Source: Candidatus Aminicenantota bacterium (lineage in GTDB: Bacteria; Acidobacteriota; Aminicenantia; Aminicenantales; UBA4085). Taken from it: 64,000 bases of DNA. The stretch spans positions 275,922 through 339,921 of the forward strand of contig PLMN01000029.1 in assembly GCA_003141555.1 (NCBI GenBank). Reading direction: 5' to 3'. This document shows positions 1 to 64,000 of the stretch, in pieces. The notes beneath the pieces are model-generated. The model was not told the origin of the DNA and ran no database searches. It saw only the letters and a list, made by a program, of their open reading frames with translations. How positions within the stretch are numbered: the stretch's first letter is position 1; each line of letters opens with the position of its first letter. The position numbers and the translations under genes are program-made.

Positions 1-207
1 TTGAAACAGGCCCGCGAGGAGGTCATCGGCCCCGGCCCGGACCTTGATCTCGCCGGCCCCCATCTTGACCCTGATGTCGGCCGCCTTGATGTCGCCGAGG
101 GGGATGGATTCGGTCTTTTCCTTCATCTCGCCGACGCGGACGCAGGCCGCGGCCGCGAGGACGGTTCCGCAGGCAAGGATGATTGCCGATCGCCGGAATC
201 TGGTCAT
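1..207 (-). CDS. Toast-rack domain lipoprotein, N-terminal part (runs off the window)
   Basis: The 69 visible codons begin with a lipoprotein signal (MTRFRRSAIILACGTVLAAA followed by Cys21 in an AAAC lipobox), so the product should be lipid-anchored outside the cytoplasm. Residues 45-69 read IRVKMGAGEIKVRAGADDLL, the pattern that opens toast-rack (LiaF/DUF2154-like) adhesin-type beta domains. The ATG at 207 is preceded by AAGGAGAG with good spacing. The 3' part lies outside the window, so domain architecture and any membrane-stress role cannot be judged. Family assignment rests on a short motif. Confidence 0.7.
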   Translation of the reverse strand, partial: MTRFRRSAIILACGTVLAAAACVRVGEMKEKTESIPLGDIKAADIRVKMGAGEIKVRAGADDLLAGLFQ

Positions 208-268
208 GGACGCTCTCCTTCTAACCTTATGATACGAAGGACCCGGCCCTAAGGTTCAGCGCCCGAGT

Positions 269-2626
269 CTATTTCAGGACGATCGCGTCCCGCCAATATC
301 GGAGCTTTCCCCGTTCGGCGGTGTCGGCGGTCCCGTCGAAGGCCAGCCCGGACTGCCACAGCCGGCTCTCGATGAGGAGCCGGTCCTTGTAGCTCGCCTT
401 CGTCAAGTTGACCACGGTGTAGACCAGCCGGGGTCCGTCGAGCGCGGCGAACAGGAAATCGCCGTTCGACTCGAAGTCGCCGAACCGGATCTTGCCGTTC
501 TCATAGAGATAGCGCGGCCGGCGGTTGTCGCGGGCCATGTCCTGGCGAAGGTCGTTCTTGGCCGCCACGAAATAGGTCTTGCCGCCGCGTTCGATGCGGA
601 CTCCCTGGCCCGCCCTCGGGGCGTCGACGGGCAGGAGGCGGACTTCGGCGGCGAGCTTGGCCGGATCCTCCCCCGCGGGGTGCGGAACGAGGACGGTTAC
701 GAATCCCGCGGTCTCGCGGAGCTCGAAATGCTGGCCGGTCGTCTGGTGGATCACGAGCTCGTCCTGGTAGTGCCGCTTCTCGGCCTCGACGCCTTCGATT
801 CTGAAGGCCGTCGAGGGGAAGACGACGAGGAGATGCCGGTCCTGGGGAAGCGCGGGACCGGCCGCGCCCCCGGCGCCGCCGATCGTGTCGTAGACCGTGT
901 CGTACCAATGGGGACCTTGGGCGAGGACCTTGCGCGTATGCCACAGGTTGGCCAGGGTGAAATATTCCTCCTTCAGCGCCTTGAAGGCGTCGAAGACGAC
1001 GAACAGATCGGCCTCCTTGACGTAGGCGATGGTCCGGTCCCAGGCGTAGCCCCAGGACTCGTCGACGAGGCGGGTGCGGCTGTAGTCGACGTCGTCGAGG
1101 CTCAGGAAATCCACCTTCTGGGTCCGGACGCGGCGGTAGGATCCGGCATCGCGCAGGAATTCCAAAATCGATTGCCCGGGGATGGAATCTCGGACGGAGT
1201 AGCGCCATTCGTCGGCTTTCTGGCCCATCCATATCTTCTCGGGCCGGACGCAAAGCCGGTTGTGGAAATAGTCCTGGCGATAGTTGCCGTAGGGGCCGCT
1301 GGGCATGTAGTCGCGGTATCCGCCGTCGTGGAGCAGCACCGACCCGCCCGACATCAGCAGGGCGACGGCGTTTTCGTCCGCGTGTCCGTGGGTCATCTTC
1401 TCTTCTTCGACTGGGATCGTGTCGCGCAGGTAGTCGCGATAGTTGAGCCCTCCATCGCCCTCGTCGCGGTAGCCGAGGAGGAGATAGGTGGACGAGGGCT
1501 CCCATCCGCTGCGAAAGACGATTTTCTTGCCCTGGACGTCCTCCATGACCTCGCGCGAGCCGGTCCGAGGTGCGGCCGGCGCCACGGCGTCGGTTCCCCA
1601 GCGGGCGCAGTCGAGGAACATGTAGCCCAGGCCGATGTTGGTCGGCGTCTTGAAGTCGACGAACTTGCGGGCGATGGTCGCCGCGGCCCACTTCAAGGCG
1701 GGGTCGGCGTAATGGCGGGCCGCGGCCTCGAAGAAGACCAGGAAGTGGGTCCAGTTGGCCTGCCAGTGCGCGTCGCCGAAATCGGGGACGATGCCCGCCG
1801 GGCAGATCAGGTTCAGGTAGTACTGGGCATACATGTAGATCGTCGGCATCCGGAAGAGCTCGTCCATCTTGTTCAGGGCGTCGGCGTAGCCCATCATGGA
1901 ATACAGCCAGATGCCGTTGTAGATCGTGGCGTCCTCGATCTCCCATTTGCCCCAGTTGTCGTCGCCCAAGGCGCGCCGCTGCATTTCCCAGACGGGGGCG
2001 GCCTTGGCTTGAGGCAGGGCCCGCAGGGCCCAAGCCAGGTTCTCGGCCCGGAGCATCCCCCGGTTCATCGCCCCCCATTCCTGGGTCCGGAGCATATAGG
2101 CGAGGCTGTCGGCGATGACCGTCTCCGCCGCCGCGTTTTCGACGGGGGTGAGCTGGCCGAGGCGGTGGAGCGTGTCATAAGCTCGGACGTAGCGCATGAC
2201 CGTGAAGAAGTCGGGAAGGGGGGGAACGCCGTCCTCATAGTCGAAGCGGGCTTTGCGGGCGGATTCAGGAAATTCCGCGCGGAAGTCGCCGTAGGTCAAC
2301 AGGACCTTCTTGGCCCGACGGGCGTATTCGGGGTTCCTCTCCGTCTCGAAGAAATAGCTGTAGATCGCCGCCATCTCCAAGAGCCCCCCGGGGGCGCGAT
2401 AGCCGAAGACGTTCTTGGGGTCGAAGCTCTGCCGCCAACGGGCAATGACATCGTCGTAGTTCTTCCAGGTCCAATCGGCCGCGGCTTTGGCATAGGCCAG
2501 ATATTCCGCTTGGCGGACGGGCACGGGAGCGGCGGCGGGCGGCGTCGCCCGTAGGGTGGCGACCGGCGTCAGGGCGGCGGCGGCCGCAATGAGAATGAGC
2601 AGAGCCAAAAGGATTCGTTTCGGCAT
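269..2626 (-). CDS. Secreted heparinase II/III-like polysaccharide-degrading protein
   Basis: This protein of 785 residues has a Sec signal peptide (PKRILLALLILIAAAAA) and an all-helical N-terminal half rich in Trp and Tyr, as in alginate/heparinase lyase toroids. A beta-sandwich C-terminal half follows. The motif HGHADENA at about residue 411, followed by LLHDGGYRDY, is typical of the heparinase II/III C-terminal domain. The family cleaves acidic polysaccharides by beta-elimination in the periplasm; the substrate here cannot be read. The chosen ATG at 2626 has GAGGAGGG ten bases upstream. An in-frame start 12 codons earlier lacks such a site. It lies 61 bases before the toast-rack gene on the same strand, with its own promoter upstream. 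Confidence 0.72.
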   Translation of the reverse strand: MPKRILLALLILIAAAAALTPVATLRATPPAAAPVPVRQAEYLAYAKAAADWTWKNYDDVIARWRQSFDPKNVFGYRAPGGLLEMAAIYSYFFETERNPEYARRAKKVLLTYGDFRAEFPESARKARFDYEDGVPPLPDFFTVMRYVRAYDTLHRLGQLTPVENAAAETVIADSLAYMLRTQEWGAMNRGMLRAENLAWALRALPQAKAAPVWEMQRRALGDDNWGKWEIEDATIYNGIWLYSMMGYADALNKMDELFRMPTIYMYAQYYLNLICPAGIVPDFGDAHWQANWTHFLVFFEAAARHYADPALKWAAATIARKFVDFKTPTNIGLGYMFLDCARWGTDAVAPAAPRTGSREVMEDVQGKKIVFRSGWEPSSTYLLLGYRDEGDGGLNYRDYLRDTIPVEEEKMTHGHADENAVALLMSGGSVLLHDGGYRDYMPSGPYGNYRQDYFHNRLCVRPEKIWMGQKADEWRYSVRDSIPGQSILEFLRDAGSYRRVRTQKVDFLSLDDVDYSRTRLVDESWGYAWDRTIAYVKEADLFVVFDAFKALKEEYFTLANLWHTRKVLAQGPHWYDTVYDTIGGAGGAAGPALPQDRHLLVVFPSTAFRIEGVEAEKRHYQDELVIHQTTGQHFELRETAGFVTVLVPHPAGEDPAKLAAEVRLLPVDAPRAGQGVRIERGGKTYFVAAKNDLRQDMARDNRRPRYLYENGKIRFGDFESNGDFLFAALDGPRLVYTVVNLTKASYKDRLLIESRLWQSGLAFDGTADTAERGKLRYWRDAIVLK

Positions 2627-2668
2627 GGGGGTGTTCCCTCCTCGAAAGCGTGTGGAATTCACGGCCCT

Positions 2669-2697
2669 ATCTTATGCGAGGGCCAAGGCTGATGCAA
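2669..2697 (-). promoter_or_regulatory. Sigma70-type promoter of the heparinase-like gene
   Basis: On the minus strand, TTGCAT (2692-2697) and TAAGAT (2669-2674) are separated by exactly 17 bases, 43 bases before the ATG. It sits in the 113-base gap after the FN3 gene, so the heparinase-like gene can be expressed independently of the surface operon upstream. Inspection only. Confidence 0.5.
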
Positions 2698-2739
2698 CCC
2701 GCTCTCGAGCGGCGATTCGAGGGCGTGTTCCCCGAACGG

Positions 2740-4728
2740 CTACCTGTCGATGACGGCCGCGGGGGACGGCGGCCCGGTCATCCCGTTGGCCGCGCGATAG
2801 ATGATCCGGTACGAGATCCGGCCGATCTTCGGCGGATCGGGATCGACCATCTCGCTTTTGTCGGTCGATCCCGGAAGCCGCAACCATAGCGTCTCGGCTT
2901 CGAGCTTCCGTTCGGATACGGCTTCGAGGCCGGACGGCGGCGCGGCGAACGAGATCCTTACCTGGACAAACGGCTCATTGAGAAGCGCGACTTTGGGCGC
3001 AGCCGGTGTCGGAATCGAGGGCGTTCCGACCGTCACGAGGACTGGCTCCGACGGCAGGCTCCGGTTGCCGCGTCCGTCGAAAGTCACGACCCGATACCAA
3101 TAATCCAGCCCGGGCTGGACGAAAGTGTCCGTATATTCGCGGGCCGAAGCGGGCAGCGGCCGGCCGAGGACGATGCCTTTATCCGCCGCCGACCCCCCTC
3201 GCAGGACGACGAATTGAGCCGAGCGGTTCTCCGGCAGGCCGGGCTTGAAGCGGACGACGGCTTTGCCGTCGCGGGTTTCCACACCGACGATCAGGGGCGC
3301 CGGGGGGAGGCCTTTGACCGGAATGCGGACTTCGAGCGGGGCGCTCGGCGCGCTTTCCTGGTTGTCGAACGCGATGGACCGGACGCGATAGAGGAAGGTT
3401 CCCGACGTCTCCTCGCCGAGAGGAACGTCGAACAGGGCTGCCTGGTCCATGTTCTCGTTGAGGCGCAGCCAATCTCCGTTGGCCGCTTTTTTCTCGACGA
3501 TGTAGCCAACGATAGGGCTTTCGTCCTTGGCCCAGCTGAGGCGGACGCGTGTTCGTCCGATGTCGGCTTTCAATCCTCGCGGCTGCGCGGGAGGAAAGAC
3601 GCTCAAGGCGAGGGCGGACGTCGGGACGGACGGTTCACCCATCGCTCCGCCTGATCCCGCCGAGCGGAGCCGATATAAATAGCTTACGCCGCCCTTGACG
3701 TCGGAATCCTCATAGGTTGCGCGGGATGCCGCCAGCCCCTTGGGCGTGATCGGAAGAAAGGGACCTTTGGCGGAGAAGGCGCGTTCGACGTACACGGCCT
3801 GGGTGCGGGGGCTGGCGTTTGGCTTCCAGGTCAGGGCGACCTTGCCCTTTTTGCCTTCGGCTTTGACCGAGGTGGGAGGGTCGAGGGCTTTCCAATCGGC
3901 ATGGTGGATTTTCATTTCGGCGGGGACGCCGCTCCGTCCGAAGACGTCCAAGGTAAAAACCCTATAGGCCAGGTCCTCTTCGGCGGGGGCTAAGGCGTCG
4001 GTGAAAGCCGGACGACCGGCGCCGCCGGCCTTGTTGAGGAGGACGAGCCTGTCGTTCGCGGTTGCGACATGGCCGCTGGCGTCCGTCCGTTCAATCCGGT
4101 AGCCTATGATGGGCGCGGACGGATTTTCGGAAGGCGCGGACCAATAGAGCACGACTCCCGTCTTTTGGGATTCCCCCTTGAGTCCGGCCGGAGGCTGAGG
4201 AAAAGGCGTCGCGATGGCCGCGTCGATGGGACCGCTTTTCAGGATGGGGCCGGTGGGCCGTCCTGCGGCATCCAAGGCGACGACTTGATAAGTTTGCGAT
4301 CCGCCGGCAACCTTCTCAATCGTTCGGGCTAGGCCGAGGGCCCGGGCATACGCGGGATCCGAATAGGCCCTCAAGACTTGCAGGGAGAAGAAGAGACTTT
4401 TCTCCGCGGATGATTTAAAAGGAGGCAGGGCCTTGGCCAAGGTGCGGATATTTTCGATGTCCTGGCTCGGGAGACCGGCCAGATATTTCTCCTCGCCGAC
4501 CGCGACTTTGGCCATGAGGACGTTTCCCCGGCCGTCCTGGATTTGCCATCCGCCCAGGGGCCATTGCCCCTGGGCGGGGGCCCAGCGCAGCTCCAAGGTC
4601 CCTTTGCCGTCCGAGGCGACGAGGCAGCCGCCCGTCGCCTTGGAGGCCTGGGGGAAAAGGGGACCCGCGAGGAGGACCGCGAAGATGGTGAGGCCGAACA
4701 TCCCGCCCATCGATCGTTGGTTTCTCAT
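2740..4728 (-). CDS. Secreted fibronectin type III repeat protein
   Basis: The product has 662 residues with a Sec signal (MRNQRSMGGMFGLTIFAVLLAGP). An unrecognised N-terminal region follows, then at least four FN3 repeats at roughly residues 176-216, 284-316, 378-413 and 473-513. Each repeat carries a PP start and a YRIERT- or YIVEKK-like strand. FN3 arrays act as spacers or carbohydrate and protein binding modules; no enzyme motif is visible. The ATG at 4728 is 14 bases after the stop of the giant PKD gene, and GAGAAGAG lies just upstream, so it is the third gene of a coupled operon. The likely role is partner of the PKD protein at the cell surface (inference). Confidence 0.75.
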   Translation of the reverse strand: MRNQRSMGGMFGLTIFAVLLAGPLFPQASKATGGCLVASDGKGTLELRWAPAQGQWPLGGWQIQDGRGNVLMAKVAVGEEKYLAGLPSQDIENIRTLAKALPPFKSSAEKSLFFSLQVLRAYSDPAYARALGLARTIEKVAGGSQTYQVVALDAAGRPTGPILKSGPIDAAIATPFPQPPAGLKGESQKTGVVLYWSAPSENPSAPIIGYRIERTDASGHVATANDRLVLLNKAGGAGRPAFTDALAPAEEDLAYRVFTLDVFGRSGVPAEMKIHHADWKALDPPTSVKAEGKKGKVALTWKPNASPRTQAVYVERAFSAKGPFLPITPKGLAASRATYEDSDVKGGVSYLYRLRSAGSGGAMGEPSVPTSALALSVFPPAQPRGLKADIGRTRVRLSWAKDESPIVGYIVEKKAANGDWLRLNENMDQAALFDVPLGEETSGTFLYRVRSIAFDNQESAPSAPLEVRIPVKGLPPAPLIVGVETRDGKAVVRFKPGLPENRSAQFVVLRGGSAADKGIVLGRPLPASAREYTDTFVQPGLDYWYRVVTFDGRGNRSLPSEPVLVTVGTPSIPTPAAPKVALLNEPFVQVRISFAAPPSGLEAVSERKLEAETLWLRLPGSTDKSEMVDPDPPKIGRISYRIIYRAANGMTGPPSPAAVIDR

Positions 4729-4742
4729 GTCTGTTGCTCTTC

Positions 4743-7700
4743 TCAGAGGGATACGCAGAAGCCGATGTCGTCGCAGAGCGGGACGCTGAGCGAAACGCAG
4801 GCGCTGACAATCGTCGGGTTGGGCGTTTCCGCGTGGATGGTGGCCGTGAGATCGGCGCTGATGCACCCCGAAAAGAGGGCGAAATCGACGCACGCCCCGG
4901 CGCCGACCCCGGCGGCAAAATCTCCGGCGACCCGGAATGGTTTCCGCGTGATCTGGAGGCCCATGTCCATCCAGCCTTCGACATAGGTATTGGCGAACGA
5001 GGCCCCTTGGGTCAGCTTCAGGTGGATATTCCCGCCGACGGCGAGCCCGATGGCCGGGTCGCTGCTGAGCATCATGTAGGAGTCGGCCCCGCCCACGTTC
5101 CAGATCGTGGCCTTGATCCGCTGGCCCCATTTGTTGCCGGCGTAGAGATGCCAGCCGCCGCCTCCGAATTTGACTTGGAACGCCGGGTCGTCCTTCGTCC
5201 CGAGATCAAACACGATGAGCCCGCCCAGGAGGTCCATGTTGCCGAAAACGCCGCCTTCGAAGATCTGGTTCCCATACTGCATATAGCCGCCGAAATTGCC
5301 CATGTCGAAGATCTTCACGTTTTTGAAATCCAGGCGGCCGATGCCATCCGTGCCGATCGTCAGAAGGGCGTCGCCCTTGAGGATGAACCCGTCGTCCACG
5401 GACGTCCCGATGGTCAGTCCGGCGGCGAAGGCGAGCTCCCCTTTCATGTCGGGTTGCGCGTCCGAGATCTTTTCGAGCTGGAAGGACGTCGTGGGGAACT
5501 GGTAGCCGAAGCCGCCCTGGAACCCGAAAATGGCCAGGGGAATCGGCGAGAGGGGGATGGTGAAGCCCTGGACGTTGGCAAAGATCAGGAAAAAGCTCTT
5601 GCCGTTCTGGTAGCCCAGGACGAAATCCGCCGTGAGGCCAGCGCCCATGAAATTGAAATCGACGCTCCCCGAGAAGCGGTTGCCGTTCGCCGAGAAATCG
5701 CCCGTTCCGGGATGGTCCGCCGCCCATGGTCCGGCGGCCGTTCCGTCGGGCGCCGGGCCCGGCGAGGCCTGGGGGGTATACGACGGATGGACCGTCGTCT
5801 GGACATCCTGGCTTCCCAGGGGGTAGGCGACGTTCATCTGGTAAGGGGTGTTCCAAGGCCCCTGGCCGGCATAGTCGGCCCCCTTCCGCTGAATCACAAA
5901 GTTGATTTCGACGGTCGAGGCCGGGATCAGCTCGGAATCCGAAAGCGACAGGACGGTTTCCACCGTGAAGTGGAGGCGCTCCTGGCCCGGGACCGATGTG
6001 TCGAGCCCGACGGATTTCAATTGAGCCGTCGATTGGCCGAACGTCGTCGTCCCGTTCAGGGGAATGTCGAGATGATTCGTCGGTCCGTCGAAATGGGCCC
6101 GTCCATCGAAGCCGAACAGGAATCCATTCACCGGGAAATTGGCGAAGGGCTTGCCTTCCGCCTCGAGGCTGAAGGAGGCGATGTTGCACTTGACGACGGG
6201 TCCGGTGGAGTCGGTCGTCAGGAGGAAGTCCTGCGCGGTCATGCTGATCTTGCCGACGTCCTGGTAGGTCTGGGTGACCGGAGGCGAGGTGAGATAGAGC
6301 ATCTCCGTCCCGTAGCCGATTTGATCGTCGATTTTGACGAGCTTGGCGTCGCCCTGCAGGACCGCGGCGATCCAGGGGACCTGGACGGCGAGGCCGTGAT
6401 AGATCCCGTCCGGGGAATCATTGGTCACGCTGAATTCGACGTCCTGGAAATGGAAATGTCCGTCCCCGAGATTGGCATCAAAAATGCCGCTCTTCGCCCG
6501 TCCGCTGAGTCCGCCGGCTCCGACGATCCAGTCTTGGAGATTGTTCATCTTGAACGCGTTGCCGGGCGTCAAATTGAGGGGGATATAAGGGATGACTTCG
6601 GCGGCTCCGAGGTGGATGCCGGTCCAGGCCGGACCCGGGATCGTCGATGACGACGGGGACTGGGCGGAGCTGAAATCCAAGGTCACGTTCGAGCTTTGGA
6701 TGGCGAAATTCGTGAGGCCGATCTGAGTCCGTTCCAGCTTGAGCCCCGGAGCGAGCCAATCGCCCTGCGCCGAAATCGGCGCGGCGACGCCGCTGAACGA
6801 AACCGGGACGGATGCCTGTCCCTTGAGCTGATGGAGCTGCGGGCTTTTGAGAGTGATATCGAATGTGGCCGTCATCGGCGAGAGGGCGCCGCTGGCCACC
6901 TTGCCCCAGATCCGGGTGAGGATCCCCCAAGCGCCCGGAAACGAAAGAGAGGAGGCATTGGCCGTACCCGGGGTGACGTCGAGGACTCCATCCGAAACGC
7001 GGGCTGTCTTTTCGTCGATCGACCAGCGTTTAAAGGCGGCTCCGGCGATGAATTTCTCCTCATGGGCGCTCCCTCCCGTGAGAACAAAAACATGGAGGAT
7101 GCCGCTGCCGCTGTAAGTGTTGTCGGCATCCAGATGAATGTTCGAAAGCGCAACGCCCGAGCCCATGTCGGTCATCGCGAAATCCCCGCCCGAGGTGGGG
7201 AACACGACCTTGCAGCCCAGCTGGTCGCGGACCTCGTTTACCAGGTATGTTTTGGGCTGGGAATAGATTCCGTCGGTCAGGTTGCCGACCGATATGTTTG
7301 GATCGGCGAGGAGGTCATTCAGGTAGGCCACCGGAGGCTGGCCTGAGGCCGGTTCCTGGTTGGGGTTGAGAAAGCCGATCTGGGGAGCGGCCCCTCCGGA
7401 TTTCTGCTGTTCGGCCAGAGCGCCGAGCCAGGGATTCAAGGAGCCCGCCGGGGGTCCGTTTTCGGCGCCGGCGGCGGACGGGCCTTTCTCTTCGGCTAAA
7501 AACCGGGCCGGCGGGGCGGGGGACGAGATGCTCTTGACGGCCGAGCCCATGATCGATCCCATGTTGACTAAACCGAACGAATGAAGGATTCGGACTTCGG
7601 CCAGGACCGTGTGTTTTCCCAGGACGCTCACCGGGAATTTCCCCGACGCGATGATGATCGTGCTGTGAGGGGCGGAGGCGCAATCGGAGCTTTGGCCTTG

Positions 7701-10700
7701 GCCGAGGTTTTGACGCTTTTGGGATGAAAGACCCTGGAGGCCGGTCGTGTCGGTATAAAGGAGCTGGTTGTCGACGTACCAGAGAATTTCGGCGTCCCCC
7801 GTTCCAAAATAAGTCAGCTTGGCCCGGGCATGCAGGGCGGTGTCGCAGGTTACGGCGATGGCATCGATGCCCAGGGCTAAAAGGTCTTTCCGCAGCGTGA
7901 GAAAGCCGTCCTGTCCGGATCCTCCGGATTTAGCGATGCTGTGGCCGGGAAAATCGAGAATCTCGAGCGAAACCAGGTTCAAGGGCCCGAGGGCGCACGT
8001 ATCCTGATAGGTATCGATGGCCAGGTTGTTGCAGTAGACGAGATAGGCGCGGTCCAGGACGCCCGAAAGGGGATTATTGGCGGGCCCGGAATTCGTCCCG
8101 GGCTTTAAAGAAGGGCCGGACGACGCAGGGCTATAGGGAGCGACCTTGTAATAAGGGTCGGTTCCGCTGGGAGGATCGGGCGTGACCGCCTGGCTCAGCG
8201 TCTCGCCGAAGGCATCGATCGGCTGCTGGATATCGTCGTCCGACAGCTGGAAGATATGGACGGTATAGTTTCCGACATATTGATAGGAATGGGCAAACTG
8301 CCCATCCCCAATTTCCACCTCGGTGGATTTGTCCCAGGTCGTCCCGGCGCCTTTGATATTTCCCGAGAGCGGGACGGCGCCCGTGCCGTCGCCCCAGTCC
8401 AGGAAGAGATTGGGCACGTTGACCGACGTCGAATACTCCTTATACTCGCCGTAGGGGGAATTCTGGAGCGAGAAGCTGCCCTGGACGACCCAAACGTCTC
8501 CGATGAGATCGGCATTGGCCAGGACGCTTCCTTTCTTGCGCTTGTCCTTGGTCTGATTGAACAGGCTGACCTTGACCAGGTTCTTCTGCATTCCGCTCGA
8601 TCCGCAGGCCAGGCCTTTGGGCCGGTCGGGCAGCCTGAACAGCGAGAGCTCGGATTCGGCGACCTTGACGGACACGTCCGACTGCTTCGGCGTGTTCTTG
8701 ATGCTGTCGTAGGCGCAGGGGAACGTCCGGAAACCGACGACCTGCCAGATGATGTCCGCCTTCTTGAGGCCATCCGCCCAGCATTGGGCGGCCTGGGCGG
8801 CGGCCATGGCCTCCGGATCCCCTTGGCCGGCCATGTAGTTCTTGAAGGTGGCGGCATAAAACTTGTTGTTGGACGTGTTGACGAGGTTGGCATTGGCCAG
8901 CGGCAGCGGGTTTTCGGGGATATGGGAGAAAAGCTCGAAGATCACGTCGCCGGTCATGTGCAGGCTGAGAGCGGAGCCGGGCAGGGTCTTGGTCATAATC
9001 GGCGCGTTCGATTTCGCATTGGAGAACCGGACTTCCAGATAATCGAAGCTCGGGCCGCCCAATTTCCATTGAAGGACGGTGAAGTCGTCGATGACGGGGA
9101 CGTCGACGACGGGCGGCTTGCCGCTGGGGACCAGGGTTTCAGTCTGTCCCTGGTTCGTGAGTACGAGTTTATACTTCTCCCAGGTCATCCAGGCGGGCCC
9201 GGTCAGGGAGATCCAATCCGGGTCGATTTTGGCCAGATCGACGCAGGGATTGATATCGCTCATCTGGGCAGGCGGCTTCGACTTGGGCGGGGCTATGCTG
9301 ACCTTGCCCGGACCGATGTTGGTTCCTTGTTCGTTGGTCGCCTGGGCGAGGCGTTCGCCCTCCTTGGCCGTCATCGGGACGAAGACCTCCAGATAAGCCA
9401 GGGCGAACGAGATGCGATTGAATGTTTTGACCCCAATGCCCGGGAGTGAAATGGCCGTCGAATCGGTGAACCGAAGGCCTTCGAGCCTGAGGTTGTATTC
9501 CTGGCCCCGTTCCAACGTGTCCGGAATGATCTTCTGGACGATCGGGGCTACCGTATTCTCGGTGGGGGGGATCATGATGGGCTTGGCGACGGGGGTGACG
9601 GTCTGGGCCGAGGCGCTGACGAAATAGCTGATCGACGGGATCGAAAAGTCGGTGGCCGGCCTGAGAATCACAAGCGTCACCGTGTGCGGCCCCAGGACCG
9701 CGGTGGGAAGCCCGGGCAGCTTGCCGGAATTGATCGTCATCTTGTCGGCGAACGTCAGGCTGAGCGCATCGGTTTTCACCGAGGTCCCGTCTACGCGCCA
9801 TTCGACCTGCAGCAGGCCCGTGCCTTCGTACTTGAGATCGGCATAGGCGGCGACGCCGGAGGCGCCTTGGCCGACCTGGATGTTCGTCGTGCCGTTTTCG
9901 AAGCGGAGGCGGCCATAGGTCACCGCGAACGGGGCCAGGGGGCCGACGGAGGCCGTGACCGCAACGGAAAGGGTCGCCGTGCACGCCGTGTTTCCGCAGT
10001 CATCGGTGGCCGTGACCAGGAATGTCCCGGCGGCCTTGAAGGTATGCGAGGCGATCGCGGTTCCGGTCTGGCTGCCCGTCCCGTCCCCGAAGCTCCACTT
10101 GACGCAGGACGAGTTGAAGCCCGACGCCTGGAACATCAGAGGAATGCCGGTCTTGGCGGGTAGCGGGGAGGCGGCCAGGGACCTCTTGTTCACGACGATG
10201 ACGGTCGTCGTAGCAGAGGGCTTGTCGACGCCTCCGTCGGAGGCCCGGACGAGGTAGGTTCCGGGTTGAAGGTAGGCATGCGTCTGGACGAAGGGACCGG
10301 AGGGGATGACGACCCCGTCGCCGAAGTCCCAGCGGATGGCCGATATGAAGTTCCCGGCCTGAAAGGTTACGTTTTCGCAGGTATTGGCCTGCGCGGGCGA
10401 GGCGGAAAGCGTCCGCTTGTTGACGACGGTCACGCTCGTCGCTGCCGGGCTCGAATCCGCCGCCCCGTCATACGCCCGGACGGCGTAGGTCCCAGGATTC
10501 TGATAGGCGTGTGTCTGTACGGTCGAGCCGCTCGTCACGCCGGCCCCGTCTCCGAAATCCCAACGGACGGAGGCTTGGGTGAAGTTGATCGCTTGGAAAG
10601 TCACGGTCTCCAGGACGTTCGGCTGGAAGGGGGAAAAGGTGATGCTTTTGGGGAGGACGGCGGTCACGGTCACGGTCGTCGTGTCGGTGACGGGGACCGG

Positions 10701-10994
10701 GGCGCCACTGACGGAGCGATAATAATAAAGCGCGGAGGCCGTATACGTCCCGGCGGCTCCGTAGGCGTGGACGGTCGTCAGCTGGGTCGTCGCGGTTGTC
10801 GTGCTCGCGCCGTCTCCGAAATTCCAGGTTATTCCATTGGCGGAGATCAGGTTTGGGGGCGAGGGGTTGAGGACGAAGAGGACTGAATCGTTGACTTTGG
10901 GGCTGCCCGGACTAAACAACAGCGAGGCTTCGAGGCAGGGGAGAAGGCCGACAAGGGCCAGACCGATCGCCGCCGCCCGCCGGAACGTCTTCAT
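4743..10994 (-). CDS. Giant secreted PKD-domain surface protein (2083 residues)
   Basis: A signal peptide (residues 1 to about 22) is followed by four consecutive PKD domains, with WNFGDG, WDFGDG, WDFGDG and WSFGDG near residues 57, 146, 223 and 302. A diverged fifth, LDWGDG, lies near 867. Two related modules near residues 388 and 1061 share the pattern E/FGTG..(E)W.VD, ending LG.HTV. The C-terminal half (about 1300-2083) is beta-rich and unrecognised, with a Trp/Gly segment around GGGGWHLYAG and a Cys-rich end. PKD domains usually mediate protein or glycan contacts. GGGAGG precedes the ATG at 10994. The start overlaps the upstream stop by 4 bases (ATGA), indicating translational coupling. 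No catalytic motif or sorting signal is evident. Confidence 0.8.
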   Translation of the reverse strand: MKTFRRAAAIGLALVGLLPCLEASLLFSPGSPKVNDSVLFVLNPSPPNLISANGITWNFGDGASTTTATTQLTTVHAYGAAGTYTASALYYYRSVSGAPVPVTDTTTVTVTAVLPKSITFSPFQPNVLETVTFQAINFTQASVRWDFGDGAGVTSGSTVQTHAYQNPGTYAVRAYDGAADSSPAATSVTVVNKRTLSASPAQANTCENVTFQAGNFISAIRWDFGDGVVIPSGPFVQTHAYLQPGTYLVRASDGGVDKPSATTTVIVVNKRSLAASPLPAKTGIPLMFQASGFNSSCVKWSFGDGTGSQTGTAIASHTFKAAGTFLVTATDDCGNTACTATLSVAVTASVGPLAPFAVTYGRLRFENGTTNIQVGQGASGVAAYADLKYEGTGLLQVEWRVDGTSVKTDALSLTFADKMTINSGKLPGLPTAVLGPHTVTLVILRPATDFSIPSISYFVSASAQTVTPVAKPIMIPPTENTVAPIVQKIIPDTLERGQEYNLRLEGLRFTDSTAISLPGIGVKTFNRISFALAYLEVFVPMTAKEGERLAQATNEQGTNIGPGKVSIAPPKSKPPAQMSDINPCVDLAKIDPDWISLTGPAWMTWEKYKLVLTNQGQTETLVPSGKPPVVDVPVIDDFTVLQWKLGGPSFDYLEVRFSNAKSNAPIMTKTLPGSALSLHMTGDVIFELFSHIPENPLPLANANLVNTSNNKFYAATFKNYMAGQGDPEAMAAAQAAQCWADGLKKADIIWQVVGFRTFPCAYDSIKNTPKQSDVSVKVAESELSLFRLPDRPKGLACGSSGMQKNLVKVSLFNQTKDKRKKGSVLANADLIGDVWVVQGSFSLQNSPYGEYKEYSTSVNVPNLFLDWGDGTGAVPLSGNIKGAGTTWDKSTEVEIGDGQFAHSYQYVGNYTVHIFQLSDDDIQQPIDAFGETLSQAVTPDPPSGTDPYYKVAPYSPASSGPSLKPGTNSGPANNPLSGVLDRAYLVYCNNLAIDTYQDTCALGPLNLVSLEILDFPGHSIAKSGGSGQDGFLTLRKDLLALGIDAIAVTCDTALHARAKLTYFGTGDAEILWYVDNQLLYTDTTGLQGLSSQKRQNLGQGQSSDCASAPHSTIIIASGKFPVSVLGKHTVLAEVRILHSFGLVNMGSIMGSAVKSISSPAPPARFLAEEKGPSAAGAENGPPAGSLNPWLGALAEQQKSGGAAPQIGFLNPNQEPASGQPPVAYLNDLLADPNISVGNLTDGIYSQPKTYLVNEVRDQLGCKVVFPTSGGDFAMTDMGSGVALSNIHLDADNTYSGSGILHVFVLTGGSAHEEKFIAGAAFKRWSIDEKTARVSDGVLDVTPGTANASSLSFPGAWGILTRIWGKVASGALSPMTATFDITLKSPQLHQLKGQASVPVSFSGVAAPISAQGDWLAPGLKLERTQIGLTNFAIQSSNVTLDFSSAQSPSSSTIPGPAWTGIHLGAAEVIPYIPLNLTPGNAFKMNNLQDWIVGAGGLSGRAKSGIFDANLGDGHFHFQDVEFSVTNDSPDGIYHGLAVQVPWIAAVLQGDAKLVKIDDQIGYGTEMLYLTSPPVTQTYQDVGKISMTAQDFLLTTDSTGPVVKCNIASFSLEAEGKPFANFPVNGFLFGFDGRAHFDGPTNHLDIPLNGTTTFGQSTAQLKSVGLDTSVPGQERLHFTVETVLSLSDSELIPASTVEINFVIQRKGADYAGQGPWNTPYQMNVAYPLGSQDVQTTVHPSYTPQASPGPAPDGTAAGPWAADHPGTGDFSANGNRFSGSVDFNFMGAGLTADFVLGYQNGKSFFLIFANVQGFTIPLSPIPLAIFGFQGGFGYQFPTTSFQLEKISDAQPDMKGELAFAAGLTIGTSVDDGFILKGDALLTIGTDGIGRLDFKNVKIFDMGNFGGYMQYGNQIFEGGVFGNMDLLGGLIVFDLGTKDDPAFQVKFGGGGWHLYAGNKWGQRIKATIWNVGGADSYMMLSSDPAIGLAVGGNIHLKLTQGASFANTYVEGWMDMGLQITRKPFRVAGDFAAGVGAGACVDFALFSGCISADLTATIHAETPNPTIVSACVSLSVPLCDDIGFCVSL

Positions 10995-12955
10995 TGGACG
11001 CCTCCCGATCCGAGTGAGATATCGGCCTTGATGAAGATCCTGTGATCCTTGATCTCCTGCCCGCCCATTCGGGTCAGGATGAGCGCCGCCCGGAGCGAGA
11101 TCACGGCCTCGCCGATCTTGATCCACTTTCCCAGACGGAGGTTCAGCCCGCCGTCGAAGTTCGAGGAATTCGAGACGCCGCCCGTCCCGAGGTCATAGCG
11201 GGACAGAGATCCGATGACGTTCACCGAAAAGAGCTTCGGGACGAGCGTCACATCGGCGTTGAGGGCGGTTATAAGCATCAGGGTCGATTCGCCCGTGAAC
11301 TTGTTTTTCGTCCGGCTCAGGCCGAAGGTCGGGGCGAAGATGAGGCTGTCGGGCGCCTGAATCGAGACTCCGAGGTTCGCGCCCAGGGAGTCGCCTTCGA
11401 CCTCGGGGTTGTCCTCGCTCTGGATCTCGTCCTTCTGGCCCGTGAGAGAGAAACGGATGAGGGGCGTGATCCCGACATCCAGGCCGCCCGTGAAGCCCGT
11501 CCTGAGCAGGTTTCCCTGGAGTACCGGATTGTCGTTGAGGCGGGCGTCCTGCCGGCTCGTCCCGTAGCCCAGGCGCACCGAAGAGCTGTCCAGGAACTGC
11601 CAGGCGACGTCGAGCTGGGTCAGGATGTTTTTCGATGTGGTGACCTCGGGATCATCGGCCGTGTTGTTGCGCTCCGAGGCCCAGGAGCCGCTCAGCCGGA
11701 CGGTCTTGATCGTCACGCCCGCCCCGGCTTCGATCCTCCTCCGGTCATTGATAAAGAACGGCTGGGCGATCGTGTTGAAGTCCCGGCCGATGTCATGGTA
11801 GCCGATCCTGGCGTCGAAAATGCCCAGGTTCAGCGCGGCCCCCACCCGGAAAGCGCCGCTGCCCACCTTGCCCGCGTCGTCCGATGTGTCCTTATCGTAG
11901 TTGCTCCGGGCGTATTCGGCCGAAAGGGTCAGGGCGCTGTTGAAGAGCCGCGATTCCCCTGCGATGGCCATGAGGTCGCCGGCCCGCTTGTTCATGATTC
12001 CGCCCGCGCCGGCTGCGTTGGCCGCAAGAGCCGGGTCGTCCTGGCCGCTGAGGTAGATCGCCTTGACCGTGACGGCCTCGGTCAGGGTGAAGCCGGCGGT
12101 CCCGCCGAAGAACGAGGCCGCCGCCTTCGGAATCCCGATGCCTTTGAAGCCCTGCAGCTGCTCGGTTCCCGCGGTGAAAAGATGAAAATAGAGGCTCTTG
12201 TTGTCGAAGACGTATTCGATGCCGCGGTTGCCGGGGCCGCCTGTCGTGAATTCCGAATCGGCGATTTGGAGGTCGCCGGCGCGGATCGCGTGCGAGCTCT
12301 TCGTGACGGAAATCCTCATGTCGGGCAGGTCCGCGGCGCTGGCGTTGGAGAGGAGGCGGTTGGTGTAGGACGCCCTGGCCTGCACGTCGAGGGCGAAGTC
12401 GTCCTTGGACGTCGTATAGGCCAGGCCGAGGTTCGTCGTCTGGCCGGGATCGGGGGAAACCGGTTGGCTCATTTGTTGGGTGATTGTCGCATCGGCGCTG
12501 GCGTCGAGCCGTACGGGAAACGGGGTGGCGGCGGGAACGGAAAGGGCCCCGGCGCCCTGCGGCGGGAGTTCCCCGATCAGGGCGGTTTCGAAGAGAGCCG
12601 CGGGCGGATTTGGCGGCAAATAAGTGATGCCTGCCGCGGATTTATAAGCGAAGAAGTATTCGATTTTCGGGGCGTTGATGCCGGCGGTTTCTATCCGGGC
12701 TTCCAAGGTATTGTCGGTTCCCGGGCCGAGCCGCTTGGCCGCGAATTCGTCGGCTCCGGAAGCCCGCCAGAAGACGATCACCCAGTCGGCCGGCGCCTTG
12801 AGCGCGGCGGCAACGACCAGGATTTCTCCCCGGTTGACGGAGGGGAGGGCGTGGGGCTCTATCCGATCCTGCGCGCCGGCCGCGGCTGCCCCGAACAGCG
12901 CCGTCGTTGCGCCGGCGACGAAGAAGGCGGACGGGAGGAAACCCCTCTTTTTCAT
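10991..12955 (-). CDS. Outer-membrane beta-barrel protein with N-terminal sandwich domain
   Basis: A protein of 654 residues with a signal peptide ending near residue 28 (AAAAGAQ). A short Ig/FN3-like N-terminal domain (about 30-125) is followed by many alternating amphipathic strands of 10-12 residues with Gly/Tyr/Arg turns up to the C-terminus, which is barrel-like. The last residue is not Phe, which is less typical of BamA substrates. It is first in an operon with the PKD and FN3 proteins, so a role as outer-membrane anchor or exporter of the PKD protein is plausible but inferred. AAAGGG lies upstream of the ATG at 12955, and a near-consensus promoter lies 32-60 bases upstream. Confidence 0.65.
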   Translation of the reverse strand: MKKRGFLPSAFFVAGATTALFGAAAAGAQDRIEPHALPSVNRGEILVVAAALKAPADWVIVFWRASGADEFAAKRLGPGTDNTLEARIETAGINAPKIEYFFAYKSAAGITYLPPNPPAALFETALIGELPPQGAGALSVPAATPFPVRLDASADATITQQMSQPVSPDPGQTTNLGLAYTTSKDDFALDVQARASYTNRLLSNASAADLPDMRISVTKSSHAIRAGDLQIADSEFTTGGPGNRGIEYVFDNKSLYFHLFTAGTEQLQGFKGIGIPKAAASFFGGTAGFTLTEAVTVKAIYLSGQDDPALAANAAGAGGIMNKRAGDLMAIAGESRLFNSALTLSAEYARSNYDKDTSDDAGKVGSGAFRVGAALNLGIFDARIGYHDIGRDFNTIAQPFFINDRRRIEAGAGVTIKTVRLSGSWASERNNTADDPEVTTSKNILTQLDVAWQFLDSSSVRLGYGTSRQDARLNDNPVLQGNLLRTGFTGGLDVGITPLIRFSLTGQKDEIQSEDNPEVEGDSLGANLGVSIQAPDSLIFAPTFGLSRTKNKFTGESTLMLITALNADVTLVPKLFSVNVIGSLSRYDLGTGGVSNSSNFDGGLNLRLGKWIKIGEAVISLRAALILTRMGGQEIKDHRIFIKADISLGSGGVQ

Positions 12956-12986
12956 GATGGCCCTTTCAGCCCAAGCCTTTGGCCTG

Positions 12987-13015
12987 AATCTATTGGAATC
13001 AGAACGGTTTGTCAA
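12987..13015 (-). promoter_or_regulatory. Promoter of the barrel-PKD-FN3 operon
   Basis: On the minus strand, a perfect TTGACA (13010-13015) is separated by 17 bases from TAGATT (12987-12992). The distance to the ATG of the barrel gene is 31 bases. Its strength suggests substantial constitutive transcription of a transcript over 10 kb long. Confidence 0.65.
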
Positions 13016-13078
13016 GACGTCCCGTAGGCTCTTCCTCGGCAAGGTGGTCGTGGGCATAGACGGGAAGATCGTCGCCTC

Positions 13079-13110
13079 AAAAATAAAAAGCGGCACGGCG
13101 GCGAGCCGCC
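13079..13110 (-). terminator. Intrinsic terminator after the M14 peptidase gene
   Basis: Read on the minus strand, a GC hairpin (GCGGC, 10-base loop, GCCGC) is directly followed by TTTTTATTTTT. An alternative GGCGGC/GCCGCC pairing overlaps it. It lies 19 bases past the stop and separates the peptidase gene from the surface operon. Confidence 0.7.
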
Positions 13111-13128
13111 CGACCGTGGTCGAATCCG

Positions 13129-15987
13129 TCAGTTCAAGCTGCCGCCGGCGACGCCTCCTATGACGCCGTCCTTCGCTGCGCCGAGGTAGATGCCGTTGAA
13201 CAGGAACTTGAACGTCCCATGCGGCTGGCCGCGGAACGTGATCTCGGGCCCGAAAAGGAAGACCTTTCCTTTTCCGATCGTAGCCGTCACGGCCTGGACA
13301 CCCCGCCAGAGGTATTCATCGCCCCAAACCCAGCCGCTCCGGAGGGGATTCGCGCTCTCGAACCAGGCGACGGCCTGGGCGCCCCGGAGGCCGGCGTCTG
13401 GCAACATGTCGAAGACGGGGCTGTTGTCGAAGAAGACGTCCACGGCGTCCGGCATTCCATAGGCGATGGGATTGGTGGTGTCCACCCTCACCTGGAGGAT
13501 CGAGCCCGGCACGTAGAATTTCTGGTTGGACAGGGCCACTTCGCGGCCGTCCGCCGTCTTTTCGACGAGATGGTTGGCGATGGGCAAGCCGAGATGATAG
13601 CCCAAGGCGGTCGCGCTGCCGATTGTGAGGACCGTCCCGCCCTCTTCGATGAATTTCCGGATCTGGGGGATGGTCTTGTCGACAGTGACGCTGCCGATCA
13701 TGCCCCGGTATTCCTGGGGAATGGCGTCCGGATTCTGCGCTCCTCCGAACCCGCCCCCGCCACCTCGCCCGCCCCGGCCGCCTGATCCGAAGGATGGGAT
13801 GCCTCCGTTGATGAAAACCAGGACATCGAATTTCGCGTTGAGGTTCCCGGCGTCGAGCGTCGGGGCGTATACGACCTCGAACGGGAATTCGAACTGGGTC
13901 AGGATCCACTGAGCCCAGCCCGAATCCATGGAGCCGCCGTACATATCCCATACGCCCAGGCGCGGCTGATGGAGCCGAGTGACTTCGGATGGCGCCTGTC
14001 GGACATCCACCGCCTCGAAGGATACGCCGAGGTCCTTGATCGCCTTGGTCAGAATGGGCAGGATGGCCGGCTTGTTGGGAATGAAAATCGTGCCCGCGGG
14101 CCAGAGAGCCGTCGCGGTCTGAAACGGCTTCTTCAGCCAGTAGACTTCTTCTTGAGCCTTGAAAATGCGGTTGACGACGATGGCCGAATCGTTGACCTGA
14201 TGACTCAGCAGATAGCCGGCCGTAGGCCAGGGATTGATCGCGGGCAGGGGAGCGCCTGCGAGCTTGGCGAAGCCCTTGATCTCGACGAACGGGCCGTCGA
14301 AGGGCTCGAGGATGCGGTCGAATTTGACGCCCATCTGGAAAGCCACGGTCCAGCCTGCGCTGTCGTAGGGAGGCCGCGGGGGACCGCCGGGATACGTAAA
14401 GTCGTTCGGATGGTCCTGGGGCTCGAACATGCTGATGACGTGGGCCCGGTAGGCCTGGGCGGTCTTGACGATGAAGGAGCCCGCCGAATAGGTTTTGTTC
14501 TGGACGGTGAACGGCTTCGTGGCCTGGTGAACCGTGACGCCGCTCTTGATCAGGGTGTTGACGAACTTGATCGCGGTGAGGAAGTCGGCCTGGGCCGGGG
14601 AGATGATGAAGCCGCGCGGGTCGCGCTTGGCGGGATCGCGGAGCATGTCATAGTACTTGATCGGCGTGCCGCCGCCGCGCATGCCGCCGCCCGCCTGGGG
14701 AGGCGGAGCCACCGTCCCGGCCGGCGCCGCGGCGGACCGGTCTTTCTCGATCTGGGCTTGAAGGCCCGCGATCTGCTGGGGCAGGAACGTCCAGGTATCC
14801 GTGCTGCCCTTGGCAATGGCGTTGCGGCCCATGATGTAACGGTTATAGAGGACTTCCTCGCGTCGGCGCGAGGCGTAGTCGAGGATGGCCTTGTCGGCTG
14901 TGATCAGATAGTCGATCGTGGATCGGAAGTGCCACTTCTGGGGCATGATGGGATAGGGGTAGTCGCCCTTGGGTAGGACCCGGTCGGGCAGGAAAGGGAT
15001 ATCCTGGGGCGTCGGTCCGCCGATGATTTCGGTCAGGATGCCGAGGGCATTGTGGAAATAGCCCGAGCTCCGCAGGCCGCCGTTCCACCAGGTCGAGTAG
15101 GCCGCTCCGGAGCGCATGATCGCCCCGGGCTTGCCCTCGGCCGCGAACCGCTCGTGCATGGCCAGCCCGAGGAGGTCGGTCCCCAGGGGGATCATGGGAT
15201 CGAAGTGGTAGAAAAACGGGTCGCGGAACGGCGGGCAGAAGAGGACGGTGCCCGGCGGGCCGGATTGGTGATGGTTATAGATGATCTGAGGATCCCACTC
15301 GATGAAGAGCTGGCGGCTGACGTATTCGGTCTCGGGTTGGGCGACCATATAGTAGTCGCGGTTGTTGTCGTGCCCGACGTATTTCTGATAGAGGCGCGGC
15401 AAGCCGCTCATCGTCCGCTTCAGGGGGTCCTTCTCGCGCAGATACCAGTCGGCCACGAGCTCGAGGCCGTCGGGGTTCACCGGGCAAGCCAGGAGGATCA
15501 CGTCGTCCAGGATGCGGAGCGTTTCCTCGTCCCGGCCGCTCAGCATCTGATAAACGAGCTCGATGAGCTGCTGCGAGCCGGCGATTTCGCTGGCATGGAG
15601 CCCGCCGTCGATCCAGACGACAGCCTTGCCCTGCGTCGAGAGCTTTTTTGCCTCGGCGTCGGTCAGCCCCTGGGCCAGGCAGAGCCGCCGCGAGATCTGC
15701 TTGTAGAGATCGAGCTTGCCGAGGTTCTTGGGCGAGCTGATGATGGCCATGATCATCGTCCGGCCCTCTGAGCTCTTGCCGATCTCGACGAGCTTCATCC
15801 GATCGGATTCCTTGGCCAGCTTCTTCCAGTAGGCGGTGAGCTGGATGTAGTTGACGAGCTGGTAGTCGTCGCCGACATTGAAACCGAGCTCCTCCTTGGG
15901 CGACGTGATCCTGCCTTGGGCGGCAGCCAGGGAGGCCAGGACGGCCAGGACGGCGACGAGGACGGTCAGTCGGGCGAGTCTCTTCAT
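13129..15987 (-). CDS. Secreted M14-family zinc carboxypeptidase
   Basis: A 952-residue protein with a Sec signal (residues 1-23) and an M14 domain at about 40-380. Zinc ligands are H131 and E134 (HASE) and the NHH at 238-240. N209-R210 matches the substrate-carboxylate binding pair, and the Glu in ILTEIIGG is the likely general base. The family removes C-terminal amino acids or trims peptides in the periplasm. The remaining 550 residues hold a glutamine-amidotransferase-like Rossmann region (LGVWDMYGGSMDSGW onward) with a Gly-rich insert near residue 735, as in other large bacterial M14 proteins. AAAGGAA precedes the ATG. It is monocistronic, with a terminator downstream. Confidence 0.88.
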   Translation of the reverse strand: MKRLARLTVLVAVLAVLASLAAAQGRITSPKEELGFNVGDDYQLVNYIQLTAYWKKLAKESDRMKLVEIGKSSEGRTMIMAIISSPKNLGKLDLYKQISRRLCLAQGLTDAEAKKLSTQGKAVVWIDGGLHASEIAGSQQLIELVYQMLSGRDEETLRILDDVILLACPVNPDGLELVADWYLREKDPLKRTMSGLPRLYQKYVGHDNNRDYYMVAQPETEYVSRQLFIEWDPQIIYNHHQSGPPGTVLFCPPFRDPFFYHFDPMIPLGTDLLGLAMHERFAAEGKPGAIMRSGAAYSTWWNGGLRSSGYFHNALGILTEIIGGPTPQDIPFLPDRVLPKGDYPYPIMPQKWHFRSTIDYLITADKAILDYASRRREEVLYNRYIMGRNAIAKGSTDTWTFLPQQIAGLQAQIEKDRSAAAPAGTVAPPPQAGGGMRGGGTPIKYYDMLRDPAKRDPRGFIISPAQADFLTAIKFVNTLIKSGVTVHQATKPFTVQNKTYSAGSFIVKTAQAYRAHVISMFEPQDHPNDFTYPGGPPRPPYDSAGWTVAFQMGVKFDRILEPFDGPFVEIKGFAKLAGAPLPAINPWPTAGYLLSHQVNDSAIVVNRIFKAQEEVYWLKKPFQTATALWPAGTIFIPNKPAILPILTKAIKDLGVSFEAVDVRQAPSEVTRLHQPRLGVWDMYGGSMDSGWAQWILTQFEFPFEVVYAPTLDAGNLNAKFDVLVFINGGIPSFGSGGRGGRGGGGGFGGAQNPDAIPQEYRGMIGSVTVDKTIPQIRKFIEEGGTVLTIGSATALGYHLGLPIANHLVEKTADGREVALSNQKFYVPGSILQVRVDTTNPIAYGMPDAVDVFFDNSPVFDMLPDAGLRGAQAVAWFESANPLRSGWVWGDEYLWRGVQAVTATIGKGKVFLFGPEITFRGQPHGTFKFLFNGIYLGAAKDGVIGGVAGGSLN

Positions 15988-16026
15988 ATGGTTTTTCCTT
16001 TGCCGGCAAACGTTAAAAAAGCTTCT

Positions 16027-17439
16027 TCATCTGGGATTCTCTCTCAAGTCAAGCGGCAGGGGGGCCGCGGCGAGGACGTCCTCGCGGGCGTAAACCAGGC
16101 CGACGGTCCGAAGAAGGCTTTGGAAATCCGCTTCGCCGAGGTCGTCGCGGAGCGCCGCTTCGACGGGCTTCCCGAAGTGGATCTTCTCGTTCACGGAATC
16201 GATCAGGCCGTTGATCTTGATGTAGGTCTTGGCCGGGGCCTTGTCCAGGACGATCGTGACCTGTTCGCCCCGGATGAACATGGCCTTGACCTCGGGAAAA
16301 TCCTTGAGTTTTTTGGCGAGGGCTTGGAGCCTCCGCTTCTTCCGGTTCCGGATCGAGCGGTAGAAATAATACACTACGAAGGCCGGACCGATCAGGCTTC
16401 CAACCTGGACCTTGAGGAGAAGGAAGACGACGGCGAGAAGGATGGCGGCCAGGAGGATGATCAGGCCCAGCGTGCCGCCCGGGATCGAAGCCTTGAGCGT
16501 CTCGAGCCAGCCGGTGAAGCGCTCGAGGGGCGGGGCGGACAGGCGCGTTCCCGATTCAAGGTCGAACTTCAGGCGCTTGAGGTCGGCGGCCAGGTCGCGC
16601 GCGTCGGGGTAGCGGTCGTCGCGGTTCTTTCTCAGGCAGCGGGCGATGATCCGGTGGAGCTGGGGCGGGAGGCTTTTCCGGACGATCGTCACGGGCTTGG
16701 GCTCCACGTAGGCGATCGAGTGCATGGTGTCGAGGAGGCTGTCGCCCCGGAAGGGGAGCTCGCCCGTGACCATCTGGTAGAGGACGATGCCGAGCGAAAA
16801 GATGTCGCTCCGCGGATCGAGGGCTTGTCCACGCGCCTGCTCGGGGCTCATATAGTGAATCGTGCCCAGGACCGCTCCGGCGAGGGTGTGCGGCTGGCCT
16901 ATGGTCAGGGTCCGGTCGATGGCCCCGGGCGGCGTGCCGGGCGCATCCGCCCCGGCGTCGAGGAGCTTGGCCAGCCCGAAGTCGAGGAGCTTGGCGTGCC
17001 CGTCCCGGGTGACCATGATGTTGTCGGACTTGATATCGCGGTGGATGATGCCCGCTTCGTGGGCCATGGCCAGGCCTTCCGCGACCTGGAGGCCAATATC
17101 CACCGAGCCGAGAAGGTCGAGCTCGCCTTCGGCGATCAGGCGGGAGATCGTCCGGCCGTCGACGTACTCCATGGCGATGAACGTCGTCCCCGCCTCCTCA
17201 TCGATGTCGTAGACCTGGGCGATGGCGGGATGGTTGAGGGCGGCGGCGGTCCGGGCTTCGGCCAGGAAGCGCGCCCTGCGGTCCGGATCGGCGACGAGCT
17301 CGGGCTTCAGGAGCTTGATGGCCACGGGCCGTTCGAGGCGCATGTCCCGAGCCAGATAGACCACGCCCATGCCGCCGCCTCCGATCAGGCTGTCGATTCT
17401 GAAGTGCTTCAGCGTCCGGCCGATCATGGAATCCGTCAT
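16027..17439 (-). CDS. Membrane-anchored Ser/Thr protein kinase (Hanks type)
   Basis: A 470-residue kinase. The Gly-rich loop is GGGGMG (20-25), the ATP-binding Lys is K42, the catalytic loop is HRDIKSDN (D135, N140), DFG is at 153-155 and SPE is in the activation segment. All catalytic residues are intact. A transmembrane helix at about 335-357 is followed by a basic, Tyr-rich stretch and a C-terminal domain of about 110 residues that I do not recognise. No PASTA or other sensor repeat is seen. I chose the ATG at 17439, with AAGGGGAA upstream. An in-frame ATG nine codons earlier overlaps a possible -10 box (TATGGT) and has poor spacing to a ribosome site. It is transcribed divergently from the transporter gene. 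Confidence 0.88.
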   Translation of the reverse strand: MTDSMIGRTLKHFRIDSLIGGGGMGVVYLARDMRLERPVAIKLLKPELVADPDRRARFLAEARTAAALNHPAIAQVYDIDEEAGTTFIAMEYVDGRTISRLIAEGELDLLGSVDIGLQVAEGLAMAHEAGIIHRDIKSDNIMVTRDGHAKLLDFGLAKLLDAGADAPGTPPGAIDRTLTIGQPHTLAGAVLGTIHYMSPEQARGQALDPRSDIFSLGIVLYQMVTGELPFRGDSLLDTMHSIAYVEPKPVTIVRKSLPPQLHRIIARCLRKNRDDRYPDARDLAADLKRLKFDLESGTRLSAPPLERFTGWLETLKASIPGGTLGLIILLAAILLAVVFLLLKVQVGSLIGPAFVVYYFYRSIRNRKKRRLQALAKKLKDFPEVKAMFIRGEQVTIVLDKAPAKTYIKINGLIDSVNEKIHFGKPVEAALRDDLGEADFQSLLRTVGLVYAREDVLAAAPLPLDLRENPR

Positions 17440-17575
17440 GGGTGTCGCCGTTCCCCTTAATACCATACCCCTCTGCTCCGGTCAAACAACGGGAAGGGGA
17501 GGGCGCCGCTCCCGCCGGAACAATCATTGATTCGGCTTGTTTTTTCCGCATCGACCGAATAATAATGAAACAATC

Positions 17576-18946
17576 ATGAGTTTTAAAGACGGCTATACGC
17601 GGTGGATCGAGCGTCGACGGAAGAGAGTCTGGAGGGGAGAGGATGTCCCAAAGGGAGACCGGAAGGTCATCCGCGGCTGGGTCTTTTATGATTGGGCGAA
17701 CTCGGTCTACCAGCTGACGATCGCCTCGGCCATCTTCCCCGTCTACTACAACCAGGTCACCCGGAACGGGAACGATTTCACCGTCCATTTCTTCGGCATT
17801 CCGATCGTCAACACCGTCCTCTATTCCTGGTCGATCGCCGCGGCCTACCTGATCGTGGCCCTGTTCTCGCCGCTCCTGTCCTCGATCGCGGACTATACGG
17901 GCTGGCGCAAGGGGTTCATGAAGGCCTTCACCTGGCTCGGGGCGATGTCGTGCGGGGCCCTTTTTTTCTTCGACAAGAATCATCTCGAGCTCGGCATCAT
18001 CGCCTTCACGTTGGGAACCATCGGCTACGGCGGGAGCCTCGTCTTTTACAACTCGTTCCTGCCGGTCATCGCCGCGCCGGAGGACCAGGACCGAGTCAGC
18101 GCCCGGGGCTATGTCATGGGCTACCTGGGCAGCGTCATCCTGCTCGTCCTCAACCTGGTGGTCGTCCTGGAGCCCGGCTGGTTCGGGATCACGGACCCTC
18201 TCCTCCCGGCCAAGCTGGCCTTCCTCTCGGTCTTCTTGTGGTGGATCGGATTTTCGCAGATCACGTTCGTCAGCCTCCCGATGTACACGTTCGGCCACCG
18301 GCAGAAGGGACTGAGCGTCATCTTCGGGGGCTATCGCGAGTTGCGGACCGTGTTCCGCCAGCTCCAGCGGCTGCCCGACCTCCGTCTCTACCTTATCGGC
18401 TTCTTCTTCATCACCATGGGGCTCCTGACGGTCATGTTCATGGCCCCGACGTACGGGGAGAAACAGCTCCAGGTCAAGGCCGAGATCCTGATTGCGACCA
18501 TCCTGATCATCCAGCTGATCGGCATGCTCGGAGCCTGGTTCTTCGCCAAGCTGTCCGGTCGGATCGGAAACATCAAGGCGTTCATCCTCTCCATCGTCAT
18601 CTGGGTCCTGATCTGCATCATCGCCTATTTCATCCGCGACCTCCCGGGATTCCTGGTCGTCGCAGTCCTCGTCGGCCTGGTCATGGGCGGCTCGCAATCC
18701 CTGGCCCGGTCCACCTATTCGAAGATGCTCCCCGTGACCGAGGACCATACTTCGTTCTTCAGCTTCTACGATGTCATGGAGAAGCTGGCCACGGTCGCGG
18801 GAACATTCGTCTTCGGGCTCCTGGAGGCCCTGACCGGCAGCATGCGGAACTCCATTCTGGCCATCGTCCTCTTTTTTGCCGTCGGGCTGGGGTTCATGCT
18901 GATCCTGCTGAGGCGCGGGGCGGCGGATGCCCGACTCGGTCGCTAA
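17576..18946 (+). CDS. MFS transporter of the UMF1 / Atg22-like family
   Basis: A 456-residue integral membrane protein with about 12 hydrophobic helices. It opens with GWVFYDWANSVYQLTI, the hallmark start of the UMF1 (Atg22-like) major facilitator family. The substrate is not predictable; relatives are linked to amino acid or small-metabolite export. The start chosen is the ATG at 17576. It has no clear Shine-Dalgarno sequence, and an upstream in-frame TTG (17537) has none either. The region before it is AT-rich for this genome and holds TTGTTT-N17-TAATAA as a possible promoter. Confidence 0.82.
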   Translation: MSFKDGYTRWIERRRKRVWRGEDVPKGDRKVIRGWVFYDWANSVYQLTIASAIFPVYYNQVTRNGNDFTVHFFGIPIVNTVLYSWSIAAAYLIVALFSPLLSSIADYTGWRKGFMKAFTWLGAMSCGALFFFDKNHLELGIIAFTLGTIGYGGSLVFYNSFLPVIAAPEDQDRVSARGYVMGYLGSVILLVLNLVVVLEPGWFGITDPLLPAKLAFLSVFLWWIGFSQITFVSLPMYTFGHRQKGLSVIFGGYRELRTVFRQLQRLPDLRLYLIGFFFITMGLLTVMFMAPTYGEKQLQVKAEILIATILIIQLIGMLGAWFFAKLSGRIGNIKAFILSIVIWVLICIIAYFIRDLPGFLVVAVLVGLVMGGSQSLARSTYSKMLPVTEDHTSFFSFYDVMEKLATVAGTFVFGLLEALTGSMRNSILAIVLFFAVGLGFMLILLRRGAADARLGR

Positions 18947-18998
18947 AGGCGACCTGGTCATCGTAGACGCACGGCCGCGTCCTGAGCGCCAGCCCGTT

Positions 18999-19027
18999 TT
19001 GAGTTTTGGCCTCCCTCGTGCTATATT
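18999..19027 (+). promoter_or_regulatory. Promoter of the ferritin-like gene
   Basis: TTGAGT (18999-19004) and TATATT (19022-19027) are separated by exactly 17 bases, 53 bases before the ATG. This gives the ferritin-like gene its own promoter in the 133-base gap after the transporter gene. Confidence 0.6.
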
Positions 19028-19079
19028 GCGCTCGGGAAAACCGCCTGAGGGGAACCGCCGAACAGGGAAGGAGTCAGGC

Positions 19080-19589
19080 ATGGACATCGAATCCGCGATC
19101 ACGACAGCGCTCCAGTTCGAGAACCGGGTGGTGAGAGTCTACGAGGATGCGGCCCGGAACACGCTCGATCCGGCCGGCAGGCGCATGTTCGAGATCCTCG
19201 TCAAGGACGAGCGGAGCCATGTGAATTACCTCGAGTCCAAGCTCGGGGAATGGCGGTCGACAGGGCGCGTCACGCCCGCGAAGCTGTCCACGCTGATCCC
19301 GAACCGGGAGCGGATCGAGGAGGCCGTCAGGAAGCTCCGGAGCCGTATGGCCACGTCCAAGCCGGAAAAGGAGCTGGCCCTCCTGCGGCGGGCCCTCGAG
19401 GTCGAGGTCGATGCCGGCGATTTCTACCGGGGAGTCGTCCGCGAGCTACCGGCCGAGGACCGGCCCCTGTTCCAGCGCTTCGTCGAAATCGAGCAGGGCC
19501 ACCAGGCGATCGTCCAGGCGGAGATCGATTCGGTCTCAGGCTTGGGCTTCTGGTTCGACATGCGCGAGTTCGACCTCGAAGCCGGCTGA
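19080..19589 (+). CDS. Ferritin-like / rubrerythrin-domain di-iron protein
   Basis: A 169-residue, all-helical soluble protein. Two EXXH motifs (E-R-S-H at about residue 44 and E-Q-G-H at about 143) with additional Glu in the partner helices (E14, and in LEVEVD) give the four-helix di-iron site of rubrerythrin-like ferritins. There is no C-terminal rubredoxin domain, unlike the true rubrerythrin at 49.9 kb. The usual roles are peroxide reduction or iron handling in anaerobes. GGGAAGGAG lies 8 bases before the ATG at 19080. It ends 52 bases from the convergent sugar locus. Confidence 0.8.
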   Translation: MDIESAITTALQFENRVVRVYEDAARNTLDPAGRRMFEILVKDERSHVNYLESKLGEWRSTGRVTPAKLSTLIPNRERIEEAVRKLRSRMATSKPEKELALLRRALEVEVDAGDFYRGVVRELPAEDRPLFQRFVEIEQGHQAIVQAEIDSVSGLGFWFDMREFDLEAG

Positions 19590-19641
19590 GCTCCCGCCTC
19601 CGGCGCCCGGGCGGCGGCGCTCGGGTCCTTCCGTCCCTAGC

Positions 19642-21114
19642 TCACAGCTCCTTGACGTAGATATTCCGGAAGAATGGCGGGGCGACGCTGTCGTGGTTCT
19701 GGAACCCGATGAAGCCCGCCAGGGCAAAATCCTTGACCTTGCCCCCGGGCTTGGCCTCCCAGTCCTGGACGAGCTTGCCGTTGAGCTCGATTTTCAGGTG
19801 CGATCCCCGGAACTCGATCTTGATGTGGTTCCATTCGCCCGCCGGGAGGAAGGCCTGGAGCTTGGGCGCCTGGACGTCATAGACCGCGGCCGTGCCGTGG
19901 ATGTCCTTGCCCGCATCATAGATCTGGATCTCGAACGAGTGGTAGATGTAGTCGTCGCTTATGGGGACGTCGGGCACCCGAAGAAAAATCCCCGAGTTCG
20001 TCTCCGGCGAGGCGCATTTGTAGTCGCATTCGAGGATGAAATCCTTGTACTTTTTGCCGTACCAGAGGAGCCCCATGCCGCCCTGGCCCTTGAGGACTCC
20101 GGTTTTTGGGTCAGCCTCGAAATAGCCCGGCCCATAGTGGTTCCAGCCATGCTTCTCGCCCTTGAAGATCTGGTCGTAGCCGTCGAAGTAAGTGACGCTC
20201 TTGACGTAGGCCATGGCCGCCTTGACGGCCGGGACCGGATTCGCCACCTCGCTCTCCTTCTCATATTCCATGGAAATGTAGCCGTCATAGCCCTGGAGGG
20301 TCAGCTCGGCCAGGAGATCGCGCAGGTTGCCCTTGCCCTTGCCCTGGCCCGGCCAAGCGTCGTCCTGGCCGCGGCCGGTGCCGTAATCCGTACGGTCCTT
20401 CAGGTGGAAGTCGAGGATCCGGCCTTGGAGGAGCTTCATCGCCTCGCGCGGGTCGTTCATGCCCCGCATGAAATGGCCGTTGTCGAAGCACGACCCGATC
20501 CGCGGGTCCCTGCCGTCGACATGGGCGAACACGGTCTCGGGCAGGTTGTACTTGGCCGGGGCGGGATGGTTGTGGATGGCGATCCGGACGTCGTACTCCT
20601 TCACCAGCCTCTCGAGCAGGGTGAAGTCGTCGTCGGCCGGCTCGCAGACCACGGTCCGGAAGCCCATCTTCCGGGCGAAGTCGAAGACCTTGCGCATGCT
20701 GGCCTCGTTCTTGCCGATGTCGCAGACGCCATAGGCCACGATGCTCACCCCGGTTTCCTTGAGCTTGCTCTTGACCTTGACCATGGTCGCCTCGGTCATG
20801 TTTTCGTCGAAGACGAGCTTCGGCAGATCGGCCGACAAGGGCTGGCCGGGGTAGGCCTCCACATAGGCGATCCCGAGCTCCTTGAGCTTGGCCAGGGTTT
20901 CGAAGAACGTGAACCGCCGGAACGTCCAGGCTTCGACGCCAAACGGAATCTTCTTGATCCGAACGGCCTTGTAGTCGGTCGCCTCGACCATCTTCTGGAT
21001 CTCGGGGGAGATGTGCCGCATTTGCGGGGCGGCCGGCGGCGCGGTCTGGGAGAGCAAGAGCGCCGCTCCGGCCAGGATGATGAGAACGACGGTGGCGGGA
21101 ATAATGCGTTTCAT
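19642..21114 (-). CDS. Fusion: xylose-isomerase-like TIM barrel plus DUF1080 (3-keto-glycoside hydrolase) domain
   Basis: A 490-residue secreted protein with signal peptide residues 1-23. Residues 55-300 form an AP-endonuclease-2/xylose-isomerase TIM barrel with metal-site segments IAIHNH, CFDNGHF, DFHLKD and SMEYEKE. Residues 310-490 form a DUF1080 beta-sandwich (LWYGKKYKDFILECDYK, NSGIFLRVP, GEWNHIKIEFRG), the family now linked to 3-keto-disaccharide hydrolysis. The same two activities occur as separate genes at 45.7 and 48.0 kb, which supports a joint pathway. It is the last gene of an operon after a dehydrogenase (34-base gap), with AAGGAGA before the ATG. The exact substrate is unknown. 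Confidence 0.85.
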   Translation of the reverse strand: MKRIIPATVVLIILAGAALLLSQTAPPAAPQMRHISPEIQKMVEATDYKAVRIKKIPFGVEAWTFRRFTFFETLAKLKELGIAYVEAYPGQPLSADLPKLVFDENMTEATMVKVKSKLKETGVSIVAYGVCDIGKNEASMRKVFDFARKMGFRTVVCEPADDDFTLLERLVKEYDVRIAIHNHPAPAKYNLPETVFAHVDGRDPRIGSCFDNGHFMRGMNDPREAMKLLQGRILDFHLKDRTDYGTGRGQDDAWPGQGKGKGNLRDLLAELTLQGYDGYISMEYEKESEVANPVPAVKAAMAYVKSVTYFDGYDQIFKGEKHGWNHYGPGYFEADPKTGVLKGQGGMGLLWYGKKYKDFILECDYKCASPETNSGIFLRVPDVPISDDYIYHSFEIQIYDAGKDIHGTAAVYDVQAPKLQAFLPAGEWNHIKIEFRGSHLKIELNGKLVQDWEAKPGGKVKDFALAGFIGFQNHDSVAPPFFRNIYVKEL

Positions 21115-21148
21115 GATGATATCTCCTTGTTTTTGGCGATGGCGGTCC

Positions 21149-22399
21149 TTATTTCTTCCGGGGGTTCCAGGTCCCCTTGGCCACGGGCGGGACGTACGTC
21201 GCCAGGCCGGGGGGAGGGAAGGGGATCGTCCTGCCCTTGTCGGCGCTCATATAGGCCGTCATCAACAGCTCGGTGACGTTCAGGCCGTCCTCGAAATTCT
21301 CCTCGGGCCTCCGGCCCTGGAGGAAGCTCCGGACCATGTGCCGGTTCTCGGCGATGTAGCCGTATTCGGTCGCCTCGTCGGCCACGACGGGCATGAGCCC
21401 GATCTCGGCGTTCTGCTTCTCGACCAGGTCCTCTCCCGCGCTTCCCTTGACCTGGCGGCTGAAGAAGACCTTCAAGCCGGAGTCCAGGGTGTTGATCTGG
21501 AGCGAGTACTCGGGGCCGAGGAGCTCCATGCTCAGGCGCAGCCCCGCGCCGACGTAGCACCAGCTCGTCGACGTCTCGACCACGACGATCTTGCCCTCGG
21601 CGGTCTTGTACTCGATGAGCGAGCGGGCGAAGTCTTCGGCCGGGCGGTTGATGTAGTCGGTCTTGCCCCCGCTGTTTTTTGCGAGGATGTCGGCGTAGCG
21701 GGGCTCCTGCCATTTGAGGCAATTGATGTAGGCGGTGACGCTGATCGGGGTCAGGACCTCGCGGGACGCGCCCGGCGGAGTGAGCATGAACCGTGCCTCC
21801 TCGACTGAATGGCACATCATGTCGTTCAGGACGCCCCCGCCCTGGAGGCTGCCTTCCCAGAACCAGGGCATATGGGGCCCGCTGTGCTCCTCGGCCGCCC
21901 GGGCGAGGTAGGGCGGGCCGGCCAGGGCGGCGCCGCGGGCCCAGATGATCTCCTTCCCCCGGACGACCGCCGGGGAGAAGACCTGGTTCTCGAGGTAGCC
22001 GTCGAGAAGGCCGGCTTTCTTGGCCAGCTCGAGCATCCGGCCCGCCTCGGCCGCGTTCCGGCCGAGGGGCTTCTCGCAAGCGACGCCCTTCAGCGCTCCT
22101 TTGCCTTTGATGACGGCCTGGGCGATCTCCTCCATGATCTCGACCCGGGTGAAGTTCGGGGCGCAAATCCAGAGCGCATCGATCGCCGGGTCGGCGATCA
22201 TCTCGGTCACGGACCGGTAGGGCTTGGCTTTGCCCACGCCGGCGGATTTCACGAGGGAGCAGGCCTCGGCCGCGCGCTTGGCGTCGAGGTCGAAAACGCC
22301 CAGAATGTCGGCGTCACGGACGCCGACCCAGGACTTGATGTGGAAGCGGGCGATAAACCCGCCGCCGATGAGGCCGATGCCGAGGGTTTTTTTAGCCAT
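21149..22399 (-). CDS. Gfo/Idh/MocA-family NAD(P)-dependent sugar oxidoreductase
   Basis: A 416-residue cytoplasmic enzyme with no signal peptide. The Rossmann motif IGLIGGGFIARFH is at the N-terminus, and EKP (VACEKPLGRN, about residue 110) marks the catalytic Lys of the family. These enzymes oxidise sugar hydroxyls, often at C3, using NAD(P). The ATG at 22399 has AAGGAGA five bases upstream; the earlier in-frame ATG lacks this. It is 27 bases after the transporter gene and 34 before the TIM-DUF1080 fusion, so the three genes form one operon for 3-keto sugar chemistry (inference). Confidence 0.88.
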   Translation of the reverse strand: MAKKTLGIGLIGGGFIARFHIKSWVGVRDADILGVFDLDAKRAAEACSLVKSAGVGKAKPYRSVTEMIADPAIDALWICAPNFTRVEIMEEIAQAVIKGKGALKGVACEKPLGRNAAEAGRMLELAKKAGLLDGYLENQVFSPAVVRGKEIIWARGAALAGPPYLARAAEEHSGPHMPWFWEGSLQGGGVLNDMMCHSVEEARFMLTPPGASREVLTPISVTAYINCLKWQEPRYADILAKNSGGKTDYINRPAEDFARSLIEYKTAEGKIVVVETSTSWCYVGAGLRLSMELLGPEYSLQINTLDSGLKVFFSRQVKGSAGEDLVEKQNAEIGLMPVVADEATEYGYIAENRHMVRSFLQGRRPEENFEDGLNVTELLMTAYMSADKGRTIPFPPPGLATYVPPVAKGTWNPRKK

Positions 22400-22426
22400 G
22401 AGATTCTCCTTGTTCACATTTCCGCA

Positions 22427-23641
22427 TCAGGCTTGGGGCGCCGCCACGGCCTTCTTCTCCCGGAACAGCGAGACGAAAAGAACGGCGCAAAGGAGAGTCA
22501 GGACCATCGGCACAAGGAAGACGTTCCGATAGTTCGTCGTCTCGCCCGCCGTGAACTGGTCCCGGATCCAGCCGGAGAAGATGCTGCCCAGGAAGCTGCC
22601 GATCCCCAAGATGACCACCGAGATCAGGCTCTGGGCCGAGGCCCGGATGTCGGCCGGGGCGATCATATCGACGTAGATGAAGGCGACCGTGAAGAAAAAG
22701 ACGTAGCAGAAGCCGTGGAGGGAGAGCGAGGCGATGATCAGCCAGGGCGGCCCGCCGATGACGAAAATGATGTAGCGGAGCGGCCAGGCGAGGATCCCGA
22801 GGGTCATCGTCTTCTTGATGCCGTTCTTCGGCAGGACTTTGGGCAGGAGGAAGGCCATGACGAAGATCTCGGCGATCTGGGCGATGGTCATGACGCCGGA
22901 CACCGAGGCGCTGGCGACGCCGATCTTGGGCGACGTCAGGAAAGGCGCGGTCAGGACGTAGTAAAACTGGAGCTCGGTCGCGACCACGAACGAGATGAGG
23001 GTGAAAATGAGAAAGTCCTTATCCTTCAGCATCTTGAGGGCCTCAAGGAAGGCCCAGGGATGGGTCCCCTCCTTCCTGGGAGGCGTGTGGGGCAGGGTGA
23101 AGGACTGGAGGCCCATGATGATCGAGAAGATGCCCGCCAGGAACAGGAGATCGCCCCGGATGGCGAGGGCCGGCATGGTTTTGGCCAGCAGGCGCCAGCC
23201 GACGAGGCTCCAGCCGGCTGCGATCCAGCCGATTGATCCCCAGACCCGGATCTTGCCGAAGTCCTTTTCCGAATTCTGGAGGTTCATGAAGGCGATGGAA
23301 TTGGTCAGGGCCAGCGTCGGGGCGTAAAGAATGCAATAGACGAGCATGATCCAGACCATCGTCCCATAGCTCTGGACGGCGGCGCCGAGAAGGAGGATCA
23401 CACCCCCGATGATCTGCAGGAAGGCGATGAGCCGCTCCGAAGCGAACCAGCGATCGGCCAGCTGCCCGCCGATGAGCGGGGCGATGATCGTGGCGATAGG
23501 CAGCAGTCCCATGATGAAGCCGTATTGGGCGCCGCTGAAATGGAGCGTGTTCTGCAAGTAATCGGTGAGAACCGGAGCCCAGGCCCCCCAGATGAGGTAT
23601 TCCAGGAACATCATGATGCCGAGCCGTGTTTTAACGCTCAT
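22427..23641 (-). CDS. MFS transporter, nucleoside:H+ symporter-like
   Basis: A 404-residue protein with about 12 transmembrane helices. It opens KTRLGIMMFLEYLIWGAWAPVLTDYL, as in the nucleoside:H+ symporter (NupG/XapB/YegT) family. In bacteria with Gfo/Idh/MocA and DUF1080 genes, relatives of this transporter often sit in the same cluster, so a glycoside or modified sugar is a more likely substrate than a nucleoside (inference). The ATG at 23641 follows GAGGAGGAG closely. It is the first gene of the operon, with its own promoter. Confidence 0.83.
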   Translation of the reverse strand: MSVKTRLGIMMFLEYLIWGAWAPVLTDYLQNTLHFSGAQYGFIMGLLPIATIIAPLIGGQLADRWFASERLIAFLQIIGGVILLLGAAVQSYGTMVWIMLVYCILYAPTLALTNSIAFMNLQNSEKDFGKIRVWGSIGWIAAGWSLVGWRLLAKTMPALAIRGDLLFLAGIFSIIMGLQSFTLPHTPPRKEGTHPWAFLEALKMLKDKDFLIFTLISFVVATELQFYYVLTAPFLTSPKIGVASASVSGVMTIAQIAEIFVMAFLLPKVLPKNGIKKTMTLGILAWPLRYIIFVIGGPPWLIIASLSLHGFCYVFFFTVAFIYVDMIAPADIRASAQSLISVVILGIGSFLGSIFSGWIRDQFTAGETTNYRNVFLVPMVLTLLCAVLFVSLFREKKAVAAPQA

Positions 23642-23678
23642 GCTCCTCCTCCGCGGTATGGATGCGGCGCGCATCCGA

Positions 23679-23707
23679 AAAATATATAAAGCGCCGCCCT
23701 TTGTCAA
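23679..23707 (-). promoter_or_regulatory. Promoter of sugar locus 1
   Basis: On the minus strand, a perfect TTGACA (23702-23707) lies 17 bases from TATTTT (23679-23684); TATATT two bases nearer is an alternative -10. It drives the symporter-dehydrogenase-TIM/DUF1080 operon and diverges from the DUF2207 promoter. Confidence 0.6.
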
Positions 23708-23730
23708 TCGCCCCGTTCCGTCGCGGGCGA

Positions 23731-23759
23731 TTGAACGGGCCGCACACCTGTGATACGTT
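23731..23759 (+). promoter_or_regulatory. Probable promoter of the DUF2207 gene
   Basis: TTGAAC (23731-23736), a 17-base spacer and TACGTT (23754-23759) lie 31 bases before the start. The -10 box is weak, so this is tentative. Confidence 0.35.
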
Positions 23760-23790
23760 GTTGAGGAGAGGGATCATCCGAGGAGTTTCC

Positions 23791-25626
23791 ATGCGCCGTC
23801 TCAATCTCCGCTTTGCCGCGCTCGCCGTCCTGATCCCGGCCGCAATCGGACTCGCGCGCCCGGCGGCCGCCGCCCCGGTCAAGAATTACTATTTCCCCGA
23901 TGTCCGGATCGAGATCCGGGTTGCGGCCGACGGATCGTTCGCGGTCGAGGAGCGGCGGACGTTTGCCTTCCAGGGCCGGTTCACCTGGGCCTCGCTCTGG
24001 ATCCCGGCCCGCTACGTCCGGGGGGCCATGAGCTATCGGGTGGCGATCGAGGATTTCACGGTCGAGGACCAGGACGGCAACCGGCTGCGGACCGAGACCT
24101 CGGATGGGGCGGAACGGTTCGAGGTGAAGTGGTTCTATTCCGCGGCCGACGAGCGGCGGACGTTTCTCATCCGCTACCGCGTCCGCGGCGCGGTGTTCAG
24201 CTACCCCGACGTCACCGAGATCTACTGGCAGGCGATCGGCGGCGGCTGGGCCAAGCCCACCCGGACGGCGAACATCACGGTCCGCCTTCCAGCCTCCGTC
24301 GCGGACCGGAACGATATCCTCGTCTACGGACACGGGCCGCTTTCGGGCCGCTCGGAGATCGTCGACGGGGCGACGGGGCGGTTCACCGCGACGAACGTGA
24401 GGGCGGGACAGTTCCTCGAGGTTCGCATGGCCTGGCCGCCCGGCCTAGTGGCCGGCGTCCCCTCCGCGGAATACACGCGCGCGTCGCTCCGCGACGAGGA
24501 AGCCCGGCGCGCCCAACAGACTGCGGCCGACTTCGAGCGCGAGAGAATCGCCGCGGAGAAACGCGCCCGGACGGTGAAGACGGCGACCGGCTTCTGGCTC
24601 GCCGCGTTGGTCCTCGTCCCGTTGATCTGGCTGCCGTTCTTCATGAAAGCCTGGCGGCGCGTCGGCCAGGATTACCGGTTCTCCGGCCTGCCCGAATATG
24701 CGCGGGAGCCCGCGTCCGACCTGCGGCCGGCGCTGGTCGAGCTCCTGATGAGGGAAGGCGTCGGCATCAGCCCGAAGTCTTTCACGGCCACGATCTTCGA
24801 CCTGGCGCGGCGGGGGTGGCTCGAGATCCATGACCAGCTCGTCGAAAAGAGGCATCTCTTCCGGAAGGGCGAGGACTACGAGACGACGATCATCCTGAAA
24901 AAGGCTTATCGGGACGACCGCGAGCTCAGGGGCTACGAGATCGATGTCCTTGAGTTCCTCTTCGAAGGCCTGTTGGGCGGGGCGTCAGATGTCGGGGCCC
25001 GCCTTTCGGTCGACGACCTCAAGGCTTACCTCAAGAGGAATCCCCAGAAGTTCCAGCGATGGCACGAGGCCTGGACCAAGTCCGTCAAGGCCGAGGGGAC
25101 GGCCTTGGGCTTCATCGAGCCTGAGAGCCTCAGGGCGCGGAACGTGTTCGCCATCGTGACGGTCCCGTTGGCTATCGTCACCCTGAACCCCCTTCTGGCC
25201 GTCCTCGGCGCATCGCTCGTTCCCACCCTCAAGCGCCGGACCATGCCTTGGGCCCGTGAGAACGAGCAATGGAAGGCCTTCCGGCGCTTTCTCCGCGATT
25301 TCTCCCATTTCAAGGACATCCCCCCCGAGTCCTACAAGCTCTGGGAATTCTATCTCGTGTTCGGGATCCTGTTCGGATTCGCGGCCCGGATCCTCAAGAT
25401 GCTGCCGGACATCCTTCGTAGCGGCCAGGCCGCCGTCCCCATCTGGTATTCCGGCGTCGGCGGCTCGGGCTTTTCCGGCCCCGGCGGGCTGGAACATATG
25501 ATCGCCTCGATCAACGCCATGTCGACCTCCATCCAGGCCGCGGCCAGCACCTCGACGGGAGGGGGGGGAGGATTCAGCGGCGGCGGGGCCGGCGGGGCAG
25601 GGGGCGGAGGCGGCGGAGCGGGATGA
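23791..25626 (+). CDS. DUF2207 membrane protein with Gly-rich tail
   Basis: A 611-residue protein: signal peptide (1-28), an extracytoplasmic beta domain (about 30-230; VKNYYFPDVRIEIRV and VEERRTFAFQG are typical of DUF2207), then a transmembrane helix at about 263-287. A cytoplasmic region follows, with further helices near 451-478 and 520-540. The C-terminus is a low-complexity Gly/Ser tail (from about 555), a normal feature of this family. The function is not known; the family is annotated only as predicted membrane protein. GAGGAG lies five bases upstream of the ATG. Confidence 0.85.
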   Translation: MRRLNLRFAALAVLIPAAIGLARPAAAAPVKNYYFPDVRIEIRVAADGSFAVEERRTFAFQGRFTWASLWIPARYVRGAMSYRVAIEDFTVEDQDGNRLRTETSDGAERFEVKWFYSAADERRTFLIRYRVRGAVFSYPDVTEIYWQAIGGGWAKPTRTANITVRLPASVADRNDILVYGHGPLSGRSEIVDGATGRFTATNVRAGQFLEVRMAWPPGLVAGVPSAEYTRASLRDEEARRAQQTAADFERERIAAEKRARTVKTATGFWLAALVLVPLIWLPFFMKAWRRVGQDYRFSGLPEYAREPASDLRPALVELLMREGVGISPKSFTATIFDLARRGWLEIHDQLVEKRHLFRKGEDYETTIILKKAYRDDRELRGYEIDVLEFLFEGLLGGASDVGARLSVDDLKAYLKRNPQKFQRWHEAWTKSVKAEGTALGFIEPESLRARNVFAIVTVPLAIVTLNPLLAVLGASLVPTLKRRTMPWARENEQWKAFRRFLRDFSHFKDIPPESYKLWEFYLVFGILFGFAARILKMLPDILRSGQAAVPIWYSGVGGSGFSGPGGLEHMIASINAMSTSIQAAASTSTGGGGGFSGGGAGGAGGGGGGAG

Positions 25627-25629
25627 GAC

Positions 25630-25659
25630 GGGCCCCGCGAAACCCTTTGCGGGCCCTTT
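25630..25659 (+). terminator. Hairpin after the DUF2207 gene (possible terminator)
   Basis: GGGCCCCGC and GCGGGCCC pair with one bulge around a 10-base loop, 4 bases past the stop. Only TTTA follows, so if it terminates it is weak. It may instead attenuate transcription into the DUF4342 gene. Confidence 0.4.
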
Positions 25660-25714
25660 ACGTATTATCTCCGGGAGGGCGGTTTCAGGACCGCCCCTTG
25701 GCGAGGAGGCCATC

Positions 25715-25975
25715 ATGACCGAAGAAAAGAAGCACACGCGGACCGAGGAATTCAAGCTCAGCGGAGGGGAGATCCTTGACAAGGTCAAGGAGCTGCTCCA
25801 CGAGGGCAACATCCGCAGGATCATTCTCAAGGACGAGAAAGGGAAGACCTTCCTCGAAATTCCGCTCACCGCGGGGATCGTCGTCGCCGCGTTCGCCCCG
25901 ATCGCGGCCGCCGTGGGCGCGATCGCGGCGCTCGTGACCAAGATGACGATCGTCGTGGAGAAGACCGACAAGTGA
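25715..25975 (+). CDS. Small DUF4342 protein
   Basis: An 86-residue protein. A polar N-terminal half (residues 10-50: EEFKLSGGEILDKVKELLHEG, UBA-like helical) is followed by a strand (KTFLEIPLT) and one hydrophobic segment (about 54-74), ending in a short charged tail. This matches the DUF4342 pattern. The function is unknown. GAGGAGG precedes the ATG at 25715. It could be co-transcribed with the DUF2207 gene 88 bases upstream, since no separate promoter is obvious. Confidence 0.8.
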   Translation: MTEEKKHTRTEEFKLSGGEILDKVKELLHEGNIRRIILKDEKGKTFLEIPLTAGIVVAAFAPIAAAVGAIAALVTKMTIVVEKTDK

Positions 25976-25994
25976 GCCTCGGCCCCGGCGGGTT

Positions 25995-26023
25995 TTGATT
26001 TGCCCGCCGGGAACCTATAGAAT
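25995..26023 (+). promoter_or_regulatory. Promoter of the gamma-glutamyltransferase gene
   Basis: TTGATT (25995-26000) and TAGAAT (26018-26023) are 17 bases apart, 43 bases before the ATG. Confidence 0.55.
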
Positions 26024-26066
26024 GGGCTTGGTCCGTCCGGGCCGGCGCCGGGCGGGAGGAGAGCCC

Positions 26067-27908
26067 ATGATCGCTCGTGCAATATCGCTTTTCCTTCTCG
26101 CCGCGTTGAGCGCGGTCCTTCTTTCGGCGGGGGCGGACGCCCCGCCGCCCCAGCGCACCGAAAAGCCGATCCTCCACGGTCGGCACTGGGCGGCCATCAC
26201 GGGCAAGCCCATGGCCGCCACGGCCGGCGCCCGGATGTTCATCAAGGGCGGGAACGCGGTGGACGCGGCCTGCGCCATGCTCGGCGCGGTCTGCACCATG
26301 TGGGACGTCTTGAGCTGGGGAGGGGAGACCCAGGCCCTTATTTACCATCCGGGCCTCAAGAAGGTCATCGCCCTCAACGGGCTCGGCGTCGCCCCGACCG
26401 ACGCCACGCCGGAATTCTATAAATCGCGGGGCTTCCGCTATCCGCCGCCCGACGGGATCCTGTCGGCGATCACGCCCGGAACCCCGGGCGGCCTCATCAC
26501 GATGCTAGCCGAATTCGGCACGCTGAGCCTCAAGGATGTGCTCGCGCCCGCGATCGAGATGGCGGAAGGCTATCCCATGGAGAAGGATACGGCCGATCGC
26601 ATCGAAAAGGACAAGGCCAAGATCAAGGCTTGGCCTTATTCGCCCAAAGTCATGCTGCCCCATCTCGGCGAAGCCTATGAGGCTCCCTATCCCGGCGAGA
26701 TCTTCCGCCAGCCCGACCTAAAAGCGACTCTCCAGAAGCTCGTCCAGGCGGAGCAGGACGCCCTGGCCCGCGGCCGGAACCGGAAGGAAGCCCTCTACGA
26801 GGCATATGACAGGTTCTACAAAGGCGACGTCGCCCGTGAGCTTGTCCGGAGCGTGAAAGAGCAAGGGGGCTTGATCACCCTGGACGACCTTGCGGCCTGG
26901 AAGGTCAGGATCGAGGATCCGGTCATGACGACCTACAAAGGGATCGAGGTCTACAAGCTGAATTGCTGGGTCCAAGGCCCGGTCATGCTCCAGGCCCTCA
27001 ATATGCTCGAAACGCTCGATCTCAAGGGCATGAGCTTTAATTCGGCCCGGTATATCCACACCCTGTACCAGGTGATGAACCTGGCTTTCGCCGATCGGGA
27101 CTTCTATTACGGGGATCCCTATTTCCCGCCCGAGGAGCCCATCCGGGGATTGCTGTCGAAGGATTATGCCCGGAGCCGGGTCCGCCTGATCGATGCCGCG
27201 AAGAACGCGGTCGACGTGAAGCCCGGCGATCCGTATCCCTATGAGGGCAAGTCCAATCCCTTCAAAAAGCTCCTCGAGGCCTGGCCGCCGGGAAAGGGGA
27301 AGGAGCCTCAACCGGAGGATTTCTGGACGGGGACGACGTCCATCCAGGCCGCGGATGAAGCGGGCTGGGTCGTCTCGGTCACGCCGAGCGGAGGCTGGGT
27401 GCCGGCCGTCATCGCCGGCGCCACGGGCGTGGGCCTGAGCCAGCGGGCTCAGAGCTTCGTCCTCGACGAGGCCGAGAACCCGTTCAACGTCATCGCCCCG
27501 GGCAAGAGGCCGCGGGCGACGCTGACCCCGGGACTTGCCCTTAAGGACGGAGCGCCGTATCTGTCCTTCGCCGTTCAGGGCGGCGACACGCAGGACCAGA
27601 ACCTTCTCCAGTTTTTTCTCGACGTCGTCGAATTCGGGATGAACGTCCAGGAAGCCTGCGAAGCCCCCAACATTACGAGCTATCAGATGCGGAATTCCTT
27701 CGATCCGCACGATTCGCTGCCGGGGACGATGGACATCAACGAGAAGGTCCCGGCCGAAGTGAGGGAAGCGCTGAAAGGCATGGGCTACAAGCTCGAAGTC
27801 AAAAAATATACTTCCGGCCCGATCAATGCCCTCTTTTTCGACCGGAAGCACGGAACCTTCTGGGGAGGATCGAGCAATTACGGCGACGATTACGGCGTCG
27901 TTTGGTGA
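26067..27908 (+). CDS. ggt: Secreted gamma-glutamyltransferase-family protein
   Basis: A 613-residue Ntn-hydrolase family precursor with a Sec signal (1-22). Family segments include AATAGARMFIKGGNAVDAACAM, TPGTPGGL and the processing site GTTSIQAAD. There T423 would become the N-terminal nucleophile of the small subunit. Most gamma-glutamyltransferases have TTH here, so TTS is a small deviation. The family cleaves gamma-glutamyl bonds of glutathione and related peptides outside the cytoplasm; acylase-like activities are also known, so substrate is open. GGGAGGAG lies upstream of the ATG at 26067. It is followed by a 334-base gap. Confidence 0.88.
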   Translation: MIARAISLFLLAALSAVLLSAGADAPPPQRTEKPILHGRHWAAITGKPMAATAGARMFIKGGNAVDAACAMLGAVCTMWDVLSWGGETQALIYHPGLKKVIALNGLGVAPTDATPEFYKSRGFRYPPPDGILSAITPGTPGGLITMLAEFGTLSLKDVLAPAIEMAEGYPMEKDTADRIEKDKAKIKAWPYSPKVMLPHLGEAYEAPYPGEIFRQPDLKATLQKLVQAEQDALARGRNRKEALYEAYDRFYKGDVARELVRSVKEQGGLITLDDLAAWKVRIEDPVMTTYKGIEVYKLNCWVQGPVMLQALNMLETLDLKGMSFNSARYIHTLYQVMNLAFADRDFYYGDPYFPPEEPIRGLLSKDYARSRVRLIDAAKNAVDVKPGDPYPYEGKSNPFKKLLEAWPPGKGKEPQPEDFWTGTTSIQAADEAGWVVSVTPSGGWVPAVIAGATGVGLSQRAQSFVLDEAENPFNVIAPGKRPRATLTPGLALKDGAPYLSFAVQGGDTQDQNLLQFFLDVVEFGMNVQEACEAPNITSYQMRNSFDPHDSLPGTMDINEKVPAEVREALKGMGYKLEVKKYTSGPINALFFDRKHGTFWGGSSNYGDDYGVVW

Positions 27909-27923
27909 AGGAAGAAGGGGACG

Positions 27924-27973
27924 GCCCGGGACGGGTCCGCGGCCGGACTGCAACCAAAGGGACCGTTCCGGGC
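27924..27973 (+). other. Long stem-loop downstream of ggt
   Basis: The arms 27924-27938 and 27959-27973 (15 bases each) pair with one mismatch and two G-U wobbles around a 20-base loop. No U-run follows directly, so it is either a 3'-stabilising or factor-dependent termination structure, or a structured leader element. It begins 16 bases past the ggt stop. Confidence 0.45.
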
Positions 27974-28098
27974 GTTGTCTATATTAGATACCCGATACGA
28001 GAGCGAGGTATGTCCCTATTTTTGGACTCGAAAGCGTCGAATGTCCTTTTTTAATGACAAAAAATCCTTTGCCGGACAATATTTTCAGGGAAGGACGG

Positions 28099-28115
28099 TT
28101 GGCACGTTTTTTGTA
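28099..28115 (+). promoter_or_regulatory. Sigma54-like (-24/-12) promoter
   Basis: TTGGCACG carries the -24 GG at 28101-28102. Exactly ten bases later comes GT in TTGTA (28113-28114) in place of the consensus GC. The -24 element is a full match (TGGCACG-N4-TTGTA against TGGCACG-N4-TTGCA). It lies 128 bases upstream of the ATG at 28243. No enhancer-binding activator gene is in the window. Confidence 0.45.
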
Positions 28116-28242
28116 TGCTTTCATGACGGGAGGATTTAGGCCTAAAGGGGACGAATTTGACAATTTTTATAGGAAAACATAAAGATAGAGGGCAACGCCT
28201 TCGTCCGGAGCTCGGAGAAGGCCGGTCCAAGGAGGTTCGATC

Positions 28243-31200
28243 ATGAAGCTCACGCCGGACAAGCTCAGCCCGCGGAACGCCGCGATTTCCGGGATTATGT
28301 TCGGGCTCCTCCTGAACCTGTTCTTCGCCCCGGCCTACGGACAATATTTCGGCCGGAACAAGGTCCAATACGAAAAATTCGATTACCAGATCCTCAAGAC
28401 CGAGCATTTCGACCTCTATTTCTATCCCGAGGAATCGGCGGCCGTCCGGGTCGCGGCCCAGATGGCCGAGCGCTGGTACAAGCGCTATTCCCGTCTCCTC
28501 AATCACGAGCTCCGGGGCCGCCAGCCTCTCGTCATGTACGCCAGTCATCCCCAGTTCGAGCAGACGACCGTCCTGCCGGAGGTCATGAGTGAGGGGACGG
28601 GCGGCGTCACGGAATCGGCCAAGCGACGGATCATCCTGCCCTTCGGGGGGACGCTGGCCGACACGGACCACGTCATCGGCCACGAGCTCGTCCACGCCTT
28701 CCAGTACGACATCGCGGCCGCCGCCGGGCCGCGCTACGGCAACTCCCAGAATGGGGGAGGCATCGAACGGGCGCCCCTGTGGTTCATCGAAGGGCTGGCC
28801 GAATACCTGTCCATCGGCCCGGTCGATTCGCTGACGGCCATGTGGATGCGGGACATGATCCGCAAGAAGAAGCTGCCGACGATCAAGGACCTGCGCGATC
28901 CGTACAAGTATTTCCCCTACCGCTACGGCCAGGCGCTCTGGGCCTACATCGGCGGCCGCTACGGCGACCTGACCGTGGCCAAGCTGATGCGGGACGTCTG
29001 CCGGGGCATCGACTACGAAGTCGCCCTGGAGAAGACGCTGAACGTCAAGCTGGACCAGCTCTCCAAGGATTGGCAGGAGGCCCTGAAAAAGGACTACACC
29101 CCCGTCCTCGAGTCCACGCAGGTCCCGGCCAAGCTGGGCCGGATCGTGGAGCGAGGGACGGAAACCGATCCGTATAACGTGGCCCCCGTCGTCAGCCCGG
29201 ACGGCAAGTCGTTCATCTTCATCTCGTCCCACGACCTGTTCGCCATCGAGATGTTCATGGGCGACACCAAGACGGGCAAGATCACTAAGAAGCTGACCAA
29301 GACGGCCGTTGATTCCCATTTCCAGAGCATCCAGTTCATCAATTCGGCCGGGTCCTGGAACGCGGACGGCAGCCGGTTCGTCTTCGGGGCGGTGACCGAA
29401 GGGAAGCCCGAGCTGGCTTTCCTCGATGCCGAGGGCCGCAGGATCGTCGATGAGATCAAATTCCCCACGCTCGGCGAGATCCTGAATCCGACTTTTTCCC
29501 CGGACGGCAAGAAGATCGCCTTCTCGGCTCTGGCGGGCGGCTATACGGACATCTACATTTATGACGTCGAGGCGAAGAAGCTCGAGAACATGACCGACGA
29601 CCCCTTCGGCGACATTCACCCGGCCTGGTCGCCGGACGGGCGCTGGATCGTCTTCGTCACGGAAAGGTTCTCGAGCCAGCTGGCCACCAACGGAATGCTC
29701 ATCGGGAATTATGATCTGGCTCTCCTCGATCCCGCCACGGGCGACATCAAGAAGTTCGACGTCCTGCCCGGCGCCAAGAAGATCAATCCCCAATGGGCCC
29801 CGGACTCCAAATCGATCTATTTCGTCTCGGACCGCAACGGGATCTCCAATATCTACCGGGCGAGCCTCGATTCGCGCGCCGTGTCCATGGTGACGAACCT
29901 TTATACGGGCGTCAGCGGCATCTCCAACCTGAGCCCTTCGATCTCGGTCGCGGCCAAGACCAACGACCTCTATTATTCGGCCTACGACGAGGGGGGCTTC
30001 AGCATCTACGCCCTGGAACCCAAGGAGCTCCTGGTCGGGACCCCGGTCTCGGATGAGCCGGAGGCCGGCTTGCCCGCCGTCCTGCCTCCCAAGGACCGGC
30101 AGGGTTCGGAGATCCTCGGCCTGATCAAGAACTCAGGCTACGGCCTGCCTGATTCCTCGAAGTTCTCGACGGCGCCCTACAAGCCCAAGCTGTCGCTCGA
30201 CTACGTGATGCCGCCGACGGTGGGCGTCGGCTACGACCCGTATTACGGGGCCTATGGCGGCGGGGGCCTGGCCGCCTATTGGAGCGACATGATGGGCTGG
30301 CATAACCTGATGGTCATGGCCAACGTCAGCAGCCGCCTCATGGACTCCCAGGCCATGGTGGCCTACCAGAACTCGAAAAGCCGGTTCAACTGGGGAGCCG
30401 TCCTTCAGAGGATGCCCCTCGTCTACGGCGATTATGCCGAGTCCTTCGACGGGAGCAACATCGTCGAACAGGAGATCCTCTATCGTCAGATCTATTATCA
30501 GGCCGGCGTTTTCGGCAGCTATCCCTTCAGCACGTTTTCCCGCGTCGAGCTTTCGACCGGCTACAACTACATCCAGTTCAACAACGTGATCTATACGAGC
30601 GTTTATGATTACTACACGGGCCAGGCGCTGGTCGTCGACAGCCGGACCGACCTGCCTTCCCCGCCGGGGATCCAAATGGGCTACGTCGGCGCGGCGCTTG
30701 TCTACGACAGCTCGATCTTCGGGGCCACGGCGCCGATCATCGGCCAGAGCTATCGGCTCGAAGTGAGCCCCTCGTTCGGCACCCTGAACTACTACAGCGT
30801 CACCGCGGACTTCCGGAAATACATCGTCCCGGTCAAGCCGTTCACCCTGGCCTTCCGGGTGATGCACTACGGCCGCTACGGCAGCGGCGCGGAGGACAGC
30901 CGCCTGTATCCGATGTACCTCGGCTACGATATGCTCGTCCGCGGCTATGACTACGAATCCTTCACGGCCGACGAGGCCACCAACGGCACCTTCAACATCG
31001 ATCGCTTGTTCGGCACCAAGATCGCCGTAGCCAATGTCGAGCTGCGCTTCCCCTTATTTGGCCTGCTCGGGTTGGGCAAGGGCTATTACGGGATCTTCCC
31101 CTTGGATTTCGTCGCCTTTTACGACGCAGGCCTCGCCTGGGGCCGCTCCTTATACAGCGATAACAAGCCCTGGTTCGTCAGCGGGGGCAATCCGGATTGG

Positions 31201-31353
31201 AAACCCCTCACGAGCGCCGGCGTCGGCGTCCGGGTGAACCTGTTCGGCTACATCGTCCTAGGCGTGAATTACGTCAAACCGTTCCAACGGTTGGACGCCA
31301 GCGGGAAGGCCGTACCGGCTTATTTCCAGTTCAGCTTCTATCCGGGATTCTGA
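28243..31353 (+). CDS. Gluzincin peptidase - TolB-like propeller - Omp85-like barrel fusion
   Basis: A 1036-residue protein with signal peptide 1-33. Residues 45-280 are a zinc peptidase (Peptidase_MA-like): HELVH at 147-151 and a downstream Glu ligand in WFIEGLAEYL (E183). Residues 300-620 form a TolB/WD40-like propeller with repeated SPDGKKIAF-type blades. Residues 680-1036 are an outer-membrane barrel with an Omp85-type VRGY motif (R900, G901) and a terminal Phe (FYPGF), the usual BAM recognition signal. AAGGAGG precedes the ATG. It is monocistronic, with a possible sigma54 promoter before it and a strong terminator after. I infer a surface protease or barrel-linked quality-control factor; nothing proves secretion through the barrel. 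Confidence 0.83.
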   Translation: MKLTPDKLSPRNAAISGIMFGLLLNLFFAPAYGQYFGRNKVQYEKFDYQILKTEHFDLYFYPEESAAVRVAAQMAERWYKRYSRLLNHELRGRQPLVMYASHPQFEQTTVLPEVMSEGTGGVTESAKRRIILPFGGTLADTDHVIGHELVHAFQYDIAAAAGPRYGNSQNGGGIERAPLWFIEGLAEYLSIGPVDSLTAMWMRDMIRKKKLPTIKDLRDPYKYFPYRYGQALWAYIGGRYGDLTVAKLMRDVCRGIDYEVALEKTLNVKLDQLSKDWQEALKKDYTPVLESTQVPAKLGRIVERGTETDPYNVAPVVSPDGKSFIFISSHDLFAIEMFMGDTKTGKITKKLTKTAVDSHFQSIQFINSAGSWNADGSRFVFGAVTEGKPELAFLDAEGRRIVDEIKFPTLGEILNPTFSPDGKKIAFSALAGGYTDIYIYDVEAKKLENMTDDPFGDIHPAWSPDGRWIVFVTERFSSQLATNGMLIGNYDLALLDPATGDIKKFDVLPGAKKINPQWAPDSKSIYFVSDRNGISNIYRASLDSRAVSMVTNLYTGVSGISNLSPSISVAAKTNDLYYSAYDEGGFSIYALEPKELLVGTPVSDEPEAGLPAVLPPKDRQGSEILGLIKNSGYGLPDSSKFSTAPYKPKLSLDYVMPPTVGVGYDPYYGAYGGGGLAAYWSDMMGWHNLMVMANVSSRLMDSQAMVAYQNSKSRFNWGAVLQRMPLVYGDYAESFDGSNIVEQEILYRQIYYQAGVFGSYPFSTFSRVELSTGYNYIQFNNVIYTSVYDYYTGQALVVDSRTDLPSPPGIQMGYVGAALVYDSSIFGATAPIIGQSYRLEVSPSFGTLNYYSVTADFRKYIVPVKPFTLAFRVMHYGRYGSGAEDSRLYPMYLGYDMLVRGYDYESFTADEATNGTFNIDRLFGTKIAVANVELRFPLFGLLGLGKGYYGIFPLDFVAFYDAGLAWGRSLYSDNKPWFVSGGNPDWKPLTSAGVGVRVNLFGYIVLGVNYVKPFQRLDASGKAVPAYFQFSFYPGF

Positions 31354-31370
31354 GGAACGAAGACGCATGA

Positions 31371-31406
31371 CCCTCGGGGTCCGATCGGGCCCCGAGGGGT
31401 TTTTTT
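31371..31406 (+). terminator. Strong intrinsic terminator
   Basis: A perfect 9-base stem CCCTCGGGG / CCCCGAGGG with a 10-base loop is followed by G and seven T, 17 bases past the stop of the peptidase-barrel gene. It clearly ends that transcript. Confidence 0.9.
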
Positions 31407-31496
31407 ACGCCGGAAAAAAGCCTTCATCCTCGGGGCCGATTTCCTGTATCATAGGGCTCGACAAGAGAAGGACTCGCGTTCCGAGGAGGTTTCCCG

Positions 31497-32603
31497 ATGC
31501 TCCGTCGTTCCGTTCGCCGGCTTGCCGTCTTGGGCGTTCCCCTGACGTTCGCTTTTGCTGCGGCGTCCAAGGTGCCCGAGCCAAAAATCCCGTTCGACCC
31601 TCCCACGTACGTCTGTTACCGGGCGGCGGCCCCCGTCCTCGTCGACGGCAACCTCGACGAGGACGTCTGGACCAAAGCCGCCTGGTCCGAGAACTTCCTG
31701 GACATCGAGGGCGGCGGCCGTCCCAAGCCCCGGTTCAAGACCATGGTCAAGATGCTTTGGGACGACGACTATCTCTACGTCGGGGCCTACCTCGAAGAGC
31801 CCGATGTCTGGGCAACCTTGACCAAGCGCGATTCGATCATTTATATGGACAATGATTTCGAGCTTTTTATCGATCCCGACGGCGACACGCACGATTACTA
31901 CGAGCTCGAGATGAACGCCTTGAACACGGTCTGGGATCTGTTCCTGGTCAAGCCCTACCGCGACGGCGGTCCCGCCATCCACGCTTGGGACATCCAAGGT
32001 CTGAAGACCGCGGTCAAGGTCAGCGGCACCCTGAACAATCCGGCCGACAAGGACAAGGGCTGGTTCGTCGAGATCGCCCTGCCCTGGGAGGTCCTCAAAG
32101 AGGCCGCATGGCCCAAAGCCTCGCCCAAGGCCGGCGACCAGTGGCGGTTGAACTTTTCGCGGGTCGAATACCGGGTGAACGTCGCGGCCGGGGCCGTGGT
32201 CAAGGCGGCCGATGCGGCCGGGAAGCCGCTCCCCGAGGACAACTGGGTCTGGGCGCCGACGGGCTTGATCAACATCCACTATCCGGAAATGTGGGGCTAC
32301 GTCCAATTTTCGGCGAAGACGGCGGGCAAGGGGCGCGATGCGTTCGTCGACAAGCCCGAGGAGGCGGCCAAGTGGGCGCTTCGAAAGATCTATTATGCCG
32401 AGTGGGCTTGCCGAGCGGACAAGGGGGCTTTCAGCCCGGACCTCAAGACGCTCGGCCTCAAGGACAAGGACTTGAAGATCAAAGGCTACGCCTTCCCGCC
32501 CACGGTCCAGGTTACGGACAGCCTGTTCGAAGGCGTTTATAAAGGCCAGGCCGGAGACATCTGGCGGATCCGCGAAGACGGCCGGGTCTGGAAGGACCAA
32601 TAG
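31497..32603 (+). CDS. Secreted CBM9-like carbohydrate-binding protein
   Basis: A 368-residue protein with a signal peptide (about 1-24). The start of the mature part (YRAAAPVLVDGNLDEDVWTKAAW) is the typical opening of the carbohydrate family 9 binding-domain-like fold. It is followed by MLWDDDYLYVGAYLEEPDVWA, DNDFELFIDPDGD and YYELEMNALNTVWD, the family core. A C-terminal tail of about 100 residues is unrecognised. Such proteins bind glycans outside the cell; no catalytic motif is seen. GAGGAGG lies before the ATG. The next gene begins 15 bases after its stop. Confidence 0.85.
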   Translation: MLRRSVRRLAVLGVPLTFAFAAASKVPEPKIPFDPPTYVCYRAAAPVLVDGNLDEDVWTKAAWSENFLDIEGGGRPKPRFKTMVKMLWDDDYLYVGAYLEEPDVWATLTKRDSIIYMDNDFELFIDPDGDTHDYYELEMNALNTVWDLFLVKPYRDGGPAIHAWDIQGLKTAVKVSGTLNNPADKDKGWFVEIALPWEVLKEAAWPKASPKAGDQWRLNFSRVEYRVNVAAGAVVKAADAAGKPLPEDNWVWAPTGLINIHYPEMWGYVQFSAKTAGKGRDAFVDKPEEAAKWALRKIYYAEWACRADKGAFSPDLKTLGLKDKDLKIKGYAFPPTVQVTDSLFEGVYKGQAGDIWRIREDGRVWKDQ

Positions 32604-32618
32604 GGGCGGACCGAGGCC

Positions 32619-33800
32619 ATGTCTTTCGATTTCGACACCCTCGTCGATCGGCGCCGGACGGCGTCCCTCAAATGGGATTTCTGTGAACGCGTCCTCGGCG
32701 TGTCCGGCGTCATCCCGATGTGGGTGGCTGACATGGATTTCCCCGCGCCTCCGGTCGTGACTGAAGCGCTCCGGGCGCGCGCGGCCCATGCCGTCTACGG
32801 GTATCCCCTGGTTCCCGCTTCATTTTGGAGCGCGGCCGCGGGTTGGTTCGAGCGGCGCCAGGGCTGGGCCGTCCGGCCGGACCAGATGAGCCTCATTCCG
32901 GGCGTCGTGCCCGGCCTCAACCTCTGCGTCAAGGCCTTCACCCGGCCAGGCGACAAGATCGTCATCCAGACGCCCGTCTACCACCCCTTCTATTCCTCGA
33001 TCGAGAACAACGGGCGGCGCATCGTCAAGAACCCCTTGAGCTTTCAAGGAGGCCGCTTCGTCATGAATCTCGGGGCGGGGGAGCCTTGGAGCGATCCCCG
33101 GACGCGGATGCTGATCCTCTGCAGCCCGCACAATCCGGTCGGCCGTGTCTGGAGCCGCGAAGAGCTCGGGGCGCTGGCCGAGGCTTGCGCGGCCCGCGAC
33201 CTGGTGGTTATCGCCGACGAGATCCACGGCGATCTCACCCTGCCGGGCCGTCGCTTCGTCCCTTTCGCCTCGCTTTCGCCCGCTGCCGCGGCCCGGACCG
33301 TGACCCTGACCGCGCCGAGCAAGACATTCAACCTGGCCGGGCTCGGCACAGCCCTGGCCGTCGCTTCCAATCCCCGGCTGAAGGGTCCGTTCGACGCCCA
33401 GATCCAAAGCTCGGGCCTGACCATCGGCAACGTTTTCGGCCTGGCCGCCTGCGAAGCGGCCTATGCCGGGGGAGACGCCTGGCTCGACGAGCTCCTGGCC
33501 TATATCGACGGCAACGCCGCGTTCACCCGGGATTTTTTCGCCGCTCGTGTTCCGGCCATCAAGTTCCTGCCGCCGGAAGGGACGTACCTCGGGCTTCTGG
33601 ATTGCCGGGAGCTGGGGCTGGACCCGCGGGAGCTCAACGATTTCTTCCTAAGAAAGGCCAAGGTCTATTTCGACCCGGGGCCCCGCTTCGGCGAGGAGCT
33701 CCGGGGATATCAAAGGATCAATCTCGGATGCCCCCGGGCGCTTCTCGAGGAAGGCCTGGAGAGGATCGCCCGAGCCGCCGAGATCCTGCCCGGGCTTTGA
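32619..33800 (+). CDS. patB: PatB/MalY-type PLP C-S lyase (cystathionine beta-lyase-like aminotransferase fold)
   Basis: A 393-residue cytoplasmic fold-type I PLP enzyme. It begins FDFDTLVDRRRTASLKWD and continues IPMWVADMDFPAP, both diagnostic of the MalY/PatB group. Active-site features are N172 (SPHNPVG), the PLP-pyridine Asp200 in ADEIHGD, and the Schiff-base K235 in APSKTFNLAGL. The family cleaves cystathionine or cysteine conjugates, releasing thiols and pyruvate. Only GAGG lies upstream of the ATG, and the 15-base gap suggests translation coupled to the CBM9-like gene, an unexpected partner. The reaction is confident at family level; the substrate is not. Confidence 0.88.
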   Translation: MSFDFDTLVDRRRTASLKWDFCERVLGVSGVIPMWVADMDFPAPPVVTEALRARAAHAVYGYPLVPASFWSAAAGWFERRQGWAVRPDQMSLIPGVVPGLNLCVKAFTRPGDKIVIQTPVYHPFYSSIENNGRRIVKNPLSFQGGRFVMNLGAGEPWSDPRTRMLILCSPHNPVGRVWSREELGALAEACAARDLVVIADEIHGDLTLPGRRFVPFASLSPAAAARTVTLTAPSKTFNLAGLGTALAVASNPRLKGPFDAQIQSSGLTIGNVFGLAACEAAYAGGDAWLDELLAYIDGNAAFTRDFFAARVPAIKFLPPEGTYLGLLDCRELGLDPRELNDFFLRKAKVYFDPGPRFGEELRGYQRINLGCPRALLEEGLERIARAAEILPGL

Positions 33801-33837
33801 GGACGGGCGCCCGGAACCTGTTTTGGAGGAGGAGATC

Positions 33838-35043
33838 ATGCGAAGATCGAGGTTCGTCGCCGCCGTGGTGGCGTCGGCCCTGCTCTCGGGTTGGGGTTGC
33901 TCCCGCCGATCGCTCCCCAACGCGTCCGCCGATGATGTGGGCATGTCGAAGGAGCGGCTGAGCCTCGTCCACGGGCTCATCCGGGAGGCCATCGCCCGCA
34001 AGGAGCTTCCGGGCGCGGTGCTTCTCGTGACCCGGCAGGGCAAGATCATCCTCCGCGAGGCCTACGGGGACAGCCAATGGGTCCCCGACCGCAAGCCCAT
34101 GTCGGCCGACATGATCTTCGATCTCGCCTCGGTGACCAAGCCGGTCGCGACGGCGACGTCGATCCTCATCCTCGCGGAGAGAGGCCGGATCTCGCTCTGG
34201 GACAAGGTCAAGGCGCATGTCCCGGAATTCTCCCCGTACAAGGACGAGTGGGGGATCGCCGCCGAGGACGCCCGGATTTGGAACCTGCTGACCCATACCT
34301 CCGGGCTCCCGCCGTACACCAATGCGGACGAGGCCGCTAAGAAGCTCGGGACTCCGTGCCGGACCGAGGACCTCGTCAAGCTCATCGCCGGCCTGCCCAA
34401 GACCAATCCGCCCGGGGCCGCCTTCCATTACAGCTGCCTGGGCTACATTACGCTGGCCCAGATCGTCCGGAACATCACCGGGAAGACGATCGCCGAGTTC
34501 GCTGAAGAGAATATCTTCAAGCCGATCGGAATGGCTCACACGTTCTACAATCCGCCGGCCGACGTCCGCGCGCTCTGCGTGCCTACCCAGGTCATCAACG
34601 GGAAGCCCCTGGTCGGCATCGTCCATGACCCTCTGGCCCGGCTGCAGGGCGGCATCTCGGGCAACGCGGGGCTGTTCTCCACGGCGGACGATCTATCGCT
34701 GTTCGCCCAGATGCTCCTGAATCAGGGCGACTCCAAAGGGGGGCGCATCCTGGGCCCGCTCGCCGTCGAACGGATGACTTCGATCTTCCCCAAGGCCGCG
34801 GATTTCGGGCGCGGCCTTGGCTGGGACCTGAGCTCGGCCTATGCCAGCAACGGGGGGGACCTCTTCGGCCCGAAGTCCTACGGCCATTCGGGCTATACGG
34901 GAACGTCGATCTGGATCGATCCCGAAACCGAGACCGTCGTCATTTTCCTGACCAACAGCGTCCACCCGGACGACAAGGGACAGATCGTCCCCCTGCGCAG
35001 CCGCGTGGCCAACATCGTGGCCGCGGCGATCGTTAAAAAGTAA
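33838..35043 (+). CDS. Beta-lactamase-fold serine hydrolase (class C / EstB-like)
   Basis: A 401-residue protein. The SxxK motif is S98-V-T-K101 (DLASVTKP), a Tyr motif lies in HYSCLGY and the KTG-equivalent is GHSGYTG. All are intact, so an active serine acyl-enzyme hydrolase is expected. The family includes esterases, D-amino-acid peptidases and beta-lactamases. The N-terminus is hydrophobic and ends in Cys21 after GWG, a poor lipobox, so lipidation is uncertain. The ATG at 33838 follows GAGGAGGAG; five upstream codons are in frame but lack a site. It is 37 bases after the PatB gene, same direction. Confidence 0.87.
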   Translation: MRRSRFVAAVVASALLSGWGCSRRSLPNASADDVGMSKERLSLVHGLIREAIARKELPGAVLLVTRQGKIILREAYGDSQWVPDRKPMSADMIFDLASVTKPVATATSILILAERGRISLWDKVKAHVPEFSPYKDEWGIAAEDARIWNLLTHTSGLPPYTNADEAAKKLGTPCRTEDLVKLIAGLPKTNPPGAAFHYSCLGYITLAQIVRNITGKTIAEFAEENIFKPIGMAHTFYNPPADVRALCVPTQVINGKPLVGIVHDPLARLQGGISGNAGLFSTADDLSLFAQMLLNQGDSKGGRILGPLAVERMTSIFPKAADFGRGLGWDLSSAYASNGGDLFGPKSYGHSGYTGTSIWIDPETETVVIFLTNSVHPDDKGQIVPLRSRVANIVAAAIVKK

Positions 35044-35115
35044 GAGCGGTCGCTTCCGCGCGCGGTCCGAGACTCCGCCGGGGCCGATCATAAATTCGAG
35101 CTGAAGGAGGGGAGC

Positions 35116-37587
35116 ATGCCGTCATTCCGCAAAGCCGCCGTTTTCGCTCTGGCCGTTCTTATCGCCGCCTCGGGACTCTGGGCCCAGGATATCCGGCCGC
35201 GGGACCTGACGGCCTGGCTCGTCGGGCACGCCCATATCGACCTGAGCTGGCTCTGGCGTTGGGAGGAGACCGTCCGCGACGTGGCCGTCCAGACATTCGC
35301 CGGCACGCTCGCCCAGATGGCGAAGGAGCCGGACTTGACGTTCGCCCAGAGCCAGCCCGCCCTTTACGAGGCGATCGAGGCGACGAACCCGGATCTTTTC
35401 CGTGCGATCCGGGACAAAGTCCGCGAGGGAACATGGATCCCGGTCGGAGGGATGTGGGTCGAGCCCGACCTGAACATGCCCGACGGCGAAGCGCTCGCCC
35501 GGCAGTTGCTATACGGCAAGCGCTATTTCCTCGAGAAGTTCGGCGTGGACGTGAAAATCGGCTGGAACCCGGATTCGTTCGGACACAGCGGGCAGCTCCC
35601 TCAGATTTTAGCCAAAGCCGGCATCAAGGATTACGTCTTCGGTCGCTGCGCCCCGGACAAGACGGTCGCGTTCACCTGGAAGGGCAAGGACGGCTCGACG
35701 GTCATGGGCTATGTCCCGCCGGGCTTTTATAACGTCGGGCTGAAGGACGGGGTGAGGGAGATCGCCGCGAGCGCGGCCAAGATGTCCCCCCTGAAAGACG
35801 TCATGATCCTCTACGGCGAGGGCGATCACGGCGGGGGGCCGCGCGATGCCGATCTCCAGGCGATCGACAAATACAAGCGCGATCGGACGCAGCCGCGGCT
35901 GAAGTTCGCCAAACCCGGGGATTACTTCCGGATCCTGGAACAGGCGAAAGCCATTCTTCCCGAGTTCGAGGGCGAGCTGAATTTCATCTTCCCCGGCTGC
36001 TATACGACCCAGGTCGAGACGAAAGCCGCCAACCGGAAAGGGGAGGGCCTGCTCGTCGCCGCCGAGAAATTTTCGGCGCTGGCCACGGCCGGAGGATACC
36101 GGGACTACTATCCGGAGCGCGACCTCGACGAGGCTTGGAAGATCGTGCTTCGGCACCAGTTCCACGACATCCTGTGCGGGTCGGCCATCGGCCCGGTCTA
36201 CGACGAGGTCCGCGGCTTCTATGAACAGGCCTTTGCCCGGGGCCGCCGGGCGCTCGATTTTTCGCTTGAGTCGATCACGAACGGCGTCGACACGCGCGGG
36301 CCCGGCGTCCCCGTTCTCGTCTACAACGGGCTCGCCTGGGCGGTGTCCGGGCCGGTGGTCTGCGATCTCGCCCCGAGGGGGCTGGAAGGGCCACTCAAAG
36401 TCCTGGACGACAAGGGCGGCGAGGTGCCGTTTCAAATCGTTCCTTCCGCCGGCTCCGTATCCGGCCCGAATCTTCGGCTCCTGTTCATCGCGGAGGATGT
36501 CCCATCGCTCGGATACGCCCTTTACCGGGTCATCCCGGGCGAACATGCCGAGTTCAAGCCCGGGCTTTCGGCGGGCCCGGATTTCCTCGAAAACGAGTTC
36601 TTCCGGGTTTCGCTCGATTCCCGGACGGGTTGGATCACGAGCCTGAAGGACAAATCCCGGAACCGGGAAATCCTCGGAGGGCCGGCGAACGTCCTTCAGG
36701 CCATCGCCGACGAGCCGAAGGAGATGTCGGCCTGGGAGCTCGGGCTCAAGGATAGGGTCGAGAACATCGGCGAAGGCGCCAGGATCGAAATGGTCGAGTC
36801 CGGGCCGGTCCGGGCCGTCGTGAGGGTGACCAGCCTCTTCCGGCGCTCGTCCTTTACCCAGGACATTATTCTTTATCGCCATATGCGCCGGGTCGATTTC
36901 AAGGTGAGCGCGGACTGGCAGGAGCGGAACGTCATGATCAAGGCCTCGTTCCCCCTCGACCTCCGCGATCCGCGGGCCGAGTTCGAAATCCCGTTCGGGA
37001 CGATCTCGAGGCCGGTGGGAGGCGCTGAGGTCCCCGCCCTGCGCTGGGCGGATGCGAGCGATGGAGAAGGGGGGGCCGCCCTCCTCAACGACGGGCGCTA
37101 CGGCTACGATGTCAAGGGCGGGGTCTTGCGCATCTCGGTCATCCGCGGCGCGACGAATCCCGACCCGGAAGCCGACCGCGGCCGCCACGAATTCGGATAT
37201 GCGCTCGTCCCCCATGGAGGCGATTGGAAGGAGGGGCAGGTCGTCCGGCGCGGATACGAGTTCAACAACCCGCTCCTGGCCCGCGAAGCGATGGCTCATT
37301 CGGGAGACCTTCCCGCGAGCAAGTCGTTCGTCCGGGTCGGGCCCGAGAACGTCGTCCTGACCGCGATGAAGATGGCCTCCGGCTACAATGACCGCAATAT
37401 CATCGTCCGGCTGGTCGAAATGGAGGGCCGGAAGACGGAGGCCGTCATCGATTGGCCCTGGCCGGTCCAGGCTTGGGAAACGGATTTAATCGAGCGGCCC
37501 CTGAAAAAAATCACGGGAGAAGGAACCCCGCTCCGCGTCCCCTTGGAGCCGTACGAGATCAAGACGATCAGGATCACCCGCCGGTGA
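35116..37587 (+). CDS. Secreted GH38 alpha-mannosidase
   Basis: An 823-residue protein with a signal peptide (1-23). GHAHIDLSWLW gives zinc ligands H38/H40 and D42. The likely nucleophile is D153 in WNPDSFGHSGQLPQIL. GEGDHGGGP near residue 238 is another GH38 signature, and HQFHDILCGSA near 350 carries the last zinc His. The C-terminal beta-sandwich half is of normal length. The enzyme removes alpha-mannosyl residues, here in the periplasm or outside. AAGGAGGGG lies before the ATG. It follows the serine hydrolase by 72 bases and converges with the M48 gene. Confidence 0.92.
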   Translation: MPSFRKAAVFALAVLIAASGLWAQDIRPRDLTAWLVGHAHIDLSWLWRWEETVRDVAVQTFAGTLAQMAKEPDLTFAQSQPALYEAIEATNPDLFRAIRDKVREGTWIPVGGMWVEPDLNMPDGEALARQLLYGKRYFLEKFGVDVKIGWNPDSFGHSGQLPQILAKAGIKDYVFGRCAPDKTVAFTWKGKDGSTVMGYVPPGFYNVGLKDGVREIAASAAKMSPLKDVMILYGEGDHGGGPRDADLQAIDKYKRDRTQPRLKFAKPGDYFRILEQAKAILPEFEGELNFIFPGCYTTQVETKAANRKGEGLLVAAEKFSALATAGGYRDYYPERDLDEAWKIVLRHQFHDILCGSAIGPVYDEVRGFYEQAFARGRRALDFSLESITNGVDTRGPGVPVLVYNGLAWAVSGPVVCDLAPRGLEGPLKVLDDKGGEVPFQIVPSAGSVSGPNLRLLFIAEDVPSLGYALYRVIPGEHAEFKPGLSAGPDFLENEFFRVSLDSRTGWITSLKDKSRNREILGGPANVLQAIADEPKEMSAWELGLKDRVENIGEGARIEMVESGPVRAVVRVTSLFRRSSFTQDIILYRHMRRVDFKVSADWQERNVMIKASFPLDLRDPRAEFEIPFGTISRPVGGAEVPALRWADASDGEGGAALLNDGRYGYDVKGGVLRISVIRGATNPDPEADRGRHEFGYALVPHGGDWKEGQVVRRGYEFNNPLLAREAMAHSGDLPASKSFVRVGPENVVLTAMKMASGYNDRNIIVRLVEMEGRKTEAVIDWPWPVQAWETDLIERPLKKITGEGTPLRVPLEPYEIKTIRITRR

Positions 37588-37624
37588 GCGGGCCGGGTTT
37601 GACCTGATACGGCGAGCCTCGGCC

Positions 37625-39103
37625 TCAGACTTCCTGCGGAGCTTTCTGCGCGTCCTCGACGAGAATCTGCAGGATCTCGAGCTCATCCGCGTCGAACCAT
37701 GTCTTGAAGCAGGATAAGCATTTCTCCACGGGAACGAAGTACTGGTAATTATACGGGCGGGTGACCATGCCGTAGCCGCAGGCCGGACAACGCGGATGCT
37801 CGGCGCCGAGGTCGGCGGTCTTCTGGTCCTTGATCGGGTTCCGGAGGAAGGCCCCCCGGAACGCTTGGGCTTTTTCCCGAAGGGCGGGCGAGAATTCCAT
37901 TTCCGTCCGATCAAGGATTCGGCCGATCGCCTCCTGGTCGACGAACTTCCCCGTGCAGCACCGGCAGATGCGGATGGGGACGCCTTCGTAGAAATCATCG
38001 GCCAGCGGCACTCCGCATCGCGGGCAGATTCCTTTCCCGTCCGAGGCCGAGCCCGGGGCCTTTCGGACGGGTACGGTGCGGGGCGTCTCTTCGGAGGATT
38101 TCTCGATCGCCTTCGCCGTGGCGCGGCGCGCCTGTGATTCCCAGACCTGGCGGATCACCTCCTGGGGGGCCACGTTCGCCATGTCCGCAAGCAGCCGGAT
38201 CCTTTTCATCACGGGCGGATGGCTGTCCGCCCAGCCGCCTCGAACTCCTTCCTCGGAGCAGAGGGCGGGGGAGACGATGAACAGGGGGGCGTAGGTCAGG
38301 GCGAAATCTCCGACGAACGAGTTCTTGAGAGTGGCCTTGTAGATGGCCCGGGCCAGGGCGAGCGGGTTCCGCCCGAGCTCGACGGCGGCGGCGTCGGCTT
38401 GGATCTCCCGGCCGCGGCTTATAAAGCGGCCGAGGAGCCGCATTAAGACCACGGATACGGACAGGTTTTCGGCACGGTCGTCGTCGGCCCGCGAGCGCAG
38501 GCCTTCGGTCAGCCTCTCGAAAAAATCGGCCAGGGAGCAGACAAGCGTTAGGAAGACCGCGTCCCCATCGGCGATATGGGCCAATTCGTGGGCGGCGGCC
38601 GCTTGGATCTCATCTCGGGTGAACTCGGCCAGCAGGCCCTCGGTCATCGCCACGGCGGGCGTCCCGTCGGCTTCGACCAAAGCCAGGGAATTGAGGGAAT
38701 GGTCGGGGATAACCCAGGGCTTGACCTTGGGCAGGCCGGCCGCGATGCCCATTTCTTCGACGACGTCCGCCAGGACGAGGTGGTAACGGTCCTTGAGATC
38801 GGGGGGCCGGGCGCCGAGCCTCTTCAGGATGAACGCCGCTCCATTGCGGCGGGCGTCATAGAGCTGGAAAGCGGCGATCCCGAAGGCAAAGACAACGGCC
38901 AGCCCGACGAGGCCGGCCAGGTAGGACAGGGACAGCATCCGGGGCCGGGCGAAGACGAGGCCGACGCCGACGTCGAGCGCCAGGAACAGGACGACGAACG
39001 TGCCGGCGTAAAAGAGGGCGAGGACAAGGAACAGCCCGCGCGTCCGGACCTTCTCCTCCTCCTGGATTCTGTAGAAGCTTTTAGGAGGTGGCTGGGTCTC
39101 CAT
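37625..39103 (-). CDS. M48 membrane metallopeptidase with two C-terminal zinc ribbons
   Basis: A 492-residue protein. Two transmembrane helices (about 24-50 and 58-80) are followed by an M48 domain with HELAH at 172-176 and the third zinc ligand E233 (GREIQADAAA). After a linker (about 330-350) come a zinc ribbon CPRCG...CRCC and a second, CPACG...CLSC, resembling TFIIB-type ribbons. M48 enzymes degrade damaged membrane proteins (HtpX-like). Appended ribbons are unusual and may recruit substrates. The ribosome site is weak. The gene diverges from the tricorn gene and its promoter is at 39114-39142. Confidence 0.85.
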   Translation of the reverse strand: METQPPPKSFYRIQEEEKVRTRGLFLVLALFYAGTFVVLFLALDVGVGLVFARPRMLSLSYLAGLVGLAVVFAFGIAAFQLYDARRNGAAFILKRLGARPPDLKDRYHLVLADVVEEMGIAAGLPKVKPWVIPDHSLNSLALVEADGTPAVAMTEGLLAEFTRDEIQAAAAHELAHIADGDAVFLTLVCSLADFFERLTEGLRSRADDDRAENLSVSVVLMRLLGRFISRGREIQADAAAVELGRNPLALARAIYKATLKNSFVGDFALTYAPLFIVSPALCSEEGVRGGWADSHPPVMKRIRLLADMANVAPQEVIRQVWESQARRATAKAIEKSSEETPRTVPVRKAPGSASDGKGICPRCGVPLADDFYEGVPIRICRCCTGKFVDQEAIGRILDRTEMEFSPALREKAQAFRGAFLRNPIKDQKTADLGAEHPRCPACGYGMVTRPYNYQYFVPVEKCLSCFKTWFDADELEILQILVEDAQKAPQEV

Positions 39104-39113
39104 GATGGCTGTT

Positions 39114-39142
39114 ATCCTAGGTCAAAGCCCCGACTTTGGCAA
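39114..39142 (-). promoter_or_regulatory. Promoter of the M48 gene
   Basis: On the minus strand, TTGCCA (39137-39142) and TAGGAT (39114-39119) have a 17-base spacer. The -10 box lies 11 bases before the ATG, giving a very short leader, which fits the weak ribosome site. Confidence 0.5.
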
Positions 39143-39159
39143 GGCGCCAACCGTCCCGT

Positions 39160-39188
39160 TTGATTTCGGCCGGAGGCCGGACTATGAT
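39160..39188 (+). promoter_or_regulatory. Promoter of the tricorn gene
   Basis: TTGATT (39160-39165), a 17-base spacer and TATGAT (39183-39188) lie 33 bases before the ATG. The promoter is back-to-back with that of the M48 gene. Confidence 0.6.
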
Positions 39189-39220
39189 GCTCCTGATTCC
39201 GGAATCCAAGGAGGAAAGGC

Positions 39221-42200
39221 ATGTCCCATCGTCCGCTCCGATCTTTGGCCTTCGTCCTGCTGGCGATCCTCGCCCTGACCGCGACGGCCGCGGCCGTCGA
39301 TATCGCCGATACGAAGCTGCTGACCGATCCGGCGATCAGCCGGACGAATATCGCCTTCGTCTACGCCAACGACGTCTGGGTCGCCGGCCTCGACGGCCAG
39401 GGCGCGCGGCGGCTGACGGCCGGCTTCGGCGTCGAGAGCAATCCGGTCTTCTCGCCGGACGGCTCCCTCCTGGCCTTCACCGGCCAGTACGAGGGGAACC
39501 TCGACGTCTATGTCGTGCCGGTCGCGGGCGGGCTTCCCCGGCGCCTGACCTGGCATCCCGGCGCCGACGTCGTCCAGGGATTCACGCCGGACGGCAAGGC
39601 GGTGCTGTTCACCTCGGGCCGGAATTCCTATTCCGGCCGCTACATGCAGCTCTTCACCGTGCCCCTCGAGGGCGGCATGCCGACGCAGCTCAAGATTCCG
39701 TACGCCTTCCGCGGGACGCTGTCGCCCGACGGGACGCGGATCGCCTACAATCCGCTCTATGACGCTTTCATCCAGTGGAAGCACTATCGCGGCGGGACGG
39801 CGTCCACGATCTGGATCGTGAAGCTGTCCGACTATTCGCTGGAGAAGGTCCCCCAGCCGCCGGACCGGGCGAATGATCCCGGGCCGATGTGGATCGGGGA
39901 CAAGCTCTATTTCCGCTCCGACCGCAACGGCGAATTCAACCTCTTCTCCTACGATCCGAAGTCCAAGGAGGTCAAGCAGCTGACCTTCCACGACGACTAT
40001 CCCGTCCTGTCGGCCTCGGCCGGCGGCGGGAAGATCATCTACGAGCAGGCGGGCCGGCTGCACATCTTCGATCCGGCCGCGGCCAAATCGGCGACGCTGA
40101 CGGTCGGCGTCCCGGCCGACCTGCCCGAGCTCCGGGAGCGGTTCGTGCGCGGGGCCCGCTGGGTGCGGAGCGCGTCGCCTTCGCCCTCTGGGGCCCGCGT
40201 CGCCTTCGAGTTCCGGGGCGAGATCGTGACCGTCCCGGCCGAAAAGGGCGATCCGCGCAACATCACCCAGACGCCCGGGGCGAACGAGCGCTCGCCTCTC
40301 TGGTCGCCCGACGGCACGTCGATCGCCTATTTCTCGGACGCCTCGGGCGAATACGAGCTCCACGTCCGGCCCCAGGACGGCAAGGGCCCGGCCCGGGCCT
40401 ACAAGATCTCCGGGGCGGGCTTCTACGATTCGCCGATGTGGTCGCCCGACGGCCAGAAGATCGTCTTCAGCGACAACTCCCGGACGATCTTCTGGATCGA
40501 CCTGAAAAGCGGGGCTATCAAAAAGATCGCCTCCGACTACCAGCTCGGCGGCCGGGGCGGTACGGCGGGCGACTGGTCGCCGGACTCGAATTGGATCGCC
40601 TACACGCTCAACTCGGCGACCTATATCCAGAAGGTCTATGTCTATTCCCTCGCCCAAGACAAGTCCCATCCGATCACTGATGGCCTGAGCGAGGTGACGG
40701 AGCCCACGTTCGACGCGACGGGCAAATACCTCTATTTCTTCGCCTCGACCGACGCCGGCCCGGTGAAGCAGTGGTTCGACCTGTCGGCGGCCGACATAGA
40801 GATGACGAATTCGATCTACCTCGTCGCCCTGACCAAGGACGCGCCCAATCCGCTCGCGAAGGAGAGCGACGAGGAGAAGGGGACGCCCGACAAGCCGGCT
40901 CCGGCGCCCGCCGACAAGCCCGCGCCGCCGGCCAAGCCGGGTCCGGCGCCGGATAAACCCAGGGCGGACGCCAAGCCGGCCGACGCATTCCGCATCGATT
41001 TCGAAGGGCTCGACCACCGCATCCTCGCCCTGCCGATCCCGGCCGGGAAATACCGCTCGCTGGCCGCGGGCGAGGCCGGCCTGCTCTATTACTTCGAGAC
41101 GGGGAGCGGAAACCCGGGCGGAGGCGGCACGATCCACAAGTTCGACTTCAAGACGCGCAAGGACGAGGCTTTCGCCACGGGTGTCACCGGCTTCGGCCTG
41201 ACCCGCGACCGGAAGAAGATCATCTACGCCGCGAACCAGGGCTACTTCCTGGCGAGCGCGGCGGCCAAGCCCCAGCCCGGGCAGGGCCGGCTCGCCGTCG
41301 ACGCGATCGAGGTCAAGATCGATCCGCGGGCGGAATGGAAGCAGATCTTCGACGAGGCCTGGCGCATCAACCGCGATTTCTTCTACGCGACCAACATGCA
41401 CGGCCACGACTGGACGGCCATGAAGCGCAAGTACGAGGTCTTCCTGCCCGACGTCTCGTGCCGCAACGACCTCAACCGGGTCATCCAGTGGATGTGCTCC
41501 GAGCTCGGCGTCGGCCACCACCGGGTCGGCGGCGGCGACAGCCCGGCGACCCCCAGCGTCGTGCCCGGCGGCCTGCTGGGCGCCGATTACGCTGTCGAGA
41601 ACGGCCGCTACCGGATCAAAAAAGTCTACGGCGGGTTCAACTGGAACCCCGACCTGCGCTCGCCGCTCACGGAGCCGGGCGTGGATGTGCGGGCCGGCGA
41701 ATACCTTCTGGCCGTCGCCGGCAAGGATCTCCGCCCGCCGGCGAACCTTTACGCTGCGTTCGAGAACACGGCCGGGAAGATCGTCGAGATCACGGTCGGG
41801 CCGAATCCCGACGGTTCGGGGGCCCGGACGGCGGCGGTCGTCCCGATCGGGAGCGAAGCGGCGCTCCGCAACCGCGATTGGGTCGAGGGGAACCTCCGGA
41901 AGGTCGATCAGGCCACGGGCGGCCGAGTAGCCTACGTCTACGTGCCCAACACCAGCACCCAGGGGCACGAGTATTTCAAGCGTTATTTCTACCCGCAGGC
42001 CGATAAGGAGGCGATCATCGTCGACGAGCGGTTCAACGGCGGCGGGCTGGTGGCCGACTACTACATCGACCACCTTCGGAAGCCGGTGGTCAGCTACTGG
42101 AACATGCGCTATGGCGCCGATCTCAAGACCCCCAGCGCCTCGATCGACGGGCCCAAGGTCATGCTGATCGACGAGACCGCGGGCTCGGGAGGCGACCTCC

Positions 42201-42556
42201 TGCCCTGGATGTTCCGCAAGTTCAAGATCGGGACCCTCATCGGCAAGCGAACCTGGGGCGGGCTGGTGGGCACGCTCGGCTTCCCGATCCTGATGGACGG
42301 CGGCTTCGTGACCGCGCCCAACCTGGCCATCTGGACCGAGGACGGCTGGGTGGTCGAGAACGTCGGCGTCCCGCCCGACATCGAAGTCGAGCAGAGCCCG
42401 GCCGACGTCATCGCCGGCCACGACCCGCAGCTCGAAAAGGCGATCCAGGTGGCCCTGGAGGAGCTGAAGAAGAACCCGCCGAAGAAGCCGGCCCGGCCGG
42501 CCTATCCGGTCCGGGGGATCATCAAGCAGGGGGCCGCGCCTACCGGGCGGCCTTGA
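39221..42556 (+). CDS. Tricorn-like serine protease (periplasmic)
   Basis: A 1111-residue protein with a signal peptide (1-25). Two beta-propellers (about 30-330 and 335-700) are built of SPDGTRIAY-type blades. A Pro/Ala/Lys-rich linker (about 553-590) precedes the end of the second propeller. The C1 domain has the catalytic His in GVGHHRVGG (H766 or H767), a PDZ domain lies around 785-870, and the core domain carries the nucleophile S989 in ETAGSGGD. All catalytic parts are present. Tricorn cuts oligopeptides; the signal peptide places this one outside the cytoplasm. AAGGAGG precedes the ATG. Its 3' end overlaps the convergent kinase gene by 17 bases. Confidence 0.9.
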   Translation: MSHRPLRSLAFVLLAILALTATAAAVDIADTKLLTDPAISRTNIAFVYANDVWVAGLDGQGARRLTAGFGVESNPVFSPDGSLLAFTGQYEGNLDVYVVPVAGGLPRRLTWHPGADVVQGFTPDGKAVLFTSGRNSYSGRYMQLFTVPLEGGMPTQLKIPYAFRGTLSPDGTRIAYNPLYDAFIQWKHYRGGTASTIWIVKLSDYSLEKVPQPPDRANDPGPMWIGDKLYFRSDRNGEFNLFSYDPKSKEVKQLTFHDDYPVLSASAGGGKIIYEQAGRLHIFDPAAAKSATLTVGVPADLPELRERFVRGARWVRSASPSPSGARVAFEFRGEIVTVPAEKGDPRNITQTPGANERSPLWSPDGTSIAYFSDASGEYELHVRPQDGKGPARAYKISGAGFYDSPMWSPDGQKIVFSDNSRTIFWIDLKSGAIKKIASDYQLGGRGGTAGDWSPDSNWIAYTLNSATYIQKVYVYSLAQDKSHPITDGLSEVTEPTFDATGKYLYFFASTDAGPVKQWFDLSAADIEMTNSIYLVALTKDAPNPLAKESDEEKGTPDKPAPAPADKPAPPAKPGPAPDKPRADAKPADAFRIDFEGLDHRILALPIPAGKYRSLAAGEAGLLYYFETGSGNPGGGGTIHKFDFKTRKDEAFATGVTGFGLTRDRKKIIYAANQGYFLASAAAKPQPGQGRLAVDAIEVKIDPRAEWKQIFDEAWRINRDFFYATNMHGHDWTAMKRKYEVFLPDVSCRNDLNRVIQWMCSELGVGHHRVGGGDSPATPSVVPGGLLGADYAVENGRYRIKKVYGGFNWNPDLRSPLTEPGVDVRAGEYLLAVAGKDLRPPANLYAAFENTAGKIVEITVGPNPDGSGARTAAVVPIGSEAALRNRDWVEGNLRKVDQATGGRVAYVYVPNTSTQGHEYFKRYFYPQADKEAIIVDERFNGGGLVADYYIDHLRKPVVSYWNMRYGADLKTPSASIDGPKVMLIDETAGSGGDLLPWMFRKFKIGTLIGKRTWGGLVGTLGFPILMDGGFVTAPNLAIWTEDGWVVENVGVPPDIEVEQSPADVIAGHDPQLEKAIQVALEELKKNPPKKPARPAYPVRGIIKQGAAPTGRP

Positions 42557-44504
42557 TCTTTTCGTAGAGGAACGCGGCCCGGACGTAAGCCCCGGCCGCG
42601 TTTTCGAAGTCGGACTTGGCCAGGAAATCCGCGCCTTGGCTCTCGATCCCGCGGGCGTATTCCGCCAGCCACGGATCGGCCTTGGCCGCGGCCGTAGCCG
42701 CGTCTTTTTTCTGTTCGGCCACGTATCCTTTCAAGGCCTCCGCCCCAGCCTGGTCGGTGAGACTCTGAGGCGAGAGGGCATAGAGCTTTTCGAGGACGGT
42801 ATAGAGAGCCGCCGCGCCCGAATAATCGTTCTTGGCGAAGGCGTCGTCGGCGTTGGCTTCTTCGTAGCGGGCCAGCCGGACGAGGAGGTTTTTATCGGGA
42901 GCGACCTTGCCTTGGGCCCGCTGACGCGCATCCGCCATGAGGTCCTTGGCTTTCTGGGCGGATTGGCGCTCCGCTACGAGCGCCAGGAGCTTCTGCATGT
43001 CGCCCTGGATGTCCTTGCCGCCTTGAGGGGAGGATTTCGAGCCGCCCTGCTCGGCGATCCTTTTGCGCTCGTTCAGCTTCGCCAGCGTGTTGTTGTAGGC
43101 ATCGACGTAGGGCCCTTTTTCGGGCAGGAATCCCTTCATGGTCTCCGTGAATTTTTCAAGGCTTTGGATGTCCTTGGGGTCTTGAGGATTCAAGACGCGG
43201 CCGAACGCGCCCTCGACGTCGGTCAGGAAGCCGGAGACATTGGAAGCGATCGATGTCCCCCGCCCGTCGGGCTGGGGCGGGACGCCGCCGCGCGACGCAT
43301 CGGCGGCGGACATTGCCGGCCGCTGCGGCATCCCGGGGTCTCCCCGGCCGGACCGGCCGGGGCGAAAGACGATGAGGGCCAGGATCGCGACGAGAAGCAG
43401 CGCGGGAACGAGGACTTTCCAGAGCCGGAACCGGACGGTGATCTCCCGCGAACCCAGGGGCTCGCCCTTCGAAATCTCCCGGATGGCCGTGGGCAGTCCC
43501 TTCTGGAGACGGGTGAGCTCCTGGAGAAGCTCGGCGGCGCTCTGGAAGCGCCTGGCCCGATCCTTCTCCAGGCACTTCTGGATCGCCTTGGCGAGAGGCT
43601 CGGGGACAAGGGGGTTGAGCTCGCGCGAGTCCATCGGCTTCTCGCTCTTGTGCTTGATGGCGATGCTGAGGGGAGTTTCGCCCTCAAACGGGACGCGTCC
43701 CGTCACCATCTCGAACATGATCACGCCCAGGGAATAGAGGTCCGACCGGGCGTCGATGTCTTTGATCTCGACCTGCTCGGGGGACATGTACTCCGGCGTC
43801 CCGAGCATGACGCCCGAGCCCGTGACCCCCTCGCCCTCGGAGAAGCGGGCGAGGCCGAAGTCCATGATCCGGACGTTGCCGTCGCTGTCGATCATGATGT
43901 TCTGGGGCTTGAGGTCGCGGTGGATGACGCCCAGGCGGTGGGCCTCGGACAGCCCTTCGCAGATCTGCCGGGCGATGGCGATGGCCTTGGCCGTGGTGAT
44001 ATGGCCGGCTCGGCGGATGAAAGCCTTCAGGTCCTCGCCCTCGACATATTCCATGGTGAGGTAATGGGCCAGGCCGGTCTCCCCGAGGTCGTAGAGCCGG
44101 CAGACGTGGCGGTGCGAGATCTTACGGGCGAACTTGAGCTCGTTCTTGAAGCGCTCGATGGCCTTTTCGTTGAACCCGATCTCGGGCTTGATGAGCTTGA
44201 GGGCCACGATTTCCTTGACCTTCTGGTCGTAGACCTTGTAGACCTTGCCCATGCCGCCCCGCCCGAGCTCCTCGATGATCTCGTACCGGCCGGCGAAGAT
44301 CGCGCCCCGGCCCAGGTTCTCGAAGGGGGTGATCATGGTCCGGGTGAAAGCGGAAACCGGCGTCCCCGGCGTCCCGGTCGTCGCGGACGGCGGCGTCTCG
44401 GGCGAGAGCGTGTCCGGAACGACGTCGGAGGGGAGGGGCGTGGCGCACTTGCGGCAGAAACGGCTGTCGGGCTTATTATCCGCCTGGCATATGGGACATT
44501 GCAT
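42540..44504 (-). CDS. Ser/Thr protein kinase with N-terminal zinc ribbon and C-terminal extracytoplasmic region
   Basis: A 654-residue protein. A zinc ribbon is formed by C3/C6 and C17/C20. The kinase domain (about 74-345) has GRGGMG at 81-86, K103, HRD at 195-197 and DFG at 215-217, all intact, plus SPEQ. A transmembrane helix at about 360-382 is followed by a Pro/Gly linker and a helical, charged C-terminal region of about 240 residues with TPR-like spacing (AAALYTVLEKLYAL, AAGAYVRAAFLYEKI). The output is phosphorylation of unknown cytoplasmic targets. It has its own promoter, divergent from the nucleotidyltransferase gene. Confidence 0.88.
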   Translation of the reverse strand: MQCPICQADNKPDSRFCRKCATPLPSDVVPDTLSPETPPSATTGTPGTPVSAFTRTMITPFENLGRGAIFAGRYEIIEELGRGGMGKVYKVYDQKVKEIVALKLIKPEIGFNEKAIERFKNELKFARKISHRHVCRLYDLGETGLAHYLTMEYVEGEDLKAFIRRAGHITTAKAIAIARQICEGLSEAHRLGVIHRDLKPQNIMIDSDGNVRIMDFGLARFSEGEGVTGSGVMLGTPEYMSPEQVEIKDIDARSDLYSLGVIMFEMVTGRVPFEGETPLSIAIKHKSEKPMDSRELNPLVPEPLAKAIQKCLEKDRARRFQSAAELLQELTRLQKGLPTAIREISKGEPLGSREITVRFRLWKVLVPALLLVAILALIVFRPGRSGRGDPGMPQRPAMSAADASRGGVPPQPDGRGTSIASNVSGFLTDVEGAFGRVLNPQDPKDIQSLEKFTETMKGFLPEKGPYVDAYNNTLAKLNERKRIAEQGGSKSSPQGGKDIQGDMQKLLALVAERQSAQKAKDLMADARQRAQGKVAPDKNLLVRLARYEEANADDAFAKNDYSGAAALYTVLEKLYALSPQSLTDQAGAEALKGYVAEQKKDAATAAAKADPWLAEYARGIESQGADFLAKSDFENAAGAYVRAAFLYEKIKAAR

Positions 44505-44522
44505 TGTACGATTCCCGAGTCA

Positions 44523-44551
44523 TAATTAGCATGCGCCTCCGAGGTTGTCAA
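44523..44551 (-). promoter_or_regulatory. Promoter of the zinc-ribbon kinase gene
   Basis: On the minus strand, a perfect TTGACA (44546-44551) lies 17 bases from TAATTA (44523-44528), which is preceded by an extended -10 TGC. The -10 box is 18 bases from the start codon, so the leader is short. Confidence 0.55.
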
Positions 44552-44666
44552 TCGAAGGCCGCCGGATTGGGCTGGAGGCCGTCGTTCGCCCTCCCTCGGG
44601 CATCTCCACTCTAATATACGCGGGATCGGGCCTTTTCGTTGTGAATAATCCCGGGAACGGCGGATT

Positions 44667-44695
44667 TTGAAAACGGGCCGGGGATGTGCTAATTT
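44667..44695 (+). promoter_or_regulatory. Promoter of the nucleotidyltransferase gene
   Basis: TTGAAA (44667-44672), a 17-base spacer and TAATTT (44690-44695) with TGC before it. This is the same extended -10 form as the divergent kinase promoter. It lies 23 bases before the ATG. Confidence 0.55.
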
Positions 44696-44718
44696 AGAGG
44701 ACCTCTGGAGGGAACGCC

Positions 44719-45624
44719 ATGAAGCCTTCACTCGTTGTCCTCGCGGCCGGCATCGGCAACCGCTACGGCGGTTTGAAGCAGATGGACGGCGTCGGACCGG
44801 CCGGGGAGACCATCGTCGATTATTCGATCTTCGACGCGGCCGGCGCGGGATTCGGCAAGGTCGTGTTCGTCATCCGCCGCTCGATCGAGCGGGAGTTCCG
44901 GGAAGTGTTCCTGGAGAAGCTGGCGAAGAAGATCGACGTCGACTGCGTCTTCCAGGAGCTCGCCGACGTGCCGCCGGGCTTCTCCGTTCCCCCGGGCCGG
45001 ACCAAGCCCTGGGGAACGACCCATGCGGTCCTTGCCGCCCGCTCCAAAGTCGAGGCGCCGTTCGCGGCCATCAACGCGGATGATTTTTACGGACGGGAGG
45101 CTTTCCGGATGATGGCCGGCTTCCTCGGCGGTCTCGCCCCGACGGAGACGTCCTATTCCCTGGTGGGCTACGAGCTTGAAAGCACGCTCAGCGAGCACGG
45201 GGAGGTCGCCCGGGGTGTGTGCGAGGTGGATGGGGAAGGGGGTCTCCGGAGCATCGTCGAGCGGTTGGGCATCGAGCGAACAGAGTCCGGGATTTTCTAT
45301 GCGGGGGAGGCCGACGCCCGGACTCCGCTCGCGGGGGGAAAGACCGTCTCCATGAACTTCTGGGGCTTCACGCCGACGTTTTTCGGATTCGCCGCCGAGG
45401 CGTTCGAACGCTTCTTGAGGGAACGGGCCTCCGATCCCAAATCCGAGATTTACATTCCCCTCGTCGTCAACGATCTCCTTCGCACGGGCCGGGCGAAGCT
45501 CAAGGTCCTGCCGAGCCGCCAAAAATGGTTCGGCGTGACCTATAGGGAAGACAGGCCCTTGGTTGTCGCCGAACTCAAGAAGCTGACCGCGTCCGGCCAG
45601 TATCCGTCCCCGCTCTGGGGATGA
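44719..45624 (+). CDS. Sugar-1-phosphate nucleotidyltransferase-like protein
   Basis: A 301-residue cytoplasmic GT-A fold enzyme. LAAGIGNRYGGLKQ (residues 8-21) is the nucleotide-binding loop and NADDFYG (D121-D122) the metal-binding segment. Relatives join NTPs to sugar 1-phosphates to make nucleotide sugars. A glucuronokinase-like gene lies 3.2 kb away on the same strand, so UDP-glucuronate or similar is a possible product (inference). GGAGGG precedes the ATG. It converges with the DUF1080 gene, 45 bases away. Confidence 0.8.
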   Translation: MKPSLVVLAAGIGNRYGGLKQMDGVGPAGETIVDYSIFDAAGAGFGKVVFVIRRSIEREFREVFLEKLAKKIDVDCVFQELADVPPGFSVPPGRTKPWGTTHAVLAARSKVEAPFAAINADDFYGREAFRMMAGFLGGLAPTETSYSLVGYELESTLSEHGEVARGVCEVDGEGGLRSIVERLGIERTESGIFYAGEADARTPLAGGKTVSMNFWGFTPTFFGFAAEAFERFLRERASDPKSEIYIPLVVNDLLRTGRAKLKVLPSRQKWFGVTYREDRPLVVAELKKLTASGQYPSPLWG

Positions 45625-45669
45625 AACGCCGGAATCGTCCGGGGCGGCGAGATCGAGATCCGCGCGATC

Positions 45670-46467
45670 TCAGCCGACGATCCTGATCTTGATATTCCTG
45701 AACCAGACTGCGTCTCCATGGTCCTGAAGGACGATATGGCCTTTCCTCTTGTCGGCGAAGCCGGAGATCGCCCGGAACTTGCTCTTGGCCAGGAGTCCGT
45801 CGAAGGCGGGTGTTCCGAGGTCGTATTCGAGGACCTTGCGCCCGTTGAGCCAGTGCTCGCCGTGGCTCTTGACGAACACGATCCTGGCACTGTTGTACTC
45901 GCCGACCGGTCGAAGCGACTTGCCCAGGGGACCGAGGAGGTCGTAGAGGGCGGCCGCGGTCCGATTCGGGCCGTTCCGGGCGTCCTCATGCAGATCATCG
46001 TCGAGGACCTGATATTCGAATCCCAAGGCGGCATGCCCCTGGGGCGGCGTGCCCCGGGACAGCTCCTCCGAGACGTTGTATTTGATCCCCGAGTTGCCGC
46101 CCGGGCTGATCTTCCACTCGAAGGCGAGCTCGAAGTCCCGGAACGCCTCGATGGTCATCAGGTCGCCTCCGGGGAGGGGCGTGCCGTCCGCGCCGGGCGG
46201 GATATCTTTTGTCGCGACTTTCATGATCGCGTCGCCGTCGATCGCCCAGTGCTTGTCGGGGACGCGGTCATATCCCAGGCCCCGCCAACCGGCGAAGCTT
46301 CGGCCGTCGAACAGCAGCCTCCAGCCCTGGGCTTTCTCCTCGGCGGTGAGCGTGTTGGGCGAGGCGGGCGAAGCGGCGCCGGGGCGCTGGGCCGCGGCGA
46401 GGACGGTGACGGCGGCCAGCAAGGCGACCGTTCCGATGTTCCGGGCCGACATGATCTTGTTTTTCAT
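45670..46467 (-). CDS. Secreted DUF1080 protein (3-keto-disaccharide hydrolase family)
   Basis: A 265-residue protein with a Sec signal (about 1-33). LLFDGRSFAGWRG opens the DUF1080 fold; FELAFEWKISPGGNSGIKYNV and the closing GHIVLQDHGDAVWFRNIKIR are strong signatures. The family hydrolyses 3-keto-glycosides. It is divergent from a Tat-exported dehydrogenase and TIM-barrel gene pair, so both could act outside the cytoplasmic membrane on the same sugar. The ATG at 46467 has GGAGGATCC upstream, better than the start seven codons earlier. Confidence 0.88.
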   Translation of the reverse strand: MKNKIMSARNIGTVALLAAVTVLAAAQRPGAASPASPNTLTAEEKAQGWRLLFDGRSFAGWRGLGYDRVPDKHWAIDGDAIMKVATKDIPPGADGTPLPGGDLMTIEAFRDFELAFEWKISPGGNSGIKYNVSEELSRGTPPQGHAALGFEYQVLDDDLHEDARNGPNRTAAALYDLLGPLGKSLRPVGEYNSARIVFVKSHGEHWLNGRKVLEYDLGTPAFDGLLAKSKFRAISGFADKRKGHIVLQDHGDAVWFRNIKIRIVG

Positions 46468-46492
46468 GGAGGATCCTCCGTTCGACAAATTC

Positions 46493-46498
46493 TTTATA
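46493..46498 (-). promoter_or_regulatory. Extended -10 element of the DUF1080 gene
   Basis: On the minus strand, TGC precedes TATAAA, an extended -10 of good quality, 26 bases before the ATG. No convincing -35 box is visible, which suggests dependence on the extended element or on an activator. Confidence 0.45.
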
Positions 46499-46618
46499 GC
46501 AAAAAAGGGCCCATCTGTGTATATTTGGATGCGAGAAGCCTATGCTGCGGACCGGCCGAGGACGCGTCCTCGGCGCCGGGCGCGGCGGACGGCGGGCTCG
46601 CCCGCCAAGGAGGGATCC

Positions 46619-47968
46619 ATGGCCAAGCTCACGCGTCGCGAATTTCTCGGCCGGTCGGCCGCGGCTTCCGTGTCCGCGTCCGCCCTGGCCGGCGGGCTGG
46701 CGCCCATCGCCGGGACGGCCCAAGCCTCGAGGAAAGGAATCGCCCCCAGCGACAGGCTGCGCGTGGCGCTCATCGGGAGCGGCGGGCAGGGACAAGCCGA
46801 CTTCTCGGCCTTCCTTCGAATCCCGGAGGTGGATCCAGTCGCGGCGGCCGACGTCGACGACGCCCGGATCGCGGAAGGGATCAAGCTCGCCTCCGCGGCC
46901 CGGGGTAAGTCCATCGACGGGACGCGCGATTTTCGGAGGATCCTCGAGCGTAAGGACGTCGATGCGGTCATCGTCGGAACGCCCGATCATTGGCATGCCT
47001 TAGCGACCATCCTGGCCTGTCAGGCCGGCAAGGATGTTTATGTCGAGAAGCCCCTGGCCACCTCAATCGAGGAGGGGCGGGCCATGGTGGCGGCCGCGCG
47101 GCGGTATGGCCGCGTCGTTCAGGTCGGCACCCAGCAGCGGAGCGCCAAGCACTTCGGGGACGCGGTGGCGTTCGTTCAATCCGGCAAGCTGGGCCGGATC
47201 CGCATGGCGAGGGCCTGGGCTTATCTCGACTGGAAGACGGCGCTCGGCCGTCCGGCTGATTGTCCGGTTCCGTCCGGCGTGGATTACGACATGTGGCTCG
47301 GCCCGGCTCCCCGGCGACCGTTCAATCCGATGCGCTTCCACCACAACTTCCGCTGGTTCTGGGACTATTCGGGCGGGCTCGCCACCGATTGGGGAGCGCA
47401 TATGATCGACGTCGTCATGTGGGCCATGCGGGAAGAGCCGAAAGGGGCCATGGCCGTCGGCGGCAACTACGGCTTCCCGGACGACATCCGGGAGACGCCC
47501 GACACCCAGCAGTCCGTGATCGAGTTCCCGAGCTTCTCCCTGGTCTGGGAGCACATGATCGGCTGCGGGGTGGGGCCCTGGCAGCGGGAGCACGGCTGCG
47601 AGTTCCACGGGGAGAACGGGATTCTGATCGTCGACCGGGGAGGCTGGGAGGTCTATTCCGAGACCGACCAGGTGAAGCAGCCCCAGCGCGCGTTCCGGAT
47701 GATGGCGATGCCCCGTCAGGGCTCGTCGGGCGACTACCACGCCGCCCACATCAGGGACTTCGTCGACGCGGTCAAGACGCGCAAGCCGCCGGTCGCCGAG
47801 GTGGAAATCGGCCACAAGTCCGTGACCGCCTGTCACCTGGGCAATATCGCGGTCCGGCTGAAAAGATACGTCGCCTGGGACGCGGCCAACGAGCGGATTC
47901 CCGGAGACGCGGAAGCGCAGGCGCTCGTCGGCCGGACGTATCGTCCGCCTTGGGCGCTTCCCAAATGA
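46619..47968 (+). CDS. Tat-exported Gfo/Idh/MocA oxidoreductase
   Basis: A 449-residue enzyme with twin-arginine signal TRREFLGRSAAA (residues 5-16), so it should be folded with cofactor in the cytoplasm and exported. The Rossmann motif VALIGSGGQGQ and the catalytic EKP (VYVEKPLA) are intact. The C-terminal half has the HNFRWFWDYSGGLATDWGAH segment found in secreted Gfo/Idh/MocA sugar oxidoreductases. With no known periplasmic NAD pool, a tightly bound cofactor is expected, as in glucose-fructose oxidoreductase. AAGGAGG precedes the ATG. It is the first gene of a three-gene operon. Confidence 0.88.
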   Translation: MAKLTRREFLGRSAAASVSASALAGGLAPIAGTAQASRKGIAPSDRLRVALIGSGGQGQADFSAFLRIPEVDPVAAADVDDARIAEGIKLASAARGKSIDGTRDFRRILERKDVDAVIVGTPDHWHALATILACQAGKDVYVEKPLATSIEEGRAMVAAARRYGRVVQVGTQQRSAKHFGDAVAFVQSGKLGRIRMARAWAYLDWKTALGRPADCPVPSGVDYDMWLGPAPRRPFNPMRFHHNFRWFWDYSGGLATDWGAHMIDVVMWAMREEPKGAMAVGGNYGFPDDIRETPDTQQSVIEFPSFSLVWEHMIGCGVGPWQREHGCEFHGENGILIVDRGGWEVYSETDQVKQPQRAFRMMAMPRQGSSGDYHAAHIRDFVDAVKTRKPPVAEVEIGHKSVTACHLGNIAVRLKRYVAWDAANERIPGDAEAQALVGRTYRPPWALPK

Positions 47969-47988
47969 GGCGGAGCGGGAGATCGAAA

Positions 47989-48852
47989 ATGGAAAGCACA
48001 TCGCGGCGGAATTTTCTCAGGGCCGCAGGGGCGGGGATGGGGGCGGCCGCTTTTTCGGGACGGCGAGTTTTCGCGGCGCTGAAGGCTGCTCCGGAGCCCG
48101 TCGGTCCGATCGGGAGCAACAAATTCCCGTTCGAGCTTGGCTTGGCTTCATATACATTCAGGGCGTTCAGCCTCGATGACACCCTGGCCATGGCCGGGCG
48201 GCTGAACTTGCGCAAGATCTCACTCAAGAGCATGCACCTGCCCCTTGATAGCCGCCCCGACGCCATCCGGGCCGTCAGGGCCAAGGTCGCGGCCGCCGGG
48301 ATCGACCTGTACGGAGGCGGCGTGATCTACATGACCAAGGAAGCCGAAGTCCGCCAGGCGTTTGAGTATGCCAAGGCCGCCGGAATGAGGATCATCGTCG
48401 GCGTGCCGGACCACGAGCTTCTCCCCTTGACCGAATCTTTGGCTAAGAGCTATGACATCCGTGTCGCGATCCACAACCATGGCCCCACGGACAAGCTCTA
48501 TCCTACGGCCCAGAGCATTTACGACCGGATCAAGGCCCTGGACGTCCGGATGGGGATCTGCCTCGACATCGGCCACGAAGAGCGATGCGGCCTCGTCCCG
48601 GCCGTAGCGGCCGAGCGCTGCGCCGATCGGCTGTTCGACCTTCACGTCAAGGACATGTCCGCCTCGACGGCCGCCGGGACCACGGTCGAGATCGGGCGGG
48701 GGGTCATCGACATTCCGCGGCTGCTACGGACTTTGATCCGCCTGAAATATACGGGCGCCCTCAGCCTGGAATACGAAAAGGACGAAAAGGACCCCTTGCC
48801 CGGCGCGGCCGAATCGATCGGCTATGTCCGGGGCATGCTGGCCGCCCTATGA
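47989..48852 (+). CDS. Tat-exported xylose-isomerase-like TIM barrel
   Basis: A 287-residue protein. The N-terminus SRRNFLRAAGAG is a twin-arginine signal. The TIM barrel shares metal-site segments with the fusion at 19.6 kb: VAIHNHGP, CLDIGHEE, DLHVKD and SLEYEKD. Possible activities are sugar isomerisation, epimerisation or lyase chemistry on a keto sugar. I chose the ATG at 47989 with GGGAG upstream. An ATG at 47965 overlaps the previous stop as ATGA and remains possible. The next gene overlaps it by four bases. Confidence 0.83.
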   Translation: MESTSRRNFLRAAGAGMGAAAFSGRRVFAALKAAPEPVGPIGSNKFPFELGLASYTFRAFSLDDTLAMAGRLNLRKISLKSMHLPLDSRPDAIRAVRAKVAAAGIDLYGGGVIYMTKEAEVRQAFEYAKAAGMRIIVGVPDHELLPLTESLAKSYDIRVAIHNHGPTDKLYPTAQSIYDRIKALDVRMGICLDIGHEERCGLVPAVAAERCADRLFDLHVKDMSASTAAGTTVEIGRGVIDIPRLLRTLIRLKYTGALSLEYEKDEKDPLPGAAESIGYVRGMLAAL

Positions 48853-49841
48853 TCGAAGGCGTCGCCTATGCCCGGGCCGGGCTCCTCGGGAACCCGTCGG
48901 ACGGCTATTACGGAAAGATCATCGCCGTCTCCGTTCGCAACTTCGAGGCTCGGGTCACGCTGGAAGAAGGCCCAGATGTCAGGATCGCTCCCCCGCTGGA
49001 CGACGAGGAGCGGTACCGCTCGGTTCGGGAATTCGCCGCGAAGATCGGTCTTTATGGGTACTACGGCGGCGCCCGCCTGATCAAAGCCGCCCTCAAGAAG
49101 TTCTTCGATCATTGCCAGGCCGGGGGAATCGTCCTCCACGATGGAGGCTTCGTGCTGGGCTATTCTTCGACGATCCCGCGCCAGCTCGGCCTCGGCGGCT
49201 CGAGCGCCCTGGTGACCGCGGCCATGCGGACGCTCATGGCTTTTTACGGGGTCGACATCCCTCTCGAGATCCTGCCGTCGCTCGTCCTCAGCGCGGAGCG
49301 CGACGAGCTCGAGATCAATGCCGGCTTCATGGACCGGGTCATCCAGGCCTACGAGGGGTGTGTCTATATGGACCTCAACGAGGCCCTGATCCGGGGGCGG
49401 GGCTACGGCCGCTACGAGCGCCTGGACTGCGCCCGTCTCCCCGATCTCTACTTGGCTTATGACCCGGCGCTGAGCAAAGTCTCCGGCCGGGTCCTGAACG
49501 AGATTCGCCGGAGCTACGACCGGGGCGACGCCCACACGATCGCCACTCTTAAGAGGATCGCCGGCCTGGCCGACATGGGCAAGGAGGCGATTGCGAGGGG
49601 AGACGGGGAGGGCTTCGGCCGTCTCCAGGACGAAAATTTCGATCTTCGCCGCGAAATCATGGCCATCAGCCCGGCTAATATGGAGATGATCCGGACGGCG
49701 CGGGCTTGCGGGGCCTCGGCCAACTTTGCGGGCTCGGGCGGGTCGATCGTCGGGACGTTCCGGGGAGAGGAGATGTTCGAGCGGCTGTCCGTCGATCTCC
49801 GAAGGCTCGGAGCGACCGTCCTCCGGCCTATCATCCGTTGA
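48849..49841 (+). CDS. GHMP-family sugar kinase, glucuronokinase-like
   Basis: A 330-residue cytoplasmic kinase. RAGLLGNPSDGYYGK (residues 9-23) is the signature start of glucuronokinases, GLGGSSA (114-120) is the ATP-binding GHMP loop, and GASANFAGSGGS near 287 is the third GHMP motif. The expected reaction is sugar plus ATP to sugar 1-phosphate, probably on glucuronate or a relative. It starts within the stop of the TIM-barrel gene (ATGA overlap), so it is translationally coupled to two exported enzymes. It is followed by a terminator that serves the opposite strand. Confidence 0.82.
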   Translation: MIEGVAYARAGLLGNPSDGYYGKIIAVSVRNFEARVTLEEGPDVRIAPPLDDEERYRSVREFAAKIGLYGYYGGARLIKAALKKFFDHCQAGGIVLHDGGFVLGYSSTIPRQLGLGGSSALVTAAMRTLMAFYGVDIPLEILPSLVLSAERDELEINAGFMDRVIQAYEGCVYMDLNEALIRGRGYGRYERLDCARLPDLYLAYDPALSKVSGRVLNEIRRSYDRGDAHTIATLKRIAGLADMGKEAIARGDGEGFGRLQDENFDLRREIMAISPANMEMIRTARACGASANFAGSGGSIVGTFRGEEMFERLSVDLRRLGATVLRPIIR

Positions 49842-49847
49842 GGCTGC

Positions 49848-49882
49848 AAAAAAGCGGGCCCTCCCGGGGAAGGACCCGCTTC
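49848..49882 (-). terminator. Terminator of the perR-dfx-rbr operon
   Basis: On the minus strand, AAGCGGGTCC pairs with GGCCCGCTT (one mismatch) around a loop and runs into TTTTTTGC. It lies 39-73 bases past the rbr stop. It could also act weakly as a 3' end for the convergent kinase gene, but that side lacks a T-run. Confidence 0.75.
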
Positions 49883-49920
49883 CTGCGACTTGATCCGGGG
49901 CGGCTTGGAGCCGCGTTCCT

Positions 49921-50499
49921 TCAGTAATTCTCGGACTGGACTTCGTAGTAGGCTTGGGGGTGCTTGCAGGCGGGGCAGTCCTTGGGGGCTTCCTTGGCCA
50001 CATGGACATAGCCGCAGTTCCGGCATTTCCAAGCGACGGCCGTGTCCTTCTTGAAAACCTTGCCTTCGCGGACATTCGCCAGGAGCTTCAGGTAGCGCCG
50101 CTCGTGCTGGGCCTCGACCTCGGCGATCTCTTTGAACTGGGCCGCGATCTCGAGGAATCCTTCCCTCAGGGCGGTCTCCATCGCCTCCTTATAGATCATG
50201 GTCCATTCCATGTTTTCGCCGGCCGCGGCCGCGGCCAGGTTGGCGGCCGTATCGGCGATCGGGCCGGCGGGGAAGCCGGCCGTAATCTCGACCTCGCCGC
50301 CCTCCAGATAGAGGAAGAAGCGCTTGGCGTGTTCCTTTTCGTTTTCGGCGGTCTCGAGGAATAGAGCGGAGATCTGCTCAAACCCGGCTTTTTTGGCGAC
50401 GGAGGCGAAATAGGTATAGCGGTTGCGGGCCTGAGACTCGCCGGCGAAGGCGGCCATCAGGTTCTTCTCAGTTTGGGTGCCTTTGACGGACTTCGACAT
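49921..50499 (-). CDS. rbr: Rubrerythrin
   Basis: A 192-residue protein. The di-iron four-helix domain (1-145) has E20 in AFAGESQARNRY, EKEH (E54-H57) and EAQH (E129-H132). A C-terminal rubredoxin domain follows, with CRNCG and CPACKH. Both iron sites are complete, so it is a functional NADH-dependent peroxidase in the presence of an electron donor. It is the third gene of the operon, 12 bases after dfx, with GAGGAGG before the ATG. It removes the peroxide made by the upstream superoxide reductase. Confidence 0.95.
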   Translation of the reverse strand: MSKSVKGTQTEKNLMAAFAGESQARNRYTYFASVAKKAGFEQISALFLETAENEKEHAKRFFLYLEGGEVEITAGFPAGPIADTAANLAAAAAGENMEWTMIYKEAMETALREGFLEIAAQFKEIAEVEAQHERRYLKLLANVREGKVFKKDTAVAWKCRNCGYVHVAKEAPKDCPACKHPQAYYEVQSENY

Positions 50500-50511
50500 C
50501 GAAGCTCCTCC

Positions 50512-50895
50512 TCAAGCCTTCCAGAGACCGTGGAGGTTGCAGTATTCGCGGGCCTCGACCTTGTCCGACTTCAGGGGGAACGAGGCTTCGGGAGCCAGGC
50601 CCGGCTTCAGGAAGCGGCGATAAAGGACTTCGCCCTCGATCACTTCGATCCATTGGATGAAGTGCTTGTCCTCCATGGGGTGGGGGACGCTGCCGACCTT
50701 GACCCGGACGCCGTCCGCGGTCTTCTCGATCACGGGGACGTGCTTCTCGCGAGACGCGTCGACGGTGTTTTCGGCCTGAAGGATCATGGGCTGGCCGCAG
50801 CAAACGAGCTCGCCGCCCCCGACGTGCAGCACCTCGACGATGTTGCCGCAGAGGGGGCACTTGTAGACTTGAAGTCTTTGGCTGACGTTAGGCAT
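50512..50895 (-). CDS. dfx: Desulfoferrodoxin (superoxide reductase, two-iron class)
   Basis: A 127-residue protein. Centre I: C13, C16, C32, C33 (desulforedoxin-like). Centre II: H52, H72, H78, C119 and H122, the His4Cys site that reduces superoxide to peroxide, with E50 in the EKHVP loop. All ligands are present. The start at 50895 has AAGGAGAT six bases upstream and overlaps the end of perR by eight bases. It provides superoxide defence without oxygen release, typical of anaerobes. Confidence 0.95.
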
Positions 50896-51385
50896 GTTGA
50901 TATCTCCTTGAAGGATGTTTGACGAGCGCCGCTCTCGCGGCGCCTCGCTTGGGACTGGCGGAAGAAGCGGCGCCGGCCAGGCAGGACCGGCAAACGCCGC
51001 GGAAATAGCCGTGGACCTCACGGATTTCATGGCCGTCGATGCAGCCCCGGCGGCCGGTCGGGCAGGCGAGATTGAGGTCGAGAATCGCCCCGCAGCGCTC
51101 GCAATGGAAATGGTGGTGCGGGGCCGTCCAGCCGTCATAGCGGGCTTCGACGGGGTCGATGCGCAAGGTTCGGACGAGGCCATGGCGGGCGAACAGCTCG
51201 AGGGTAGAGTAGAGCGTGGTCTTGGACAGGGTCGGGACCTTAGTCTTCAAGCCGAAATGCAGATCCTTGATCGCCGGATGGGACCGGCGGTCCAGGACTT
51301 CGGCCAGGATGGCCAGGCGCTGATAGGTCGGCTTGATGCCCCGCTCCCCGAGCAACGCCCGGAGAGGCTTTTCATTTGAAATCAT
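50888..51385 (-). CDS. perR: PerR-type peroxide-sensing Fur-family repressor
   Basis: A 165-residue protein with an N-terminal winged helix (about 1-80). Metal-sensing residues H36, D84, H90, H92 and D103 match Bacillus PerR H37, D85, H91, H93 and D104 with identical spacing. The Asp at the last position (not Glu) is diagnostic for PerR over Fur. Structural zinc ligands are C95/C98 and C132/C135. The ATG at 51385 has no Shine-Dalgarno sequence and lies about 11 bases past the -10 box, so translation is leaderless or nearly so. It is the first gene of perR-dfx-rbr and probably represses itself through the palindrome over its start. The C-terminal tail of about 25 residues is longer than in Bacillus PerR. 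Confidence 0.9.
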
Positions 51386-51390
51386 TTCAA
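51376..51390 (-). promoter_or_regulatory. PerR/Fur-type operator (7-1-7 palindrome)
   Basis: TTGAAATGATTTCAA is a perfect inverted repeat of 7-1-7 form, the geometry of the PerR box (TTATAATNATTATAA). It covers the predicted transcription start and the perR start codon, so binding would block the whole operon. Confidence 0.72.
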
Positions 51391-51395
51391 TTTGG

Positions 51396-51424
51396 ATTAT
51401 AGCCAAACCGGAGGCTGTTGTCAA
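51396..51424 (-). promoter_or_regulatory. Consensus promoter of perR-dfx-rbr
   Basis: On the minus strand, a perfect TTGACA (51419-51424), a 17-base spacer and a perfect TATAAT (51396-51401). Expected initiation is near 51389, about four bases before the perR ATG. Confidence 0.85.
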
Positions 51425-51457
51425 GCTTGGGACGAGTTCCCCTCGCCGGGAATGCGC

Positions 51458-52489
51458 CTAGAAGCGGAAATCGCGAAACGCCTGGTACATCGCCCGGATG
51501 TTCTCGATCGGGACGTCCGGCCCGACTTCGCCGCAGGCAATGAGGCCTCCCTCCGGCGTCCCGCAGGCCTCGAACGTCCGGTAGACCTCCTCGCGGACCT
51601 GGGCGGGCGTCCCGAAAGGGAGGACGTTCTGGCGGTCGATGTCCGTCCGGACCGCGACCTTGCCCCGGACGTGGCGGGCCGCCCAGTCGAAGCCCACGAC
51701 GGCGACTTGGAAGTTAATCACGTCCGCCCCGATTTCGATGAGGTCGCCCACGATCTCGTTGATGAAGCCGTCGCTGTGGAACCAGACGTGCTTGCCCGCG
51801 GCCTTGACCCGTCGAAACATTTCAGCATAGCCCGGCTTGAAAATGCGGCGCCAGGCCGCCGGCCGGATGATAAGGCTGTGCTGCGTTCCCCAGTCGTCTC
51901 CGAAATGAAGCCCGTCGTATTCGAGGCGATTCCAGCGGTCGATCCAGCGGAGGTTGAAGGCAAGAAGGTCGTCGAGCAAACGAAGGAAAACCGGGCTTTC
52001 CAGCGCGACGTCCATCAAGGCGTTTTCCATGCCCCGCAGCTGCTGGAGCTGTTCGAACGTCGTGATCCATCCCCCTCGGGCGTACCAGCGGTCGTCGAAC
52101 CCGGCCATATGGCCGCTGTAATGGCGTCCGGTGGGCGGGCCGGCCGCGAAATCCGGCGGCCAGCGGTACTCGGTGTAGCGCTCGAGGTTCGCGATCGGCC
52201 ATTTCACGGGGATGCCGCAGACGCCCGTCCATTCGACCCGCCAGACCGTCCCGAAGTCGTCCCGATTCAGCCCTTGCCGGTATTGGGCTGAAAATTCCGG
52301 CACGGGCTGATCGGGGAGGTAATCCCATCCGAAATCCTCGCGGTACTCGGACAGAATGTCGTCCAAGGCCCGGCCGTACTTAAGCTGGGCGGCGGGCAGG
52401 ACCGCATGGGAAATCGGAACGCGGTCCGGGCGGCGGAACTCGATCGCCCTCCGTACGCGCTCCCGCGATCCCAGGCCATCGGGCTTCAA
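51458..52489 (-). CDS. Uroporphyrinogen-decarboxylase-fold protein (non-heme context)
   Basis: A 343-residue protein of the URO-D superfamily. It opens SRERVRRAIEFRRPDRVPIS, the usual motif, and has HSDGFINEIVGDLIEIGADVINF followed by a closing GGLIACGEVGPDVP segment. Related proteins in sugar or one-carbon loci are often methyltransferases or unknown, and no heme genes are nearby. Start: TTG at 52489, whose TTGA overlaps the GH130 stop; GAGGAGGG lies seven bases upstream and decides this start. It is the last gene of the phosphorylase operon. The function within the operon is unknown. Confidence 0.8.
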   Translation of the reverse strand: MKPDGLGSRERVRRAIEFRRPDRVPISHAVLPAAQLKYGRALDDILSEYREDFGWDYLPDQPVPEFSAQYRQGLNRDDFGTVWRVEWTGVCGIPVKWPIANLERYTEYRWPPDFAAGPPTGRHYSGHMAGFDDRWYARGGWITTFEQLQQLRGMENALMDVALESPVFLRLLDDLLAFNLRWIDRWNRLEYDGLHFGDDWGTQHSLIIRPAAWRRIFKPGYAEMFRRVKAAGKHVWFHSDGFINEIVGDLIEIGADVINFQVAVVGFDWAARHVRGKVAVRTDIDRQNVLPFGTPAQVREEVYRTFEACGTPEGGLIACGEVGPDVPIENIRAMYQAFRDFRF

Positions 52490-53457
52490 CCCAGTCCCTC
52501 CTCGTGGGCGGCCGCAAGCAGCTCGGCCACCGTCGTCGTCGCCAGGCCAACGGCCGTGTCGGCCGCCCCGTAATAGATCTTGACCTCAGAGTCCGGGAAG
52601 GCGCAGCCGTCCTTGTCCCTATTTTCGACGACGATGCCGCTCGGGAAGACCACGTTCGGCACCTGGCCGGTCAGCTCATAGCTCTCCCGCGGCTCGAGGA
52701 TGTTCGATCGGCAGCGGCCGAGGACCCGCGAGGGATCGGCGAGGTCGAGGAGCATCACCCCGGCCTGGTAGATGTTGACCCCGGCGAAATGGGTGGCGAC
52801 GCCGTGGTACACGTGGAGCCAACCCTCTTTTGTCTTGACGGGCGGCGGGCCCGAGCCGAGAAGCTCGTCCCAGTAGTGGAACCGGCCGGAGACGAGGGGC
52901 GCAACCGGCTTCCAGTGCAGGAGATCGTCCGATTCCGAAAGCCAGATGGCGCGGCCCGACGTCGACCCACCCTCCAGCCGGGTCTTGTTCGGGCGGTCCA
53001 TGCGGAGATAGCGGCCGCCGACCTTCTCGGGAAAGAGGACCCCGTTCCGGACATCCTCGTCCGAGACGATTCCCAGGAATTCGAAGGCCCGGAAATCGCG
53101 CGTCCGGGCCAGGCCGAGCCGGCAGGCGCCGTCCATATCCAGGGCGACCATGATCTGGAACGCGCCGTCGAGCGGAGTGATGCGTGCGTCATAAACGTGA
53201 TAGATCCGCTCGCGGACCCGTTCGATGCCCCTCAGCTCAACGATTTCCGGCCTCACCCGGAACGCGACGCCGTCCGGGCTGTCGGCGATCATCAGGTGCG
53301 TCTCGCGCGACCGGGCTTGGACGCGAAGCAGAAGATGATAGCCCTCGCCGGCCTTGATCGCGCCGGGGTTGAAGACCGACGTCGCGTCGACCAGGCGGGG
53401 CGGGACATCCGGGATGTCCGCCCGGGTCAGGATCGGGTTCTTCGGGTGGCGCCGCAT
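52486..53457 (-). CDS. GH130 beta-mannoside phosphorylase-family protein
   Basis: A 323-residue protein with a five-bladed propeller pattern. HPKNPIL at the N-terminus, SVFNPGAI and the catalytic D90 in YHVYDARIT are GH130 features, as is SGPPPVKTKEGWLHVYHG near residue 225. GH130 enzymes phosphorolyse beta-1,2- or beta-1,4-mannosides; some subfamilies hydrolyse instead. Without comparison I cannot assign a subfamily. The ATG at 53457 is 14 bases after the GH94 stop. It forms a pair with GH94, as in pathways that split mixed mannose/glucose oligomers. Confidence 0.85.
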   Translation of the reverse strand: MRRHPKNPILTRADIPDVPPRLVDATSVFNPGAIKAGEGYHLLLRVQARSRETHLMIADSPDGVAFRVRPEIVELRGIERVRERIYHVYDARITPLDGAFQIMVALDMDGACRLGLARTRDFRAFEFLGIVSDEDVRNGVLFPEKVGGRYLRMDRPNKTRLEGGSTSGRAIWLSESDDLLHWKPVAPLVSGRFHYWDELLGSGPPPVKTKEGWLHVYHGVATHFAGVNIYQAGVMLLDLADPSRVLGRCRSNILEPRESYELTGQVPNVVFPSGIVVENRDKDGCAFPDSEVKIYYGAADTAVGLATTTVAELLAAAHEEGLG

Positions 53458-53471
53458 GATCGGCCTTGTCC

Positions 53472-55856
53472 TTAGGGCTTCCGGATTATGACGGAGACCC
53501 AGCACTCGGGGTTCTTCGAAAGGGGGATGATGTCGCCCTTGATCGGCTGGCCGTCGACGACCACGGAAGCGATTCCAGCCTCGATGCCGTCGGGGTTGGC
53601 GACCTCGAAGTAATAGCGCGTGCCCCTAAAAACGCGCTCGGCCTTGAACCCGGCCCAGCGGGCGGGGATGACGGGGGCGATGGCCAGGCCCTCGTAGGTC
53701 GGCCGGATGCCCAGGATGTAGGTCAGACCCACCCGGTACATCCAGGCGGCGGTGCCCGTCTGCCAGGAATGGCTCGCCCGTCCGGGCTCGTCGTGCTCAT
53801 CGCTCGTGATGTATTGGGAATAGACGTAGGGCTCGGCCACGAACGTATCGGAATCGACCCGGTTGGGAAGGAGAGTCCGGAAATATTCAAAGGCCTCATT
53901 CCCGCGGCCCAGCAGGCATTCGGCCATGATGAGCCAGGCGGCCGCATGGCAGAACACCGCCCCGTTCTCCTTCTTGCCCCGGACGCAGCGGGTGACCAGC
54001 CCGATCTTCGGGTCGATCTCGCGGAAAGCCGGGGCGCAGATCTTGGGCCCGAAAGCCGATCCCAGCTCGCTGCGGGCGCTGTCTATCGCCGCCTTGAGCC
54101 GGGAGCCGTCGCCCAGCCCGGCGATGACCGCCCAGCTCTGGGTATTGAGGAAGATCCGTCCGGCGGCGTTTTGCCGGGATCCGATCTTCCGACCGTTCTC
54201 CCCGAAGGCCCGAATATACCAGGCCCCGTCCCAGCTGGATTCCTCGATCGCGGCCCGCATTCGGTCGCGGGCGTCGACGAGGTCCGAGAGGAACTCCCGC
54301 AGCTTCAGGCTCTCCAGGAGATCGATCAGCCGATTGTACATGGCGACATAGAACATGCCCCCCCAGACGCTCTCGCCTCCATCTTGTCCCCCGATGTAAT
54401 CGAGCGTATCGTTCCAGTCCCCGCGGCCGAAGATCGGCAGGTGGTGGGGGCCGAGCCGCCGGCGGGCGAAGTTCACGACGGCCAGCAGGTGATCGAGGAT
54501 CGTGCCCGGGGGGCCGTCGAGAAAGGGCTCGGTCTTGTGCAGGAGGCCGGCGTCCCCCGTTTCCTGGATGTACATGGTGGCGGCCAGGATGAACCAGAGC
54601 GGATCGTCACAATGGTCGGTGAATTCCCCCTGGCCGTCGCCCGTGAAATGGTGGTAGACCCTCCCATCGCTCCTTATCTGGCGGGCGAGAAGGAGGACGC
54701 GCTCGCGCGCCCGGTCGGGGTCGGACGGGGCGATGGCGATCGTGTCCTGGGCCATGTCGCGAAACCCGAAGCCCCGGCCGATTCCCCAATAATAATAGCT
54801 GGCGACCCGTCCGACATCGAAGGCGACCCGGGCCTGGTAGGGGATCCAATGGTTCAGGAAAATGTTGACGTCGGCGTCGGGCGTTTGAACCTGGGCCGTC
54901 CGGAACATGTCCTCCCAGCGCGCCCGGAGCGCGGCAAACGCGGTGTCCGAGGCCGCCGGGCGGTGGTATTTGGTGACCGCGGGGAGCTTGCGCTTGTCGA
55001 ACTCGGCTTTGGGGATGACGCCCAGGGAGAAGATGACTTCTTCGGAAGCGCCCGGGGCGAGCTCCAGGTCGACCCGGAGGGCGCCGACCGCGTTGCCGAA
55101 GTCGGTGTCGCGTGACGACAGGGAGTCCGCCTCGATCGCGAGGGGCGCGCTTTCGGTCCGGTAAGGCCCCAGGAATCGTTCCCGGAGCGTCTCATAGGAA
55201 GTCACGGACCGGTTCACGGTGAAGAAGGCCCATTGGTCCCATTCCTTGTTTTCCTGATGCTGGGTCCCCTGCGTCTCCGTGACCCAGTAGGTCTTCGTGG
55301 CGAAGAGCGAGTTCAGGGCGCGCTCGAACCGCACCCGGTTGAAATGCTGGTCGTCGCTCTGGTTGATCAGGTCGACGAGGGCATGGCCGAGAGCGAATTC
55401 GACGTAGCCGGTGACCGCAAGGCGGCGAGGCTTGCCGGAGGCGTTGGTCAGCCGCGCCCGCCAGATCTCCTGGTCGTCGTCCGGGGGGACGAAGAAGAGG
55501 ACGGAAGAGGCGATGCCCTCCACCTGGCTTTCGACCCGGGTATAGCCGAAGCCGTGGGCGGCCCGATAGGCCTCGCGATCGCGGCCGACCGGCTGCCAGG
55601 TCAGGCTCCAGATCTCGCCCGAGTCGAGGTCCCGGACATAGATGTATTTGCCCGGCCGATCGGGCGGGACATCGTTGATCCGATAGCGCGTGATCCGGCC
55701 GTGAAGGGGGCTCTTGAAGTAGCTGACGCCGCCGCCGTTCGCCGAGATGGTCGCGAAATAGCGGCCGTTCTGGAGGTAGTTGATCCAGGGGCTGGGCGTC
55801 GCGACGTCGGTGATGGTGTATTCCCGGCCGTCTTCCCGAAAATGTCCATAGTTCAT
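53472..55856 (-). CDS. GH94 cellobiose/beta-glucan phosphorylase family
   Basis: A 794-residue protein of the usual length for GH94. The N-terminal beta-sandwich has ATPSPWINYLQNG and GGGVSYFKSPLHGRITRYR. The (alpha/alpha)6 domain has GRGFGFRDMAQD and the catalytic D483 in GRGDWNDTLDYIGG. The phosphate-site region HSWQTGTAAWMYR is present. It splits a beta-glucoside (cellobiose, laminaribiose, chitobiose or related) with phosphate to a sugar 1-phosphate. No signal peptide, so cytoplasmic. GAGGAGA precedes the ATG at 55856, which overlaps the transporter stop as ATGA. Confidence 0.92.
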   Translation of the reverse strand: MNYGHFREDGREYTITDVATPSPWINYLQNGRYFATISANGGGVSYFKSPLHGRITRYRINDVPPDRPGKYIYVRDLDSGEIWSLTWQPVGRDREAYRAAHGFGYTRVESQVEGIASSVLFFVPPDDDQEIWRARLTNASGKPRRLAVTGYVEFALGHALVDLINQSDDQHFNRVRFERALNSLFATKTYWVTETQGTQHQENKEWDQWAFFTVNRSVTSYETLRERFLGPYRTESAPLAIEADSLSSRDTDFGNAVGALRVDLELAPGASEEVIFSLGVIPKAEFDKRKLPAVTKYHRPAASDTAFAALRARWEDMFRTAQVQTPDADVNIFLNHWIPYQARVAFDVGRVASYYYWGIGRGFGFRDMAQDTIAIAPSDPDRARERVLLLARQIRSDGRVYHHFTGDGQGEFTDHCDDPLWFILAATMYIQETGDAGLLHKTEPFLDGPPGTILDHLLAVVNFARRRLGPHHLPIFGRGDWNDTLDYIGGQDGGESVWGGMFYVAMYNRLIDLLESLKLREFLSDLVDARDRMRAAIEESSWDGAWYIRAFGENGRKIGSRQNAAGRIFLNTQSWAVIAGLGDGSRLKAAIDSARSELGSAFGPKICAPAFREIDPKIGLVTRCVRGKKENGAVFCHAAAWLIMAECLLGRGNEAFEYFRTLLPNRVDSDTFVAEPYVYSQYITSDEHDEPGRASHSWQTGTAAWMYRVGLTYILGIRPTYEGLAIAPVIPARWAGFKAERVFRGTRYYFEVANPDGIEAGIASVVVDGQPIKGDIIPLSKNPECWVSVIIRKP

Positions 55857-57802
55857 GATGCTTTCTCCTCGCGGGCGTGGACGAATCCATCGTCGCCATG
55901 GTCGCGGGTCATGGTTTTCAAGGCGGCGATCATCCGGCGCAGGTCCCGCAACCCCCCGGCCGAGAACCAGAGGATCACCACGACCGAAACGGCCAGGTAG
56001 ATCGAAGTGTAGGCTTTCCAGAAGGCCATCCAGGCCGCTCCACCGACCGAGCCCGTCAGGTTCATGGCCGTCCCGATGACGAAGACGACTACCCAGGACA
56101 GCGTCCAGGCGTACGTCGCGATGTAGATGACTTTGTCGAACGGCGTGAACTCGCGGCCCATGCCCAGGACCTTCCAGCCTTTGAGCGGGACGCCGCCCAC
56201 GACCTTGTACTCCTCCTGGATCCGGAACGCTCCGCGGCGGAGGAGATGGTCCATTTCGAACGCCCTCCGCCCCCGCCCGGTCAGGAGGGAGACCGCGACA
56301 TAGACGACGCTGCTCAGGACCATGGCCAGTCCCCAGAACATCTGCCCGTTGATGAAGAAATTCTTGTCGATCTGCTGGACGACGATCCCGCCCACGGCCG
56401 TGACCGATCCGGTGATCATGGCCGCCCAGGCGGCGGCGGTCGTTCCGCGCTTCCAGTACAGCCCGCCGATGATCACCGCCCCGCTCCCGCCGGCGAAGAT
56501 CGCTCCGGTCACGGCGAAAAAGAGGAAGATGTACTCGCTCTGCTGAAAGAGCAGGCTGAAGATGAAGCTGAAGGCGGCCACCCCCAGAATCGCGAGCTTC
56601 AGGGCCTTCAAGTGGGTTTTCGGGGCGAACGGCTTCCGGCGAAGGGGCATGACCACGTCCTGGATGAAGATGCTCCCCCAGGAATGGAGATACGTCTCGT
56701 GGCAGGCGATCGAAGCGGCGAGCATGACCGCGGCGAAAGCTCCCATCAGCCCGACGGGCAGGAGCTTCGTCAGGGCGAGGGGGACGATGAGCTGGCTGCG
56801 GAGGGCATCCGAAGCCAGGCCGTCGAGAACGGGCTTCAGGCCGGCCGCCGCGGCCGCGTAGTCGGGATGGTGGAGAAAGGTGTAGGCCGCGACCGGAACG
56901 AACACGAGGAACAGGCCCCACTGGGGGATGTTGCGCCAGTTCATGAGGACGTCGCCCATCTTGGCTTCATGGGCGCTCTTGGCCGAGGCGTTGTAGGCCT
57001 GGGTGCCCTGCCAGGAGAGCTTGCCGTAGATGACGCCGACCATCCCGATGAAGAAGTACCAGAAATTGTAGTCCTTGGTGCTCCCCGTCCGGAAGGGGTT
57101 GATGAGCGAGGCATTCGCCGGGGCGGCGCTGACCGCGGCGAAGATATGGGACCAGTCGATCTTCAGCATCAGGACGATGATGATCACAACGAAGACGACA
57201 TTGGTGAAGATGCCCTGGAGAAAATCGGTGATCATGACCGCGATCTGGCCCCCGGAAAAGACGAAGAAAAGCGGGATCCAGAGGATGACGATCATCACCA
57301 GGGCGAACGTGGGGATATGGAGTCCGGCGAGGTCGACCGTCGCCGGGAGGCCGCAGAAGTAGATGAAGAACCGGGCGCTGACCGCCGGGAAGATGCCGAA
57401 GTTGATGAGGCCGGCCAGGAAAGCCAGCAGGCCGGCGAAGATCCTGAAGCGGCGGCTGTAGCGGATCTCGAAGAACTGGGCCATGGTCAGGCAGCGCGTC
57501 TGGCGGAACCGGTACAGCACCCAGCCCGAGACGCTGATCGCGACGAGGACGACGGCCATGACCATTTCCCACCACCGGAGATTGAAGCCGGCGATGTAGT
57601 TCATCTCGAACATCCCGACGATCGTGATGGCGCCCAGGGCGGCCGTGCCCTGGGAGAGGCTGATCAGGTAGCGGCCGCCGGTCCGCCCGGCCGCCAGGAA
57701 ATCCGAGACCGAGCGCATGAGTCTTTTCGACGAGAGGACGGCGGAGACGATAAAGAGGAAGACGGCCGCCACGATGCCCCAGTCGAGGACGGTCAGGTTC
57801 AT
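55853..57802 (-). CDS. Sodium:solute symporter (SSS family)
   Basis: A 649-residue protein with about 13-15 transmembrane helices. Family features include SVSDFLAAGRTGGRYLISLSQGTA at about 33-56 and GQIAVMITDFLQGIF, the conserved sodium-symporter signature area. The C-terminal hydrophilic extension is longer than in most SGLT-like members. Substrate, by context: the disaccharide cleaved by the GH94 and GH130 genes that follow. No clear Shine-Dalgarno site is visible before the ATG. The upstream barrel gene ends 41 bases away. Confidence 0.88.
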   Translation of the reverse strand: MNLTVLDWGIVAAVFLFIVSAVLSSKRLMRSVSDFLAAGRTGGRYLISLSQGTAALGAITIVGMFEMNYIAGFNLRWWEMVMAVVLVAISVSGWVLYRFRQTRCLTMAQFFEIRYSRRFRIFAGLLAFLAGLINFGIFPAVSARFFIYFCGLPATVDLAGLHIPTFALVMIVILWIPLFFVFSGGQIAVMITDFLQGIFTNVVFVVIIIVLMLKIDWSHIFAAVSAAPANASLINPFRTGSTKDYNFWYFFIGMVGVIYGKLSWQGTQAYNASAKSAHEAKMGDVLMNWRNIPQWGLFLVFVPVAAYTFLHHPDYAAAAAGLKPVLDGLASDALRSQLIVPLALTKLLPVGLMGAFAAVMLAASIACHETYLHSWGSIFIQDVVMPLRRKPFAPKTHLKALKLAILGVAAFSFIFSLLFQQSEYIFLFFAVTGAIFAGGSGAVIIGGLYWKRGTTAAAWAAMITGSVTAVGGIVVQQIDKNFFINGQMFWGLAMVLSSVVYVAVSLLTGRGRRAFEMDHLLRRGAFRIQEEYKVVGGVPLKGWKVLGMGREFTPFDKVIYIATYAWTLSWVVVFVIGTAMNLTGSVGGAAWMAFWKAYTSIYLAVSVVVILWFSAGGLRDLRRMIAALKTMTRDHGDDGFVHAREEKAS

Positions 57803-57843
57803 GGCCGAATTCTATCGTTCGGCCTCGGGGACGTCAAGGCGGG

Positions 57844-58656
57844 CTAGAAGGCTCGGACAAGCGTCACGCCGAACACCACCACGCCCGCGAGCGGGCCATT
57901 GACCGTCCCGCCGGCTGCGTCGGCGGCCCGCTTCGCCGCGGAGGACAGCGGGAAATAATACTGGAGCGCGGGCTGGATGTTCCAGCCCCCGCCGAGATCG
58001 ACGGTCAATCCGGCCTTCACCATCCCGTCGTGGAAGGCGCGGTAGGGCGCGCCCGTATATCGCCCGGTCGCCGGATCGAACGTCCGCCAATAGGCGGAGC
58101 CTCCGGCATAGTACCCCGTCGAAGCGCCGAGATCGAGGGAAAGGCCTTTGGCCAAGGCGATGGACGGCGTCCAGGCGAGGTTGAGATAGGTTCCCGGGTA
58201 AGCCTTGACGTCGCGGTATACGGTCAATGTGGGCTTCCCGAGGATGTTTACCGTCGCGCCGGCGAAAACCTCGACCGTATTCTGTGCGTACTTGGTCCCG
58301 TAATACACGAATCCGGCAAACCCGCCGATCGGCCCCGCCCCGAAGAAATAGTTCATCGACAGGTCGGTTTCGTTGTAGCTCGCCCGGCCGTCCCGGTCGG
58401 GCGCGAAATTCGGCGTGGCGGCCTCCTTCAGGTCGATGTTGGCCCAGACCGATGCGGAGAAGCCGGCGAAGGAGGCGGTCAGGTAGGGCTGGAGAACCGG
58501 GCCGCCGCCGAATCTATATCCGCGGAAAATGTAATGGTTGAGAACGGCCAACGAAGCCGTTCCCGTTATCGGCGGCGGATCCTCGGAGAAAAGGGAGGAC
58601 GCGGCCCCGGCCGCCAGGAAGGCCAGGGCGAACGCGACGCGTATCGATCTTTGCAT
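57844..58656 (-). CDS. Outer-membrane beta-barrel, TorF-like putative porin
   Basis: A 270-residue protein with a signal peptide (1-24). The mature start SLAVLNHYIFRGYRFGGGPVLQPYL resembles the N-terminal strands of TorF/Gcw_chp-type putative porins. About 12 amphipathic strands follow, ending in VTLVRAF with terminal Phe. It lies between the ammonium transporter (91 bases upstream) and the symporter operon (41 bases downstream). It could serve ammonium or nitrogen-compound entry or disaccharide entry. The start at 58656 has no clear ribosome site. Confidence 0.72.
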   Translation of the reverse strand: MQRSIRVAFALAFLAAGAASSLFSEDPPPITGTASLAVLNHYIFRGYRFGGGPVLQPYLTASFAGFSASVWANIDLKEAATPNFAPDRDGRASYNETDLSMNYFFGAGPIGGFAGFVYYGTKYAQNTVEVFAGATVNILGKPTLTVYRDVKAYPGTYLNLAWTPSIALAKGLSLDLGASTGYYAGGSAYWRTFDPATGRYTGAPYRAFHDGMVKAGLTVDLGGGWNIQPALQYYFPLSSAAKRAADAAGGTVNGPLAGVVVFGVTLVRAF

Positions 58657-58747
58657 CAGTCCGTATGCGCTCTTATCCCCGAAGTCCGGAGCCCATAGCG
58701 GCTCGGATCGGCGAATCCCCGCTCCGGAGCCCGCCGGGTTGCCGGGA

Positions 58748-59962
58748 TTACTCGGGCATATACGCTTCCTCGCCGTGGAGGACGGTATCGAGGCCCATGT
58801 TCTCCTCTTCGGCCGTGATCCGGACGGGCGTGATCCTGTTGATGAGGACGAGCGCCAGATAGGTGAAGCCGAAGGCATAGACGCTGAACCCGAACACAGC
58901 CGCGGCCTGCTTAAAGAAGAACGACGTACCGCCGAGAAGGAGACCGTTGGCCCCGTTCGGGTTGACCGCAAGCGTCGAGAAGAGGCCGAGCAACAGAATC
59001 CCCAGCGTCCCGCCTACGCCGTGGACTCCCCAGACGTCCAGGGCGTCGTCCCAGCCCATCCGGTTCTTCCAGGAGATCGCTCCATAGCAAACGATGCCGG
59101 AGATGATCCCGATCAGGGCCGAGGTGGGCACGGTCACGTAGCCGGCGGCGGGCGTGATCGTCGCCAGCCCGGCGATGGACCCGGTGAGCAACCCGAGGAA
59201 CTTCGGCTTTTTTTCAAAGATCCAGGCCATGATCAGCCAGGTCACGGCGGCGAACGAGGCCGCGGTGTCGGTGTTCAGGAAGGCCAGGGACGTGATATGG
59301 TCGACGCGCAGCTCGCTCCCGGCGTTGAAGCCGTACCAGCCGAACCACAGCAGGCCCGTCCCCAGGGCGACGAGGGGAATGCTGTGCGGGCCTTTTTCCC
59401 GGACCTTGCGGTGACCGACGAAAAAGACGGCCGCCAGGGCGGCCATGCCGGCGATGGCATGGACCACGATCCCTCCGGCAAAATCGAGGACGCCCCACTT
59501 CTGGAGCAGGCCGCCCCCCCAGACCATGTGAACGGCGGGGAAATAGACGAACAGCAGCCAGACGGTCAGGAAGGCCATGTAGGCCCCAAACCGGACTCTG
59601 TTGGTGAAAGCCCCGGTGATCAGGGCCGGGGTGATGATGGCGAACATCATCTGATAGGCGATGAACACGAGGAGGGGGATGTTGTTGGTCGGCGATAGGA
59701 CCGCATCGGGCGTGACGCCGTGAAGGAAGGCCATCTTCAGGTTGCCGATGATGCCCCCGACGTCGCCCGAGAAGCACATCGAATAGCCGACCGTGAACCA
59801 GATGACGGAGGTCCAGCCCATGGACAGGAAGCTTTGGATCATGATCGCCAGAACGTTCTTCCGGCCGACGAGGCCGCCGTAGAAGAAGGCCAGGCCGGGC
59901 GTCATGAGCATGACGAGGCTGGTGGCCAGGAGCATGAATCCGGTGTTGCCGGTATCGAACAT
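58748..59962 (-). CDS. amt: Ammonium transporter (Amt family)
   Basis: A 404-residue protein with 11 predicted helices. TPGLAFFYGGLVGRKNVL, VWGGGLLQKWGVLDFAGGIVVH and WGVHGVGGTLGILLLGLF are Amt signatures, including the twin pore-His region (HAIAG, HGVGG). It passes ammonia across the inner membrane. No signal peptide precedes the first helix, which is short. AAGGAGG precedes the ATG. No glnB/glnK gene is adjacent, unlike the usual arrangement. Confidence 0.95.
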   Translation of the reverse strand: MFDTGNTGFMLLATSLVMLMTPGLAFFYGGLVGRKNVLAIMIQSFLSMGWTSVIWFTVGYSMCFSGDVGGIIGNLKMAFLHGVTPDAVLSPTNNIPLLVFIAYQMMFAIITPALITGAFTNRVRFGAYMAFLTVWLLFVYFPAVHMVWGGGLLQKWGVLDFAGGIVVHAIAGMAALAAVFFVGHRKVREKGPHSIPLVALGTGLLWFGWYGFNAGSELRVDHITSLAFLNTDTAASFAAVTWLIMAWIFEKKPKFLGLLTGSIAGLATITPAAGYVTVPTSALIGIISGIVCYGAISWKNRMGWDDALDVWGVHGVGGTLGILLLGLFSTLAVNPNGANGLLLGGTSFFFKQAAAVFGFSVYAFGFTYLALVLINRITPVRITAEEENMGLDTVLHGEEAYMPE

Positions 59963-60059
59963 CGCATACCTCCTTGGAACGGCGCCGGGGGTCTACTCAG
60001 GACTTGAGAATCCGGCCGTCCGCCGTTTACATATCAGGGTGGGAGGGCCGCAGCCATCG

Positions 60060-60090
60060 GGAAAAACGGAAATTCCGGATGGGAATTTCC
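60060..60090 (-). terminator. Hairpin terminator after the response regulator gene
   Basis: A perfect 9-base inverted repeat (GGAAATTCC / GGAATTTCC, 5-base spacer, 60068-60090) is followed on the minus strand by GTTTTT. It lies 52 bases past the response regulator stop and 106 before amt. A regulatory palindrome for amt is the alternative reading. Confidence 0.5.
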
Positions 60091-60141
60091 TGAGGCGGGC
60101 CGGGGGAGATTTCCGAGGCGCCGGACGTCCGGAGGGCGTTT

Positions 60142-60789
60142 TCAGAGCGAGGTGATGCCTTCGCGAATGGCGTATTTGGTCAGCTCGGCGATGCTATGGA
60201 TATCGAGCTTCTCCATGATCTGGGCGCGCCGCGTCTCGACGGTCTTGGCGCTGATCGATAAGCGGGCCGCGATTTCCTTCGTGGCCAGGCCTTCGGCCAG
60301 CAATTGGAGCACCTCGCGCTCCCGGGGCGACAGGATCGAGAAGACGCCCGATCCCTGCCGTTCGAGGTGGCAAAGATAATCCTTCACCACGATGTCGGTG
60401 ATCGCCCGGCTGAGGAAAGTCCGGCCGGCCATGACTTCTCGGATGGCGGCCGACAGCTCCTGGAAGGCGCTTTCCTTGAGGAGGTAGCCCGAGGCTCCGC
60501 TTTTCAAGGCTTCGGAGATGTACCGGCCGTCCGCGTGCATGGACAGCATGATGACCCGCGTCCGCGGCGAGGCTTCGAGGATGCGCCGCGTCGCTTCGAT
60601 CCCGTTCAACCCGGGCATCGAGACGTCGATGATCACCAGGTCGGGCGCCGCGTCCCGGGCGAGGCGGACCGCGGTCAGTCCGTCGGCGGCCGTCCCGACG
60701 ACGGCGCAAGACGGAGACTTCTCGAGGAGGCTCCGCAGCCCGTCAAGGATGATCTTATGGTCGTCGGCCAGGAGGATTTTGATCGTCAT
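60142..60789 (-). CDS. NarL/FixJ-family response regulator
   Basis: A 215-residue protein. The receiver domain (1-120) has acidic pocket D9/D10, phospho-acceptor D55 (IIDVSMPG) and the conserved Lys in YLLKES. The C-terminal LuxR-type helix-turn-helix (about 150-212) has SPREREVLQLLAEGLATKEIAARLSIS. It is a DNA-binding transcription regulator. GGAGGG lies before the ATG at 60789, which overlaps the kinase stop by four bases (ATGA). The targets are unknown; neighbours downstream include amt. Confidence 0.95.
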   Translation of the reverse strand: MTIKILLADDHKIILDGLRSLLEKSPSCAVVGTAADGLTAVRLARDAAPDLVIIDVSMPGLNGIEATRRILEASPRTRVIMLSMHADGRYISEALKSGASGYLLKESAFQELSAAIREVMAGRTFLSRAITDIVVKDYLCHLERQGSGVFSILSPREREVLQLLAEGLATKEIAARLSISAKTVETRRAQIMEKLDIHSIAELTKYAIREGITSL

Positions 60790-61946
60790 CCGGATTTTCC
60801 CTCCGCGCTTTCGGACCGGTCCAAGGGCATGGTCAACGTGACGGATGTTCCCCGCCCGGGGGCGGAAGCGATGGCCAGGGCGCCCTCGCGGGATTTCATC
60901 CGCTCCCGGATGCTGAACAGGCCGAAGGCCCCCTTGTCGATGATGAGGGCTTCTTCGCGGGCCACGTCGAAGCCGACCCCGTCGTCGCGGACTTCGATCC
61001 GGAGCGCGTCCTCGCCCCAATCGAACCCGACGCGGACGGACGAGGCCCGGGCATGCTTGGCTGCGTTGAGCAACAGCTCCTGCACGGACCGGAACAGGGT
61101 GATGCGCGCGTCGTCCGGCAGAGCGGCCGTCCGACCGCTCGACGTCATCTCGGCTTTCAGTCCATGCTTCTTCCGGGCCTGGCGGCAGAGCCAGTCGACG
61201 GCCGGCTCGAGTCCGAGCTCATAGAGGACCGGGGGGCTGATCTCGAACGTCAGCGTCCGGACGGACTTGATGGTCTGGTCGACGAGGGTCAGGACGTCCT
61301 CGAAGCTCTGCTCGAGCCCGCCGAAGACCGAGTCCCCCTGCATGCCGGCGAGGCGCATCTTGATCATGGCCAGCGCCTGGCCGATGTGGTCATGAAGGTC
61401 GGAAGCGATCGTCCGGCGCTCGCGCTCCTCGGCCAGGGCCAGCTCCGAGGCCAGGCGGCCGAGCTGGGCCGTCCGCTCGTGGACCTCCCGTTCCAGGCCG
61501 TCGCGGGCGGCGAGGAGCTTCTCCTCCGCGGACCGGCGCTCGAAGAAGGAGGACAGCATTCGGGCCAGCGACTCGATGAGGGCCCGCTCCTCCTTCAAGA
61601 ACGGACCTTCGAACGAAGATGGCCGTTCCGCGAGATAGACGACTTCGATCGACCCTTCCTTACCGCCCCCTGAAAAGGAAGCCGCCTGGCGCCAGGGGGT
61701 GCGGACGAAATCCTCGGTTTCCGCGGCCAGGGCGCCGAACGCGATCCGGGCGGCCGTGACCTCGGGATATTGCCAGGCGGGGGGCAAAAGAATCGCCACC
61801 TCGGCCAGGACGCGATCCGGGGGGGTGCGCGGATCCTCGAGCACCCGGGCCGTGCCATGAAGGGCGGTCAGCTCCTTGATCCGCTCGCCGAGCGCCCAGA
61901 CCACACGGGCCTGATCGCTCATGTGCTCGGCTCGCGGATGATTCAT
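60786..61946 (-). CDS. NarX-type sensor histidine kinase (cytoplasmic GAF-like input)
   Basis: A 386-residue protein. A GAF-like input domain (about 15-140) without transmembrane helices is followed by a coiled region (140-180). The HisKA_3 motif ERERRTIASDLHDHIGQ places the phospho-acceptor at H185. The HATPase domain (about 275-375) has the N box (ELLLNAAKHA), DDGVGFD, and GLFSIRERM. It phosphorylates the response regulator encoded just downstream. The start is uncertain between 61946 and the ATG eight codons later. It follows the RsbRD-like sensor gene by 69 bases. Confidence 0.9.
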   Translation of the reverse strand: MNHPRAEHMSDQARVVWALGERIKELTALHGTARVLEDPRTPPDRVLAEVAILLPPAWQYPEVTAARIAFGALAAETEDFVRTPWRQAASFSGGGKEGSIEVVYLAERPSSFEGPFLKEERALIESLARMLSSFFERRSAEEKLLAARDGLEREVHERTAQLGRLASELALAEERERRTIASDLHDHIGQALAMIKMRLAGMQGDSVFGGLEQSFEDVLTLVDQTIKSVRTLTFEISPPVLYELGLEPAVDWLCRQARKKHGLKAEMTSSGRTAALPDDARITLFRSVQELLLNAAKHARASSVRVGFDWGEDALRIEVRDDGVGFDVAREEALIIDKGAFGLFSIRERMKSREGALAIASAPGRGTSVTLTMPLDRSESAEGKSG

Positions 61947-62015
61947 GGATGGGAGCTTCCGTCAGGATCAGAATCGGACCCCGAGGGGGCGCGTCCTCTT
62001 TTTTGAGTCTGACCC

Positions 62016-62486
62016 CTAGGCGATTTCGTAGCCGACGACGGCGTAATAGATCGCCCTGTCAAAGAACAAGGTCACCCGGTTATGAAGGTCCATGGCCTGG
62101 TACATATCGGCCGAGGTATCCAAGAGCCCCGCGGTTTCGACCTTGCCCCAGAAATGTTTCCGAATCAGCCCCAGCGACTGGACGATTTCCGATAGGGGGA
62201 ATCCTTCCCGGCGGCGCTGCTGGCCGACGCCCATCCAGTATTTCCGGATGTCTTCCTTGGATACGTCGCGGTTGATCCATTGTCCGAGCTGGCCGAAGAC
62301 GCGATGGGCGCGCCGGTAGAGCTCCGCGTCGTCCGCGTAGCTGCCGTAGGTGGGAGTCCCGTCGTCGCTGTGGACTTCGGCCAGCCAGCTCTTCGTGAGC
62401 TCATCGGCGTGCTTCTCGATGAGATCCATGATGCGCTGGACCACCGGCGTCGTTGAGAAATAGCTGTTCGGATCATCATAAACCAT
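62016..62486 (-). CDS. RsbRD_N-like stand-alone sensor domain protein
   Basis: A 156-residue, all-helical soluble protein. The pattern IMDLIEKHADELTKSWLAEV, followed by YWMGVGQQRRREGFPLSEIVQSLGLIRKHFW, resembles the RsbRD N-terminal (globin-like helical) domain that often precedes kinases or STAS domains. Here it is a separate polypeptide, first in an operon with a histidine kinase and response regulator. GAGGAGAGGAAG precedes the ATG and a strong promoter lies just upstream. It may sense a redox or gas signal for the kinase (inference). Confidence 0.75.
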   Translation of the reverse strand: MVYDDPNSYFSTTPVVQRIMDLIEKHADELTKSWLAEVHSDDGTPTYGSYADDAELYRRAHRVFGQLGQWINRDVSKEDIRKYWMGVGQQRRREGFPLSEIVQSLGLIRKHFWGKVETAGLLDTSADMYQAMDLHNRVTLFFDRAIYYAVVGYEIA

Positions 62487-62507
62487 GATCTTCCTCTCCT
62501 CACCGTA

Positions 62508-62536
62508 AATTTAAACTTCCGCTGGCCGCATGTCAA
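62508..62536 (-). promoter_or_regulatory. Promoter of the sensor-kinase-regulator operon
   Basis: On the minus strand, a perfect TTGACA (62531-62536), a 17-base spacer and TAAATT (62508-62513), 21 bases before the ATG at 62486. Confidence 0.65.
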
Positions 62537-62649
62537 TCCGGGTTTACGGAAGCCCTGCCGCGGCCCATTTGCCCGACGCCTCCATTTCTGATTTAATGGG
62601 CGGGAAGAAATGAGATTCGCCGGGCAACCCTGTGCTCGAAGAGGCCGCC

Positions 62650-63653
62650 ATGAGAAGATCCCGCCTTGCGATCGGCCTGCTTACCGTTCTCGGGCTCGGT
62701 GGGGCGTTGACGGCCCGGGACGCGTCCTCTATGCCGATGTCTGCCAGGGAGGCGTCCTTAAAGACGATTTCCTCCGCTCGTGGAGCGCCCTGACGCGGAG
62801 GCTCGACTTGGACCAGATCGCCGCTCCGGTCGATGACGACAAGGGAGGAGCGCTCCTCACGAAAGCCATCGAGGAGCATAAGGGCAATCGGTCGGTCTTC
62901 GACGCCGTGTCGCCCTTGGAGTTCCGCGACAGTCGGGACCCGCTCACAAAAACGCTCCCGAACCTGGAATGGGGACCGGCCGGCCACCTCCAGGACATCA
63001 ATGATTCCGGGATCCCGGTGTATCTCTGGGGCGGCTGGTTCGATGGCTTCACCCGGGACGGCTTTCTCATGTTCCGCAACTTCACCGCCCCGCGAAGGTT
63101 CACGATCGGGGCCTGGTCTCATTCCCCCAAGGATCCGGCCATCCTCAAAGAGGAATTCGCCCTCCTAGCCTGCGAAGAAATGCGCTGGTTCGACTACTGG
63201 CTGAAGGGAATCGACAATGGTGTCCAGAAGGAGGCTCCGATCACCTACCAGGTCATGGTGGCGCCCGGCAAGAACGTCTGGAAGACGGCTTCCCAGTGGC
63301 CGCTTCCGGCCGCGGCGGACACGTTCCTCTATTTCCAGGATGGAAGGACGGGCAACGTCGCCTCGGTGAATGACGGCCGCCTTACGACAATTTCGGGCTG
63401 CCTTTTCACCGAAGCTATAAAGCCGATGTCGCCGCGCCGACCCTGTCCCCGCCGCCCGAGGTCACGGTCTATCGGGACAAGCTCCATCGGTCGTCGATCG
63501 TCCTGCCCGTCCCGGGGGGCAGGGTCGAGATCGCCGGAGTCGGGGCGACGGCCCTCCTTCTAATCATGGCCCCTCATCCTTGGCCTCGCCATCCTCATCA
63601 TCGCCTTCGCGATGTTCATGCGCTCCAAGATGAAGTCCGTCGGGCAGGGGTGA
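62650..63653 (+). pseudogene. Decayed CocE/NonD-type alpha/beta hydrolase (S15 family) with a foreign membrane tail
   Basis: A signal peptide starts at 62650 (MRRSRLAIGLLTVLGLGG) but its frame closes after 47 codons. The adjacent frame, from about 62720 to 63400, encodes the middle of a CocE hydrolase: IPVYLWGGWFDGF with the catalytic Asp and FTIGAWSHSPKD with the catalytic His. The region with the nucleophilic Ser (GxSYxG) is missing. A C-terminal fragment (TVYRDKLHRSSIVLPV) follows in yet another frame to about 63520. A short membrane tail, ILGLAILIIAFAMFMR ending at 63653, comes after an in-frame stop. One large deletion and two frame changes are therefore needed. Confidence 0.75.
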
Positions 63654-63759
63654 CCGGGGGAGCTGCCCGATGACGAGCGCCGGGGCTTCGGGGAGGGAAG
63701 AGGGAGAAGGCGGAAGCGTCTAAAGGATGGAAAAGAGCGGGTTGATTTGAAGATCGCTC

Positions 63760-63788
63760 TTGATTTCGGGGACGGGGCCGCATACAAT
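63760..63788 (+). promoter_or_regulatory. Promoter of the terminal PLP-enzyme gene
   Basis: TTGATT (63760-63765), a 17-base spacer and TACAAT (63783-63788), 52 bases before the ATG. Confidence 0.55.
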
Positions 63789-63840
63789 GCGGCCTTTATC
63801 CGGCCCCGGTTCAGGGCATGGGCAGTCGGAAGGAGAGGCC

Positions 63841-64000
63841 ATGATCGACATCTTTGACAAATGCCGGACCGAGGGCGGCTATTTCGGGCCGTTCCGCGCC
63901 CGCGGCGACCATTATTTCTCCCGCCCCGTGCTCGATCCGACCCCCGGCCACCAAATGACATTCCAAGGCCAGAAAGTCGTCCAGTGGTCGATCAACAACT
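63841..64000 (+). CDS. Alpha-oxoamine-synthase-like PLP enzyme, N-terminal part (runs off the window)
   Basis: 53 codons are visible. DIFDKCRTEGGYFGPF, followed by MTFQGQKVVQWSINN, resembles the start of class I/II PLP enzymes of the 8-amino-7-oxononanoate synthase / 2-amino-3-ketobutyrate ligase / serine palmitoyltransferase group, where FQG+K+V...NNYLG opens the first conserved block. The catalytic Lys lies beyond the window. GAAGGAGAGG lies before the ATG at 63841. The reaction cannot be assigned further. Confidence 0.7.
   Translation, partial: MIDIFDKCRTEGGYFGPFRARGDHYFSRPVLDPTPGHQMTFQGQKVVQWSINN

Follow-up and report, generated by a model that had tools for sequence, protein, structure and literature searches.

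Outer-membrane systems for display or secretion are few, and most of them were found in model organisms. Barrels of 26 strands are known from LptD and from MtrB-type proteins; outer-membrane barrels usually end in phenylalanine or tyrosine, the so-called beta-signal, and their N-termini are normally periplasmic. Among the described systems, SprB is bound at the cell surface by the barrel SprF, a member of the FadL family with 14 strands (PMC9143113). Here we describe a module of four parts, designated B, W, G and F, that looks like an undescribed cell-surface system; a search of the literature, covering open-licence papers, returned no description of the gene set.

In the window, by which we mean the whole 64,000-nucleotide stretch of DNA analysed, open reading frames and their translations place the module in three close-packed genes on the minus strand, which encode a barrel protein (B), a giant protein (G) and an FN3 protein (F). 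The fourth part, W, is a small protein with PKD or TIG domains and a W.VD module; it is the usual partner of B, and in the window it forms the N-terminal part of G. The features of the locus, in the order in which they are read, are:

12987..13015, minus strand: sigma-70-like promoter match just upstream of B, agreeing at 10 of 12 consensus positions
10991..12955, minus strand: B, barrel protein of 654 aa with a Sec-like N-terminus (open reading frame and translation)
12575..12862, minus strand: B residues 32-127, predicted N-terminal Ig-like domain (AlphaFold secondary structure)
11012..12514, minus strand: B residues 148-648, predicted 26-strand beta-barrel (AlphaFold model)
4743..10994, minus strand: G, giant protein of 2083 aa, with an ATGA overlap with B
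9615..10994, minus strand: G residues 1-460, the W part, with a signal-like N-terminus, four PKD repeats and a W.VD module (356-460); a gene of its own in relatives
4746..9557, minus strand: G residues 480-2083, conserved core in which four cysteines are invariant (from conservation)
8235..8477, minus strand: G residues 840-920, fifth PKD-like module (NLFLDWGDG), kept in relatives without other PKD repeats
7593..7862, minus strand: G residues 1045-1134, second W.VD module (from the module positions in G)
5775..7211, minus strand: G residues 1262-1740, predicted 25-strand antiparallel beta region (AlphaFold; LptD-like in Foldseek)
4749..5681, minus strand: G residues 1772-2082, predicted C-terminal amphipathic beta-meander with some 16 long strands and 2% charged residues on one face
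2740..4728, minus strand: F, FN3 protein of 662 aa, 14 nt past G

The original prediction had read these genes as a coupled surface system of three proteins, and its account of the layout was accurate: B and G overlap at an ATGA (positions 10991-10994), 14 nt separate G from F (positions 4729-4742), and the hydrophobic, Sec-like N-termini visible in all three translations are consistent with the signal peptides it had proposed. The five PKD motifs it had counted in G were located at residues 57, 145, 222, 300 and 867, together with both W.VD modules. Its one strong promoter stood in part. The site, TTGACA-17-TAGATT, is present and is among the two best matches in a region where five sigma-70-like sites were found against 1.7 ± 1.5 expected, but it is a consensus match only, which does not bear out the strength ascribed to it.

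We searched for relatives in whole genomes from this phylum and class, and scanned 84,980 species genomes once with a single peptide pattern, so that the distribution reported here is a lower bound. Most relatives are metagenome-assembled contigs that carry their submitters' labels. G occurs in 3 of 142 genomes of the class and in 11 of 297 genomes of the phylum, and relatives of its core were found in Acidobacteriota and in assemblies labelled Acidobacteriaceae, Gammaproteobacteria, Mizugakiibacter, Deltaproteobacteria, Desulfobacteraceae, Desulfomicrobium and Nitrospiraceae. In a neighbourhood check set beforehand, the predicted conservation of the triad was borne out: F is the next gene past G on all 22 contigs that continue (19 together with L029, L091 and L140), which come from Acidobacteriota and from assemblies labelled Desulfobacterota/Deltaproteobacteria, Nitrospiraceae and Gammaproteobacteria. 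The layout is identical in a genome of the same family (L020), where the gaps measure 14 nt and 11 nt. Most loci have the order B-W-G-F, and the Nitrospiraceae have G-F-B-W. The recurrence of gene order and tight spacing in distant phyla is more than chance.

Apart from the module genes themselves, no conserved neighbour was found beside any relative, so the borders of the module are clean. A larger operon that would take in the upstream M14 carboxypeptidase, the kinase or the downstream 785-aa protein was rejected, as none of these adjoins any relative. We also rejected a plasmid-borne element, the C-terminal part of G having no plasmid match, and anti-phage defence, there being no match of B, G or F to a PADLOC model at E values up to 0.01.

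The association of G with F extends beyond adjacency. F matches the Pfam fn3 domain (E 4e-13), and F at full length, scoring above 1000 bits, is confined among the 142 class genomes to the three that bear G, where it adjoins G; the remaining FN3 matches in these genomes reach at most 75 bits and cover partial stretches. Tree distances of G and F are correlated (rho 0.75, 0 of 5000 permutations), in part because the genomes share descent.

A comparable link joins W to B. In 39 of the 46 barrel loci examined W lies directly after B or is fused with it. Of the seven exceptions, four are at the edge of a contig (L057, L059, L067, L075); in L024 the start was mis-called, and the barrels of L080 and L086 are truncated and remote, respectively. 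W is a free gene in L088, L089, L090, L092, L093, L095 and L141; it is joined to the N-terminus of G, as judged by profile matches, in the window and in L020, L021, L085 and L140; and in other Acidobacteriota (L084, L099, L023/L094, L118, L119) the W.VD module is fused in front of B. That the same part is fused to different partners, B or G, according to lineage strongly suggests that B, W and G act together. The fusions show a functional link among the three, from which neither a direction of export nor a compartment follows. The number of PKD motifs in W ranges from 0 to 6, and such free variation fits an exposed stalk. B itself is present in 33 of the 142 genomes of the class, the majority of which lack G, and B-W alone is what most of these B-bearing members carry. 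We propose that B-W is the minimal and common form, and that G-F is an extra cargo pair.

The PKD domain of G scores far above its Pfam threshold (PF00801, 98.5 bits against a cut-off of 23.5, E 2e-28), and Pfam and NCBIfam gave nothing for G beyond PKD-type matches. The original prediction had made these repeats the essence of a three-gene system. Its claim of a coupled and conserved set holds, but the repeats do not define that set and the fourth part, W, had been overlooked: the four N-terminal PKD repeats of G are lineage-specific, being missing from distant relatives or replaced there by TIG, and we have therefore discarded them as a defining feature. Conservation lies instead in the core, which has no Pfam or NCBIfam match bar one PKD-like module; no Pfam family was matched by the 18 C-terminal halves of G. 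Four cysteines of the core (797, 988, 1050 and 1261) are kept in 20 of 20 giants, and they fit an oxidising compartment.

B is predicted to be an outer-membrane barrel. The AlphaFold model, built on a shallow alignment of 31 sequences (pLDDT 83), has an N-terminal Ig-like domain and a barrel of 26 strands, in keeping with the original assignment of the first gene, and the C-terminal residue is phenylalanine or tyrosine in most B homologues. The window's B has no Pfam or NCBIfam match, and the expectation that it stands outside the known porin families was thereby upheld; Pfam gave few and weak matches across the 31 barrel homologues, to SlpA_C or porin. The Ig-like domain has further, weak support in a match of the B sequence profile to the domain at residues 319-404 of bacterial peptidylarginine deiminase (E 0.003). 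The barrels of L086 and L100 are remote homologues, and in L085 the gene that precedes G has no demonstrable homology to B.

Our preferred reading, to which we assign a probability of roughly 0.5, is that B anchors or passes W, G and F at the outer surface, the four together making up an outer-membrane display module. We infer a physical complex, a surface location, a route across the outer membrane and a ligand. All four parts would cross the inner membrane by Sec, B would fold into the outer membrane, and the W.VD module would either dock to B or thread through it; this would anchor G, and F would bind G. The outcome would be a disulphide-stabilised, beta-rich surface structure, probably in contact with glycans, particles or other cells. 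Against display, it should be noted that fusions of W to B could equally place W in the periplasm, unless W threads through the barrel, that the C-terminus of G appears amphipathic enough for outer-membrane insertion or for a lipid groove, for which a plain adhesin would have no need, and that no export signal of the known outer-membrane secretion systems was found. Two secretins are encoded in the window's genome, and the outer membrane might be crossed by way of a secretin.

The rival that survives best is transport across the envelope, in which the C-terminal half of G would be an LptD/TamB-like groove or barrel that passes lipid or glycolipid to or through B, with W and F as periplasmic adaptors. 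We consider this unlikely, though deserving of serious weight. The AlphaFold model of G residues 1185-2083 is all-beta and of moderate confidence (pLDDT 77, pTM 0.51), and its top ten Foldseek matches are all to LptD (E 1e-5 to 1e-3); however, the TM-scores are only 0.11-0.15 and the model was derived from 18 sequences. Within it the C-terminal sheet consists of 16 long strands and has a hydrophobic face that is 2% charged; its match to porin barrels, over the final 310 residues, reaches a Z of about 13, but with an rmsd of about 12 Å. What the model describes is a long, amphipathic sheet of antiparallel strands that may be a groove or a barrel, and homology with LptD or porins does not follow from it. 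Transport would also accord with the 26 strands of B, the number found in LptD and MtrB-type barrels, and with the placing of W on the N-terminus of B, which suggests a periplasmic position. On the other hand, profile comparison links G neither to LptD nor, in its C-terminal half, to a Pfam family, no conserved inner-membrane or ATPase partner lies nearby, and the PKD/TIG count varies freely. We also looked for homology between the C-terminal half of G and the barrel B, and found none.

We think it improbable that B, W, G and F are a surface-layer or envelope scaffold that coats or tethers the outer membrane with no transport or adhesive task. Such a scaffold would suit proteins assembled from Ig-like, PKD and FN3 modules; three B homologues give hits to the barrel domain of SlpA (PF21620, E 4e-6 at best), and Deinococcus S-layer complexes stand near the top of the Foldseek list. 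These SlpA-type matches are, however, few and weak, and the patchy spread of G within class and phylum would be unusual for an envelope scaffold. An MtrB-like electron conduit, in which a redox protein would span the outer membrane insulated by the 26-strand barrel, is so improbable that we have dropped it: MtrB is the closest structure to B (6r2q_B, Z 18.6, rmsd 4.0, 443 aligned), a match owed to equal strand number, but no open reading frame with three or more CxxCH motifs occurs in any locus scanned, and none of the 31 barrels has a Pfam match to an MtrB-type family.

Returning to the module as a whole, it may be, and this we hold only tentatively, an outer-membrane machine not yet described, in which W docked on the 26-strand barrel carries a G with an LptD-like groove or second barrel, and which serves either to translocate a lipid, a glycolipid or a protein through the outer membrane or to build a new type of surface appendage. 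If so, such a machine would be common to Acidobacteriota, Desulfobacterota, Nitrospirota and Gammaproteobacteria. The module is a compact, conserved set of four protein parts in four lineages, of which at least B and the G core are uncatalogued, and its recognition would name a barrel family and a 1,600-residue protein core that are missing from current family libraries. The fusions reveal internal wiring and so offer an experimental handle on binding partners and location.

Set beside T9SS, type V secretion, LptD and MtrB, B-W-G-F fails at least one defining feature of each. The MtrB/PioB porin-cytochrome systems have a 26-strand barrel, a strand number shared with B that is not specific, but the loci scanned contain no multihaem cytochrome and there is no family match. 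LptD and the Lpt bridge resemble the module in their 26-strand barrel and in the Foldseek similarity of the C-terminal half of G, and differ in that the TM-scores are low and the module is without Lpt partner genes. In LptD one protein combines a beta-taco groove with the 26-strand barrel that follows it; the Foldseek matches of G to LptD come from a model of moderate confidence. Membership of LptD was rejected after hhalign of the G profile against E. coli LptD gave a probability of 0.6% over 27 columns, with no Pfam match. Like generic PKD-repeat proteins, G has a PKD domain above the Pfam cut-off. DUF6603 (PF20248) has a match below that cut-off (E 9e-4) in L122, a remote relative of the C-terminal part of G, which overlaps the corresponding region of G, but no member of the G family matches it. 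The likeness to type V secretion lies in the arrangement of W, which is either fused before the barrel, as in autotransporters, or encoded by a separate neighbouring gene, as in two-partner systems. The barrels there have 12 or 16 strands against 26 in B, and the 31 barrels gave no POTRA, ShlB or TPS match and a single weak Autotransporter match (1 of 31, E 0.003).

In Bacteroidota type IX secretion, the SprF/PorP-like barrels and SprB, a giant adhesin with a type B CTD, likewise combine an adjoining barrel with a giant, repeat-rich exported protein. None of the 31 barrel homologues matches the PorP_SprF family (PF11751), and no T9SS C-terminal domain was found on G by Pfam or NCBIfam or in the 18 C-terminal halves. 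In the window's genome there was no match to PF11751, a weak result as the control genomes were silent too, nor to the SprA translocon (TIGR04189), for which the control genomes were silent as well. SprF has 14 strands, whereas B is predicted to have 26 and an N-terminal Ig-like domain, and we know of no F-like partner of SprB. As a precedent, SprF and SprB nevertheless support the picture of a giant protein held at the cell surface by a barrel.

Among the genes flanking the module in the window, neither the 785-aa protein, which has no Pfam or NCBIfam match, nor the 952-aa M14 protein is conserved next to the module in relatives.

269-2626 (-): 785-aa secreted-looking protein, downstream of the FN3 protein gene F
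13129-15987 (-): upstream of the barrel gene B; encodes 952 aa, including an M14 zinc-carboxypeptidase domain
16027-17466 (-): encodes 479 aa, including a serine/threonine protein-kinase domain (E 2.5e-46)

Elsewhere the module itself varies in content. In the related loci L068, L069, L070 and L071, W proteins (the usual PKD/TIG partners of B) are encoded on each side of B, one of 600-690 aa and the other of 780-946 aa, with an additional conserved gene (560-936 aa) upstream; in L070 two W genes lie in tandem downstream of B. This arrangement is a bigger version of the B-W module.

L070:7026-15492: W genes on either side of B

Possible extra copies of F and of the giant protein G were also encountered. 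In locus L023 an ORF with a strong F-profile match lies about 770 nt past the full F gene and is perhaps a partial duplication of it.

L023:791-1750 (-): 319-aa ORF (E 6e-64)

One Acidobacteriota MAG, G118, appears to carry two copies of G, one with a complete 3' end and the other divided between two contigs (its contigs C168, C190 and C256 correspond to loci L117, L022 and L125, respectively).

Relatives of the giant's C-terminal part were found in two further loci.

L124:6225-12923 (+): adjoining 1080-aa and 1148-aa proteins
L122:3242-11278 (-): 2678-aa protein of another Acidobacteriota genome

The 1080-aa protein corresponds to the C-terminal region of G only, and the 1148-aa protein, which begins 9 nt after it, matches the F profile weakly; the two genes are possibly a more divergent G-F pair. 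In the 2678-aa protein, a sub-threshold DUF6603 match overlaps the region remotely related to the C-terminal part of G, and a 3-keto-disaccharide hydrolase domain, also present, is a possible hint of glycan contact.

Follow-up and report, generated by a model that had tools for sequence, protein, structure and literature searches.

Omp85 proteins have been divided into ten subfamilies, one of which, WD40-Omp85, combines a TolB-like propeller with the barrel and has no POTRA domain (Heinz and Lithgow 2014, PMC4104836). The accessible part of that survey indicates that non-POTRA subfamilies exist in which POTRA is not required, and its authors suggested a BamA-BamB-like platform for WD40-Omp85 (PMC4104836). 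In the available text of a 2024 article, WD40-like Omp85 proteins were still considered not well characterised, and the enzyme domain of PlpD, another Omp85 protein, was found in the periplasm (PMC11116518). More recently, the portion at hand of a 2025 report described an OMP-TolB-like clade that combines a barrel with a six-bladed TolB-like propeller and is often annotated automatically as TolB; the domain beside the propeller was called a Rossmann fold, and TolB was proposed to have originated from outer-membrane TolB-like barrel proteins (PMC12204202). A "metalloprotease" Omp85 subfamily has also been named and, as far as the accessible text goes, rests on PF00149 (PMC4104836). The Pfam name of PF00149 is Metallophos, and that subfamily therefore differs from the gluzincin peptidase found here. 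Metallophos is a family of phosphoesterases. An HExxH peptidase is mentioned in none of these accessible texts.

The gene described here lies at positions 28243 to 31353 of the window (the whole stretch of 64,000 nucleotides that was analysed; all coordinates refer to it and to the plus strand unless stated otherwise) and encodes a three-domain protein of 1036 residues. We regard it as practically certain that the chain consists of a signal peptide, a gluzincin peptidase (residues 34 to 300), a six-bladed PD40 propeller (301 to 606), and a POTRA-less Omp85 barrel (654 to 1036). Pfam models give Peptidase_MA_2, PD40, and Omp85 on the single chain in the order that the first-pass annotation had proposed, and all three families were above cut-off in three of eight scanned relatives (L161, L163, and L176). 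Full-chain AlphaFold2 modelling with a 19-row alignment gave a mean pLDDT of 82.7 and a pTM of 0.78. By Pfam and the model, propeller and barrel are joined by a linker of 47 residues (607 to 653; 30061 to 30201), which is too short for a POTRA domain, and a Pfam scan at E ≤ 1 found no POTRA domain in the protein. This layout, in which the propeller precedes an Omp85 barrel and POTRA is lacking, is the arrangement by which WD40-Omp85 is defined. The annotation had held that such modules are known to act together only as separate proteins, a claim that has to be given up, as propeller-Omp85 fusions were published in 2014 as the WD40-Omp85 subfamily (PMC4104836); therefore, what the literature searched apparently leaves undescribed is the peptidase module alone. 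Within openly accessible articles, that search recognised no description of a peptidase in propeller-Omp85 proteins, and the terms peptidase, propeller, and WD40 are absent from the accessible text of a paper on the Bacteroidota BAM (PMC12611786).

The reading frame had been delimited correctly in the first-pass annotation, and its motifs are where they were placed: HELVH at residues 147 to 151, EGLAEY at 183 to 188, SPDGKKIAF in the propeller, VRGY at 899 to 902, and a final F1036. Relatives are open over the whole length, and their genomes hold full-length versions without internal stops. A Shine-Dalgarno-like AAGGAGG (28229 to 28235) was read 7 bases before the ATG, and a strong intrinsic terminator with a 12-bp stem and a T run (31371 to 31398) begins 18 bases past the stop. 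The upstream neighbour, a gamma-glutamyltranspeptidase gene, ends 334 bases before the open reading frame. With its own ribosome binding site and terminator, the gene looks like a single-gene, free-standing transcription unit. The sequence of residues 1 to 33 (28243 to 28341) suggests a probable Sec signal peptide, with a helix at 10 to 28 in the model and a putative cleavage site at its end; it has no Cys, and the protein is therefore not a lipoprotein.

The C-terminal barrel (residues 654 to 1036; 30202 to 31350) is real. Omp85 (PF01103) matched residues 748 to 1000 (E value = 1.3e-9; 38.5 bits against a cut-off of 24), the barrel profile matched BamA at 1.2e-11, and superposition on the BamA barrel 9cs2_A with VIA-align gave a Z score of 22.5 over 301 residues (rmsd = 3.7); as far as model and sequence allow, the barrel fold on which the annotation depended was not refuted. 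The loop-6 motif VRGY (30937 to 30948) aligns with VRGF of BamA, and the E/D strand motifs are in register with BamA in the profile alignment. In an alignment of 31 relatives, chosen from loci with a reading frame found (L038, L039, L054, L058, L061, and L062, whose motifs are intact, were not used), the Omp85 signature residues are nearly invariant (R900, 30/31; E933, 31/31; D961, 30/31), and the C-terminal residue is F or W in all 31.

The propeller (residues 301 to 606; 29143 to 30060) matched PD40 with an E value of 3e-25 (87.9 bits), and residues 322 to 598 of the full-chain model superpose on TolB (1c5k; VIA-align) with a Z score of 25.5 over 244 residues (rmsd = 2.6). Thus, the description of this part as a TolB-like propeller stands as far as a six-bladed PD40 propeller is concerned but not as TolB specifically: TolB_N (PF04052) was absent from the protein at E ≤ 1 in Pfam, and the TolB model scored 123 bits of the 343 required. 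The E value of that match (1e-35) was persuasive at first, but PD40 proteins that are not TolB scored higher still (a tricorn-like protein, 163 bits; L002, 149; L005, 142), and the match was no longer taken as a sign of kinship with TolB. Matches to the TolB model are nonspecific among PD40 proteins, and therefore kinship with TolB in particular is no more than possible. A propeller profile built here showed a weak preference for TolB, with four true TolBs at 157 to 201 bits versus 111 to 144 bits for five other PD40 proteins, and the peptidase profile picked up TolB proteins no better than expected by chance (lowest E value of 0.2 among 11 proteins).

The N-terminal domain (residues 34 to 300; 28342 to 29142) was assigned to the gluzincin zinc peptidases from Pfam, the fold of the isolated domain, and profile alignments. 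Peptidase_MA_2 (PF13485) matched residues 116 to 282 below its cut-off (E value = 8e-6; 26.2 bits against 32.4) and was above it in five of eight scanned relatives (L161, L163, L168, L173, and L176; 36.9 to 56.3 bits). Folded alone, the domain reached a pLDDT of 83.9 and a pTM of 0.84, and this model resembles M30 lugdulysin 7bb8_A (Z = 15.8; 241 residues; rmsd = 6.0), the Vibrio-type M9 collagenase 7wss_A (Z = 15.7; 220 residues; rmsd = 3.3), and the M1 aminopeptidase 6atk_C (Z = 14.2; 223 residues; rmsd = 3.9), with 9 to 19% sequence identity to the solved matches. The top Foldseek match was IRAP (2.9e-4), and profile searches gave weak matches to the same families (7esi_A, 0.0038; 3cia_A, 0.02). 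On these models, the peptidase is M9/M30/M1-like. An M48 peptidase of the BepA type, as first proposed, is ruled out by Pfam, with no M48 match at E ≤ 1 in the protein and none at 1e-3 in any of the 31 relatives; M48 entries were also absent among the fold matches listed, which alone would not exclude such kinship. BepA is a zinc peptidase of family M48 that acts at the outer membrane as a protein separate from its barrel partner. A true M48 gene lies elsewhere in the window, at 37628 to 39103 on the minus strand.

The residues expected of a gluzincin active site are in place. H147, E148, and H151 of HELVH (28681 to 28695), E183 of EGLAEY (28789 to 28806), and Y226 of YRYG (28918 to 28929) are each conserved without exception in a diverse set of 31 relatives, down to 23% identity. 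E183, followed by an equally invariant G184, aligns with the EG motifs of collagenases and M1 enzymes and is the probable third zinc ligand; Y226 aligns with YRWG of collagenases and YVKG of M1 aminopeptidases and is probably the catalytic Tyr, as is the Tyr of the YVKG-type motif in M1 enzymes. The first-pass annotation had overlooked Y226. Invariance of all five catalytic positions, against 19 invariant columns among the 267 of the region, is not due to chance among these rows; the hypergeometric value of about 1e-6 is a guide only, the positions having been picked because of the motif. The HExxH, EG, and YxxG trio is present in 85 of 86 loci that were ranked on similarity and selected regardless of motif; in the sole exception (L063), the start is missed when only ATG is accepted, and HELTH appears once other starts are allowed. 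A further conserved segment, QYFGRNKVQY (residues 34 to 43; 28342 to 28371), contains G37 and N39, both invariant in 31 of 31, where the model is uncertain. Across the 31 rows, the mean majority-residue frequency is 0.52 in the peptidase versus 0.42 in the barrel, and 17 of 256 columns are invariant in the former versus 16 of 383 in the latter; conservation of the peptidase above the barrel would be expected of a protein whose main purpose is enzymatic. As far as sequence and model allow, with loops close to the active site (113 to 119 and 164 to 170) below a pLDDT of 50 in the full-chain model, the zinc site that the annotation had proposed was not refuted, its set of residues being conserved. 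The site looks catalytically intact, and we predict with considerable confidence that the peptidase is active.

The three-domain order occurs in several phyla, namely Acidobacteriota/Aminicenantes, Gemmatimonadota, a group that is probably Bacteroidota, and genomes labelled Calditrichota and KSB1, and therefore represents an old, large family and not a one-off fusion. Among the nearest relatives, 56 of 59 genomes have a match (E ≤ 1e-30), and across the phylum 145 of 297 do (1e-20), counts that include the window's own genome and in which some matches are to a paralogue of about 27 to 31% identity. In a probably Gemmatimonadota group (centred on the L107 genome), 148 of 150 genomes have a match, and in the probably Bacteroidota group (centred on the L110 genome), 121 of 198 do; genomes of these two groups often have more than one copy, and in many the BLAST alignment is confined to residues 20 to 600. 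The barrel profile was present in 20 of 20 fetched loci at E values of 1e-32 or better. Some of the scored loci were among the rows used to build the peptidase and barrel profiles, and 20 of 20 loci independent of those rows (L161 to L180) match both profiles; these and L057 to L073 were hand-picked from ranked lists and not drawn at random. A contig scan with the pattern HE[LI][VTA]H... returned at least 571 relatives, of which 80 were kept; HExxH in 79 of these proves nothing, because the pattern itself required it. Their labels are mostly Gemmatimonadota (32), Acidobacteriota (21), and Aminicenantota (4), with 17 unplaced and one each from Calditrichota, Bacteroidota, Ignavibacteriota, Bacillota, Actinomycetota, and Pseudomonadota. 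The last three are probably mislabelled bins, since they are nested in clades of other phyla in a tree of 77 of the 80 loci (the broken L108 and L133 and the truncated L077 were left out). The window's protein falls among Aminicenantes in that tree, its nearest relative being 72% identical, and its gene is present as a single copy in the genome.

No conserved partner gene emerged, as any one neighbour family is common to at most 10 of 78 loci (the 80 without the broken L108 and L133), and a role inferred from an operon or partner was abandoned. Ten shared neighbour families were scanned with Pfam, and the matches obtained fall on sugar, amino-acid, radical-SAM, regulatory, or lipid-transport genes. 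Mla-like neighbours occur in a few Gemmatimonadota, too few to build on. The gene is outside the bam and tol-pal loci, and the window genome encodes four other Omp85 proteins, three of them with POTRA domains (five, three, and one POTRA stretches), as well as a separate TolB of its own. Replacement of BamA or TolB was rejected, both kinds existing separately; therefore, the protein adds to BAM and Tol-Pal and is no substitute for them.

We give about an even chance to the protein being an outer-membrane-anchored zinc peptidase that clears or trims envelope proteins on the periplasm-facing side of the outer membrane. The protein would be exported by Sec, as its signal peptide suggests, and its barrel would be inserted by the cell's own BAM, in keeping with the barrel fold and C-terminal aromatic residue. 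Peptidase and propeller would then hang in the periplasm beneath the barrel, as Omp85 geometry, with the chain entering from the periplasm, would imply; this placement of the peptidase is likely and, by analogy, is backed by the periplasmic enzyme domain that the available text reports for PlpD (PMC11116518). Judging from the invariant residues and the modelled fold, H147, H151, and E183 would bind zinc, E148 would activate water, and Y226 would steady the transition state, and with these roles the domain is predicted to cut polypeptides by the gluzincin mechanism. The propeller may restrict access to unfolded or short chains, by gating or by docking them, but such gating is a guess, because the model does not allow the placement of the domains relative to one another to be assessed. 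The barrel would be the anchor and perhaps also a conduit or a sensor. As the task, quality control or processing of envelope proteins has at best an even chance, being one choice among several that fit.

Other readings place the weight on different modules. Were the barrel to deliver peptidase and propeller to the cell exterior, where they would digest external proteins, as was once proposed for patatin-Omp85, the gamma-glutamyltranspeptidase gene just upstream would suit the use of peptides; however, that gene is not a conserved neighbour, the N-terminus of Omp85 proteins enters from the periplasm, and the enzyme domain of PlpD proved periplasmic in the text available (PMC11116518), and we consider a surface or secreted peptidase unlikely. 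The Omp85 hallmark residues are kept beyond the needs of an anchor, which would fit a BamA/TamA-like insertase or translocase whose propeller docks partners and whose peptidase processes or removes clients, as would the BamA-BamB-like platform suggested for WD40-Omp85 in the accessible part of the 2014 survey (PMC4104836). The lack of POTRA and of a conserved bam neighbour speaks against an assembly or translocation factor, as do the other Omp85 proteins that the same genome encodes separately, in which five, three, and one POTRA stretches occur, and this role seems to us rather doubtful.

Retention of the peptidase fold solely for structure or binding is suggested by the sub-threshold Peptidase_MA_2 match in the 1036-residue protein, but five catalytic positions invariant in 31 of 31 relatives down to 23% identity, and a motif trio kept in 85 of 86 loci, are unlike a decaying enzyme and make a pseudo-peptidase scaffold highly improbable. 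We also speculate, as a long shot, that outer-membrane TolB-like barrel proteins, at least in large part, may be barrel-anchored zinc proteases whose "Rossmann fold" is a gluzincin domain; barrel, propeller, and protease would then form one self-contained machine that takes, vets (through the propeller), and cuts polypeptides at the outer membrane, and TolB would have descended, in reduced form, from an ancient envelope protease. An outer-membrane-anchored peptidase was, in any case, a natural inference from the domain set, and in this the first-pass annotation holds up with proteolysis as a prediction; its three modules, barrel, and intact-looking zinc site are borne out, and its M48 kinship and its restriction of such modules to separate proteins are not, while the role of assembly-quality factor that it named is at most a candidate.

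Overall, the three-module family is real and general, and its zinc-peptidase module is apparently unremarked within the WD40-Omp85 kind; the principle of such fusions and some of the architecture have already been published. If active, the protein would be a protease that shares one chain with an outer-membrane barrel and would rank among the commoner envelope enzymes without assigned function in the probably Gemmatimonadota and Bacteroidota groups; the uncharacterised WD40-Omp85 subfamily would then gain an activity open to testing. The family is also relevant to the origin of TolB as proposed in the accessible part of the 2025 report (PMC12204202).

Among known systems, BepA shares the idea of a zinc peptidase at the outer membrane but belongs to another peptidase family, and TolB shares the six-bladed PD40 propeller but has the TolB_N domain that is absent here, where the TolB model scores far below its cut-off. 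M9 collagenases, M30 lugdulysin, and M1 aminopeptidases have the same peptidase fold and HExxH...E...Y set, whereas the matched entries, judged by their titles, are not outer-membrane barrel proteins. WD40-Omp85 proteins likewise have an N-terminal propeller and an Omp85 barrel without POTRA, and differ in that the accessible text mentions no peptidase domain (PMC4104836). The OMP-TolB-like clade, compared by description only and from the portion at hand, shares barrel and six-bladed propeller, with a Rossmann fold reported in place of the gluzincin-matching domain found here (PMC12204202). PlpD and other patatin-Omp85 proteins, as presented in the available text, also carry an enzyme domain N-terminal to an Omp85 barrel, but there the enzyme is a lipase, joined to the barrel with one POTRA and no propeller (PMC11116518).

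Directly after the signal peptide of the three-domain protein (zinc peptidase, PD40 propeller, and Omp85 barrel in one chain), we observed the segment QYFGRNKVQY (28342-28371, + strand), in which G37 and N39 are invariant in the alignment of relatives (31/31 rows). Despite this invariance, the region is uncertain in the predicted model (pLDDT < 50), and the segment perhaps makes contact with another part of the protein or with a partner. The same alignment revealed a conserved stretch, EGTGGVTE...R (residues 117-129; 28591-28629), 30 residues N-terminal to HExxH, with E117 and R129 kept in all 31 rows; residues 113-119, which overlap its start, were modeled with low confidence. It sits at roughly the position of the substrate-binding GxMEN segment in M1 enzymes.

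Six kilobases from the three-domain protein gene lies a true M48 peptidase gene with a TFIIB-type zinc ribbon (37628-39103, minus strand; PF01435, 1.5e-19). By its domain matches, the gene at 39221-42553 (plus strand) encodes a tricorn-like protease (PD40 propeller, Tricorn_C1, PDZ, and S41), which outscores the three-domain protein with the TolB model. Among the genes within the window, those downstream at 32619-37584, encoding a class I/II aminotransferase, a beta-lactamase-fold hydrolase, and a GH38 alpha-mannosidase, showed no connection to the three-domain protein.

In the neighbor count, a gene family assigned to MlaD by a Pfam scan of just its L150 member occurred near the gene in 7 of 78 loci of relatives. 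In six of these, from a Gemmatimonadota clade (L131, L145, L146, L150, L151, and L153), it is downstream and convergent and adjoins an ABC ATPase family; in L110 it stands alone, upstream.

A "metalloprotease" Omp85 subfamily has been published, defined by PF00149 (PMC4104836). The Pfam name of this model is Metallophos. Metallophos is a phosphoesterase family; therefore, the published subfamily is probably a phosphoesterase-Omp85 fusion.
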